This document shows positions 1 through 64,000 of a stretch of 64,000 bases of DNA, one piece after another. Both the position numbers and the translations under genes were made by a program. Under the pieces are notes generated by a model. That model searched no databases, had not been told where the DNA came from, and was given only the letters and a program-made list of their open reading frames with translations. Origin of the DNA: Nemania diffusa (taxonomy: Eukaryota; Ascomycota; Sordariomycetes; Xylariales; Xylariaceae). Every line of letters begins with the position of its first letter. Within the stretch, counting starts at the first letter, position 1. The stretch lies in the NCBI GenBank assembly GCA_038501195.1, contig JBBPUQ010000001.1, positions 5,828,001 through 5,892,000 on the forward strand, in the 5' to 3' direction.

Positions 1-3000
1 TATTTATATAGCGTTAAAATGTTATTAGTTTATTTGTTAATTTAAATAGAAATATTTTAAACTAATAAATTTTATACTTTGTTTAAAAAACTATTAATAA
101 TTTATTTTTTTTAAATATTTAAATATAATAAAATATTTATTAAATGTTTATTTTTGTATAAACTTTAGTTTGAAATATTTTAACTAAAATTTTATTAATT
201 AAAAATAAAAAATATTTATTTTTTTAAATAATTGAATTTAGTTTTTTATAGTTTATATACAGTTATAAAAAACTGTTTCTTTTTTTAGCAAATAAAACTA
301 GTATTGCTTATAATACTATTATAAGTTTAATAAAGTTTTTTGTTAAATTATTACTGATATATTTTTAATATATTTTTGCTTTTTTTAACAATATTTTATA
401 TAGTATGTTATATTTTAAAAAAGTTTTAAAAAGTCTATTAATTATAATATAATAATTAATGTTTAAATAATATAACAAAAAATCGTTTAAAGCTGTTTTA
501 TTAAATATGTTGAAATATTTATAGTATTTTTTTAAAATTATATACAATATTGCTTTTATTAATTTTTTTTTATTTTTTATTAACTTTTTATGCTTTTTTT
601 AAAAAATTATTTAGTTTAGTTTATATAATAAAGTTATATTATATAAAACAGTATTTTTTTATTTTATTGTTATATTAAATCTTGTTGTACTAATAATATT
701 AATTTAAACTAATTAGTGTTTGTATTATTTAATTATATTTTTTTATAATTAATATAAGCTATATTAGTTGTGCTTTATTTTTAGTTTATAGTTTTTATAC
801 TTTTTTGCAAAAAAAATATATAAATTTAAGTTGTTTTTATAAGTTTTAGTTTATAATATGCGCTTTATATGTTATATTTTTTATTATAAATAATTTTTAT
901 TTATATTAAAGCTAGTTCAAAAAAAACAAAAAATTAAAATAAGCAGTTAAAAAGTAGCTAAAAATTCTTTTTATATAACTTTTATTTGTTTTTTTTAATG
1001 CTTAAATTTATTAATATAAAAGCAAACTTTTTTAAGTTTAGTTTTTATATTTTTTTTATTTTACTTTTTTTTTTAATATATTTAACTTATTTGTTTATTT
1101 TTTTTTCTTTTGTTTTTAATATTTATTAACTTTTATTGATAATTTATATTTTGCTAATAATTAAAGTTAACAATTAAGTTTTTTATATTATTTATTAAAA
1201 TTTTAAAAATTTAATATTTTAGTTTTTAATTGCTAAAAAATAGTAATTTTTTTTTTTTACTATTTACTAATATATTATAATAGTTTAAATATTTTTTTTT
1301 TATAATAATGTTATGTTTTATATTTATTATTAATAAAAGTACACTTAAAATTGTTTTGTTTTATATATAAAAATATACTTTTAAAACAGTATCAATAGTT
1401 TATATAGCTTTTTTGTTATAACTTACTATTTAAAATAATATAAATTTAATAATTGTTTTAAGTTTTAAATATTTTAAAATTTTTATAACAAAATTCAATT
1501 TAATTAATAAATATATATTTACTTTTATATTAATTAATACTTTTATTAACAAAGTAAATTTATTATTTACTATTGTATAATTTATAAAAAAAAAGTCTTT
1601 TTTTAATAATTTTTGTAAAAAATCAAATAATATTTTTTTATATTTATTTATATTTAACATTAATATATAAGTCCGTTTAAAATAAAATTTAATTATTTTA
1701 AACTATATTTTTTAGCTTTTTTTTTAGTACAATTTTTACTTATTTAAATTTTATATTTTAAACAAAAATAGTATTAATATAAGTTATATTAAATTGTTTA
1801 AAATTAAACTTATAAAAATATTTACTGCTTTTATGTTTTTAATTATAGCATATAAAATATTAATTTCGCAAAATTAAAACTTTTGTTTAATTAAATAAAA
1901 CTTTAATATAAATGCAATAATTGTTTAAAACTATATTTAAAATAAAAATATTTAAATATTTAGTACTACTTTTTTAATATAAGTTCGATTCTATAGGTTT
2001 TTTTTTTTTTTTAAGCTTTAAATTTTTTTTCTGCTTAGTTGTTTTTAAAAAATCTTTTTTTTGTTACGTTTTTTAAACAATAAAGTTTTTATACTATTAA
2101 TAATTATATATTTAAATATAGTTACAAAAGTTAGTAAATATTACTTAATTATTATATAACTTTTTAATATATAGTTTATTAATTTATTTTAATAACTTAT
2201 TATATAAATCTTTTTTAAAGTTTATAAAATTAATTTAAACTGTTTTAGTTTATTTAATAAACTTTATATTAAATTGTATAAATTTATTAAAGTTTTATAT
2301 TTTGAAGTTTTAATATTTAATTTATACTTTTTTATATTTATTAAAATTATAATAATAAACAAACAAGTAATTTAAAACTTCTGCGCTTATTTTTAAAATA
2401 AGCTTTTTTTTATAATTATTTATAATAAATATTATAATATTTTCAAAAGCAAAACTTTTTATTTAATTAATAATATAATTAATTTTTTTTAAGTTTTAGT
2501 TATAATAATTAGTATTTTTAATTAATTTGTTTTTTAGCAGTATAAATTAATATTTAAACTAAACTTTAATTTTATTTTTAATTAATTTGTTATTAATAAA
2601 TATAAATAAATTAGCTATTTTAACTAATAGCTTAATTTTTTTTTTAGTAATTATAAAAGCTTTATTAATAGTTTTAAATTTTAAAATGTTTTTTTGTTTT
2701 TGTTTTTGTTGCTAAATTATTTCAATAAAAACTAAATTGTTAACAAAAGCTACTAAAACAAACTTTAATATTATAGCTACTATAAATATAATCTAGTTTT
2801 AAAAAACTTCAATTTAATTTTTTAAATTTGTAATCTTTTTTTTATAAATATTTATAACTTTATAAAATGTAACATTTTAAAAGTTAGCTTTTTAATAAAT
2901 TATATCTACTTTTTATTATTTAGTTTTTTTTTTTAACTTGATTATTTAAATATATAAAAAATAAACATTTTATTTAAAAAAATTCATTATATTTTTAAGC

Positions 3001-3862
3001 TTTTTTATAGTTTTTTAAACAATATTTAATTATAAAGTTTAATATTTAAACTTTTAATATATTGTTTTATTATAAAAGTTCGTTATTGCTTAAAATTGCT
3101 TAAAAATTATTAATTTATTATATTTAAACTATACTGTTTTTTTATTTTTAATAAAAAAAACAAAAACTATTTAAAAAGTTCTATTTTAAGCAGCAAAGTA
3201 TTTAGTATTAATTATTATTTTTTTAACTGTACTATTATATATAGTTTTATTAATAACTATATATCGCTATTACTTGTTATATTTTTTAAAGTTTTTACAA
3301 ATAAACTTGAACTTTTTGTAAATATTAAAAATAAAAAATCTTTTATTGTTAAAAATATTGTAATAAAACTTATTATTATTATTTATAATATATTTTACAA
3401 TATAAATACATTTTATATAATTTTCAAACAAGCTTTAAAAGTTTTAAAACTATTAACGCAGCTTACTTCGTTTATAATTTATTTGTACTTAAAAAACAAG
3501 CTTCGCTAGTTTACTTTTAATAAATTAAACTTGTTGTTTAACTTTTTTATAATTAATAATAAATATATTATTACTAAAAGTCGGTTATATTATTTTAATA
3601 TATTAAAATTAATCAATTTGTTCAAAAATTTTTAAAAATTTATCGTTTTTTTAAACAGTTAAAATAAACTTTAGTTTTATAATAAATGTAATATTAGCAA
3701 TAAGTTCAAAAATTAAATAATACTATATATTTTAAAAAAAAAACTAAAGTTAAAAAAACTAAAAAACAAACTTAATTTTTTAAATCAAATCAATATACTT
3801 ATATAAATATTTTTTTATTTACTACTTTTTCTTTTTTATATTTATTACTTTATTTAACTTCT

Positions 3863-3900
3863 AGTAGATTTATTGTTTTAAACAAACAATAAAATCCACT
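3863..3900. repeat. Imperfect inverted repeat in AT block
   Basis: Two arms of about 17-18 bases face each other: AGTAGATTTATTGTTTT and, read on the other strand, AGTGGATTTTATTGTTTG. The core TTATTGTTT is exact. The arms flank a five-base centre. The sequence just to the right (to about 3960) is the most GC-containing stretch of the AT block. It could be the abutting ends of two mobile elements or a hairpin; I see no target-site duplication. Confidence 0.5.
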
Positions 3901-6154
3901 TAGCTACCCTAGCTACTTACTAGCTATACTGCATGCACTAACCATTTTTAAGATTTATCTGTTTAAATATAAGTGTGGTTTATAACAAAAATTATATATA
4001 ATTTATTAATAACTATATAAATAATTAACTTTTAATCAAACAACATTAAAAATTTAAATTAAAAAATTTAATAATAAATAAACAACTTTAATTATAAATT
4101 AACTTTTATATTATTAAATTTAAATTATATAAAATTGTTTATATTTATTAATAAATTATTTATAAATAATATAAATATAATTTTATAGCTTAAATTTATT
4201 ATTATATTAATAATAAAATAATATATAAAAAACAATTTAAGTTTTAAAATTATTAGTAATATTATATATTAAAATTTAAATAAATATAAAAAAATTATTT
4301 ATAATATATTTACAAATAAATTATATAATATAATTAATAGTTTCAATAATATAATCGTTTTATATATAACAATTTAATAAATTTTAATTATATTAAAAAT
4401 TATTTTAATTTTAATAGTTTTATATTTAAATTTAAAATTTTTATATAATTGTTTAATTAAATTCGAAATAATTTAAAAAAAATAATTTATAATTAATATT
4501 ATATTATTTTGCAAATTATATAAAAAAAAAAAACTTTTAAAATATAATAAATAAATAATGTTAATAATTTTATTAATATATTTATAAAACAAAAATTAAA
4601 TTAAATATTTAAAACTTTAATATTTATTAATAAGTTTATTATATAAATTAAAACATTAATAAATAAAATAAAAACAAATATATAATAAAAAAACAACTAT
4701 TATATAAAAACTGCTTTTTTTTTATATAAAAAAATATATATTTGAAACATTATAAAAAATTTATTTTTAATAAACAAGTTTTAATAATATAATAATAATA
4801 TATACAACTTTTTTTATATATTTTAAATTTAATTTTTAGCTAAAGTATATATTTAAAATAAACTATTATAAACAGTATATTTTAAATATAGTTTTTTTTA
4901 TATAGTATTTTATTTTTATATAATATAAAATAACTTTTGTACAAAAGCTGCTTTTTTTTTTATATAAAAAAATATATATTTAAATATTATAAAAAATCTA
5001 CTTTTAATAAATAAGTTTTAATAATATAATAGTAATATATATAATATTTATTATATATTTTAAGTTCGATTTTTAGCTAAAATATATATAGTTTTAAGTT
5101 TATATTAATTATAGATTTAAAGCTATATTGATTTTTTTTTTTTTTTTTTTTTTTTTTGTTATATATATTTAAAACTATTTATATACAACATAGTTTTATT
5201 TTATATTAACAGCTATATATATATATAATATATTTTTATTTTATATTAATAACTATATATATATATAATATATATTTATTATATATTAACTAATATATAT
5301 ATATATAATATATTTTTATTTTAAGTTAATTAATAAATATATATATAATAAACTTTTATATTTAAAAAAAAGTCGAAAAATATATATATATTTAATAATT
5401 TATATATAATATAAAAATATTTTAATATATATATATATAAAAAATATTTATATAGTATATATAAAAAAAATATTATCAAAAAAAACTAAAAAATTAAATT
5501 TGTTATTTTTTAGCTACTGTATAAAAAATAAAGCGAAACTAAATCTTTTTTTTTTTTTTTTTTTTTTTTTTTGTTTTTATAAGTTACATTAAAAATAACA
5601 AACGCTATATAAACGTTAAATATATATATTATATATATTTTTTTAAAAGTTAAAATTTTAATAATATTTAGTAAATAATATACTAATATAGCATTAATAA
5701 CTATTTTAAAAGCTGTTAATATAAAGCAATATAATTAAATTTTAATTTTGAACTAAAAAAGCTTGAAAATATTTTTTTTAATATATAAATTTTATTTAAA
5801 TATTTATAAAAATATTTAAAACTAATATTTAAAAAATAATATTAATAAAAAAAACAATATAAATAATACTTTTTTTAGTTTATTATATAATTAAATATAT
5901 TAGTTAAAAATATATAAAAAAATTTATTTATATAAAAATAAATATATATTTATATAAAATAACTATATAAAAGCTTAATAAGTTTAACTTTTAATTAAAA
6001 CGCTATATATTTTTATTGCGTTATCGTTTTTAGTTTGAACGAAATTTTAAAACTACAACATATTGTTTAAAAAAGCAAGCATAAAGCAAAAACAAGTAAT
6101 AGTTATTATATTACTGCTGCTACTACTATATAAAATATATATATAAATAAATAA

Positions 6155-6165
<11 letters not shown>

Positions 6166-6211
<46 letters not shown>

Positions 6212-6240
6212 ATAAATAAATAAATAAATAAATAAACAAA
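6166..6240. repeat. AT and AAAT microsatellites
   Basis: A run of alternating AT of roughly 48 bases is followed by about six AAAT units. It lies inside the AT isochore. Confidence 0.85.
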
Positions 6241-7477
6241 CGAATATATAAAAAAAAAAACAAAAAAAAAAAAACAAAAATAAATAAAAATTAGCTAAAT
6301 ATTTATATTTAAGATTTTATATTATATAAACTAATATTTTAATTAATATTGTTTATTTTTTTTATATAATATTTAATATTTTTTTTTTTTTATATAATAA
6401 TTATTTATTAAATAAATAAATTAACAAATAACTATTAATTAATTAATTATATAAAGTTTATTAAATTAACTATTAATAATTTATTATAAACTTTATTGCT
6501 ATATAAAAAAGTTATTTTTAATAAATTAATTATAACTAATAATTTAATAAATAATAATTTGCTATTTTAATTAATTAAAAATGTTATATAATATACAAAT
6601 TAAATTAATATAACAAACAATTAAATTATATTATTTATATATAGCTATAAAATAATTGATTTATTATATAATAAAATTAAGCTATTATAAAATATATTGC
6701 TTTTTTATTTTTTATTTTTTTATTTTTATATAATATTTAGTTATAATTAAAAAAAAAAAAAACTAGTATTAAAATATTAATATTAGTTATAACTATATAT
6801 TATAGTTTATATATTATAATATTTATACTATAGTTATATAAATAAATATATAGTTATATAAACAAACATTTATTTTATATACTAGTAGAGATTTTATTTA
6901 TAATAAAATTTTTAACTATATAAAAAAACTTTTTTTAGATTTAATTATTAATATATAAATATAATATAACTAACTTTATATTTTATTTATATATAACTTA
7001 TATATATTATTGTATATATATAGCTTATTTAATAATAATATTAATAAAATTTTTATAAAATATTATTATAATAATTATAAAATATTAATAATATATTAAA
7101 TTTTATTTTATATATATAATATTTATAATTTAAATAAATAAATAAAATAAAATAAATTAATTTAATAAATTAAAATTAAAATAATATAAAATAAATATAA
7201 ATATAAATAAAAAATAAAAAAAAAATATAATTATTATTTATTAATATATTATTAATATATTATAAAATTAGTTTTTTTATTTATTAAAATAGTTAATAAA
7301 AATAAAAATAAAAAAATAAAAATTAACAAAAAAAAAAAAAAAAAATTTATTTATATTATTAAAAAATAATAAAAAATAATATTAATTAAATAATAAAAAT
7401 TAATATAAATAATATAAAATAATAATAATTTTATAAATATTATATTAAAATTAATAAAAATAATTAAATTAAATATA

Positions 7478-7667
7478 AATTTAAACTATTTTAAATTAAT
7501 TTATAAAATTTTATTATTTTAGTTATAAAAATTTATAATAATATTTATAGCTTTTATATTTAATTATTAATTTATTTATAATTTATAAATTAATTTATTA
7601 TATTTATATTTTTTTAATATAAATTTTATTTATTATAATTATAATATTTTAAAATATATTATAAATA
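7478..7667 (+). repeat. RIP-mutated copy of edge duplication
   Basis: This stretch aligns without gaps to 7855-8044 at an offset of 377 bases. From 7483 to about 7666, every difference is C-to-T or G-to-A relative to the outer copy. By hand count about 61 of 65 G or C bases in the outer copy are changed here. The four that survive sit in CpT/ApG contexts. Such one-sided transitions on both strands are the signature of RIP. Confidence 0.88.
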
Positions 7668-7854
7668 AATAATTTTATAAATTTATTAAATTTATTATAT
7701 AACTTTTATATTATAATATATATTTTTTAAAATATAATTATAATAATTATAATATTATTTTTATTTATTTATTTTTTTTATAATTAATAAAAAAAAAAAA
7801 ATTTAATAATTAAAATAATAAATTATATTTTTTAATTTTTTATTTTTTATTTTT

Positions 7855-8044
7855 AATTTAAGCTATTTTAAACTAATTTATAAAGTTTTATTGCTTTAGT
7901 TACAAAAGCTTACTGTAATATTTGTAGCTTTTACGCCTAGCTATCGACTTATTTGCAACTTGTAGATTAGCCTACTACGCTCACGTTCCCCTAATACAAG
8001 TTCTACCTACTGCGATTATAGTGCCCTGGAGTGTGCTGTAGATA
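7855..8044 (+). repeat. Less-mutated copy of edge duplication
   Basis: This is the partner of 7478-7667. It keeps moderate G+C and marks the switch from the AT isochore to normal genomic DNA. Homology ends near 8044, after which the two flanks no longer align. Confidence 0.85.
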
Positions 8045-8790
8045 ACTACATAGGTAGTCTAGACAAGGGGCTTCTTTGTTGGTTTGCTTGCGCATTGGCC
8101 CCTAACCTTCACTCGTGTCGCGGCCCCAGTCTCAGAGCCGTGAGCTCCGCTCTGTGTTTTTGTAGCGTTCAACTGATTATTGGCACTGTTTAAGAGCTTT
8201 CGTCACTCGCGAAGGTGTTGACTTGAGAGGACAAGATGCTGTCGTCGACCCAGTAGTTGCTAGAACACACTTCGACAGTGAAGATTGCGTGCTCAAAAGT
8301 TGACATGGTTTGCCATCCAAACGTTATTCGAACCTCATAAAGGTGGTCACAGCGCTTACTTACTCAATTGAAACATTGCATGAAAAATATGCTGCCTCAT
8401 CAAGAAGATGTTGGTATCGTCGTCAAGGGAGGATCTTGAAGAAGGTGATGTCAGTAACGACTCTTTGTCGCCGTAGACCTGGTCTCTTAGTGATGGGCGT
8501 TATCTCTCATACGCGGTGCAGGCTCTAAGAACATCTCGGAGTCGGCTGCTTCATGAGGGGCCTCCAACTCCGACGCACGGTCTTCATGTTGTCGCCGAGG
8601 CCCTGCTGATAACTGCGACGTGCTTCATAGCAGCACTAGACGCGCCGTCTTGAGCTGAGTAGGTAATCACATCCTTTACTCGCTGTACAACTCATCAAAG
8701 CTCATCATCTCAAGCTCCCTCGATGGTAATTCATCCCCGCTCTTCAACGCCTCAAGCAGAGACTCTGCAAGTCTACTTAGTCCAACCCTT
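8045..8790. other. Intergenic, no gene seen
   Basis: Base composition is normal. Short frames (for example 8310-8528 on the plus strand) have no recognisable domain or splice structure. This is the 3' flank of the minus-strand ubiquitin-like gene. Confidence 0.6.
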
Positions 8791-11496
8791 TCATTTCCGC
8801 AATGTGAATTCAATCTCCATTTGCGATGGCCCGTCCTGTGCTACGTGATCCCGCAATGCCTCCAGCTTGTTCATGGCCGCCAGGTCATCATCGACCGCAC
8901 ATCCACCCATGGCCGTATCCTCGTCGGCAACGATTTGACTAGCCAGCGCTGCTAATGACATACGTTCCCGCGGATAGCTCATGCCGCCGAACGTCTGTTT
9001 TGAAGACCGTAGCATGCTGTGCTTGCGGCCGACATCTGTCTGCGTCAGCGCTCTCATAACCTCCCTTGCCTCGCCATGCCTCTGTGCCAAGAGCTGAAAG
9101 ATGTTTCGCTTCGTCTGAGTAACAAGGAGTTGTGGACTGGCTGTGTTCCCGTCGTTGATGGTCTTCTTGAACGACAAACCAAATGGCTGGATCTTGACGT
9201 AATCCGTCACCGTAGTCCGGTTCCCCACGAGTTCGGTTTGCAGCACCGTGTATCTCTTTTCATCGTTGCAAACAGCGCAAGTATGATTCGGCAAACGGTA
9301 CTCCAAACACACCTCGTTGACGATAGCATAGGTTGCCGTTTGGTACGAGTCTCGCAGGAGTCCAGCCCAGTCGTTAGCCTCAGAATCAATAGTGACAATG
9401 CTCTCACGATTGTCGTGCAAGAGGCCGGCTTGAAAACCCCGGTCTTTCGTGCCTGTGTTGTTTAGGATGTCCAAGACACACGCAACAAGCTTCCCAACTT
9501 CAACTCGATGCGTAGCGTGCTTCATCCAAAATCGTATCATGGCCCCGTTATCGACCTCCTGCAGTGCTTTGACAAAATCCACGCCCCATGGCGTCCGGCT
9601 CCAGCTGGGAATCTGACGATCGAGGAATTCCATGACCGGGCGCATGAGTATGATTTGACGCAGAGTCACCCTTCTAGCATTGCCAGTGCAGTGGCTGATT
9701 TCCACACCATAGAAGTCATTCAGGAAAGCTGGATTTGCACGTTCTGGACACGAGTGCCACTTCTGCCAAGCATTCTCCTTGACTGTCGTCTCGGGAATCC
9801 TCTTCGATTGTCCTTCGATCTGAAGCGTTACGATCTTGGGCGTTGCTAGCTGCAGTGACACTGCGACGCCGTCGAAACGCCACGAAGAGGGCTTGGGACC
9901 TGCCTCGCCGATGACCTCATGGTAACTCAATTCATACTCCTTAAGGCTGAAAGTACAACCCTCATTAGGATCGAGATTTGCGCCAATAAGCAGCTTGTCC
10001 GCCATGGACATGGTAAGATCTCGCGTGCGATTTTGCGGAGTTGAGAAGAGGCGCGACATCTTCCGACGCTTTTCTGCCATCCAACTAAACCAATGACACT
10101 TGACGACCGTGTCGGATTGACTCCCTGGAACTCGGCGGATGCAGCCTCCACCAACATTGTACTTCTGAATGCGAGCGTCAACAGCGGATTGATTGTCTGC
10201 CCCGATCGTCTCTGCGTATACTGGACCCCAAATGTCGGCAAATAAATCTATGGTCGTGAGGATTGACAAATTTTTCTTCACAGCCGAGCCTGTCTGCGCG
10301 TACCTCGGATCGCGCGGCCCGTCGCGCATTCTAAACACCCAGACTTGTCGCGAATTTAAAAACCCACTGAGGCATGCCAGATTGTGCAGTCGACATTCGA
10401 ACCCGATACCTCCGAGGGAATCAGCCTCGAACTTATCTTGGTCATGTCCAAGATGTTCTCGGTCGAAACGAGAGCCATGAGAGCCAACATAGCATACTAA
10501 CCCTAGGTCAAGAAGATAGGCGATGATGCGGCACGTTTCAACAACATCGTCACTATCCGGATAAATCTGAAATGATTCGCACAACTCGCGGAAAGAGTCT
10601 ACAGAGTCCAGAATAGAGACAACAGTTCCTGTGCCCTCTTCCCGCGCTATGGGTAGTACAGTGAGAAGAGCTTCACTAAGTCCGACGAGCGTCGCTTTTG
10701 GGATTTTGATGACTTCCGCAGCTTCTCCGTCTGCAGTCAGAAGTAGCAAACTGAAATAGTCGGACGAGAACCTTTTCGATGCCAAGCGGTTGAATCGATC
10801 GATGACAGACTGTACGATGATATAAGATTGGAACAGGCTCAGAGTCGCCGCCTTGCCTGCCGATCCTACATCGCCGAGGACATCTGGTATAAACCATTGT
10901 AACCACTCAGGAACCTGCGGACTCCATTCTTGCAGGTCTAATGATTGGCCTGTTGTGTCAGCTGAGATCGATCCGAGGTTGTACGTGCCCTTCATGCGAA
11001 ACCATTCCGAAGAGGTGATGGCCTCCTTCTCAAGAGCCCTGATGGCGGCGTGATGTGCTTCAGGGGCAACGATATGAGTGTCTGCGTCGAAATTCCCTTT
11101 TTCAGCGAGTTGATGCCATTCCTCGACGATGTTAGTGGCTTCCTCGTCGGTAGGGAAGACTATCTCGGGTGGGTAGCTGATAGGAGCTGCAGATGCATCT
11201 GGCGGCGACGAAACTCTCACTATGCGAACGACGCTTAGCGTGCTCTCGTCTTGGATATTATAATCTACTAATACCCGGCGGTCGTCTAGTCGCTTGCCGG
11301 CGAAGATCAATCGTTGGTCTTGCACAGGTATATCTTCTTTCTCAAAAATCTTCTCCTTCACGCTAACGATAGTGTCGAACCCGTTAACCTCGAGATCAAT
11401 TATCTTTTCAGGCTTCGCGTCCTCATCAAAATCGGTTGATCGCTTAGGACCAGCGACATCAACCTGAAACGAACTAATCTGCACCCGGATTTGCAT
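8791..11496 (-). CDS. Ubiquitin-like-head protein, unknown body
   Basis: A single exon of 901 residues. The start begins MQIRV, much like MQIFV of ubiquitin. The fold then continues at about residues 32-94 with a [12 protein letters not shown] segment (equivalent to the Ile44/Lys48 surface) and NIQDESTL. An acidic insertion of about 20 residues sits where the beta1-beta2 turn should be. The Lys63-equivalent is Asp. The terminal Gly-Gly is absent, so the head is unlikely to be cleaved or conjugated; I infer a built-in ubiquitin-like docking module. The remaining 800 residues show no domain I recognise. There are scattered Cys/His, including a CAVCNDE segment near residue 733. The gene lies 750 bases from the AT isochore, and its frame is intact, without RIP-type stops. 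The product is probably intracellular, as no signal peptide or membrane segment is seen. Confidence 0.85.
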
Positions 11497-11583
11497 CTTG
11501 AAGTTTGCAAACTTTAGATCGGTGGCGACGAGCTAGGTATCTTATAACTAGGCTTTGATGCAATTCACGCTCAAGCTTGAGAC

Positions 11584-11594
11584 TTTATATATAA
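11584..11594 (-). promoter_or_regulatory. Possible TATA box of ubiquitin-like gene
   Basis: On the minus strand the sequence reads TATATATAAAG about 90 bases upstream of the ATG at 11496. Position and sequence suit a core promoter. Inference only. Confidence 0.4.
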
Positions 11595-12375
11595 TGGGTA
11601 GCTGGCGGGGCGCAGCTCAGCTGAAGGGCTTGTTGGGCTGAGCTGCATCGACTGCGCCTCACGTCCATGTTTTGACACTTCGATGCACAAGCGGGAGGGT
11701 CGCCAGAAACAGGTCGCATCATTGTATGAGCATAAACGAGATGTACTGTCGTTGCCTAGCATAGCTAGGACGTGTAGAAACCATGGCCGCCATGGTTATG
11801 TGGCCAATGGCGCAGGTAGTTGAATGCGAATAAGTGTTGAAAGGAGGCAGGAAGTGCAATATGGGAGTGAAGATAATTGTACAGGTCATTTTCTCCACAT
11901 GCTCCGCCCATGAACCAGTGATTAAGCGCTCCAGACATGCATGGCCAGGGTTGAAGCCGCCAATTAAATCCCGATACCGATCGAGATACCCATGTTTATC
12001 CTTGCCCATGTCTGGCACGCGATCGAGGCGTCTAACGCGGTGGCGTTCAAGAATGAATTATTCAGTTAACCACTTCCCGTTAGTATCAAAATCTCGGAAA
12101 GTTAAGTAATTAATGAGCTTACTTTGCCAGCTTGCATTCGCAGCAATCATCTGTCTTGCCGAAATTCAGGTATCGTATAAAGTCGCCAAGACCAGCCTAC
12201 TATCGTTGCAATTCAAGAGTAGCAGAATGAGCACATACGAGACTATTACGCAGTAGGGGCCTAGTAAAAGGGAACCCCCCGCAGGTACTATTTGCCACGC
12301 TGAAGTTGCTGAGCTTTGGCCGTAGGTTTCCAGATAGGACATCCTACACCCCGGCGATTTTGATTCTGGCTGAGC
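11595..12375. other. Intergenic, no gene seen
   Basis: This is the promoter side of the ubiquitin-like gene. Overlapping short frames on both strands (11571-12109) show no domain or codon pattern. Confidence 0.5.
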
Positions 12376-13950
12376 CTACATACTAGTCAGGTCCAGCAGG
12401 ATATTTCCCGTCTGAGTATCGTCATGAGATACAAAGCAGCTACTGTGAGGCATGCTGAATTCGATTGCATGAGATCGGCGTTGATTGCCTTCTCCGTTCT
12501 CTCGGTAAAATCGGTTGAAAGGATCCAAATTGATGGCTCCCTGATCGAAACAGACCGCAGTTGTAAGTGAATGATCCATTTCTTGGGTGCAGGTTACTCT
12601 ACATCGTTTACTTGCGAGTTGCAGGATGGTCATGAAGGCATTCGAGGTTAAATCCACTTGCACTGATAGTGACCGGACCGAGAAAGGGGACTTTTAAGCG
12701 AACAATCGATCGCGTGTGCTCTCTATTTGGAGGCAGGACCTCAAGAGGTGTTGTCTGATCGGTTACCATTGCTTAGTCGACTTCGATTACAGAGACATTC
12801 CAAGATCATAACAGTGCGCTGCAAAACTGATGGGTCCATTTCAGTTCTGCTAGTATGGAGCATTAACTCGATAGTCTCCTTGATCATTGCGCGATCACTA
12901 AGATGTTGATGAGCCAGATAGTCGGTTCTGTCCGATTGTTGGTATCGAGAGATATGAGCACACAAAAGAGCCAGACAGGAAGTGAACGCCGCAAAGTCTA
13001 TCATTCAACAACAGAACGGCGATACACATATATAGCGAAGTCTGATATACCGGTTCAGAAGTTCGCGACTCGACTTGACGCATGTCATTAGGCCATGGTT
13101 GCTACTCTGTATTGAACATCGGTTCAGCAGCGAGGGCAAGTGAAGAATCACAAAAAGATTATAGTGATTGATCTGCACAAGTATTCGTCCCAGTGCCTCA
13201 ATGTTAGTGTCGTTATCAACACGCGCATCATTCTTGGCGTAGCTTCCTCTTGGCACAAGCCACCATTCGGCCGAGACCCTGTTTGTGGCTTGTTGAAGCA
13301 TCAAGTCCATGCGCCGGACGAGGCCATCATCTTGCGAAGAAGCGGTGTCCGTGGATCATGCTGCCATAAAGCCCATAATATCGTAATGATAGCGTTCAAG
13401 CAAACCCGTTGCACAGTCATCCGGTATACTCGTCATTGACGATAAGGAGAGGTTCTTTGGAGTTCGCGGAGGAAGCCCAAGCACGAGTGACAAGTATCTA
13501 TCTTGCCCCACGATTCTGTACCACATCATCGTTGGTAGAGCTTTCGACCTGGGATCTAGCACTGGGAGTTCTGGTGCATGTCCAAGATGAAGACCCAAAA
13601 GCTGCGCTAGAGAAAGTGATCTTCGAAATATGAACCACGCATGCCGTAGATTGCCTGAGTGAATATAAAAGATTGCCTTGAGTATAAGACACCCCAGACC
13701 CTCTAAAGACCCAATGAGGGCGTCATTGCTTGTGACCAGCCTGGAAGCCGCATTGAGATAGGATTTCATAGCCTTGGCTAGATGGAATTCCAGATTTATA
13801 GAATTTGTCTCCATTGTAGCCGGACCGAGATTCCATATTCCATGGGTCAGGTACAAGAGTGCCCGAAAGCCCTCGAATCAGCGCAACCGCCTAAGACGAT
13901 TTCTCTGCCAGGTCCAGTAGGTGAGCTAGGGGAGAGCGGTTTCCCCCCTC
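12376..13950 (-). pseudogene. Fungal transcription factor relic (MHR domain)
   Basis: The minus strand encodes most of a fungal-specific transcription factor middle homology region. The segments read LTHGIWNLGPATMETNS, then NDALIGSLEGLGCLI, then MWYRIVGQDRYLSLVLGLP, then INHYNLFVILHLPSLLN, and then IDFAAFTSCLALLCAHI. All lie in one frame from about 13900 to 12741. That frame is broken by TGA codons at 13878-13880, 13356-13358, 13005-13007 and 12741-12743. A C-terminal piece continues in another frame to 12376. The Zn2Cys6 DNA-binding N-terminus is missing: coding similarity stops near 13900-13950, where an AT-rich tract begins. Intact relatives regulate metabolic genes in the nucleus; this copy cannot make a full protein. 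Confidence 0.8.
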
Positions 13951-13959
13951 CTACTACTG

Positions 13960-15825
13960 ACGCTACTAGTTAAGTTTTTAATAACTTAGTTATACATTTT
14001 ACCGATAAAATAAAACACTTTATATAGTTTTTTTTTAACTTTATAAGCTACTGTTACTAATACTTAATAAAGGTTTAACGCCGAAGCTAAAACGAAGCAG
14101 CAGGCAGCTAGCAGACAGGACCTGCCTATATAGCGCCGCAGAACCGGCATTTTAGTTAGCAAAAACGCCTACACCGAAGTTGGTCATTTTATTTATTAAC
14201 TACCTTAATACGTGCAGCAGAAACCTTTTAACAACTCTTAGTTGGCCAACTTAAACCATGATCAGAATGCTTTCCTAAATAATAGTAGGCTCCTTGTCAG
14301 TAAGGTAGCCTCAGGCTCTTATTCAAGTTTGAAGTCGTTTAGTAGATTTTATGAAAAGTCTCTTGGAGAGTTGATCCATTAGCTAGTATATTATATTGGC
14401 GCGCTAACTCTAGCATTTCAGCTCTGGAAGTCCCGAGTTTTGCAAAGAGACAGAAACCCGATTGTGCTATTCTAGAGGATATTTTTAGCAGCGTAGGGCT
14501 ATAGAACTAAATAATCTAGTTCGGAATACTCGGTCGATGAGGAATACTATACGGAAACTAGCGGTAGGCAGGGCGTAGTTTACGTGATCCACGACCTGGG
14601 AAGTTCTACTAAGTCCTCTTGGCTGCCTGTTTAAATGATTTTCTTATCTGCTGACCAGTGAGAATGATCCTATTGGGTAGAAGCCCGAAGCCGTCTCCAG
14701 CTTTGTGGCGCAGAAATGTCCCTCGTAAAAAGTTGCTCGAGTTCGTTGTGGCTTACATAACTGGATGCTGTAGTTCTTTGTGCTACACGAAAGGACTCTA
14801 TTATGTGCCTATTCGCGAGTGGATGAATGACACAATAATTTGACCGCCGGTCCTACTTCAGCCCTATGAGGCTATGCGCGCCTAGTCTCGACTCCCCTGT
14901 CGTGCTTACACCGCCGTTCACGTCTAACTGCTGACGTTGGATGCTGTCACGCTCTGGTAGTCACAAAACTCGGCGCTCGCATTCGTCTGACGGTTCTAGT
15001 CTTCCCTCCAGATCTTAGCATCGATATTAGGTGATCCCATGCAGGCTGTGGCCCAATTTGAAGAGGATTGAATAGAGCCTTTCAACTACTAATTAATCCA
15101 TTATGCAGAACCAGCTGAGTAGTGTAACGGATTATCCTAGGTGGCTTTGAGGGAATAAAGAGAACATCTTGAGAGTAAAGGGGCTTTTAGACTCACGGCT
15201 AATTATTCTATGATATCCGGTGTTGAGCCACGTACACGGCGTATTTGACTATCTTCCTAACATGTGAGATGGGATTGGTCAAACCGACGCTTCATATTGC
15301 CATATTTAGAATCCCACCAGCCATGCCGTCAGATTTAACCTGCAATTGATCGACTAGGTACTTCATTTCTATAGCAGTATCACATATAGTGAAATGGATA
15401 TTACAAGTCACAGAGGCGCCGAGGTAGTCCCATGTTGCTAATAGGATGCCCTAGATTGACTCAAGGATATAGCATATCTATATTGCCATTGATTGGATAC
15501 AGTAGATTCAGAGTCAGCCGCTACCGGGAAGCCATGGCTGAAGATATCAGCCACTCTTTGCAACAAGGCTTGAAAGGATTAAAGAAAGCGGCGGTCAAAA
15601 TCACCCATATGACCGATACCAGCATGGTTATAGATGTGTAGGACTATAAGCACGAGTATAAAGCTGTAGTGCCTTATAGGTCAAAGATCTAGTAGATCTT
15701 AAAAGACTAAGAAACTTAAAAAGCTCTGATGAATACTGTGGTATTTCGACAGTTCTTCATACTTCAACGTTCTCAAGCAAATCTTAGCTAAGGTCATCAA
15801 ATCTGCTACCGACCGCACTGATATC
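13960..15825. other. Intergenic with AT-rich patch
   Basis: 13973-14100 is a short AT-rich patch that abuts the truncated transcription factor relic. The rest is of normal composition with frequent stops in all frames. Small frames at 14658-14843 and 15432-15641 have no recognisable product. It is possibly decayed mobile DNA, but no terminal repeats are seen. Confidence 0.5.
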
Positions 15826-17727
15826 ATGGCTACCCCAAGTCCTCTTGACCTTAATAATGTGCAAGGCGATATATTGTAAGTTCTCTTTGTGACAGAATAT
15901 AACAGAACTAGCTGACTTCAACGAATAGGGAGGGGCTAGGGAAGAAGAACGAGAGTTTCCTCTTCTTCCGTATCAAAGCCGGCCAAGCATCCCCTTTCCG
16001 CGAGCACTTGAGGTCTATTATTCCCCTAATCACTACTACGACGGAAGCCAAAGCATTCCACCAGACCCTTAGTCACGGAAAGAAAGAGGCTCGCAAGAAT
16101 GGGAAGCCATTCCCTTTAATCGAGAACAGTGCGGTGAACATCGCCTTCTCGCAGACGGGTCTCGAGGCAGTGAGTCAATGGACTATGCAGTTGATGGTGT
16201 TAACTAAGCTAACATATCTTCTCACCTCAGCTGGGCATTACCGACGATATTGGAGATGCTGGGTTCAAGGATGGAATGCTGAAGGACGCTGATTTGGTCA
16301 GGGCCGATAACACCCAGGGCCTTGGTGACGACCTTTCACTCTGGGATGATAAGTTCAAGACAGAGATCCATGGGGTAATCGTGGTCTGTGCCAACAGCAA
16401 ACTCGTTCTTCAGAATTCTCTTGATAAAATCAAGGGGATATTCCGGGTCGATCGTAGGGATGCGACAATCGAAGAAGTCATTCTACTCGCAGGTCATACT
16501 AGACCCGGTGCTGAGAGTGGCCACGAACAGCAAGTTTTACTCTATGTTGCTATATAGTTCTAGATCTCCGTACTGACTGCTATTTTGCAGCTTTGGCTTC
16601 AATGATGGGCTCTCACAACCAGCTGTCAAAGACGTCGATGCTGGCGTCACATCTGAGCCGAACGAAAACCCGGTCCGCCAAGGTATAATTCTCCTTGGTC
16701 GTGAGGGCGACAGCGTGAAACGCCCTTCATGGGCTCTAGATGGAAGTTTCCTAGCCTTCCGATATCTAAAGCAGCTTGTCCCCGAATTCAACGCCTTCCT
16801 AGAGGCGAATGCGTTGAAGGACGTACCCTCCCCTCCGGCGCCCGGAGATCCCACAGGCGCTGAACTACTCGGCGCTCGCCTTGTTGGAAGGTGGAAAAGC
16901 GGTAGGGTCCTCTCTCTGCCATCATAGATGGTCATGCCTGATGAATGTATTAATGTACTAACGTGGACTAGGTGCGCCCGTCGACCTGACGCCCTTGCGC
17001 GACAACCCAGCGTTAGCCCACAGCGAAGACTTCCGCTTCGATCAAACTAACCAAGAACGATGCCCTTTCGCCGCACATATCCGGAAGACAAACCCACGCT
17101 CCGACTTGCCCCCTGGGGCAACAGAAACACACCGCAGTAAGTGGTATAGAAGTTACTTATCAATCACGAAAACCCGGATGATATATTATCCCCCACTCTT
17201 CTACCTGTTGTCAAACACCGCCAAACAACAGAGTTCGCTAGTGGCATAATCTGCTGACAATTAATTGTATAGTGGTTCGACGCGGCATTGCCTTCGGGCC
17301 TGAGGTGACGCATGAGGAAAAGAGGGCGAAGAGGAGCTCCGACGACGAGCAACTAGAGCGCGGCTTGCTATTTGTCTGCTACCAAAGCAATCTATTCGAC
17401 GGATTCCAGTTTTTGCAAAAGAGTAAGTTGACCTAAAAGTAATCACCTCACCCTTCAGAATGAGTACTAATTCATATACCCACAGCCTGGGCAAATAACA
17501 ACATGTTCCCACCAACGGCGAAAGCCGTACCTGCAGTTCCAGTCCCCGGCATTGATCCCATTATCGGAGTTGGGACTCCGCGGGAGATGGTAGGAGCGAG
17601 TCCTGATATTTCAGCGTCAAACCAGGAACTTGATTTTACTGCGAAATGGGTTATCCCTCGTGGTGGGGAGTATTTCTTCTCGCCTTCCATCTCAGCATTG
17701 AAGAATACCTTCGCTGCCAAACTATGA
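15826..17727 (+). CDS. DyP-type heme peroxidase
   Basis: Dye-decolorizing peroxidases use H2O2 to oxidise dyes and phenolics with a buried heme. My model has seven exons: 15826-15875, 15929-16169, 16231-16529, 16591-16901, 16972-17136, 17273-17422 and 17486-17727. They join to 1458 bases, giving 485 residues, near the usual length for fungal DyPs. Visible hallmarks are an N-terminal LNNVQGDILEGLGKK segment, GHEHFGFNDG with the GxxDG motif (catalytic Asp about residue 202), CPFAAHIRKTNPR with the proximal heme His about residue 336, and RRGIAFGPE carrying the distal Arg. The C-terminus has PGIDPIIG and YFFSPSISALKNTF. There is no signal peptide, so it is likely cytosolic or non-classically exported. 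The third intron starts with GC rather than GT. The alpha/beta hydrolase lies 500 bases downstream on the same strand. Confidence 0.92.
16530..16590 (+). other. GC-AG intron in DyP gene
   Basis: The intron begins GCAAGT and ends TTTTGCAG. Only this donor joins CA to C and restores the His of GHEHFGF, directly before the catalytic GxxDG motif. A GT two codon positions later breaks the frame. GCAAGT is the known consensus for the rare GC-AG class of U2 introns. Confidence 0.8.
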
Positions 17728-18221
17728 AGCTTGGTCCATGTAGGCGCTTCTGGATAGGGGTTGGCAGGTATAAACATATCGCTGCAATATATGACAAGTA
17801 TTTTCTTATCTAATTGAATTTTTTAAAAGATGTCTCACATAATTATGAGTAGAATTGGCATAGAGGATTACAGGAACTAACGGTGCCGCGTGTCCATTGT
17901 CTCATCCCCGCAGTTTCTGTACGCGGTGTCAAAGGACTGGTGGAATAGCAACACAACGTATTAATCATCAATGCAGGTGACCAGTTTGTAAAAAGGGATA
18001 CATTAGCTAGGCCATTCGGAACCCCGAGTGTACACTGAAGGTAAAGACATCTTGATTTATAATACGTCATGATTTAGTATAACAATACCCTAAGTGAAGA
18101 GGGGAGGTATTGCCGGTTAACCGTACAACAAACATAGTTCTACATATAATTTCATTCTCCTATTGAATTTGATTATATATGGAAAATAGTTTTTTCAAGC
18201 AAAACCCAAGCCCAGTCCAAA
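17728..18221. other. Intergenic between DyP and hydrolase
   Basis: A fairly AT-rich spacer. GATTATATATGG at about 18170-18181 lies some 45 bases before the hydrolase ATG and may be its TATA element. No other structure is seen. Confidence 0.4.
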
Positions 18222-19068
18222 ATGTCGAATAAGCCATACATCCTCATCGTCACCGGATCCTTCGCGCTGCCGAGCGTATACGACAATATAGTCGAGGGAG
18301 TCAGGAACCACGGATACGATATTAAAGCTATCCATCTCGAAACGGCTGGGCTAGCGCCGGGAAAAGGAAGAGACACGCCGCCCGCCACTATGTACGATGA
18401 TGCAGCTCTCATCGCGAAAGAAGTCGAGACTCTTGCGGACCAAGGGAGAAAGGTGGTTCTAGTTGCTCACTCCTACGGTGGCATGCCGGCGACTGAGAGT
18501 ACCAAGGGCCTGTCTGTCCAAGAGAGGCAGAAGGCAGGGAAGCCAGGCGGGATCGTGAGGCTCGCATACAAAACAGTCCTCCTCGCAAGCGTAGGGAAGT
18601 CGTCTATAGATGTACTCGGGAGCATACCAAGTGGACCAATTGTGAGCGCACGATCCTTAGCTCGCAGTATCTATGCGTGCCACCTACGCACCGGCACTAT
18701 TGCTGACTCGAATAATTTAGGAGAATGGATGGTATCTCCCAGGTGACGCTTCCGGTGCTCAGCTTGTTTTCTCAGGCGTGCCTAAGGACGAAGCCGCACA
18801 CTGGCACTCGAAGTTTGCGTGTCATTCAGTTATATGCTTCACCAACCCCCTCACGCACGCTGGGTACAAGGATATCCCCGTGTCATATCTTCTCTGCGAG
18901 GAGGACAAGATCATTTCCCCCGAGATTCAGAAACGAGAAATCGAGATGATCGAGAAGGAGACCGGAAGCAAAGTGGATGTGACGAGCATCCAAACCGGCC
19001 ACTGTCCTAATATCAGCGTTCCCGAAACAGTGATTAGGTGGATTGTCGACGTTGCACAGAAGTCATAG
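18222..19068 (+). CDS. Alpha/beta hydrolase fold protein
   Basis: Two exons, 18222-18641 and 18721-19068, join across a 79-bp intron (GTGAGC...TTTAG) to give 255 residues. The N-terminus YILIVTGSF is the first strand with its oxyanion turn. The nucleophile elbow is HSYGG with Ser84. The acid is probably Asp202 in EEDKI and the base His234 in TGHCPN, so a full Ser-Asp-His triad is visible. The family (AB_hydrolase_1/6 type) contains esterases, hydroxynitrile lyase relatives and other small-molecule hydrolases; the substrate cannot be told. There is no signal peptide, so it is likely cytosolic. It follows the DyP peroxidase on the same strand but has its own upstream TATA-like element. The intron falls right before the ENGWYLPGDAS segment. 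Confidence 0.9.
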
Positions 19069-20423
19069 GCCGTTAGTATAGATGCAGGCCGGATTCGGGA
19101 TTTGAAAAGACAGACCTCTCCAGAATTTGTACCTGCATGTCTCAAACTAGTGACCTTACTTTAGGTGACATTACGAATATGCAGAGGCGCAAGAAATAAC
19201 TATATTTCGGGTTCTCGTCTCATCAATTCGTTCTTGATTAAGTAGGAAAGAAATTGAATTTCGGTTGCGACAGCAACAGAGCCAAAATTAGTATATAATA
19301 TGTAAGTTCTATGTATATTGTTAATCCTTGTGAACACTCTCTTTCCTCTCATGAAATCTAGCTTTATTAATTTTGAGGTTTTTTCTTTTTGGGGGGTCGC
19401 TGGGCGGGGTTTTTGTAAGCAAACTATCAACCCCGCCGTTTTCAGCAGCTGTCAGGTGCATAGTATTGGCCTTTCGACTAAGATGGTAGAATAGAAAAGG
19501 CATAGCATGACGTTCGACGACGCCATCACGTATCAGGAAGCGGACCTTTTAATTTGAGTTCTCGAGTTGGTGGGAATGGGTGAGACTGAGAGGATGAGTG
19601 AGAACTAGTCCATGGCCTACATCTGCAGGTGTAGAAGCCTAAGATATATGAGGGCGGCTGACTGAGTGCTAGAGAAAACAATCTTATGTAAATTAACAAG
19701 AGCGCGTGATATTTTTATTGCTCAATTGGGCCCTATGAAGGAATATATACATTTCAAGTATGTTTCTTTATTTTTATTTTGTTTTTCATTATTTAAGTCA
19801 TCATATTCACGTGAAACTCTTGGGAAGCCTGGCACGGCATTCATTATGTGGGTCTCGCTCCTAATTTGGTGGAGTAATCTTACATGGGATCTAGTCGAGG
19901 GTGGGGCTTAAGAGGTGGGGAGGTACAGCAGTACCTATCTAAGCTATAGGTAGGTACCACTATTATGCAGGGAGATCTGCTGCTATCTGGCGTCACTCTC
20001 AGGCAGGTCCCAGGTAGCTTTGGAGGTAGGTAGGTCGCTCTTCGTTGCGCCAGCCGTCCATCGCGATTAGCTTTCCGGCTTCCCACACCAAACTGCAACA
20101 CCACACTGCAACATCTCTCTGCTTGCCATCATCGTACCCTCTTGCTTAGCAAAGCTTTCCATATATTATACAGAATACTCACTACAGAATAATAGCACAG
20201 TGCACTATAATTAATCGATCAATCTGCCTCGCTCCACTCAGCAATGAGAATCGCGACCCTGCGCGTGTCATCATTCATCGCATCTGGTTAGAGAGCATCG
20301 CTCATAGGCAACCCCTATGAATCGCGAGCCCGCCTCCGTTTATCGACTGCCGTCCCCTTCGTATTCATGCGCACCGCATTCGACCCGAATCCTAACGTAC
20401 TACGGCGCACAGCAGCTGCCTGA
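19069..20423. other. Intergenic, promoter of VPS9 gene
   Basis: It holds several copies of TAGGTA/TACCTA (for example 19930-19960 and 20020-20035) and a G tract near 19391. A TGA lies directly before the VPS9-gene ATG. No coding pattern is seen. Confidence 0.5.
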
Positions 20424-23400
20424 ATGCAGCCCCTGAATCCCTTCCTAGCCGCCTTCTTCAAGCCAGGGAGCTCCGTCGCCGCCCAGTGCACCCCTGTTCA
20501 TCAACACGTCCTCCTCGTCCCGACCACCGAGTGCCTCCTCACCTGCCGCGAAATCGAGAGCGGTTCGCCTGTATCAGATGTCGTCGCTACTGACGAGTTC
20601 TTGGGGAGCCATGTACTGCGCATCCCCGTCCACTCCTCTGCCGCCGGAGGGAATGAAGGCGTCGGCAACCTGAGAGAGTGGAGGGGCAAGGCCAAGCAGT
20701 ACACCACGCTCAATGGCCGCACTATAGTCATTAAAGATTCATTGGTCTATAGCAACAAAGGTATGTAGCTTCCGCCGTGGACGGCAGAGCCGGCTCAATG
20801 CGACAGTGCCTAACCGTACCACCAGGCTTCAAGACGCTTGCGCAGTCTCAGCTCTTGACCGATGTCATCTGGCATGCCGATACCACCGAGCCCCGACAAT
20901 GGCTCATCTACTATATATCAAGGCCTTTAGTTGGGACCTGGGAAGAGATAGATATTCCAATGGCCGTTTTTACCGAGGGTATGGCCAGCAGGCAGGCCGC
21001 GGATGCTAGGCAAGCCGTCGCTATGGAGAATGGCGAGCCAAGTTTGCCGAGGAAGAAGGACATCAAGAGCTTTCACGATCTCCTTAATAATTTCCCAAGC
21101 ATTGCAAGGCAGATGCATCCTGGTCTAGAGAAGCTGTTTAAAGAGTTCAATACACTTTTCGACAAACCACTACCTCCCCCACCCTCCGCAGCGCATATCC
21201 CTGATCCCGTACCAGATGGCCCTATCTTCGCAGCTATGAAGAAGGTTCGGGCAAGCAGTCTGCCGAGACAGCGAAGCAGCGCCGACGGGCACAGCACTGT
21301 GCAACTGGCGGAAAACTTCTACGCCGAAGATGATGAGGATATCATGCGGGCCTCCCTAGAGACAGCGGTAACGACTACCATTGATCTCTTCCAAGGGGTC
21401 GACGCTCAGCAACTTTCTATGCTTGGTGCTACGACCGAATTGACCGGTCCGCTAGTAGAGAGACTCATCGAGAGATACGTGGCCGAAAACACACATAGTC
21501 TGATCTGGCCGCGGCTCGCTGTACTCCAGCGGCCGCAAGATCAAGAGCTAGAAGCGAAGATACGGCAGACGGAATTCATCGATATTTCACAACTGGGCAT
21601 TTTTATAGAAGGCGGTCTTAAAAAGAAGCGTGAACTCGTAGCAAGACTCGGCATTGCTGTGGATGAGTTTCGAAGGATGGCTAATGCATCCTGTGCTCAG
21701 GATATGATGGGTATCTTGCTAGCTACAGTCAAGGCAGCTACACAGTTGGCCGAACAGCCGGATCCCAGCGACAAGACCAAACCACCATCAGAAAAGAATG
21801 TTCTTACTGTCAATGCCGACACATTGGTGTCCCTACTTCTATTTGTTGTAATCAGAGCCGGCGTCAAAAATCTGCAGGCAAGACTGCTTTATATGAAACA
21901 TTTCATCTTTATTGATGATGTCGACAGCGGAGAGATGGGGTATGCTCTGAGCACATTCGAGGCGGTTCTTTCCTACCTCTTCGGCGACTCGAGTAGTCTC
22001 AGGCGAGCAAGTCGGCGCAACAAAGCTTTGTGGGATGCGACGGCGAAAGGTGACCTAGAAGAGCTGAAGAGAATAATGGGCGGAACTGCGGATGTTGTTG
22101 AGGATGAGTTTATCCCGTCTCCAACCTCGAACCGTGCTTCTTCAGTGAATTGGAGCATGTTCAGTAGCTCCTCCAGACGATCTTCGTTGGTTTTAACACC
22201 GTGGGACTCCTACTCTCAGGGGTCAGGTTTAAGTCATGTGTTTCCATTTCAAAATCAGTCATCGGATGATATGCCAGCTATCCCAGTCAAAAAGATTAAA
22301 AGGGTTGCAATGGATACTCGAAGTATGTCTAGCAGTTCCGAGTTTTCATATCGTTCGCGGGCCGACAGTATCGTCACATTAGGTAGTGGTCTTGAAGGCG
22401 ATACTTCAATCGAACGCTTGTGTCAAACACAAGATTCCTTTGGTGAATCGATTCCAATGATGGCCATTCAAAATGAGCGCCCAGAAGCTCTCAAGTATCT
22501 CCTGTCATTGGAACATTTCTTCTCCCGAAAAATGATTCTCGAAGACACGAATAATGAGGACACAAGCCTACTCGCCGCCGCTATTCAGTTAGGGCATACA
22601 GAGCTGATTGATGTCATCCTTGATTTCGTCATGACATCAACGCCTGAGCCGCAAATGCGAGATTATTTCGCTCTACAGGACGTACGGGGACGGAGTGTAG
22701 GCCACTATCTCTTTCATGCACCCGCTCTGATTCCTCGCATCGGCAAGTATTTACGCTGGACGCAGAAAGACAAAAACGGCCAGACGCCATTATTCGCACT
22801 TTGTCGGTCTTACGATCATCCTGACTACGCCAACATGGTGCAAACTGGTCTCGAGGCTGCGACTATGGCCCAGGGAGATGGGCAACGACTCCACCTAGAC
22901 GAGCATGTTGACTGTAAAGGCAATACGCTTTTGCATATTGTTAATGATCCACAACTCGCTGTCAAGATACTAATGCATTGCGATGTCGACGTAAATGCTA
23001 CCAATGAAAGGAGGTTCACCGCGCTCATGGTCGCAAGCAAATATGGCCGCTTCGACATGGTTCGGGTACTCTACTCTGACCCACGGGTAGATGTCGCAAT
23101 TAGAGAGAACCGTGGGTTGACAGCTGTAGAACTCGCCAAGGATGATGAAGTCCGGAATCGCATTGACGATCTAGCATTGTTCACCATAAAACCAAGTATG
23201 GATGGTCGCGTTACTGGTGTAGTCAGGTCATTCTTCGTAGAAGATGCGACTATTCGGCTAGTGCTAAAGTCAGGCGCCCCGACCGATGAAAATTGCTATA
23301 CGGTGACGACGTGCCGACGCTCGGAGGCCGATTTCGAGCGTCTCGCAAAGCTGCTCTCGCTGGAGAACCCAGCATCTTGGATACCTAAAGTGTCTAATCA

Positions 23401-24511
23401 GAGATCGGCTTTTCAGATACCCTCCAAGCCATCACGATCAATCTTGAAAGAAACACAAATGCGGACCAACGCCTTTTTCAGGATCATGTCTTTACATCCG
23501 ACTTTCGCGACGCATGAAATGTTGTGGGAATTCTTTCTAGTTCCAGACCTCCAGGCAGATATGATGGAACAGCGGAGTAACCTAAAAGCAGAAACCAGAC
23601 TAGAAAAAGTTCGAGATGAATTTGAGCCGCTAGGAGAAACGTATGAAGTTGAGCAATTTGTAGATCACGCACGCGAGACAGTTCGCGGTGTCAATAGTGC
23701 GACTAAGATTCTTGCCCGGCGAGCCAATGCGGTTAACGTCGCCGCGAACGGTATGTTAATTCATGAAGGTTTAAAAGATAGTACGCTAATCTGGGTGATA
23801 GATCTTTATGACGCCGCCTTTTTGCTGGCTCGAATGGTATCCAGGCTCGCTTTTTTGCCGGCAACTCATATTGTCGCAGTTGACACCTATATCGGTATAC
23901 TTGCGCCGCCTGCTACAAACCCGTCTCACATATTTCACGCCTCTATCTTGACACTACAGTCCACGATACAAGCTATAATTACAGCGCTATCACGGCCCAC
24001 GAAGATCATCACGCGGATCCAATTATCTCGTAAGGCCATCGAACGCAACTATAACGCGGTGTCCCGATCTACGAGGTGGCCCCTAGGCTTGCTAGACGAG
24101 ACTCGCCAACGTATTAACGAAGAAAAAGAAGAGAGAGCTAGGCAGACTCTGGCCGAACTGGAAGAAATGTCCAAGGAGCTACGGTACACGCAACAGACAG
24201 TGGCGAGCGAATTAGCTGGCTGGCAGGATCTTCATGGGCGCATGGGACGGCAGGCTATCAAGGAGTTCGCAAGGAGCATGCTGATCCTTGAACGTGAGCG
24301 GCTGCAAGGGATGAGGAGAGCGTTGAGGAAATTGCAGGATACCCCTCCTGACCCCGCGACGATGATTGCTCACGTGCCACAGCCGCCGTACGATTCCCAG
24401 CCAGGCGCCCTCCGAAGGATAGAGGATCTACCCCCAAGCAATCGAGGCCAGGGCGAGTCCAGCGCAATAGGCGAGACGGCGGCGGCGGTGGCGACGTCAA
24501 ATGGCGTATAG
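20424..24511 (+). CDS. VPS9-ankyrin-PX endosomal protein
   Basis: Two exons, 20424-20760 and 20826-24511, are separated by a 65-bp intron (GTATGT...ACCAG) and encode 1340 residues. An in-frame TGA at 20421 fixes the start. A VPS9 domain lies at about 320-500, with the diagnostic NADTLVSLLLFVVIRAGVKN segment near 442. Ankyrin-like repeats cover about 656-886, including GNTLLHIV and FTALMVASKYGRFDMVRVL. A PX domain covers about 911-1021, and a charged, probably coiled-coil tail lies near 1206-1290. VPS9 domains are guanine-nucleotide exchange factors for Rab5/Vps21 GTPases and PX domains bind phosphoinositides, so the protein should act at early endosomes in vacuolar trafficking. The order VPS9-ANK-PX is a known fungal arrangement. 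Reading frame and codon use look like a core housekeeping gene. Confidence 0.92.
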
Positions 24512-27500
24512 TAGGATAGATCACGTTTAAGCCTTTCAAACCCACGCCTCGATTGTGATGAATCCCCCTACTTCTCCCACTATGCAATGCCGTGATACAG
24601 TCGATCAGGCCAGCCTCACGTCAAACCGTACCCGTTTCCCCTGGTCAGTTCCGTTTCGGTTCTCACCACCCCATCCACTCCCCACGTGCGCGTGACCAGC
24701 CTCGGTCGTCAGAAAACGCGATGCGCCTCACTCGCTCAGCTGAGCCAGCTGGGAATCGGACGCCTGTGCCGGGAGGCAGCCTACGGAGGGTTCATATATG
24801 CGCACCCATTACGTCTACCTAGCCCCCCATCCTCGCGGCGCCCGCCGGCGTCGCATAGGTGCCTGCTTGGCGGGCGGCCCGTGGGCGTGGCCGCCGGCGC
24901 TTCGTGAGGTTTGAGAAGCGGCGAGCCGGCGAATCGGATCCCTCGGCATCGCTGGCTCTCTTGGCGCGCGATGGCTGTCGGTAATTACATCGTTGAAGGC
25001 TACGCAGCAGCAGCGGCGGCGGCGGCGGCGGCCGTTCTGGTCTGGTCGGGTGGGTTGCGACCTGGGGGGGTCATGACCTGGTGTTTCGGTCCTTTTGTTT
25101 CTGGCTTGGCAGGCTGTCTATTACGTAGCCTGGTTAAGAAAGGCTGTGGCTGGGAGCCTTGTTGAGGGCGCACAGACAGATAGATAGCTTGTAATTTTGG
25201 GCTTTTTTTTTTTGTGGGTTAGATATTCGTGTTGGTGATGCTGTGCGAGGTGTGAGCCTTGGGTTAGATGTGGTTGTAGTCCCCTTGTTGCGCATGGACA
25301 TGGGCAGAGGGGAACCTTTGCTCCCGCGGGGCTTGGAGAATACGGAATACTGGGATCATTAATTGAGCTGTCAGTCATATCTGTCAGTCTATCAGTCGGC
25401 CTGGTCTAAAGTTAGCTACTTCGCGAACGATGCGACGATTTTTTTCTCTCGATGTGACGTTGCCCTTGACCTTGACCACAATGAATGCTACTCCTCATCG
25501 TTCACCGGTTTTTTTTCTTCTTCTTCTCCCCTCTTTCACTTCCCCGCCTGCGAACCGGGGATCGATGCTGATTGTGACTCCTCGTGTGCTCCCGGCTGCT
25601 ATTCTCGGCTTGGGACATGTCGGGCTGATTGTTTCCTTAATCGCGTCGAGGCTGACCGGCGTTCAAATAGACCGCGTTCGTGCGAGTGAAAATCGCGTCG
25701 CAAAAGCGCGTTGCGAGGCGCGTTGAGGTTTTGGTGCGCGACTAAAAGCCGCTTCGGCTAATTATATGCAGCTAGGTATCTTGGTGATCTACGTATGTAT
25801 GACTCACTCATGCGTGTCTTAGTGCGCATCTCATATCTGACGATCTCACTCACGACACACGGCGAAAGTACAGTTTTTCTAGAGTCTACATTATGCCGTG
25901 ACCATGGTAATGAGCTTCACCGACAGGTAGGTAGGTGATGAGATAGGTGGTAGGTAGTCTTAGTTCCGCAAGCGTGCATGCATGCTGCATATCCCAGGAA
26001 TAATGACTCACTGAGTCACTCAACTCACTCAATCAACTACTGTACCCTCGCTCTGTCTCTCGCTAGCTCACAACTTCAACGACTCTTTTCCCCGCCGCCG
26101 CCGCTCCCGCCACACGCAACGGGCGGACGACGATCGACACGGCCACAGGCCACGAGATCTGAAACAAGCACGGGTGGGGTGGGCAACGTGAGGGAAACGC
26201 TCCCGACCACGCTGCACCGAACGTACGGGAAGAGGACAGAAGAATCTGAAACGTCGACAACCGCAGCTGCCGATCCAGACCACTCGCCAAGGCGTCCTCC
26301 CCCTCCCGTCCAGACCAGACGCACATGCAAGGCGAGGAGAGAAGACGTTTCTGCCTTGGTCTCTGCCCTCGTTCTGGCACGGTCTAGATACAGTAGATAG
26401 GGAGCCACGCTATTACTATGCTATAGCCATGCTATAGTATGCTATAGTATATACTATGGAGTTAGGCATGTCGGATGGCATCCTGTGGGGAATGGATGGA
26501 TGGATGTGCGCACTTGGCATGATGGTGGATTGAATGTGCGATGACTGGTCGTGGACATGTCATGAATTGCCCGACGGCCAATGGGAAATTCAATGCGTGC
26601 CAGACACGTTCAACGCGGTGTGTGGAGGGCGCCGATTGGCTGCACCTCCACCGCCGCGCAGCTCGCCGCGTGTTGTTTCCGGCTCACTGTCTTCTACGCA
26701 GCGAGTAGTCTTTCTCGCTGCTCCTCCCCACACTTCCGTGCTGCTGCTGTTTGGTGTGTTCGGGAGGATCTGGGATTTGGGGAAATAATCGCACGGGCCA
26801 CTACCCGCTCTGCTGTCATCTATCCATTTATCTATCTAATCTACCACTATATAAGCGGGTATCTATGCGTAGTTCGTCATGCTTGGCGCCAAGACTGAAA
26901 CCAGTCCCGAAGTGGAAGTCCAAGGGTCGTGGTGGAGGCGCGGGCGAATTGGCCAATGAGGGCCCGAGACCACCGCCCTTTTCGTTGCGAAGCGCTTGTG
27001 GTGCGCATGGAGTTACGCGCCGACATGGAGCCCGGCGCCTCTCTCCCTTGGGAGTAACGAGGTGGGTAGCAAGCGAAGCTGGTACCGAGGCCGGAAGTAC
27101 TGTAAGTTAGTAGATGGGTTTCAGAGGGGAGGACGGACTAGTAAGTAGGGCGAGGGAGGCCATGAGAGAATGACTATCATTATCGCACGGGACTCCTTAT
27201 TGTGCTTGGTAGTGTTAGAGGTTGAGTGTTGGGTGGGTGGCGGCCAGGAACCAAAAAAAAAAGATATATACATCGTGGAAGCCCCCAAACCCCTTGCAGC
27301 AATGCAATGTCAAGGCCTTTTTTAAGGGCAAATCTAACATCATGAGATGGTCTTTTTTACTTAACATAGGCAGCACCCTGGTGAGGTTTCGGCCCTTGAT
27401 ACTCTGTAAGTCAGATGGGTAGAATCCGGTCCGGCTGACGACGACGACGAGCGGTGGCTGCATTTTCTGGCCAGAGTCGGACGGGGCTCTTTTTCGCCCT

Positions 27501-30500
27501 CGGCGATGACCACGAGCCGAGAAATCCTTCGCAAATTCTTTGTCGTTTTTCACCCCTATGCATTCTGTCTGTTCAGCTTGCGATACTGTAGTAAGTATAT
27601 ACACATACAGTAGCTGTATATAGAATCACAGTCAGAACATGGTCGCAATCTCCTACCGGCGCTTAATCAACTCAACCCGATGCACATCTTGCCGCATCTA
27701 GACAGGTGGATATGTCGATACGATATATAGCTCGCCAGTAGCCGCCGCGGTTAATTATGAGTGGGGATCAGAGATCAGTCCAGGAACAGCATAGTACAGC
27801 ATCAGGCACGCGAGTAGGCACACCGGTGACACCACAGACACACCATAAACACACCACAGTAGGTACAGCGCCAGTATCTCAAGTAGCGTAGCGAAGGTAG
27901 CGAAGGTAGGTGAATTGCTAAGCCAGGCGGCTATCCGGACCCTCCGACTTCCGGAGGAAGCGGATAGCAGTTCTGCCCATGTTATGTGATTGCAAGTAGG
28001 TATGTATGTGTGTATTCTGTGCGAGTGTCGCGATAGGCGAGAGAGGGCGGTGCGCTTGTGGCTTGTTCTGTTTCCGGCTTCATCTCGAGTGATGTGCCGC
28101 TCGCTAATGGGTAGAGCCGAGACCAAAGAGGAATGGATTTGCCCCCAACGTCTTTTTTTCCTCTTTCGCGCAGTGTCGCTAGACAATGGCACCATACCTT
28201 GTAAAGTTGGTACAGAGTACCTCTGCGTATGGGTAATGCTCAAGCGCAAGCGCGATTAGTGAGTGTATAGTAGCAGCGCTGCAACGTCGCAACCCGGTAA
28301 AGAAGAGGGAAGAACCCGGAAGTCGATCATCTTGACCTATCTATAATCCTCCTCCCTGGATCGCTACTCTGTCGTTTCGCTCTAACGCCACTTGCCATGT
28401 TCGTCATCGGCGAACTGCGCAGTTGCAGAATATGCTCTATCGCATTCTAACAGATTTAATCATTTTTCAGGATCGTCTAAAGCAAGGGGCGGAATTCGTC
28501 GTGCAGAAAGATTCAACCCTCGGCCCCTATCTAGACCCGTACGTAGACCCCTAGGTTTGGTAGACTTCAAGCAGCACTATATTGGATGCCACGCCGCACA
28601 ATACGATTGTGTATTGTGTAGTCTGTAGAGCGATGGGAACGATAATTCTCTTAGTGCCTAGTGCAGCGTCAGGTGAACATAATATGCCCTCAGAGTCTCA
28701 TCGCAGTGCATAGCAGCAGCTTTGTGTCGCCATCTCGTTCGTCGCGATGCTGCAGACGTGTGCGTGTTGGAGCGTGCACCGCGCGCGCCGAGTGACTGAA
28801 GATGCGCCGCAGCATGATCGCGAGGAGTGTCTCGCTCTGTCTCTCTCTCTCTCTCTCTCTACACATGGCAAGCATCCTCGCCCTCTCCACACTCGCGCGC
28901 TGGCGCTCTGCAGGGTTACCCAAGGACGGACCAAGTCACCAAGGGTACATGCAGAAACAAAACCCACTCAACTACAGAATACCTGGTAATCCACCACCCA
29001 CGCTAATGCAGCCGCCAACGCCCCACGTACATTCGTCCAGCAGCTAAACTACTGCCGTGGGCGCGGTACTCTTTTCTTCAGTGACTCATACGCACTTATA
29101 GACGCCTGCATTGGGTAGGTACATCCACCAATGTCCTTCCTCCATACCGGTATTGCGGGCAGGATTGTAGGTACATGGAATTGGGGCAGAATTGGGGGAC
29201 CCCGTCCTACCGAACGGAGATCAACGGGTCATATTATGTCCATTCATTGTTGAGGATCGCCCTATTTCCTATGTACATTATGTACAGTAGATAGCCCCCG
29301 ATTTAGGTACATTGGGCCCTTCGCATACAGAGGCAAGGTGGTACAGAATAGGTAGGTATCCTTGGCTGGCGTCGACTGTGATGGGGTTGAAAATTGAGTT
29401 GTCTTCCGTGCAGCCCTGACTTACATGTAAGCTATCTAGGTATATACGCCCAAATCTGAGCTTGGGTATTCATAACATTCTCAACCAGGGGCGAGAATAA
29501 AAAAAAGAGAGAGCTTTCTGTTTGTGCGCGTCACGCCACATAGCACCATATCTATATAGAGATCATATCTAAGACAATAAACATGTGTACCTTAGACACA
29601 CATGATCCATGAAGCCAGGCGGTAACAGGGTACCGGGTAATTCTACTGTACATTCTGTAAGTCACCTACAGACGTAAGGTGGGCTATGCCAAGACGGTCC
29701 ACCTTGGGAAGACTGCTTAGGGCAGACTAGGGCACTGCTCTGGCCGCTTGCCATTGGCCGACCCGACCTTAGAAGGGAGACTGGGGAGGAAACGCGAGGA
29801 AACAGAGCTTCCTTCACTGCGGTCTCTCTGCACTACGCTAATAGTAAGACCTGCCGAAGAGCCGGGTTGATTGGCCCCACTTCCGCTGCATGTACACGCT
29901 AGCTCGCCTGCTAACTATACACTATACGTACTACCTATACGCTGGATCTGGTAGGCGGGTCGTCTATTTTCGGTGGGTACCATTCATCATCCGTGTAAGT
30001 CACATTGGCTCACTCGACGTCTTCTCAACTCCCATCTCGACGCCCTCAACCCTGCCCAACCCAATGGCCACGCTAGACGTCCGCGGGCTCACACATACAT
30101 GAAATAAACTACATGTCACTAGTCTTCGACTTCCTGTGCCCATACCCCATGTTTCAGGTTTCACTCTGCCTGCATTGGGCTACTTACATCATTTGCATCC
30201 GTTTCCCTTGAGAGCTCCCGACTACGTACAGAGTGCTGATTTGCATGCGGCCCACGATGGGCCTGTCCTCCCGCTCCGAGGATAAGAGGACCTTTTTCCT
30301 CGCTCCGACTTCTCTTTCTCTCTTCATCAGCTCGGTTCCTCAGTTTCATCTCTAGACCAATACATTTGTTTCCTTGTTTCTTATCTCGCTTTCCTTGCTC
30401 CTCTGTTAGACCCACCCTCGAGGCCAGTCGACCCAGCCGCCAACCAACTTGGTTCCCTCTCTCGCCGCCGCAAAGACATCTCATCCATCCATTGGCAAAA

Positions 30501-30657
30501 TTCATACATATTCCCGCGCGTTAAACATACCGTCGTCGTCGTGGAGCTGGCTCTCCCCCTTCACTCTCTTCCAATTGTCCAATAATCTATCTATCTACTA
30601 CTACTACTACTACTCGTTCTTGTCCAAGTTGACAAGAGCATCTTATCTCTAATCGAC
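24512..30657. other. 6-kb gene-free, microsatellite-rich stretch
   Basis: No frame here has a recognisable domain. GC-rich parts (24.6-27.1 kb) give many overlapping long frames on both strands, which is a composition effect. Repeats seen are GCA/GCG at 25004-25033, CT at 28840-28860 and CTA at about 30595-30614, with many AGGTAGGT copies (25925-25960, 29349). A pyrimidine-rich tract runs from about 30290 to 30600 just before the next gene. It could be a large upstream control region with a long 5' leader for the 30.7-kb gene, or hold non-coding RNAs. Confidence 0.5.
28840..28860 (+). repeat. CT microsatellite
   Basis: About ten perfect TC units in the large intergenic region. Confidence 0.9.
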
Positions 30658-32443
30658 ATGCCTACGTGAGTTACTCTACCGTTTCACTGTCTCATGCAGC
30701 TCGACTCGACTCGACTCGACTCGAGCCGTAGGAGACAAACATCATATGACAACATAATACTAACATGCTGTGAATAGTCTGGAAGAAAGCATGTCCTTCG
30801 TTGACTTTGCTTATCCCTCATGCGAGCCGGCCACCCCGCCGAGCTTTTCTTTTGATCCGTCTCTACTCGAGATTTCTTACAATCCCGGGCATGCTCGCAC
30901 AAGCTCGTTTGACTCAATATATTCTTCTACCGAGACGTCGCCCTCCGGCTCGGTTAGCACATGTGCCACCACCCCTACCCGCTCTCCACCACCAATTCGC
31001 CAGCATGGACCCGTCTTGCTGCCCAAAATCCGCACTCAGGACCAGACTATCGAGTCACCTGCCAAGCGGGTGAAGAGATCAACTCCCCCTGTAGCCAAGC
31101 CTTCCCGCCAAAGGAGTTATCGGCCAACACACACTCGGAGCTTCACCAACCCTGAGACACTGAGCTTTGACAGCTCGTTCTACGGTACAGTCGGCTCAGT
31201 CGAGGACCAGGCTATCTTCCCCCCATCATTACTCTGCTCACCAATCTCCTTCGAGCAGACTGCTGTTGAACCTCGACGTGCAGCCAGCGTTGGGTTTGAC
31301 GGCCCTGCCCTCGAGAAATATGGCTTCCCTACATACCGTCAACTGCCCTCCTATGTTCCGGCTGTCCAACAGTCGCAACCCCAGCCTGATCAGTTCGTGT
31401 ATAGCTTCCCACAGAGGGCTTCGTCACCTTTGAGTCTGGCATCAACTCCGGACCCCACCCCGTCTACCACACTCATGAACTTCCTAACTACACCCAATCC
31501 GGCCCCTTCACTAGTGCGGTCTATTTCCTTCTCTCTCCGCGACCCCAACACCAAGCACTTCTGGTGGGATGTCCGGCAGATTCGTCAATGGTCTAACTTC
31601 AATCTTAACACTGTGCTCTCTCTGCCCGGTGCATCTAACCTGCTCACCTGCCCAGTCCCGGCGCCTCTTCTCCCCCAACCCCCCGTTACTATGCGCCATC
31701 CTGAAACTGAGGCTGCGCTGCATAACATATACGCATCGTACTACATCCCTAAGCTCAACTCAGCTCTTTCCCTATTCTCACAGCGGGCTATCCAGTTCTC
31801 CGTTCCTACCACAAAGAACAGATCCGTACATGATCACCTCATTGTCGGCAGCATGACCGGCGAGTCGTCAACCGCTGCCGCCATGTTTGGTGGTAAGCCG
31901 ACTGCTCGCGTCGTAGGACTTGTCAAGTCTTTCGACCGCTTCAACACGGGAATGCGTGTCGAGGGTAATGTCAAGCGCGTTGAGTACTTGCGTGGACTGT
32001 CCCACTTGCACCATGTCATGCGCGAGCATGGCACACGCTACGGCTTTATCCTGACTGAGATCGAGCTCGTGTTGGTGCGCAATGGCACCGAGGGAACACC
32101 CCACTTCGGGTACCTGGAAGTGACCCGAGTTCAGCTGGCCCCTCCCCAGGCAAATGATGAGGACGAGGAAGAAAGCTCTCCACTCACAGCTTGCCTCGCA
32201 CTTTGGGGTCTATGCATGTTGGCTGGTGATGAACCAGTTCTTGGGCAAGCGCCGTGGAAGGCTGAACTCGGTGCCCCTGCCGACGGCACTCGACGCAAGG
32301 CACTCGCTCGTGATGACTGGATGCCACAACCTCAGCTTGCCGAGAAGCGGGAAGCCAAGCGTGCCAGGGGTTGGGTCTTACCAGAGGAACCCGTTGGCAG
32401 AAAAGAATTAGGTAAGAGGGGTGTGCGGTATAATAGATGCTGA
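30658..32443 (+). CDS. Conserved ascomycete protein, function unknown
   Basis: The long exon is 30778-32443. The only suitable ATG is in an 8-base first exon, 30658-30665 (ATGCCTAC). It is joined over a 112-bp intron with GTGAGT donor, a TACTAAC branch site and TGAATAG acceptor. The result starts MPTLEESMSF and has 557 residues. The N-terminal half is rich in Ser, Pro and Thr and probably disordered, with a basic AKRVKRS patch near 96 that could be a nuclear signal. The C-terminal half (about 240-480) looks globular and contains NTKHFWWDVRQIRQWSNF and YGFILTEIELVLVR. I do not recognise a named domain. The acidic residues around TEIELVLVR distantly recall nuclease-like folds, but this is speculation. 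The acidic DEDEEE stretch and Lys/Arg-rich tail are also visible. Confidence 0.8.
30701..30725 (+). repeat. TCGAC pentanucleotide repeat in intron
   Basis: Four TCGAC units plus TCGAG lie inside the 112-bp first intron of the 30.7-kb gene. Such short tandem units in an intron may vary between strains. Confidence 0.85.
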
Positions 32444-35400
32444 GCATGTCTACTCTACTCATAAGTTTACAGCCTGGGCTGGTTCCTAGGCTGCCAGGTA
32501 CCATGCATTGTCTATAGATAGTGGTATCATTACTATTAATTCTTGGGGCGGGGGTGCTTTTTCATCATCGGAGTCCGGGATCCGGAGGGACTTTATGACT
32601 GATGATGGTTAGAACACGGATGGTACTAGCAATAGTAAACAGCTCTTTCACATAATATTCCATAGCAAAAAAATGAATAAAAAACTCAATCAAAATGAAG
32701 CCGATTGCCGCAAATCCGAAGCCGAGTTCCCTCGTCGTCTAGTATATCACGCCACCTGCGCCATTGCCCCCACCTTGGTTGTTGGCGTTGGATGTAACTG
32801 AATCATTATCTATAGCTACCGAATCGAGATTACCTACTTGGGGGCCTGTGCCTGAGTCCCGTATTATCGAAGCCGGCGGTAAATCCACCTTGGCAGCAAG
32901 CCCACCGCTACCGTTCCATGTAACCTACGCCCAACTACCAACCCACGCGCATGAGTGGTCGCATCGAGGACCCCCAAAATCCTGGCGTGGCCGGCTGCCG
33001 CGGAGAAAACGCCCTACGGCACATTTCCTCACCCGACGACGCGGGCCGTTTCAAAACCTGCGGGGAAAGCTGAATTCGCCATCTCTAGGCACACTGCTGT
33101 TACTGCTGCTACGCTATCGCTGTGTATGTTTCGTGGCGTGGGATTTGTGACCACCGAGGAAATCCTATCCAGCTCCCCGGAGATGGAACGGAATTTTGTT
33201 GGGTCCGTGTCTGGAATGCCGCGGTAGACGCCGTGGCCCCCGAGCACGCTGGACGGGTGACACAACATTACCACAAACTTGCACTTTTGCTGTGTTGGAA
33301 GAGAATCGGGCATCTGACGGGAAATACTTACGGGATTTCCCGAGCGCTAGGTGAGACAAGAGACAGGAAGACAAACCTAATGTTAAATCAGTTGGATTTC
33401 TTGTAAGGAGCGTCTCTGTAAACTAGATGATGTTATCGTGGAGTTTACTAACACAAGGACATCAATTGCAGCACCTTTTTGAACCAAATACTCAATTTGC
33501 GCTGTACCTTAGAGACAATTATAGGAATAGCTAAATATACTTTGATATCACTTCCAACTAACCTAGTATCGCTCGCCGACATACCACGTGAAGCAATACA
33601 CACAGCAATGACATAAAAGATGTCGGCATCATAAGTTCACTCACGGTAACTCACCAAACAGTCGAGATCTCAGCATTCGTGTACAAACACACAGACTTGG
33701 CCCTCTACGTCAACAAAGCGCACGCCCCAGCATCGAACTTATCCCCATCAACCGCACCAAACACTCCGTCAAGCAACCTCGCCTCCCCAACAATGCCCCT
33801 AGAAGACACGATCCTCACCCGCCCTTCAACCTGCCAGTTCCTCCCTACACCCATACCACGTGCCACGCCCTCTCCCTCCTCGCACGCACCAAGTAACACG
33901 AACACACACAACCCTGACGGCCCTTTGCCACCCTGACGCCCCCCTCGCACGGTTTAACTCCTCCCTCTTAACTGCCCTCCTGACCCTCCCCCGACATCGC
34001 TCCCTTGCCCTCTACCTTTGTGAGCTACCGCGCAGACCTCGGTCAGAGCATATGCGACACCGACCTCGGCCTCGCGCGGGACGATTTCTCCGGGCAGCGA
34101 GGCGGCACACTGTCTAACTACACCTCCTTCGCCGCTCTAATACAGCCTACCGGTCTCCTACACTAGGATCACGATGTAATACCTACGATAATTGTATCCA
34201 TTCGTAAATTCATTGTTATATCCATGTTAAGTAGTAAACGACTAGGGTATTCTCGCATACCGGCTCAAACGGTTTATAACTAAACGTAATTCCCAGAGTC
34301 ACCCGTGTTAACATTTCATCAGTCCGTCCCGTAACTGCGGCATTCATTCTCCCTATGGACTCAACCCACGTGGAGTCTCACATAGACTGTTCAATGAAGG
34401 CTACGCCGTTGCAGCAATTAGTAGACGTTTCTCTAAGATACAGGCGTGAATGCCCTCGGGGACCTACAATTATACTGCGTAGACAACACAGGGCAACCTT
34501 CCCAACCCAGGCGCATTGGTTCTGGAAATCCGGGGCACTGATGACTATGATGGGCGCTGAGATCAGGGGGTTAGTACGTTCACTCCCCGGTATGCGCATG
34601 CTGGGAAGTGAAGATAAATAAGGTGTCCTTACGCGGATCGCAGCTGTTTGGAATCAAGAGTTAGCTGTTATACGAGTCTGCGATGCTTTGGAAATGCAGC
34701 ATTGTAAACTATTCCTAAGGAGTCGTGGAAGTTTCAAAGGAGAACGTCTTACTCAACATAGTCGCCGAGAGGGCCTACTGCGCAGCAGTACGCAGTGTCA
34801 TAGATGATGTCGCTGCACGGGACATAGATCCGGCTCTCTAACTGGGACGGCAATGCCCAGGCAACTCCGAGTTGGGCGATCACGATTGACGGAAGAAGCT
34901 TCATCTTGACAAGATTGATGAGTTCACCCTTTCGTCTAGATAATCCTACGATGGGAATACGGTGGACTATATAGAGAACCCCGACCCCGGTTCATCATCA
35001 TGCTATTATTTTCAACTTCGATATCTGGGGTTTGGCGCTTGTCGCTTGCAGCTGAGCCTTGGCAAGCCCCTATCACACCTCGCTATGCAGCTAAGGAATC
35101 TTGCTCTATGTAGAATTCTAAGAACTGGCGGTAAAGCTAGTCTGATGTTCAAGTTCAGCTCGGTACCAGGTATAGCATAAAAGAGGTTCTGTATCGTGAT
35201 CCTTCAGCTGATATTCTCATAAGCTTTTGCCACTTGTCTCTAGGCCAATGAGTTGACAAGCGAGAGCTAGTTGTGGCATAATTAGGCGACGGAGTTAGTT
35301 GAGAGTCAAGAGGGGCTATTGACAGAGCATATTATATGTAGACCAAGTATTTCTAGACCATTTCTCGCAACCAGACAACCTTAATACCTATGCAAGAAAG

Positions 35401-35854
35401 TGAAAAGGAAACAAAAAAGAAAAAGGCTTCTCAATATGATTATCGCTTCTGATTTTGAATAATAATGTTGCGCTCTACATTTAGCTGACATCAACTCGCT
35501 TGACTACGTTGAGGAAGGGACGTGAGTGATCAAAATGTGTGCCTAGTAAAAAGGTATAGCTATATACGTCGATGAAAAAAAAAACACACACAAAAAGGGC
35601 AGTAGTAGCAGTAGTTCTCATACCAGGAGATGTCATTTAGATTAAATATAGCTATATATATATCGACGAAGTTAGGTACTAGCTCAGTCTTTCCCGAATG
35701 ATGGGGTAGGACTATTCTCCTGACACTATAGTCATATACGATCTATCACTCTCGCCGTCGCAATAGCAAGAAATCAAACCAATGTGATAGGTGAGCCTTT
35801 TGCCACCATGAAACTGAAAATGGCCATAGCGTAGGACTCTCCGAAAATCCTTGT
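32444..35854. other. Long stretch without a supportable gene
   Basis: Frames at 32764-33227, 33679-34117, 34355-34621 and 34962-35180 overlap in different frames without splice logic. 33.7-34.15 kb is GC-rich and Pro/Ser-rich in translation and might be a decayed gene, but no domain is visible. A short upstream ORF with a strong start context (GCCACCATGA) lies at 35808-35834, ahead of the NLR gene. Confidence 0.45.
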
Positions 35855-35980
35855 ATGTTAAACCGGTCCTCCCCTCAGAGCTTTTCACTTTTCATACCTT
35901 CAAAGGTATGGAAACTCCAATTCTATTGTCAGAGACTTACTACGGCGCAAATCTCTATTCAATCAAAAGAACCTTTGACT

Positions 35981-38900
35981 ATGAAAATGAAAATCTGGAT
36001 CCGGAAGTGGTGGCGCAGCAGCAATAGAAGCCGTGGTGAGCAATCTGCAGCTACATCAAATGCTGCCGAGAATCAATCAATTGCCGGCGATGTAAGCGAC
36101 TACGATGAAGACAACGCTAGTCTGAAAGTTTTGTATGATCCTACAGAGAGAAACCTTAGTACAGAAGCCGAGTGAGTTTTAAAATATTACTTCCCCTATC
36201 CCGTACGAGCAGCTCTTTATCTATAAAGTACCACAGCATTTATAATGGAAATCGTCACTACTGATAGAAATGCTTCTAGCATCGTTTTTATTCATGGGCT
36301 CGGCGGCCATCGGGAAGAAACTTGGACAGCCAGAGGGCCAGAAACTGAACGTCCGGTGCTCTGGATTAAAGACTTCCTGCCCGACCACTTACCTCATGCT
36401 CGTATCATAACTTACGGGTATAGCTCCCAAATCGTTAGTGTTAAACATCTCACACAAAGGACGCTATATTCTCAATCCAAAATTCTCTTATCTGCTTTGA
36501 AACGCTTTCGACAAGACGTACGTGCTACAGGCAGACCTATCATCTTCATTGCCCATAGCCTTGGGGGACTTATTGTAAAGAGCGCTCTAATTTACGCAGA
36601 CAAAGATGATCATATTTTCAATGATATCCGCATATGTACAGCTGGTGTGGTATTTTTTGGGACACCACATCAAGGAACCCCTAGCACGTCCTGGACAAAA
36701 CTCGTGAGCGACTTGATTCGCCCGGAGATTGACCTCAACAGAATGCGGAACACTCTGGACTCAGACCTCAACTGGTTGCAATTTCAGCTTGAGCAGTACA
36801 AATCCCTCGACGGCTTTTTCCATACCTGTTGCGTTTACGAGGACGAAACATTCCAGATAAACTCCAGAGTCTCTACGGTAAATTCGTTGAAACGCTAACT
36901 ATCTAGCTTATTCGTGCTAACATTATGTCCCTAGGTCATCCCTCGTGTAGCCGCAATACCTCTAGAACTACTAAATACGACGACCTTGTTGACAGCCGCG
37001 CGCCGACAGTTTCATCAGAATCTGTGCAAATTCCAAAGCCGTGATTCTGAGTATCAGGAAGCTGTACAACACCTTCGCACTATGTATGAGCGGTCTAGAG
37101 ACGTTGTAAGCAGGAATGTCTTCTTAGATCAGCTGCGCCGAGGTGAGTGTGCAGGTCTATTCATCCTAGATAGTATAAGCTGAAGAATTCTGCCGATAAG
37201 ATCCGTTCGTAGCAAATAACGATGGGGATTCTTTTCGCATTCCAGTAAGCCTACCCCAAGATCGTGTAAAACCCTTCCTGGGACGCGATACAGAATTGAG
37301 AGCTATACATGATCGTCTTAGCACCCAACAAAGCAAACGTATAATGACTCTCCTCGGTCCTCCCGGAATTGGGAAAACCCAAATAGCCCTAGAGTATGCA
37401 TACACATATCAAAGTAACTACAGCTCTGTCTTCTGGGTAGACGCTCAAAATCGGTCCGCCCTCCTCTCGTCCATCTTAAAGTTTGCGGAGCAACTGAAGA
37501 ATCAGTATGTCATCACCTCTAGGGGCGAGGAGGAACGACTCACAGCCCTGCACCACCTTAATCTCGGTGGGTTGATTGATGAGGGAGGACAGATACAGTC
37601 GTGTCAGGACTCTCCGGAACTTCTATTCCTAGTACTTAGGAAGTGGCTTGAGCGGCGGGGTAACGATGAGTGGCTGCTTATTGTCGATGGCATGGATCGA
37701 GAAACCGACCTACGAGATTTTCAGATTGACGAGTTCCTCGACTCCCAAATAAACGGACATATAATAATTACCGGTCGATCCCTTAGGCGAGGCCAGACGC
37801 TTAACGTCCAAGCACTTCAGCCATACGATGCCAAAACGCTGCTTTGTCAGACAGCCCGACTAAAAGATACTCCAGACAGTATGATATTCCTGTTCTCGTT
37901 CTCGGTCCACTCATTTAATCGTTTATTCATTCGCCATAGACTATTCTACCTATACAAAAAACGATCAAACTAATATGGCATATGCTTGTAGGCGATATCC
38001 TAGAACTTGCTGACAAGCTCGGAGGAGTACCACTTGCAATCAAACAGGCGGGCGCGTTCCTATTAAGCTCACAGTGGTCTGCCCACAAGTACTCAGAAGT
38101 GCTTTCCTTGGATATTCTACCGGATTTTGGAATAGCTCCTCAGTATTGGTGCTCGCCGCTGCCAAATATGTGGTCAATCTCCATTCAGCAGCTTGACAAG
38201 AAGACGGTAGAGCTCCTCGATATGATTGCGTTCTTATCCAACACCAATATTTCTGTCGAGTTTATAAAAAGCGGCGTTCAAGAACTCTTACATTCCACAC
38301 CTAGAGTTCTCGTAGATGAGAGTTTGACAACGCTGAAAGAATATTCCCTCATCAGATATGATTTGGAGACCCAGACGGTCGCATTGCTATCCTGTATGCC
38401 AGAATGGCTGAGGGAAAGCAAGAAAAATACTCCGGACGACTACAAATTTTGGGCTAGAATAGCTTGCTCATGCGTGTCGTCGTATCTGAAATACGCCGTG
38501 CCAGATGAAAATTCCACAACCTACACTGCCAAGCACTACCAATTAGAGGAACAGCTTCTCCCCTATATAGAGCGATGCGTGGATTACATCCAAGTCCTAT
38601 CTCCGTACGAAGCGGACTGGGGAACTTGGGCCGATATATGCCGACGCCAAGGTCGACACGACCTGGCTAAACAGTACTACGGAATCGTCTTCGGCAACTA
38701 CAAGCAGATGCCCCTGAGGGCCGAGGTAATGTTGCGAGATATGCACGGCATGGAGAGTGCCCTAGGGCCGGCACACATTCGCACTCTAAACTGTGCTGTC
38801 TTGCTCGCATCTCAGTACCAGGAGGAAGACGAGCACGCCAAAGCCGAGATTATTTGGCGGCGGGTCAAATCGTCGCAGTCAAAAAAGTTCGGCGATTTCC

Positions 38901-39367
38901 ATCCCTGGACACTAAAGACGGCGGCAAGGCTAGCTATGGCTCTACAGCAACAGGGGAATTACAGAGAAGCAAAAGCGATATACTCATCAACGTGCAAGGC
39001 TACAGCCACGATACTGGGCAAGGACCATCCTGACAGTCTGAAGCTGATGGCTAATGTTGCAGTATTGTGCACGCTACAGAGGCACTTTGATGAAGCCGAT
39101 CGAGAATATACAAAATTGCTGCGCAAGATGGAGGCGAAACTTGGGCAGGATCACGAAGATGTAAAGAGAATACAAGAATTCAGAATACGGAATAACAAAC
39201 TGAAGCGAACCAAGGCCGAAGGCGCTACTAACGTATGGGTATGTATCTACACCCCATTTACCTCATCTGTCGGCTCGAGCTTATGATTTCTTTAGCAGGC
39301 ACTAGGTACCTCGATGCCTTCAACTAGAAGATGTCGATTGAAGGATTCAATAACATGCTGGTGTTAG
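35981..39367 (+). CDS. NLR: hydrolase head, NB-ARC, TPR
   Basis: A STAND-type receptor of the fungal NLR class. Exons in my model are 35981-36171, 36229-36877, 36935-37142, 37246-37878, 37992-39238 and 39296-39367, giving 999 residues. An ATG at 35855 would add 42. The head is a SesB-like alpha/beta hydrolase with VFIHGLGG (about 84) and nucleophile HSLGG (about 173-177). The NB-ARC has Walker A GPPGIGKT (about 387), Walker B LLIVDGMD (about 493), a sensor-like HIIITGRS (about 521) and GVPLA (about 572). The C-terminus has a few 42-residue TPRs of kinesin-light-chain type (about 780-950). Family knowledge: ligand binding to the repeats drives NTPase oligomerisation and activates the head, in heterokaryon incompatibility or defence. 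No RIP stops are present. The few TPRs suggest a short sensor. The first exon and the last splice (adjacent AG acceptors at 39295 and 39298) are the least sure parts. Confidence 0.87.
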
Positions 39368-40010
39368 CGAAGCGCTCGGAAGGTCTGATGGCCTGCCATC
39401 TTCTGTACGGCCACACTGCGCCTGAACGCATGTCTTGTCTGTCAGGGGCTAACTCAAGGATAGTGAAACGGAACGTATAAATCACGCACACACGCCACAC
39501 TCTATAGGCTTGATCGCTGTCCAAATAGCACTTCTAGAAATTTGTAGCTTCAATCCATCAATAGGTATATTGGAGGACTAGCCGAAGGCTGGTGGCTAGA
39601 AAGGAGGTCTAGCACAGCCACAGGCCTGTGGCTTGGCACGGTGGCTCGGCCACCCGTCCTATCACAATAGGCAGGCTGCGTACAGAGTATAGAGTGACTA
39701 ATAGTTAGTAGCTAAGTAGTAGTATAGGGGCTAAGCGTTGATTCCTGGGTCTTTCCCAATTAGTTGGGAAGAACAAATATAAAAGTTTGCTAGTGAATTG
39801 AGGCAAAGCCTACGAAATATATTACATAATCTTGTTGCGGCCACGATGAGTCAGCAGACCCCTTCGTACCGAGTGGTCAGTCTATATTTCCCTCTCGCGG
39901 CCATCATGTATTTGGCTCTATCAACACCGTAGTTTTTTACCAATTTGATTCATTCCGATAAGTAATACTGTCTACGTTAAGCACACTTCACCGGGAGGAC
40001 CCTCAAACTC
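39368..40010. other. Spacer between NLR and GNAT relic
   Basis: No gene is seen. An ATG at 39846 followed by QQTPSYRV could be the first exon of the dead acetyltransferase, but its splice phase does not fit the next segment. Confidence 0.4.
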
Positions 40011-40766
40011 TACCCCGCAGTTCCCACCGATGCCAGCCGTATCCCCGAGATCTTCATGGAGGCGTTCGCGTCTAACGCTGTGCTGCTTGCTTAATTTCGT
40101 ATACAGGAGGTGCGAGAGAGATTGCGAGATAGTATACGATTGAAGGCGTTAGCAGATATGAAGGATTCCAATATTACCGTGCTTGTCGTCCGGGATACAC
40201 TACCAAATTCCGATGTGTCAGATATAACAAGGGTGAAAGGTAACAGCAGACCCCATCTCGCAGTGAAGGGGATCTTGGGCGGGCCCAATAGTTAAGAAAC
40301 TCCGACCGGAAAATTCGTCGCTTTTGCTAACTAGTCCCACCCCATAGAACATAATGAAGAGGCTGCTTGGATATGGCCTCTAGGGACAAATATGAAGGTC
40401 TTAGAGAGTTGGGGGAGGGCGATAGAAGAGGTGCAAGAACTGGCAGTGGGAGGCTGCCCATGCTATCGTAAGTTCGTTGCGCGACTAAATAAATATCTTG
40501 ATATGATAGAAAAAACTTGCGAGTACTCATGCTAAAAACCTGGTCTCACATTCATGGGCCCCGACCCTCAGTATGAGAGGAGAGGTGCTGCTTCGATGAT
40601 GGTATGCTGGGGATTAGACCAATGCAAGATACACGACGCGCCGGGACATTTAGATAGCACTTTGGAAGCTGGGCCTTTTTACAAGAAAATGGGGTTTGCG
40701 GCTCTCAAGAAAATATCGTTCCAATATTCGGTCGAGGGTCAGAATGAATACGAATTGTACGAATAG
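40011..40766 (+). pseudogene. GNAT acetyltransferase relic
   Basis: One uninterrupted frame reads DASRIPEIFMEAFASNAVLL, then EVRERLRDSIRLKALADMKD, then WIWPLGTNMKVLE, and finally the acetyl-CoA-binding segment PQYERRGAASMMVCWGLDQC and GPFYKKMGFAALKKISF. This matches fungal GNAT-family N-acetyltransferases of the RimI/GCN5-related type. The frame is broken by TAA at 40092, TAA at 40293, TAG at 40332 and a TAA just before the last segment (near 40533). There are no frameshifts. TAA for an expected Gln and TAG for an expected Trp (in FAN-stop-SHP) fit RIP changes CAA-to-TAA and TGG-to-TAG. The last 70 residues remain open (40554-40766). Confidence 0.8.
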
Positions 40767-41045
40767 ATTTCGTTTATATATTGCCCGGATCTAATATAAA
40801 GTATTATAAATAGATATCTATTGAAACGTGACTTGAGTTACCATAAAAGAGGATATAATAGCGCTATTAAATCAAGCATTGCTCTCTCCTGCTCTTTACC
40901 GCCAGAGTACAAACATGAGCATCAGAGTACATAACATAACATCCTTGCGGGAAGGGGTTTGATCATTTATCCTAACAGTATACCTAGGGCCACTGCGATA
41001 CTTCTGTCGCGTAGAGCCCTTATACACCGCTAATTCAATCATGGA

Positions 41046-43078
41046 TTAACGGCGTCGTTTTTCTCTAATGTCAATTTCACAACAATAATGTCGGAGATGA
41101 GCGCAGTTATGACAATGCGTATCGATCTCATAGGACCACGGTCCCTGGTCACATTCACACTAGAAACCACACAGTTAGTTATGATTCATTAGTAGCGAAA
41201 TAGTATACGTTCAAAGGGTGCGACTCACACAATACCATATCCACTCGCCACTGTCTTCTTGTTGCTCTCCACTGCTATGCCGGTTCATTGAATCAATATC
41301 GGCTTCATGTCTAGCACCCTTTTCTTTATTTGTCTCGGATTTTGGGAGCGATTTTGGATATGTATCCAAAGAGGCCTGTCGTGGGTTTAAGATTCCAGTA
41401 ATGGTATTAATGCTGTTATGTAAGCCTGAGCCAATGCGTTCCCGGTAGGTCAGCTGGGTTGGAGAGGTATTAGGCTCGCGATCCTCTTCCATTAAATTTT
41501 TCGAGGCATTGTATAACTTCTCTTCTTCATCCAGGCTCTCGACTTCAGAGTTAGAGCTGGATTTAGGTGACTCTTGACCTTCAAGTTCTTGAACGATACG
41601 TTCCTCTCCTACATCAGATTTCTGGTCCCCACTCTCATCATTGCCGTTGGAAATTCCAGGGAGCGCAAAGAGAGCTAACTGCTCAAGGTGATGGCCTACA
41701 TGTTTAGAGTACTGTGTAGCCGAGCTGATGTCGACTTCACTGCAAAGGGGACAAGGGCCAGGTGCTTTCTTGGGATCTTCTTGGCTACACATTGTTTCAA
41801 ATGCGTCTTGTTGTTCCCGAAGGATTGAATAGTTATAATGAGCTTCTTGTATATGCTGTCGAAACTTGTTACTGGTATCGAACACCTTTTGGCACTCGTA
41901 AGGGCACTGCCAAGCCCTCCAGTGAACCTGCTTCATATGATAAGTCCAATCAGAACGCCGGGAGAACTTATGATCTGGTGTTAAGCAAAGTGGGTTAAGA
42001 CACGTATAAGGTTGCAAGTCTCTAAACACATGCTTTCTGTAAAGTATTAGAATAGTTCCTCGTAATAGATGAACTTGGGTTGCTTACTTCCAGTCGTTTC
42101 TTGAGCTTACTTCGATCATTAGGTAACAGAACGGACATAGAAATGGACCATCTAAGTATTCTTGAGGTATCGGTGGCACTCTTAGCTCCTCTTGATTGTT
42201 TAATGATGGCGCGTAAGATGTCCTAGAATTATCTGATCGAGCATCTAAGTCAATTAACGAATTTTCACCTAGGCTGTCTTTTTGATTTTCGGGTACTGAA
42301 GATGCAATTGTCGTTTGGTCACCATCTTTAGCAGGACTGCCATCGTCGTCTATGCCACCTGAGATTCTAACGTAGTGATCTTCTCTATACTTAAAGAAAT
42401 GGCGGCGGTTTGTCATTGCTCTCCCGAGTCTTTCTGCTAGCTGCAACCCCATACGAGGGAATTTCTCTCGGACATAGCTAATGTCGTACTTCTCATAATA
42501 GCCCAGTGTTTCTGCTCCGGCACGAGACATAAACTGATCATGAGGCGCGGGGTTTCTAATCGTAATAGAAAGACGGAGCAGGCAGTCGATCACATGGCTA
42601 ATGTCGGCTAGGGCGAGGTCGAGACTGGACTGGCTTGATTCCCCATCATCCTTCAAGTACTCCATCAACTCGAGATCTAGGGCGTCAGGGGCTTCATCTG
42701 CGGAGCCTATGGGATCGCTCGATGCTGACAATGCTGTATTAAATCAATTTGAGAAACACTCTCTTATATGAAGCGCCGACATTATCACATACCATCTCCA
42801 ACGGCTTCTTCAAGTTGAGTAAGTAGCTTGATAACGTGTTCCCGGATTGTTGATGCGTCGCGTAGCCGGTAGTCTAAAGACCTACGCCCAGTTTCTCGAT
42901 GAGCGCCAAGGCTCCCAACCCATAACTTGAATCTCGCAAGCTGAGATGCTGCCTTTGAGCAACGTACTTCATCTGGTGCTAGATCAGAAGTAAGGCCTTT
43001 CAGTGAACCAAGATTCTTGGTTACTAAGGTTACAGTTTGGTGGGATCTAAACGTGGTTTTGCCGGCTTGCGTCGCCAT
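41046..43078 (-). CDS. C2H2 zinc-finger protein, NLR-island type
   Basis: Exons on the minus strand are 42793-43078, 42088-42733, 41229-42036 and 41046-41159, giving 617 residues. The N-terminal third is a helical domain with ARFKLWVGSLGAHR and SLDYRLRDASTIREHVIKLL, typical of a large fungal family. Then come acidic linkers and SIRNPAPHDQFM. Zinc-binding parts follow: FLCPFC (about 295-298), C2H2 fingers near 323-349 and 355-377, and CPLC followed by HVGHHLEQLALFALP. The short last exon adds a Cys/His-rich tail (CECDQGPWSYEIDTHCHNC...HYCCEID), which may be a further zinc knuckle. The proteins are abundant beside fungal NLR and HeLo genes; their function is not established. It is divergent from the HeLo gene, with 256 bases between the ATGs. 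The start was taken as the first ATG that leaves the conserved N-terminus whole. Confidence 0.9.
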
Positions 43079-43246
43079 GTTTTTAGCTCGTCCGAAGTCG
43101 TAGTGAAGAAGCAACTTGATGCAATTATAAACTTTTACACCTTTGCCGTCGTATAGATAGCTAGGTAACTTTGCAATACCTACATCTGTGTCAATATTTC
43201 CCCGCAGTAGGCCTTACTATATTAATGCAGCTGAATATTGTAACAA

Positions 43247-43252
43247 CACGTG
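43247..43252. promoter_or_regulatory. E-box CACGTG in shared promoter
   Basis: A CACGTG palindrome sits in the 256-bp divergent promoter between the zinc-finger gene and the HeLo gene. It is the known core site for bHLH factors. A single six-base match may be chance. Confidence 0.3.
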
Positions 43253-43334
43253 ACACTCATCGATATTACAGACGACTGCGGGGTTGGGTAGATACATATT
43301 CGTATCCCTTCAAACCCTTCTCTCAAGTTAATTC

Positions 43335-45286
43335 ATGTCGGGGCTGGAGATTGCTGGCCTTGTCCTTGGGGCACTCCCCTTGGCAATTCAAGCTGTGCAG
43401 GGCTATAGAGAAGCCCTGCATACCAAGCATACCAAGCATGCGAAACGATATCTCGATTCCATAGAGCGGGACTTACAAACAGAGCAGCTCCGGCTTCAGA
43501 ATACCTGCGAAACACTGTTAGTTGGGATTGCGTCGCATTTAGATATTCAATCGATGATCGAAGATCCGTTTGGAGCCGGGTGGAAGTCCTACGCAGATAA
43601 GTTGGTATGTCATGATAACTGCCTTATTTTCAAGTCCTTGCTTCCTACACTATTCATTCATAAACCTGACCTTCTTGTAGTAAGTATTTGCATTATTCTA
43701 TCCGTTCACGATCTAAGAACGGGGACTGCATGCTTATACTTGCCAGGCGTTTGAGGTTATACACATCATACGATGCATTCGACGAATGCATAAAGACGAT
43801 GTATATGGCAATAAAAGAAGTTAAATCGAAACTTGGTATTGAAGGGGAGAGCTGGGTATGTCAACATTAACCCTTGGAGAGATAAAGAAACTTATGCCCC
43901 CCCTAGATCAACTCGCGGGACCGACAGTCAATACTTGAAACTCTCAAGAAAAGACCCTCATTTATATTTAAGAGGAAGGAGTTCGAAGGCATTATATCGA
44001 GCATAAAAGCCAGCAACGATACTCTCCAGGATCTTTCCAGGGGAAACCGTGGACTAGAGCCAGACCGACGTCGACGATCTCAATCGCGCGTGACAAATCT
44101 TTTCCGTGGGCTTTCCCAAAGCATCTATAATGCATTGTGTAGCGCGATAACGTGTACATGTATGTATCCCCATAGTGTTGGGCTTCAGCTTCCTTGCGAG
44201 AGTATTGTCATACTGCCAAACGACATAGAAGAAGAGATAGCCCGGAAGTTTGTGTTCCCCATTACCTTGAAGGTGGCCGACAAAAAGAAAGCCTTGCATA
44301 TCCAGCATAGTAGCGAGGTGCAGGCGGTATGTAGCTGGAGGAAGTTTCAAATGCGGCTTATAGTTGATGATAAAGCTCCCCCAAGTCTGGCGACATTCTC
44401 TTTATCGGCCTCACCTTCGCCCGGCAAGAAAATTGGGTGGGCGCCATCAATCATTAATGTGCCAAAACTGCCCCAAAGCCCTGAATTACAGCTGCCCGCA
44501 AAGGGTCTAGAATTGCCACCGTCAAGAGTATCAGATCTGTGCAGTGCTGGTCGAAGGGGACTCAAGACCAAAGCCGTGAACTGCTATGGATACCTTCTTG
44601 ACACTCAGCGCAAATTTATATTGTCACCCCCTGATGACGACACTGGCCTTAACAACCACGTAACACTTCGCCAGGTCATTGAGGGGGATTCTTTGGGTCT
44701 TCCACCATTCGGATTCGAAGAGCGGCTGCGAGTGGCACTCGCCCTGTCTATTAATTTTCTTCATTTGAACGGGACGCCATGGCTACCACAGACTGTGGCA
44801 CTGGATGATATCGCATTCATGGTCGAGAACGAGGATACAATGATCCAACCTTCTCATTTGCTCTACCGGCCGTTCGTCATAAAGGTTATTCCTCTCACAC
44901 CTGAACTCCGGGTCGGCACTCCTCAAACTACACATCCGTTGACAACCTCGCCGTCGCAGACGGTTCGCCTAGTGAGGCCTACCAATGTCGAAGCCTTTTC
45001 TCTCGGTACTCTTCTCATCCAGATTATTGTTGGGCGTGTGGAAGATGAACTCAGCATGACAGGCACTATGGATCCCGGTTCAATCGCGTCACGGCGAAGA
45101 AAGGGCAGCAAGCTAGAGGGAGAAATACTAGAAAATGGAGGCATGAACTATGCGGCGGCCGTAAAGTGGTGTCTTGATAGCGCTTACCGTGTCGCTAGCT
45201 TGCAGAACGAAAAGTTATGTCAGGAATTCTATGAGGCAGTTATTGCCCGATTGGAAGATGATCTTGAAACAATAACGTCAGGTTGA
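43335..45286 (+). CDS. HeLo-domain plus DUF7580 protein
   Basis: Exons are 43335-43603, 43747-43855 and 43907-45286, giving 585 residues. The N-terminus MSGLEIAGLVLGALPLAIQA and the following amphipathic helices (residues 1-130) match the HeLo/HeLo-like family, whose HET-S member inserts into membranes and kills cells. From about 320 to the end, CYGYLLDTQRKFILSPP, ALALSINFLHLNGTPWLP and NVEAFSLGTLLIQII match DUF7580, a kinase-like fold. I see no HRD or DFG motif, so it is likely a pseudokinase. The middle is a basic, probably coiled linker. The first intron is best explained as a twin intron (separate entry). The divergent partner is the zinc-finger gene, and an NLR lies 4 kb away. I infer a role in regulated cell death or allorecognition. 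Confidence 0.87.
43604..43746 (+). other. Candidate spliceosomal twin intron (stwintron)
   Basis: The internal intron is 43605-43680, with donor GTATGT, branch CTGAC and acceptor CTTCTTGTAG. It splits the donor of an outer intron after its first G. Once the inner one is removed, G at 43604 joins TAAGT at 43681 and forms a perfect GTAAGT donor; the outer acceptor is TTGCCAG at 43746. The result reads SYADKLRLRLYTSYDAF, in frame and as expected for the family. This is the known [D1,2] type of stwintron. Confidence 0.7.
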
Positions 45287-47596
45287 TAGCTTGTAGAGAT
45301 ACTCTAGAGGGATCTGATAGGTACCTATGATGATAAGTATGTCAAGATGATAATATAGCAGGGTATTGGGATGAAGGACCCGTTGATATAATCATAACAT
45401 AAGCCGTCAGACATGACGTATTATTTTGTTGATAATCTCTTCATCACGTGTAGTCCCCATAGTTCGCGATATTAAGCTAGGAAATATCTACGCATCCATA
45501 TGCTCTTCAAAAGTGGCGTCATACTTTCAGACGATACCCGCTTTCAGCTAGACCAGTGGCGTAGCTGAGTACATTGACGCACTCCCGTGAGTATCCCCGA
45601 CCATAGGAGAACTGGGAGCTTACCGACAGCCAGATACTATTAGCGCTCGATTATTGCTATAATACCTACTCACCATGTTCTAGCCGAATCATACACTATC
45701 GTCTATTAATTACCAAGCTTTGCGAGGCATATATACGATAGTGCAGATACAAGTACATACCTAGCAGAAGAATCAGAATCAGGGACTACCAATCATCTGC
45801 ATCCGGGAAAAACATCTGGCTCTGTAACTCTGTTAGCCGCGGCACGGCCCGTGTAAATTTTATAATTCACTTGATCGAAAGACTTTGGACTATTTGCATT
45901 GGAAAAGTTACCTACGTATGTACCGTGTGGATCGCAGAGAACTTCCCCAGCATCTTAGCCTCTTAGTTAGTGGGGATAATTATGTAGGTGTCGTATAGAA
46001 CTATTTTCAAATTGTTGGTTGCCAACTCCTGTTCGATGGTGCACTAACCCAGCGGAAAGCCTGCCGTTGCAGATCTAGCCCCTGCTGCGGAGTCGCTATG
46101 CGCCTCCTTTGATTGCATGTGCGCTTTAACGTACATACTACGTACAGGTTTCGGTAGTTCGGTTGCACACAACAGGGAAATGCCGTCTTCTGTATTACAT
46201 ATATATGTGATGTCCTCGTGATACTCATATAGTATTGTAGGACTTCCATGACGCCACCAAATTGAGACCTTGAGGCTAAGCTAGTGATACTGCTCCGGTA
46301 CTGAGGCTGTCTCGCCAATAGCAATGGGACAAGTTCAGCAGTCAATTTCCTAGACGAATACCGCCGCAAGCCGCTAAAGCCGAAAAGAGGAAGCATAAGC
46401 ATACTTGGCCTACCTACGCATAATAGGCTCAGAACCTCAGTGTGCATTGTATTTATTATATCCACCGATTTTTAATTGATATTTGGATTATTCGCTAGGT
46501 ATGGGTTGACAACGAGAAGAAATAAGGCGTCATACACACCTTTACAAATAGGGCTATCTGGATGCTGGAGTTTCCTGTGTATGTAGGTATCATCGGTCGG
46601 AGACATATGGATGTGGATATGTACGTATGCGTAAACCGTGATCACCGTGATCGCTGTCTGAAATCGGTTTAGCTCATACGTATACAGAAGCCGTTCATGT
46701 GAGAGAAATGAGGAGCAATTACATAGCATTTAGCACGTGGTTGAAACGCCACATTATCACTAGGGCCCCTGACGAGACTCAAGTCAAGGGATCTATCTAG
46801 ACACCTATTGGCCCAGGCAAGAACTCAAATCGACTTTTGCGGCGCCGCAATTGCGCATCAATAGCGCACCACCGAGACCTCACATTGAAGATCAATGCCC
46901 GATTGGCCACTGTCGCTTCAGGGTCTTCACGTTTTACTCCCCGCTTTCATACTGCAGAGTGCCGGCAGAGTGCAATCCTCCGTTGGGGTTACTAGTTGGA
47001 GGTAGAAAAGGGGACTTTTCGTTGCGAGAGATGGGATCCTGTACTTCGCTGCCCGGCACTCTCAGCCCAGAGTCCAGCATACGTACGTATATGTAGAGTT
47101 GTGATACTCGAGTAGGTAGATAGATACCTAAGCGATGCAACGTATCGAACAGCACTCCTAACAAGCATGAGCTCATACACCCCCTCTTAATGACCCTCTC
47201 TGCCCACTACTGCAAAGTCCCCGTCCCAGACCCATTCATCCCTTGTTTCTGCTTGATAATCCCTGTATTCGGGTAATAGTGTTGGTCCCATTTCAAATAA
47301 AACCCTGGGCAACGCGCATATTCAAATACATCTCCATGTTCAATTTCTATAAGTTAGCTGAATCATTGATGAATGATTCTTCTCTCCTGAAACAACAACA
47401 GCCAAGGATCAGCAATCTCCAGAACCAACAATATAAAACTGAGAACCGAAACAAAAACCTTATGCTTGATATTATATCATTCAGCATGGGGATCAGGACG
47501 TGGGCAGTGACATCGAAGGTCCTTCGACGACTAAGTCGGGACCAGTCAACATCGAGAGACCTAGATAGGAAGCAGGATCATAGTACCACAGCGAGC
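45287..47596. other. Intergenic, no gene seen
   Basis: Frames at 46007-46465 and 46472-46729 (minus) have no domain and unusual composition. Several TAGGTA-like motifs occur. Frame-open sequence upstream of 47597 (from 47243) starts only with TTG and is treated as leader. Confidence 0.5.
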
Positions 47597-48978
47597 ATGA
47601 GCGACTTATCAGGGAGAGCCAGGATAGCAGCAGCAGCAGCTCGCAGAAAGACCGAAAAGTTGCCTCTCGCCGTCCAAATTCTCGACGACCCCAGCTCCGT
47701 CAACCAGCAGCTCGGCTGTCCATTATTCGCCAAGCTCCCGGCTGAGCTGCGCGAACTAATCTGGGACTACGCGCTCACGGCATACGAAGACCTCGATGCG
47801 TTATATCCGCTCGACAAACCTTATGCCCGCCCAGGTCAAGCAGCGCCGTTGCGTGTCGCTGTAGACCTTTTGCTCACATGCCGCGCTGTTTACCTCGAAG
47901 CCTTCCTCGTGCCTTTCCATGTCAATCCTATGGTCGTGTTCGATGGGCACCCAGACGTAGTGCCGCCGGGAAACCCGTTACAATGCACCCCGTCCAATTT
48001 GCGGCTGTGCCGTAAGCTACGTCCTTGGCAATTCGCCAACATCTCGTCAGTAGACATGAGCGTACAGCAGTTCATGCTAGAAGGAGGTATGTTGCGTTCC
48101 CACTACTAAACGAAAATCAAACGATATGAAAATCTGAAAGCTGACGTGTGCGAACTATCACAGGTTCCGTTGAGCGGGTCTCTCGTCTTTCGGGCAATAA
48201 AGGCCGCCATGAAGGGCATGAATCGCGCGGCTTTACCCTCGCGGGGTATGCATCCTTCGGCCCAGCCAAAGAGACGAATGCACTAGCTGTAGATATACCA
48301 CTACGTCCAGGAGCTGCAGAAACTCGTGCCGCGTTAATCAGGAGCATATTCATGGGCAAGAAGATCACACATCTCACGCTACGGATGTCGCGCACAGATT
48401 GGTGGGCGTGGACCTCGTGTCCGCAGGCAGGGATCGACGATCCACACGAGGCATTACGCTTGGAGCCCATGATTAACGTTACCGACCGACGAGAGACGAG
48501 CGGCGCGATGCTCGAGGGCTACGAAGCCCGCCAAGAGGGCAGACAGCCCGACTTCAACCTCGACGAGTTCGAGAAGCAGGGGCGCTGGGGTATGCAGTTT
48601 GCAGAGTACTGGCCCGACCTACAGACTCTCGAGCTGGTCCTCGAGACCTACGTTAAGAAGGAAAAGCAGCTGGACTCGGTTGTGAAGTGCGCTAAGCTGT
48701 GGATGTTTCCTCTGCAGGATGGAAGGCAGCTTGAGTGGAACGGCAAGCAAGAGTCTAGTGTACGATGGCACGGCGCGAGCGAGTACGGCTACGATAGCGA
48801 GCTTGGCATGTCCTGGCCTAAAGAGCCGCCAACAGGACACGAATCGCTAAGCGAAGAGACTCCGGTTATGCAATGGCGGCCGACTACGAACGATACCCAG
48901 ATGGGACCTGCACAGGAGTTTGTGATGAAGTCGCTTGTCTTTACTCGGAGACGGAGTGTTGACGCGACCGTATCATAG
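47597..48978 (+). CDS. F-box-like/DUF7730-type protein
   Basis: Exons 47597-48086 and 48164-48978 flank a 77-bp intron (GTATGT, branch GCTGAC, acceptor CACAG) and encode 434 residues. After a basic, Ala-rich start (RARIAAAAARRK) comes the family core CPLFAKLPAELRELIWDYAL at about residues 50-69. This resembles the F-box-like 2EXR/DUF7730 motif found in huge numbers in Pezizomycotina. LLTCRAVYLEAFLVPFH follows, where such proteins carry the CRQIYxEa signature. The C-terminal half has YWPDLQTLELVLETYVKK. Members are thought of as possible F-box-like adaptors, but no function is proven. An upstream open stretch has other ATGs in frame (for example MLDIISF), so the start could be earlier. Confidence 0.8.
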
Positions 48979-51780
48979 ACACCTGATGTTTATACGGGTC
49001 TATCTTATGTAATACTAAACATGCGATCTACTGGTTACGAATAGGGCAGCGGAATATGGCGGGGAACTTGCAGGGTGATGGGATAAAATGATGAACACGA
49101 TTATAGTAGCGGCGTTATGACTCGAGCATTTACAACCGTATAATATAATACATACGACAACCTGCCAACATCGTCAAGCATCGTGTAGAATGTTCCGATG
49201 ATCGTTAATAGATTGCGAGGAATGGTCAGTGACTAGTCCACGTCACTGCAGTCAGCTTATCGCGCCAACTATCGGAGGCTTACGAAAGGCGACGCCTTTG
49301 TCCCTCCCTCCCGCACCGGATATGTCACCTACTCACACGGTGATGTACGGACGGAAAAAGATGGCGCAACCCCGCGCGCGGATGTCTCAATCTAGCCCTT
49401 TAGTGTAACCACATGTGCTGGAATTCTCAAAGCGAATCTGCCTCGGTCCGCAACTTGGGGGCCAATGTACTGCGTAGCGTCAGATCCTTAGTCTTTACGG
49501 GTCTCGCATCGTGAATTAATTGGCGGGCGGCCCGAGTGGAGGATTTGATCCTTTTGGCCTTGCCGCACACTGCATAGACGGGCCAATTGGGACCCGACAA
49601 TACCCCAATTTTTAAACGGTCTAGGCAAGTATTTCCTTTATATACTATTCGGGAAGGTTATGTTATCTATCCGACTCCTTTCACGATGGAACAGTATCAT
49701 CAGATGGCATGCGAAACATGGACCGTGCTAATATTCCTTAATCTATAGAAATGTTATCTTATAAGTCGCGCTTATTGTAAGTTCGTTTATTCACCATGAT
49801 TACACCTGAGAAATGAGGATAATTCGGTTACATGAAACCGCGGTTCAATTAGCCACAACACGATACATATATACGCTAATAAGCGATACGTAGCATCGAT
49901 TGAGTATTCTCATATCTCAAGGTTATGTGCGAGATCGAAGCAAATGAAATAGCTCAAGCCACTGATGCATCCAATGTGATGCGGTGTCTCTCCGATGTAG
50001 CAGTGCAGCAAACTACTACAAGCCCACATCTCGCTTTTCCCCGACTTGTTCAAGGCTTTTTATGTCACAATATTAAGTAGTTAGAACTTAGTTACAGTTA
50101 GCAGCATAGGTATAACTACGACGAGGAGTTGTGAGGTCGACATGAACTAAATCTCTTAAAACGAAAGGAGTATACCATCTTCCTAGTGATCTCACAGACC
50201 CAATCAAGGCTTAGGGGTAACTCGGCCAGGGCATGGCTAAAACACACTACATATTACCGCGTAGCCTTATCTGCATACTATTAATAACTTCGGGGCTAGA
50301 TAGAGAAATCCGACTGAATTACTACTAGAAATGTAGCCTCTGACATCAATCAAGCAAGTGGGCGTCTTTCTCTTGTAGGTAGTTGAAGGGGGCTAGTGTC
50401 CGCAAAGCGCCCCTCAGAGAAAACATATATTTGACGACCGAATTTACGTAAATACGTATCTCAATACCTCCCTAAGGCCAAAGAATACTTAAATGCTTGG
50501 CTATCATAACCCGTGTAGTAGAGTGTGCTCACAAATTTCTACGAGGCTGTTGATATTCAGTGGCGCTCGCCCCTTATGGTAATATCCGACCGGTGACGCA
50601 ATCGTGCCTGCCTCCCATAAGGCGTAAACTAATGTGTAAGTTATCGTGAGGGATATGTAGGTACGCCGTATTATTAGTAATTTGGCGACTGACGCGCCGA
50701 CCGTCTTTGTTGAAATCTATTATGTACTGTCAGGTGATAAAGTAACTAGACCCTATAGGGCGGTGATATCTGGCTACATACGTAGGACCTTCGGCCCCCT
50801 TTATGAACCTAGAGGGTCAAGAATCAATGGAATTGAGCCCTAGCCCTATATACTACCAGGAGATTTAGTCCAGAGTGAAGATAGGTCACACAAATACAAG
50901 CAGTCAGGTGGAATACAGGCAGCAGTATAGGGTCAGGGCTCAATTTCATCGATTCATGAGTCCTCCTACAAGATTGGGGCGGACTACTCTTAATATAATG
51001 GTGATGATTAATACGAATACCCCTAGGGGTCCAGGAGCAACGTCACTACGACTTTGTCGCCTGATATTTACAGTCTAGCTTCTTAAATCCTAAAGACGGT
51101 GTGCTCAGGGGGTTCTCGCATTTCTGACCCCGTATATGCCCTCTAAGGGGAATTAGATGAGGAAATATATAACTGGGTATGTTTTGATGACCTAGAGTTC
51201 CTACTTATCTAGATGCCACGGTATACTCAACTAAATCTGGCTTATGGTACCCAACCTACGTTCGCAAGACACTTACATTCACACTCACCACTTTTGTCTC
51301 GTTCATATCACAAAATGGAGGGCTTATAAGTTGCCGTTTCTAATACCTCCATATCCCAATATTATTTAAATTAAGCCGTTTTGGGTTTATCTAGCACATA
51401 GCTAGCCTTAGACTTTATGAGGTGCATAATACAATAGAAATCGAAACTCAGATAATTCAAATACTTGCATTGTCCACATTTAAACACACGAGCGTTACGA
51501 TAATATAATGCTATGCGTCTATCCTCTTGCAGCTTCAAGCAATGCTAAACGCTAATTTTGATTACTTCTTGACTTAGAAAATACTAGGACAATTTCACTG
51601 CTGCCTTTAGAGCTCCTATAAAAGGTGCAAATTTATATTTCATACTAGAAGTGATCCTTGCTGTGACCTTACTACTGTGATAGTGCGGGTCAACCTGCAC
51701 TCGGAAATAAGGGGGTTGTATCGAGCTTAAGTCTTCACGCTCGCGTTGTAATTATTCATCTATTTATTCTAGGTAGGTTC
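48979..51780. other. Long stretch without a supportable gene
   Basis: Stops are frequent in all frames. The small frame at 50875-51078 has no recognisable product. Composition is mildly AT-rich, which would fit decayed repeats, but no terminal repeats or target duplications were seen by eye. Confidence 0.5.
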
Positions 51781-52983
51781 TCTACGCTAAATTCGACTTA
51801 TTTCTTTGACCTCAAGAGTCTTTTTGAAGAACTAGAGAAATTTTGGAAGTGTTATTGTGACTATTTGTCACTTTCCAAATGCGGGTTGTGCTATAAACAT
51901 GCTCCGTTTTACTACTTGAACGAAATGAGTGATCAGATCAAGCTACAATTGCTCTTTAGTCACTTAACAAGTGATATAAAATTGAATACTACAGCGACAT
52001 AGTAGATGCGTCTCATAATCTTGTTTAAATTAGGGACCATAAATGAATAGAATACGCTTTTCTACTCATAGGGTGAATATAATGAGACGTATGAGATGTA
52101 TGAGAAATTCCAGGTCTCTCTAAAGAAACTGCTTCGCCAGTAATACGTCATTAACTGGATGCAGAGAAATAGAGCATGCTAGGGTAGGAAAGGCTAACAG
52201 TAAGACAAAGTTAAAAACGTCAATTGGCGATAGTCATCCTTCAAGGTCGGCTTGCAACATTATTCTGGCGCCGGTGGCTACCGTCAAAATATTGAATCTC
52301 TCACCGCAGCAAAAGAGTACTTAACAAGCACGGTGGAGAGCACAGAAGTTTCAGGCCTCACGCCAATCGCAGGCTACTTTATAGAATATGTTTCTTCATC
52401 TTGGTCATATAAAACTAAGATGAGAGTATTAAGTGTTGCTGGATAAATGGGGAGGGGTTTTAAATCCTGACTTAAGACTAAGAGTAAAATTTATTGTAGA
52501 TTTATGGGAATCATATATTTCCTAGAAGTTATTGAATAAAAAGTTAAGGTTACTACTTGTTGTAGAACTTTCTACTGTTTCCTTGAGACTTCGCATTGCC
52601 GAATTAAGCTTCTCAATAGCACATGGGCAAGTTAACAAGCCCAATCAATAAGCATATTGCCTTATAATACTTTTAATGAAGAATAGCAACTCGAGTAAGA
52701 AGTCTGAATATTTCTAAAGTATTTTTCTCGAGGTTTGTTGCAGCACAGTAGAAGCGTAAGTGAAAGGTTAGGCATATGGATCTACGAGAAAAATAAAAGA
52801 CTTAATCATTTATATAACGAGATGCTTCATACTTTTATCCGAGTAATTATACCTCTAACACAGAGCATTGTTGTTAACGCCTATCTTTTTCTTTCTTTTC
52901 AACTTTGCGAGGCCTATAAGATTTCAAACCTAGATGGCAACCGAAGGAGCTGGGGTAGACCACTACGGACTAGCTCGCCTTAG
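51781..52983 (+). pseudogene. Relic of an unknown protein gene
   Basis: A single plus-strand frame (the one containing 52252-52446 and 52735-52983) stays protein-like for 1.2 kb. Segments include LKSLFEELEKFWKCYCDYL, HAPFYYLNEMSDQIKLQLLF, GGYRQNIESLTAAKEYLTS and LNHLYNEMLHTFIRVIIPL. It is interrupted by many stops, which up to 52446 are all TAG or TAA and never TGA, including TAG TAG after TAT near 52000. That fits C-to-T change of CAG/CAA codons, though AT-rich DNA also favours TAA and TAG. I do not recognise the protein; a transposon-derived ORF is possible. Confidence 0.4.
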
Positions 52984-53275
52984 GAGTGTGTGTTGTATGC
53001 GGCTCGTGCCGAGTAAATAGTGGATGTATTCGGAGCACATAGAGAGAGTGGTGCCCCCCTGGAGCGTCCTGTGGGCCGCAGCAAAATGAATCATAATGAG
53101 TGATACCACGAAAAGCGACGGTGAGCCGAATGCAGACAACCTTTGTATTCCGTTAGGGCAACTTCATACCTGACGCGACAGTCCTTAAATCATGAGTGCG
53201 ACCGCACTCATGATCTCGTTCTCGTATGTTTCGACTACGCATCAATCTGTTTAGTGTACGAGGTCAATTGATGAC

Positions 53276-55193
53276 ATGGATGCGACAGGGGAGCGTCGCG
53301 TGCGGGTGATAAAACGGGTCTTTCCCGCTAAACAGCAGCGCATTGTTACCACCACTCGATTGTCCATCCTAGATGCGACAGTTGCACGATTTTCGGCTTG
53401 CGGTGCCATCTGGTTCTACGACAAGGTGGATGGACTGGACGCGAATGACCCTGTCGTTTTCGACCGCCTTGAGTCAGGTTCGTTGTGGTTAATAGCTGCG
53501 CAGAATATTGTGCGAAAAGGACTAATCTGGAAACGCAGCACTTTCGGAGACGCTTAATGACTACCCTCATTATGTAGGGCAGCTTCGATGGGCAACGAAG
53601 GAGGATGTCGAAGAGGCCGATAACCCTCGTTACGTTGGCCGACCTGTTGTAACGTATGGTTCTTCGGATGATCCAGGCGTAGAGTTGGTGGTTGTAGAGG
53701 ATAGTCGGGAACTCAGCACTATCGTACCTAGCCTAGCGGATCGTTCTACGTCGAAGAGGATATGGAATGCTTCCGCACTTCGACAAAGCGATTATCTGCC
53801 AGGCACTATTCTTGCATTCTCGAATCTCGCTGAGTACATGGGGCTCCCGGGAGTCGCTGCGCAGCTCACCGCATTTAAGGTAGGCAAACCCCGGACTTCT
53901 AGGTGCATTTCCAGAAACAATGTGGGAGCTATATCTCTCACTTGTTAGTGTAATCACTCGAGATTTTCGGGTGCTTCTGGGAATGTTCAAGCTTCACCTT
54001 TGGGCGTTGTCGCTGATTCTAGATATTGTAGTGCGGTGGCTTTGCTGTTAGTCTCAAGATGACGCATTGCCTTTCGGATGCGATTTGTTTACTACAGTTC
54101 ATTCATTCTTGGGCCGACCGGTCGCGACTGTTGTTCAGTGCTGGTCATAAGGGCAAAACGACGGAGAAGAACACGAGGTCGAGAGCGTTGTTTGATCCTA
54201 GACTACTAGATGTACACGCTAATCTCAACCCTCAGGCCATTGAGCCTAATCCCGAGAGGATTCATAGAGCCCGTTCGTTGCCCATGCATCGCTTCGACTG
54301 GTGGGCGACCAACGCTCCCGGATACCCATCTTGGGCTACGGCTTCCTCAAATGCGACGAAGCCCTCCCCTAAAGACCTGTCACAGAATGAGCTCAGCCCA
54401 TCAACGGACCCCCCCTGGCCAACGTGGGATCTAGGTGCGACTGTAGAGCATATGCAGATTCGATTCGGTCCGGCTGAAGTCGGAAAGATGAAGGTTGCCG
54501 CGATGAGCAGTTTACCAGGTGATTTACAGGGCCAAATGGTCTCTCGACAGGATGCCCTACTGGCGCATCTTTGGATCTTGGTGAATCGCGCTCGGCAGGT
54601 GGACAATCTGGATGAGAAGGTATATTTAGATATTTCACTAGGCGTTCGCAGCCGAGTAACGCCGCCATTACCGGACAGCTTCGTCGGATCTCCTCTATTC
54701 TTAGCTTACGTAGCCAAGTCCGGGGTTGACGCAGCTACCGGCACAATCGGCGCCATCGCCGGCGCCATCCGGCAGACGCTGTCTCAGTTTGATGCACAGG
54801 CAGTATCGGACTACATCTACGACGCCGCCCACGAAGTGAGCCCGCAGCGCCTCTGGCAGGGCTTCCTCGGCTCCCGGCACGTGTTGGCGACTTCCTGGGT
54901 CAGGGCGCAGACATATGAAGTAGACTTTTGTGGCACGGGACTGGCTCGCTACGTGCAGGCTCAGATGCCGCTTATGGATGGGCTACTGTAAGTGCTTATG
55001 TCTTTCGGATCCCTCGCTTGCTTGCTTTTAAAACCCGTCATCTGGTCACGAGGGCGCTTACTGATGCTAAATTTGAAGGCAACTTATGGATGTTAGAGAA
55101 ACAGGTGACTTCGATGTCAGTCTTGCTTTAGAAAAGGGCGCGATGGAACGACTGCTTTGTGACCCGATGCTTAGGGCGTACGACGAAACGTGA
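53276..55193 (+). CDS. BAHD-like acyltransferase (transferase family)
   Basis: Exons are 53276-53477, 53539-53879, 54032-54987 and 55079-55193, giving 537 residues. LSILDATVARFSACGAIWFY opens the fold, and LNDYPHYVGQLRW and GVELVVVE follow. The catalytic HxxxD is HCLSD at about 193-197. The structural DFGWG motif appears as DFCGTG at about 479-484. The family (PF02458 and trichothecene 3-O-acetyltransferase relatives) moves acyl groups from CoA to alcohols or amines, often on secondary metabolites. It is likely cytosolic. The second intron, 152 bp, is long for this window. The next gene on the same strand is an FAD oxidase, so a shared small-molecule pathway is possible. The donor of intron 1 (GTTCGT) is weaker than usual, but it is the only one that keeps the conserved RLESALSETLNDYPHY segment. 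Confidence 0.88.
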
Positions 55194-55444
55194 GAAACCT
55201 AGAGTGTCGTGACCTCAATAGACTACCTACCTGTCAGGATAGTGATTAAATAGCTTATAACTAGGATAGATTCTACGCATAGATAGGTAGTCGTTAGTTT
55301 GAACGTTACTGCTCGAACTAATTGATCATGAACTAGAGACTCTAATTCAAATAGTGCCAATAAGAGTAGAATAATGTGTACTTGCTTTGCACGGGATGTT
55401 TAAATGCCCCTCAAAGCGGGAGAGCGTACTTTTTTTAGCATATA

Positions 55445-55470
55445 TACCTACATATGTAGGTACCTAGGTA
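55445..55470. repeat. Nested TAGGTA palindromes
   Basis: TACCTACATATGTAGGTA (55445-55462) is a perfect 18-base palindrome. It overlaps TAGGTACCTA (55457-55466) and TACCTAGGTA (55461-55470), both also perfect. The same TAGGTA unit recurs in most spacers of this window. Confidence 0.85.
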
Positions 55471-56747
55471 GGTAAGAAGCTGTCTATCGCAGAGTGTAGC
55501 GTAATCTAAGCTCCTGGCAGACCTCTACGCTCCCGGCGGCTCAATGGTTCCTCCTAAACAAGTATCGCACATTTGACTACTCTACATCGCCTTTTATTTT
55601 CTAACTTATTGCCTCTAATGAGCCTTCGGGTCACTACTGCCAGCTCGCAATATCATACCTTTCCTGTTAGCCGAGTGTTACCTACAATCGTAACTCCCCA
55701 CAATTATGTCTCGGGTACTGTGCGACTGATGGACTTCGTAACGAGCTTAAATCCCGGTCGTAACAATCTACTATTTACAAGCGGGATATTTTAGATACTT
55801 CAGAGCCTACTATAACTATTAGCAGAGCGTAAAATATGGCAAGGGTATATCCTATAGAATCTATAGGGCGGTAGCAGATTTTTTAGAGTACTGTTGGCTG
55901 CAGGCCTGACATGTACGCCCTCCCCGATTGGACAATTGAATCCTGCTTTCGACAACACTTCAGCAGAAATGCACGAAGATGAGGGAGTCTAGTAAACACT
56001 ACAATAGCCGCCAGCCACGATCAAACACCGGCTAGATATCTTCTAGCAAAAGAAATTATCCCATGCTAGGTAATACGCCGTGTAACTTGTACCACGTCAT
56101 AATCACACAGATGAGCGTGCGTAATAGTTGGGAACGGGGGAAAGGGGCAGAGCTGAGAGTGCGATATTAGTAGGTACTGACAAGACTGCCAATAAAATGG
56201 CCGAGAGGGCTATCTCCTCAAGGGTACTTACTCAGATCCAAGCTGAGCCTGACATCTCGAGCCATTGGCTTTCTATTTCCCTGGCTTATACAAGTCAGCG
56301 CTATTCGAGTATACAGTATGTGTCAGCTATCAAGCGTCATGACGTAAACAGATACTTACCGCCTTGTCGTCCTACAGACCGCTTAGTACGAACATCAGCC
56401 CAGTTGCAGTCGTATTGGCGTGCAGTGTGAGAAACTATTCCCGTAGTCGCATTTGGAGCTAGACTAACATGCCAGTCTACACAGGTACGGAGGTTTCCGA
56501 ACGCGTAGCGCGTGCGCTATAGGGCTGAGCTGAGCCATAGGACACATTTTGAAAACGAATCAAAAGGCATAGCCGGTGAAGCCCAAGTTCGAGAGTCATT
56601 TTCAGCGCAGATGACTAGTCCTATAGACCGAACTATACTGACTACCCGACAGTGAACCAAGAACCAACGTAAGCTGATGGCTCGCCGGTCAGCCCGCAAG
56701 GCTGGGTGGCTTTAGTGGCTGGCAAAAGAAATACGACGTAGTTGGGG

Positions 56748-56754
56748 TATATAA
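56748..56754 (+). promoter_or_regulatory. TATA box of FAD oxidase gene
   Basis: TATATAA lies 54 bases before the ATG at 56808, a suitable place for a core promoter with a short leader. Confidence 0.45.
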
Positions 56755-56807
56755 CAGGTATGCTAACCTAGAGATGAACCAAAGGGCCGCGCGGTCTAGC
56801 AATCGAC

Positions 56808-58767
56808 ATGGGTAGCATTCTTTCGACACTACGGCGAGTCTTCAGCGGCGTCGTTCATACAGCAACGAAGGCTTCGACACCAATGGCCACGATTTCTGGC
56901 ATCACGGGGGCCCAGTTCCTCCCAGGCACTAAGGACTTCGACCTCAACAAGTACCAATATGCGACTTCAACGTACGGAGCGGAACGCGATTTAAACCCCG
57001 GGCTCATCGTTAGCCCGAAAACGAAGGAGGACATCGCCCTCACGCTAAAATATGCCAAAGAGAAAGGTGTAGCCGTTGCCATTAAGACTGGTGGCCATCA
57101 ATACAGCGGAGCGTCGTCGACCAGCGCCCCTAATATCCAATTGGATCTAAAGGACTCCTTCAGGGGCCCGGACGACCGTGCGATTTTCCGAAAAGATGGC
57201 AAGGCTTATGCTCGGACGAGTGTGAGCTGGAGCCTAGGCGAGTTTAATGCCTGGGTCACGGAGAACAAGGTGTTTGTTCCTCATGGGCAGTGTACTGAAG
57301 TGCAGTAAGTTTGATCAATAATCAGGTTCTCTTAATTTGATCGACAGGGTGCTTCTCGTTAGCTAGAAGAATATCCCATGACCCTGTGAACCCCTGAACA
57401 CCGGGAGACCCGACCCGAAAAAGATAACTACTGACGAAAGATGTTCTAGTCTCGGTGGGCATGTTCAAAGTGGAGGTAAGGAATCCCCAGCTCATTCAAC
57501 TATCGCCACTTTACCTGTCGATGACTACATTTCTACTAGAATACCTAATCTAATGAATGTGTTTAGGTTACGGACAGTTAGCCCGGAGCTTCGGACTCTT
57601 GGGAGACCACGTCTTGTCCCTCGAAATCGTCGACACTGATGGCAACGCTAAAGAGATTACCAAGGCCAACGACCCTGATCTCTTCTGGGCATTCCTGGGC
57701 GGTAGTCCAGGCAACTTCGGTGTTCTTACGCATTTCACGATCCAGGTACATCAAGATGAAGACTACAACGGTTCTAGGGGGATGAAAGCATTATACTTTT
57801 ACGACACCAAGACGCTGAAGCGCTTAGTCGACATCCTCGTCGAGATGTCCGACGACGAGAACTTCCCCCGAAACTACGACCTCTGCATCAGCGTCCTGAG
57901 TTCCGCCTTCCCGCTGCTCGACCTGTGGCCGGGCCTAGACGAGGTGATGGCCCGCGAGCACCCGGAGCTCTACGGCGACAACGGCGTGATCGTCTGGCCG
58001 CGCGTTATCGTCGTGTACGCGCAGTACGTGCCCTTCGAGAGCGGCGACCAGTGCGACATGGCGTGGTTCGACCGCATCAAGGAGGGCTCGGACTGGATCC
58101 TGGGCAAGAACGACGTCGAGGAGAAGCCCATGTCGCAGCTGACGGGCGACTGGATCTTCCGCAACGTGCGCGAGTTCGAGAAGCCGTACGTCAAGCGCAC
58201 GTACACGACCAACTCGCGCACCCTCGCCAAGGACGGCTGGGCTGACTGGGTCGTCGGCCGCATCGACGCCGTCGTGCGCCCCGAGCACAACCGCTGCTGG
58301 CTCTCGGCGCAGCTGCAGTGCTTTGGCGGCAAGAACTCCATGTTCACGCGCAATGCGGGCAATGGGACCGCGTACAGCTGGCGGGACACGAGCATCGGCT
58401 GCACGATGGATTGCTTCCAGTAAGTCGCACACCCAGATGATCTACCCGGGGGCTCTCCCAAGACGTGTAATGGCTTCACCTTGAATCGCTTTGACTAACC
58501 GAACATCGCAGTGACCCGGAAACAAAGACGCGTGCCGAGGACTGGCAGAAGGTGAACGACGACGAGGCGATCGGCCCCAACGGCAAGTTCTCGAAGACGG
58601 ATCGTCGCGTGCTCTGGGGCTCCTATGGAGACTGGGACTTGGACAAGGTGTGGAACTGCTACTACGATGACCGGGAGAAGTACGACAAGCTCCGGCAGAT
58701 CCGGAAGGCGGTCGACCCGTACGGCGTCTTCACGCCGAACCCGTTTTGTGTCAAGCGCGCTGATTGA
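56808..58767 (+). CDS. Bicovalent FAD oxidase, berberine-bridge type
   Basis: Exons are 56808-57304, 57450-57475, 57567-58419 and 58512-58767, giving 543 residues. The FAD_binding_4 domain begins near 60. KTGGHQYSG holds His97, the usual 8-alpha-histidyl FAD link. VPHGQC holds Cys162, the usual 6-S-cysteinyl link, so both covalent anchors are present. GLLGDHVLSLEIV and LFWAFLGGSPGNFGVLTHF follow. The BBE C-terminal motif is at the end: WNCYYDD, YDKLRQIRKAVDPYGVFTPNPF. Such enzymes oxidise alcohols, sugars or secondary metabolites with O2. No clear signal peptide is seen (start MGSILSTLRRVFSG). The second exon is only 26 bases and encodes the HLGGHVQSGG turn. From about 57840 to 58400 third positions are almost all G or C, unlike exon 1. 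Confidence 0.92.
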
Positions 58768-59321
58768 TTTGGTGGTGGTCCGTTGCGATAGTCGTAGTCA
58801 AACTAATTAGTGTATAATCTTTCAATATCATTTCCGCATAAACATCTCTATTAGTACGAAAGTGTCTCGTGAAACATGGAATGAATAGTGCCATCTTTCT
58901 GCAATTATAGCCGACAATTCCTCATTTGGAGCAATAGCTGGTTAGTCTAGTGGTCCTTTAAGGCGAACATTTCGGCAATCATACGCAATATTCACGTAAT
59001 AGCCAGCGAGAGTTCATAGACAAGACAATATCTAAATTTTTGATTGACAGGAAATCCACCGATACGGTGTTACATAAAAAACAAATGAGCCTCCAGTGTA
59101 AGCAGTCCAGGGAATCGTTTTTACCCAGCTGTTGCGAAGTGCTGGACTCACAAACGCCAACTGCGCCATTGAGTATCTTCGCCCCGTATCCCAAAAACTC
59201 CGCTCCCAAACCCAAGGAATCCCGCGGCGGACTGTGTCGTCGCACCATTCAATTTCCATTGCTACTGTACAGTCATTCATCATACATCCGTCCGTCCAAA
59301 CCAGGCCAAATCCATGCCTAA
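58768..59321. other. Spacer between convergent genes
   Basis: This is the 3' flank shared by the FAD oxidase and the minus-strand DUF7053 gene. No coding or RNA structure that I can support. Confidence 0.5.
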
Positions 59322-60533
59322 CTAGCGACTCGCCCGCGCGTAGTCCGCGGGGTTGTAGCTATAGCCATAAGGGCGATACGGGTTCACCCTGCCCCCCGCC
59401 GCCGTCTTGTCGGGGCCGCCATACTCCTCAGGCGTCTCGCGGTGTGTCGCCAGCTCCGCCGAGAACGGCTTGTAGTCAGGCGGCGGCGCGGGCGAAGCAT
59501 GCCGCATGACGCCAGGGTCAGACGCGAACGACGCCGGCCGCGCGCTCTTCAGCGACTGGTTGGGCTGGTGCGACCAGCGCTGGCCGGCGGACTCGGGCTC
59601 GAGGCGGTCCCCCGAGGTTGAGTTCGCGCTCGTCGGCGACGGCTGCGGGTGGTAGAAGTCGCCCGGCAGCTCCATCGGGAACGCCTGGGTGCCTGCTGGT
59701 GGCTGTGGGTTGTAGGGTAGCTCGGCCTGCTGCTGCATCTGCCAGTGGGAGGGGTACGGGGCCGAGGAGTTGGAGGTGCCGGGGCGGCTGGATTGTTGGT
59801 ATTGCATGGACACGGGTCGCGGCACCTGGTAGGGGATGGTCGGCGACTTGGGCGAGGTCTGGCCGTAGGGGAGCGAGGGCGATAGCTGCGGCGATCGCAT
59901 TTGGTCGTCTAGTCCGCCTGTATATCTGTTTTGCGGCTTGTACGTCTTCATCTTGCCGTTCTCGATCATGGCTTGTAATATGCCGGCGTCCAATAGCTCG
60001 GCCTTCTTGATGATGCGACCCACCATCTCCTTGCTAGCAGCCTTCATTTGCGCCTTGACTGTCGATACCATGGCGATGTTGCACCGAATTTCAATGTCTT
60101 CCCTCAAATACAGCCCGTCCTTCGGGACGCCTAGCTCTGCTAGTCCAATCTCGGGGGGCTCCGGGGCTTCGACGCCTGACTGGTTGCCGCCGATGCGATA
60201 TTTGTTGCGCATGTCAATGTTCAGTGGCGCATAGACGTGAGTCTGGAGACCCCACGGAAGATCGTGGAAGCAGGCGTTGAAGGAGATCTTGCCGGACCCG
60301 AACTTGCCCATGCCGGGGACGAACTGGACACGCTCGGTGATCTCGTACCAGGTCGAGAAATACTCGTCGGAGGCGGCATCGCGAGGCGCTGCGATCTGTT
60401 TGTGGTCGAGGACGAGGGGGTTGAGGGTTATGACTTCGCCGTGGCTGTGGAGGATGTCGATGGCTAACTGCCGGGGTATGAAGCTGGGGATCGGCGTGAT
60501 GATTGTGTACACCTCTTTCTTTCGGAGCACCAT
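59322..60533 (-). CDS. DUF7053-domain protein
   Basis: A single exon of 403 residues. Residues 1-170 match the fungal DUF7053 family: YTIITPIPSFIPRQLAIDIL, EVITLNPLVLDHKQI, TWYEITERVQFVPG, FHDLPWGLQTHVYAPL and NIDMRNKYRIGG. The fold is thought to be SRPBCC/START-like, suggesting a ligand pocket, but no function is known. KAQMKAASKEMVGRIIKKAEL forms a helix after the domain. The remaining 200 residues are Pro, Ser, Gln and Tyr rich with PxxP and repeated Tyr-Pro motifs, probably disordered. No signal peptide or membrane segment. The ATG at 60533 is the first in frame and matches the family start. Confidence 0.88.
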   Translation of the reverse strand: MVLRKKEVYTIITPIPSFIPRQLAIDILHSHGEVITLNPLVLDHKQIAAPRDAASDEYFSTWYEITERVQFVPGMGKFGSGKISFNACFHDLPWGLQTHVYAPLNIDMRNKYRIGGNQSGVEAPEPPEIGLAELGVPKDGLYLREDIEIRCNIAMVSTVKAQMKAASKEMVGRIIKKAELLDAGILQAMIENGKMKTYKPQNRYTGGLDDQMRSPQLSPSLPYGQTSPKSPTIPYQVPRPVSMQYQQSSRPGTSNSSAPYPSHWQMQQQAELPYNPQPPAGTQAFPMELPGDFYHPQPSPTSANSTSGDRLEPESAGQRWSHQPNQSLKSARPASFASDPGVMRHASPAPPPDYKPFSAELATHRETPEEYGGPDKTAAGGRVNPYRPYGYSYNPADYARASR

Positions 60534-62954
60534 GGTGAGGGGATGTCGCAGCTAGCGACTCGAACTCGTTGTAAATTGGAGTTGCGTATGTAGTTGAATC
60601 TATGCGTATGAGGAAGCAAGAAAGAGGATCTGAATATAGTACAGCAGCCCAATCTCCTTTGTCACCTGCCCTCTCTCTTCCGTGCGCTAAGTACCAACGG
60701 TTGGATGTAGCGCATAACCCTGGTCTTGTGCCACTAACCAGGATGTCTACGGGGGTTATTGGATAGGTATGTATATACGTATTATTATTATTGGGGGGTA
60801 GACTTCAGTTGGGCAAAGTGTTTGAGACATTAGTTCACCAATCTACTACCTGTACTAATATGTAGCGTGCTATGAACAGGGAATCAAAGGCAACGTTTGC
60901 TGTCGCTGGCGCAATCATTGTTCTCCTCGGAACTTCAGTCGGCAGTGTAATGCGACACAAAGACAAAGCAGGCAAGCTGACCAGCCAAAGAGACAACAGC
61001 CACAAATCTTTCCTTCCTGAGCCGCCACTTGATACGGCTTCGTGCTATCCGCGAGCAACATGCCATTGAGCCGGTCTGTAGGACTCATTACGTACATACT
61101 GTACATACACTCTGGGCACTTACATATAGGCAACTCATTGTCGCAGGCCTCCCCAACAACGTTGTCAGACTGTGGCGTCGCAGAGCATTGCTGTCGAGAG
61201 CGACAAAGCGAACAAAGCATAAATAAGAACAGATCCTATAGCCTATTCACCTCCAACCAGCGCTTCTCTCTTGTCATACTTACATATGCGTACGTTATAC
61301 CCGTCAACTAGCATTGCTGCCATCTTACTTATTCTCGTCCATGAGCCCATTTTTTCGGGGCTGATGAGAATGAGTCTAGGTCCCTAAGGTGGCAGAAGGT
61401 GGTGTGTTGTACCTAAGCTAGTACCTATGGGTAGACCCTGAGAGGGGTTAAACTACGCATACTTAGGCTCGGCAACTAGACTAAAGTCTGGGCGACAAAG
61501 TCTAAGATAAGGCTTAGTCTAGCTCTTACATAAGGCACGCGCCATCAGTGTTCGGTCCTACTTGTTTCGCTCTTGTTTGCCATATTTTGTGATTGTTTTT
61601 GATGGGCTCTTAAACAACCACGATCTATTGTTTTACAAAATGTTGCATCGACTCGAGGCTCGAAGTCAGTCGAGTCCATCCCTTATCTACAATCACATAT
61701 AGGGGCTTTGCCATGCCACAACCTCTAAGTTGGCAATCGTCTCTCTATCTTATAAGCCACCATATCTATTTTTAAAGACTGCGGCGCTAGTGTAAATCGC
61801 CAATCATGTCGATGCTTGCTCTCTCTACCTCCCCGGCAAGCCGGACATCCGCCATCCGGCACCAACCCACCGGATTTTACTATAATGCTGGGTAGAAGGC
61901 TGTAAAAACGACGTAATCACCCGCTTACACATTGCGGCTATGTGCTCGAGTCATGACGTCAGTATAAAAGCAATCATCAAACGATATGCTTTTCATGTTC
62001 TACAGTACACAAGTAGGTATGAGTATGGTGCACTACCTTACCTATCTAGTCGCATTTCCCCGCCAGATCTGCAATCAATGTTACAATGGGTATAAGCGTG
62101 GAAGGCTGAGTGATAGTCTAAAGGCATATCCTTGCAAACATGTAATCATTTCTCGCCCTAGTGTGTAGTAGGTATCGTTCCGACATGGGGTTCTCACGTG
62201 GCTTGAGGTATTATCCTCTGGTTCCCTGGTCTCTTGTTGGACGCTAAAATCACACGAGGATAATAGTTGGTAAACACCGGACATATGTATACATAGGTAG
62301 TACCAGGCAGTTTATATTAGGCCCGAATTCTCAAAGGATTGTAACGTCTCGAACAATCATGTTGGCCATCCCTAGGAAATACACTGGGTTGACTATCTAC
62401 ACATACACATGCATCGCAATCCGTGCTACGTGCATTGATGCGGAACGCATACATACACTCTACGCTCTACTTAGTAGAGCCCTACTCGTAATCATTGTCA
62501 CGTAGCATATCTAGAGACTTCTTGAATACTGGGGCATTAAGGCTTGCCTAGTTGGTTAAAACTAAAAGCTCTAGAAGGAATAGACCCAACTCATACAAAC
62601 CCCAGAGGCTTGACCGCTCACTCTATGTAAATTATGATGGAATGGCTTATCAAAGAAAATAAAACTCAAGTGGACGTAAGTAATATTACTGCTACTTTAT
62701 ACCGTGTAACACGTGTTTTAACGCGCCGATTCCTTATGATACACACTCAACATATTCCAAAACGGCATTAACAGCGACCGAGGGCCATGATATATGTTGA
62801 GTATCCAAATCACTGTTGGCTCCCATCTGGCCTTCGGGCTTTCTGTGTTCCTTACTATCAATACACGCGAAACTCAACACAATTTAAAACGAACACTAAT
62901 AATCATAATTACGCAGTACATTATTTATATTATACAACCTTCTGCAATATCAAT
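60534..62954. other. Intergenic, no gene seen
   Basis: This is the promoter side of the DUF7053 gene. Small frames at 60872-61311 and 61986-62284 have no recognisable product. Confidence 0.5.
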
Positions 62955-63086
62955 ATGTCTACAACTTTGAGCAACCATCCTTCAAAGCCCTGTCGCTGTA
63001 CAGTGTGTAGCTCTAAGGGCTGCAGGTTGGATGCTGAAGCTAAGACGGGAGTTTGTGTCTTGAAGGCTCACCACTCTGCTTCTTGA
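62955..63086 (+). CDS. Possible 43-residue cysteine-rich peptide
   Basis: The ATG at 62955 has A at -3 and opens a 43-codon frame ending in TGA. The peptide has Cys at 14, 16, 19, 24 and 34, in the pattern CxCxxCx4C, followed by a His pair near the end. There is no signal peptide, so it would be cytosolic. Cys spacing of this kind recalls small metal-binding proteins such as fungal metallothioneins, but only five Cys are present. It is a hypothetical gene; chance is a real alternative. Confidence 0.35.
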   Translation: MSTTLSNHPSKPCRCTVCSSKGCRLDAEAKTGVCVLKAHHSAS

Positions 63087-64000
63087 TAACAATATAGGGT
63101 AGGTGTGATTCTATTACCATCCCTATTCCTAAGAGGAACTCGCCTGCATCTAAATAATAGGCATTGCTTTCTCGTCCTACTTCCTCCCGGTCTTTCTTTC
63201 AATGTTAAAAAACCCTAACTCACACACACTCTGCCGAGAGAGTCAAGGCGAGTGAAGATGCGGCCAAGAGCGGGGCTAAAATTATGCAATTACAGACATA
63301 CGGAATATGCAACTTGAGCGATTTTTGAAAATGTAGGCAATGAGTTTTTCTTTGCTCAAACTTTGGTAAATTCTGAATTATTGAAGTTATAAATTGTCTA
63401 TCAATCGCCCCATTCGGTGTTTATATCATTTAACAGCTATCCATTTCCCCTTCAATTCGAGTAGGCCATGATAAGACCCTGAAAGACTAATTTGCAACCT
63501 AGATGTCGTCCCTGCCCAGCTTCCCTAGGTCAGCGTCTTGCAGAGGCTGAGCAACCTAAGATAATAAGATGCGAGAAGAAGAAATAATACAGTCTGATTG
63601 GGCAATCTGGCCTTCTGAATATCTTTGGCTGAAGTATGTTGGCCTGAAAGTATACAGATTGACTATATGAATTTTCTTAGGGTCGAGACGACGTGTTTCG
63701 CTTCATAGCCACGCGGCATATCTTTACGAGGTTGGCATCCCTAATGCACTAACTCTGTGATGTTGGAATATGTGCCCAGACTTGCTTATGTGCCCAGACT
63801 TGCTTATGTGCCCAGACTTGCTAATGTCCCCCCCAAACTATTTAAAAGACAGCATTGGTGCGCGGTGTACCTACTAAAACTAACCCCTACAAAGACAGCA
63901 AAAACAAGCCGTAAAATCATAAATAACAGGGATAGAACTCAAAATCGGGCAGCTTCGTTCGCCGACCCCTACGCCGAGAGAGGGTTCGTGTACCTCTCGG
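63087..64000. other. Intergenic to window end
   Basis: No gene is seen. The last bases (63950-64000) turn GC-rich and may be the edge of another gene beyond the window. Confidence 0.4.
63769..63822 (+). repeat. Three perfect 18-bp tandem copies
   Basis: The unit TATGTGCCCAGACTTGCT occurs three times head to tail without change. A C tract follows at once. Confidence 0.95.

Follow-up and report, generated by a model that had tools for sequence, protein, structure and literature searches.

Nemania diffusa is a wood-inhabiting fungus. In the window analysed here, i.e., the whole stretch of 64,000 nucleotides from this species, an NLR gene, a C2H2 zinc-finger gene and a gene that joins a HeLo-like N-terminus to DUF7580 are all found within 10 kb. 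This raises the question of which of these genes belong together, and what role each of them may play. An earlier note on this DNA had read the three as a single module, namely, an NLR sensor, a zinc-finger adaptor and a HeLo executor.

Gene models of the divergent pair

The zinc-finger gene, which encodes the proposed sensor, is located on the minus strand and was modelled with four exons running from 43078 down to 41046 (42793-43078, 42088-42733, 41229-42036, and 41046-41159), giving a protein of 617 aa. The model draws on splicing, family matches and a core profile match, and its 3' end extends beyond what the open frames imply. The HeLo-like/DUF7580 gene, encoding the proposed executor of 585 aa, occupies 43335..45286 on the plus strand (exons 43335-43604, 43748-43855, and 43907-45286). 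It contains a nested intron at 43605..43747, in which excision of 43680-43746 restores the outer intron's acceptor site without disturbing the frame. In addition to the splice model, this gene is documented by a DUF7580 match, a HeLo profile match, a kinase-like fold and a homologue: an equal-length Nemania diffusa protein matches it at 91% across the entire query. Between the start codons of the two models lies an intergenic stretch of 256 bp (43079..43334), a putative bidirectional promoter, with a composite RIP index of +0.40 in what is a short AT-rich stretch. Both the C2H2 gene and the 256 bp that it shares with its neighbour stand as they were first described.

Recurrence of the pair

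The same genome holds 13 zinc-finger/DUF7580 pairs, all 13 of them head-to-head, and a head-to-head zinc-finger partner is present at 13 of the 16 DUF7580 loci. A simple random model puts the probability of such proximity at about 5e-31 and that of the shared orientation at 1.5e-8. The copies are dispersed in the genome and diverged, and both families are conserved across several genera. In other fungi, 15 of the 38 HeLo-DUF7580 homologues apparently share a contig with a listed zinc-finger homologue, and four of those 15 have locus numbers adjacent to one, a linkage that was inferred from sequence-record details and locus numbers and not from the gene order of the relatives. A mirror test of the zinc-finger and DUF7580 families gave a weak signal. 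Failure of the pair to recur had been named beforehand as grounds for giving up the idea of a module; as the pair does recur, these grounds are absent. In the open-licence PMC literature without preprints, no paper on DUF7580 was found, and none of the titles and abstracts listed concerned this pair.

A predicted pseudokinase with differing companion domains

DUF7580 (PF24476) was matched in the window gene at 1.1e-9, with 38.8 bits against a curated cut-off of 27, and in 35 of 36 homologues at E <= 1. In the VIA structure comparison, kinases make up 48 of the best 50 rows for DUF7580. Among the 36 homologues, an HRD-like motif occurs once, a DFG-like motif in none, and no Pfam kinase family was matched. 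Prediction thereby supports a kinase-like fold without catalytic motifs for the C-terminus of the executor. No MLKL or HET-s rows are among the best 50, which barely test the N-terminus because kinases fill them. With Foldseek alone, neither the executor model nor the zinc-finger model was matched at E <= 1e-3.

The gene had been described as HeLo plus DUF7580, and the two halves of that description fared differently. The Pfam HeLo family (PF14479) has no match in the window gene, none of the three HeLo places falls there, and only one of the 36 homologues matches it (E 0.15); the Pfam label was dropped in favour of remote profile similarity. In profile comparison, the N-terminus is collinear with HeLo over 166 columns from its first residues onwards, with P 4.6e-4 at an HH-suite probability of only 33%, and the score was reached by none of 400 shuffles. 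Judged by this profile similarity, the N-terminus is a remote HeLo relative, belonging to the HeLo superfamily in the wide sense. The most hydrophobic 19-mer begins at residue 3 of the window protein; in 15 of 27 homologues, its start is at residue 10 or earlier. Of the MLKL-like layout suggested earlier, prediction favours a helical bundle ahead of a kinase-like domain that lacks the catalytic motifs.

Across the pairs, DUF7580 is the constant part of this partner. A HeLo-related N-terminal bundle accompanies it in nine pairs, and in three pairs DUF7580 has a subtilisin (S8) protease behind it. These two classes cover 12 of the 13 partners, and the one at locus L009 was left unassigned.

Constant core and changing tail of the zinc-finger protein

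In the zinc-finger family, a helical N-domain and the C2H2 cluster form a constant core, and the tail differs between paralogues. By BLAST among the family, none of 462 ordered pairs of cores lacked a match, compared with 290 of 420 ordered pairs of tails; in this comparison, the boundary between core and tail had been drawn too far downstream for the window protein, leaving it a tail of 57 aa only. Six of the eight tails searched match genes elsewhere in the genome, examples being a single KH domain and two SH3 segments copied from a Sho1-like gene. Host introns are precisely absent from two of the copied segments, as expected of retrocopies, and these two losses point to RNA-mediated capture. 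In the tail of the window protein, no captured domain was detected. The N-domain, which may be a relative of the 4HB/CC type, gave no signal in profile comparison with HeLo or with the N-domain of the executor.

A C2H2 cluster beside a short shared promoter would also suit a transcription factor acting on the divergent gene next to it, with the tails reflecting routine shuffling of domains among the members of a large family of regulators, and some tails are indeed DNA-binding (Zn2Cys6 in L015; Myb). However, the SH3, KH, TPR, Ank, kinase, MIT and SesB hydrolase tails found across the paralogues fit DNA binding poorly, and the tail copies remain closely similar to particular host genes; a regulator of this kind is therefore considered improbable. 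Since the tail is the part that changes and carries host-like domains in the paralogues, the zinc-finger protein is more likely a sensor than the adaptor for which it had been taken.

A putative two-gene cell-death module

The divergent pair is probably a two-gene module for regulated cell death. Its short shared promoter would co-express both genes, and the zinc-finger core may dock onto DUF7580 and keep the partner inactive. The tail would serve as bait, imitating host regulators that come under attack by foreign factors, for which mycoparasite effectors, viral proteins or an unlike fusion partner are candidates. Contact with the bait, or its alteration, could release DUF7580, upon which the HeLo bundle would be freed to permeabilise the plasma membrane, or the protease would be switched on.

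Alternatively, the locus could be a poison-antidote or incompatibility system, in which the HeLo-DUF7580 protein kills and the zinc-finger protein acts as antidote or allelic antagonist without any sensing from outside. The killer-like partner, the tight head-to-head linkage and the dispersed, diverged copies are all in keeping with such a system, but it leaves the tails copied from host regulators unexplained, and conservation in several genera is not the sporadic occurrence that it would imply; it is held to be about as improbable as a transcription factor.

The neighbouring NLR and the broken gene

The NLR gene (36245..39286, plus strand, 937 aa) was modelled with four exons free of internal stops, and is intact. 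Pfam matches to DUF676 hydrolase (1.2e-5), NB-ARC (3e-7) and TPR_12 (5.3e-16) uphold its initial description as a SesB-hydrolase NLR. The start at 35981 given in the earlier note is out of frame with the single splice model tried. Between this gene and the pair lies a broken GNAT acetyltransferase remnant (about 39846..40766, plus strand), recognised from frames and from Pfam on its pieces, one of three of which matches GNAT families at 2.6e-4, under the curated cut-off. It had been called a gene killed by RIP: the decay is evident, but RIP as its cause finds no support, as the composite RIP index of the remnant (-0.29) is on par with that of 8500-35000 (-0.34) and shows no RIP signature. A tie between the remnant and the GNAT/DUF7580 protein P0037 was rejected for want of a BLAST match.

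No NB-ARC or NACHT domain is present in the window pair, and in the frames scanned at the 12 other pairs such a domain lies only behind the gene of L009, where the zinc-finger core and a SesB hydrolase are fused in one frame with a NACHT frame following. At seven of these 12 loci, another ten large frames next to the pair, taken from the roughly 10 kb read, matched no NLR family. A HET gene was observed near the pair at L022. The three-part module of NLR sensor, zinc-finger adaptor and HeLo executor, despite the proximity of its genes and the fusion at L009, is very unlikely, given that, in the frames scanned, NLR parts were recognised at just one of the 12 other pairs and that the broken gene lies between NLR and pair; the NLR was accordingly rejected as a fixed third member. 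It is proposed that the neighbouring NLR is an independent receptor outside the regular pair.

Comparison with known systems

The predicted layout of the executor, an N-terminal helical bundle with a catalytically dead kinase-like domain, resembles that of MLKL and of fungal HeLo-kinase proteins; it differs from these by the lack of Pfam kinase matches in its homologues and by its linked zinc-finger partner. The HeLo-DUF7580 protein is not known to have a RIPK3-like activator. Passages of PMC12881547 describe fungal HeLo-like domains on kinase and pseudokinase proteins. The two-gene clusters HET-S/NWD2 and HELLP/PNT1, as treated in parts of PMC12881547 and PMC10197012, likewise place a HeLo-type executor next to its presumed controller, but the controller here is not an NLR. 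With the fungal gasdermin/protease clusters (described in part of PMC10197012), the three pairs with an S8 peptidase behind DUF7580 share the protease, whereas the linked partner here is a zinc-finger gene. For Sordariales NLRs, sections of PMC12258605 report putative integrated decoys and state that head-to-head NLR pairs are rare. Host-derived domains, kinases included, are C-terminal on the presumed receptor in both cases, but the receptor there is an NLR.

The fungal pairs also recall the plant paired NLRs with integrated decoys, e.g., RRS1/RPS4, RGA5/RGA4, and Pik-1/Pik-2. As in plants, the genes are head-to-head over a short shared promoter, one partner bears host-derived extra domains (in six of the eight tails, and absent in the window copy), and the other is executor-like. 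Unlike in plants, neither partner is an NLR: one has a core of helical domain and C2H2 cluster, and the other is HeLo-like/DUF7580 or DUF7580/S8. The integrated-decoy concept is taken up in passages of PMC12258605. A tentative wider reading, judged somewhat less probable than its negation, is that ascomycetes independently evolved plant-style head-to-head sensor/executor pairs with integrated decoys and without NLRs, in which the C-terminal slot of a sensor, perhaps with a 4HB/CC-type N-domain, is filled anew with copies of host regulators that derive from spliced mRNA (the Sho1-type SH3, for instance), and a DUF7580 pseudokinase relays the signal to an interchangeable HeLo bundle or subtilisin protease. 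If true, the host processes under attack by fungal enemies could be read off the captured domains, among them Sho1-type signalling, a KH RNA-binding protein and a Zn2Cys6 factor, and it would become directly testable what immune receptors in fungi recognise. The Sordariales survey, in passages of PMC12258605, concluded that fungal NLRs show no convergence on the plant head-to-head organisation; if the wider reading is true, fungi did converge on this plant design, using non-NLR proteins.

The divergent gene pair and its recurrence

The C2H2 zinc-finger gene on the minus strand (here referred to as the sensor, its proposed role; 43078 down to 41046, 4 exons, 617 aa) and the HeLo-like/DUF7580 (PF24476) gene on the plus strand (the proposed executor; 43335-45286, 585 aa) were recovered as a divergent pair, with start codons 256 bp apart, as the earlier note had described. 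The first intron of the executor must be read as nested, since removal of the inner intron (43680-43746, GT-AG), which breaks up the acceptor of the outer intron (43605-43747), rebuilds this acceptor and keeps the frame intact; we take this to be a stwintron. Once the nested intron is removed, the model is as long as the N. diffusa homologue, and a Nemania diffusa protein was the best executor homologue in the protein search (91%).

In the genome (55.6 Mb, 16 contigs), searches with PF24476 (15 places) and two zinc-finger-protein exons (7 and 17 places) placed both families next to each other, these counts being lower bounds since the first searches were candidate-limited. The zinc-finger core and the N-terminal and C-terminal parts of the executor served as profiles for scanning the open frames of 20 stretches. 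The pair proved to be recurrent: both families were found at 13 loci, namely, the window and the paralogue stretches L009-L017, L021, L022, and L027, and are oriented head-to-head at all 13. Twelve of these loci are among the 15 PF24476 places, L027 being the thirteenth. Under a simple random model, such proximity would have P about 5e-31 and such orientation 1.5e-8. A HeLo-like N-terminus is present in nine partners (L011, L012, L015, L016, L017, L021, L022, L027, and the window), and the extrapolated starts of these nine pairs lie 263-449 bp from each other. DUF7580 was found without a zinc finger in the stretch read at L018, L019, and L020, and the zinc finger without DUF7580 at L023-L026, the match at L026 sitting within a 1114 aa frame. 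Paralogue distances in the two families are weakly correlated (Mantel r 0.32, p 0.022), and the window zinc-finger core has its nearest relatives in L021 and L017. The L021 pair (G000:C1:5895000-5904900) is a second head-to-head pair, ~24 kb downstream and just beyond the window.

Recurrence was also seen in other fungi, where homologue searches returned 38 executor homologues and 270 zinc-finger homologues, 120 of them among the matches listed. For 15 of the 38 (P0002, P0004-P0009, P0011-P0014, P0021, P0022, P0024, and P0031), a zinc-finger homologue of the same organism, among the matches listed, is on a contig of identical size; this linkage is contig-length and locus-number evidence, in which orientation is not visible. 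Neighbouring locus numbers were found in Xylaria hypoxylon (g7668/g7669), Nemania sp. NC0429 (444251/444252), Xylariaceae sp. FL0255 (361185/361186), and Cladobotryum mycophilum (12437/12436). The other 23 have no partner among the matches listed, which indicates neither presence nor absence, as 150 zinc-finger matches are unlisted. Two proteins labelled Hypoxylon argillaceum (P0039 and P0160) are the closest to this genome in two protein families among the matches listed (84% and 98%), whereas the nearest executor homologue comes from Nemania diffusa; a label or a classification may warrant checking.

A constant core and changing tails, several of them resembling host genes

Among 22 sensor proteins (the window and 21 homologues; 21 tails over 30 aa), BLAST gave no hit for 0 of 462 ordered core pairs vs 290 of 420 ordered tail pairs, and the cores of the 13 paralogues share a median identity of 26% (maximum 47%). 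Pfam domains in the tails share an open frame with part of the core in L012 (Ank), L015 (Zn2Cys6), L016 (two SH3), L017 (KH), and L022 (TPR), and lie in the following frame in L013 (TPR) and L014 (kinase); tail types thus repeat in part, e.g., TPR. Zinc-finger homologues of other fungi among the matches listed carry MIT, Myb, Ecl1, and ubiquitin-like domains, with further accessions for BAG, LIM, homeobox, PHD, CCCH, SH3, and Zn2Cys6. For the homologue P0046, structure prediction gave a confident model of the helical N-domain and of the C2H2 cluster, with most of the tail at pLDDT <50; the modelled N-domain is similar to the structures of Rx-CC, MLKL 4HB, and HET-s, but inside the range reached by helical bundles, and profile comparison gave this likeness no backing.

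A search of the genome with eight of the tails found relatives at other loci for six of them. The L016 tail contains two tandem SH3s (5401-5838) that match the SH3 at the C-terminus of a Sho1-like gene at 69% and 66%, and that of L017 matches the third KH domain in a 3xKH gene at 80% over 46 residues and at 61% over 36, pre-domain linker residues included. The L015 tail holds two Zn2Cys6 copies (5280-6059), both matching a single host gene (57% and 52%), and a weaker glutamine-rich match to a second host gene; the captured domain is thus doubled in tandem in both L016 and L015. Matches were also found for L021 (two genes, at 72% over 54 residues and 56% over 75) and L010 (58% and 50% to one gene). 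The weakest case is the L014 kinase (7082-7906; the closest of 27 other kinase places reaches 41% over 287 residues), which may be inactive, judging from its catalytic loop, because RPGD replaces the RHGD of the best host relative. The tails of L011 and the window gave only self-matches in the genome. Segments of these host genes recur in other homologues as well: P0040 from N. abortiva has the L034 segment (85% over 94 aa), and the L033 segment is present in P0137 (70%), P0064 (48%), and P0152 (33%).

Relative to its host locus L029, L017 (5201-5473) lacks a 114-nt intron, exactly at its ends, and L010 (4401-5195) lacks the intron between the two matched segments of host locus L037. These intron-free segments are consistent with capture of spliced RNA, as retrocopies; subsequent intron loss is a possible alternative origin.

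Neighbouring genes

In line with the earlier note, the window NLR matches a SesB-like hydrolase (DUF676, 1.2e-5), NB-ARC (3e-7), and TPR_12 (5.3e-16) in Pfam and reads without internal stop across 36245-39286. Its proposed membership of the module was not borne out: it is best seen as a gene apart from the pair, because ten further large frames at seven pair loci included no NLR. One of these frames is a HET-domain gene near the L022 pair (468-2822 of that stretch, 4e-31). At L009 (4184-8622), a SesB-type hydrolase motif stretch and the C2H2 cluster/zinc-finger core share one open frame, followed by more hydrolase and NACHT-type frames, apparently an NLR grafted onto the zinc-finger core.

The gene between the NLR and the sensor, previously described as RIP-killed, is genuinely decayed, being a broken GNAT acetyltransferase (one of three pieces matches in Pfam, under the curated cut-off). 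RIP itself found no support, the composite index of -0.29 being near the -0.34 of 8500-35000, vs +0.65 for the AT-rich block at 1-8000. This block (9% G+C, sharp edge near 8000) is possibly a RIP-hit repeat or a centromere-like stretch. In Diaporthe amygdali, the annotated protein P0037 has DUF7580 followed by a C-terminal GNAT domain, as a true fusion or through merged gene models.

Possible mechanism and relation to known systems

The two genes are linked, a constant core is joined to a changing tail, several tails are of host origin, and HeLo-related and kinase-like parts are present. A plain regulator-target pair is a rival explanation of this arrangement, as is a poison-antidote or incompatibility locus; the sensor/executor reading is considered somewhat more likely than not. 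Under the sensor/executor reading, both genes would be co-expressed, the sensor core would contact DUF7580 of the executor, and the tail would act as bait, with release of the executor leading to cell death.

No paper was found on DUF7580 or, among the literature matches listed, on the zinc-finger/DUF7580 pair. Related elements are described in earlier publications, namely, HeLo executors that have NLR partners and kinase/pseudokinase proteins bearing HeLo-like domains (PMC12881547), two-gene death clusters (PMC10197012), fungal HeLo/Goodbye bundles (PMC9815663), and fungal NLRs with putative decoys (PMC12258605). Although the fungal module is not a member of the plant paired-receptor family, because neither window partner is an NLR, by analogy it would work in the same way as plant paired receptors that carry integrated decoys.
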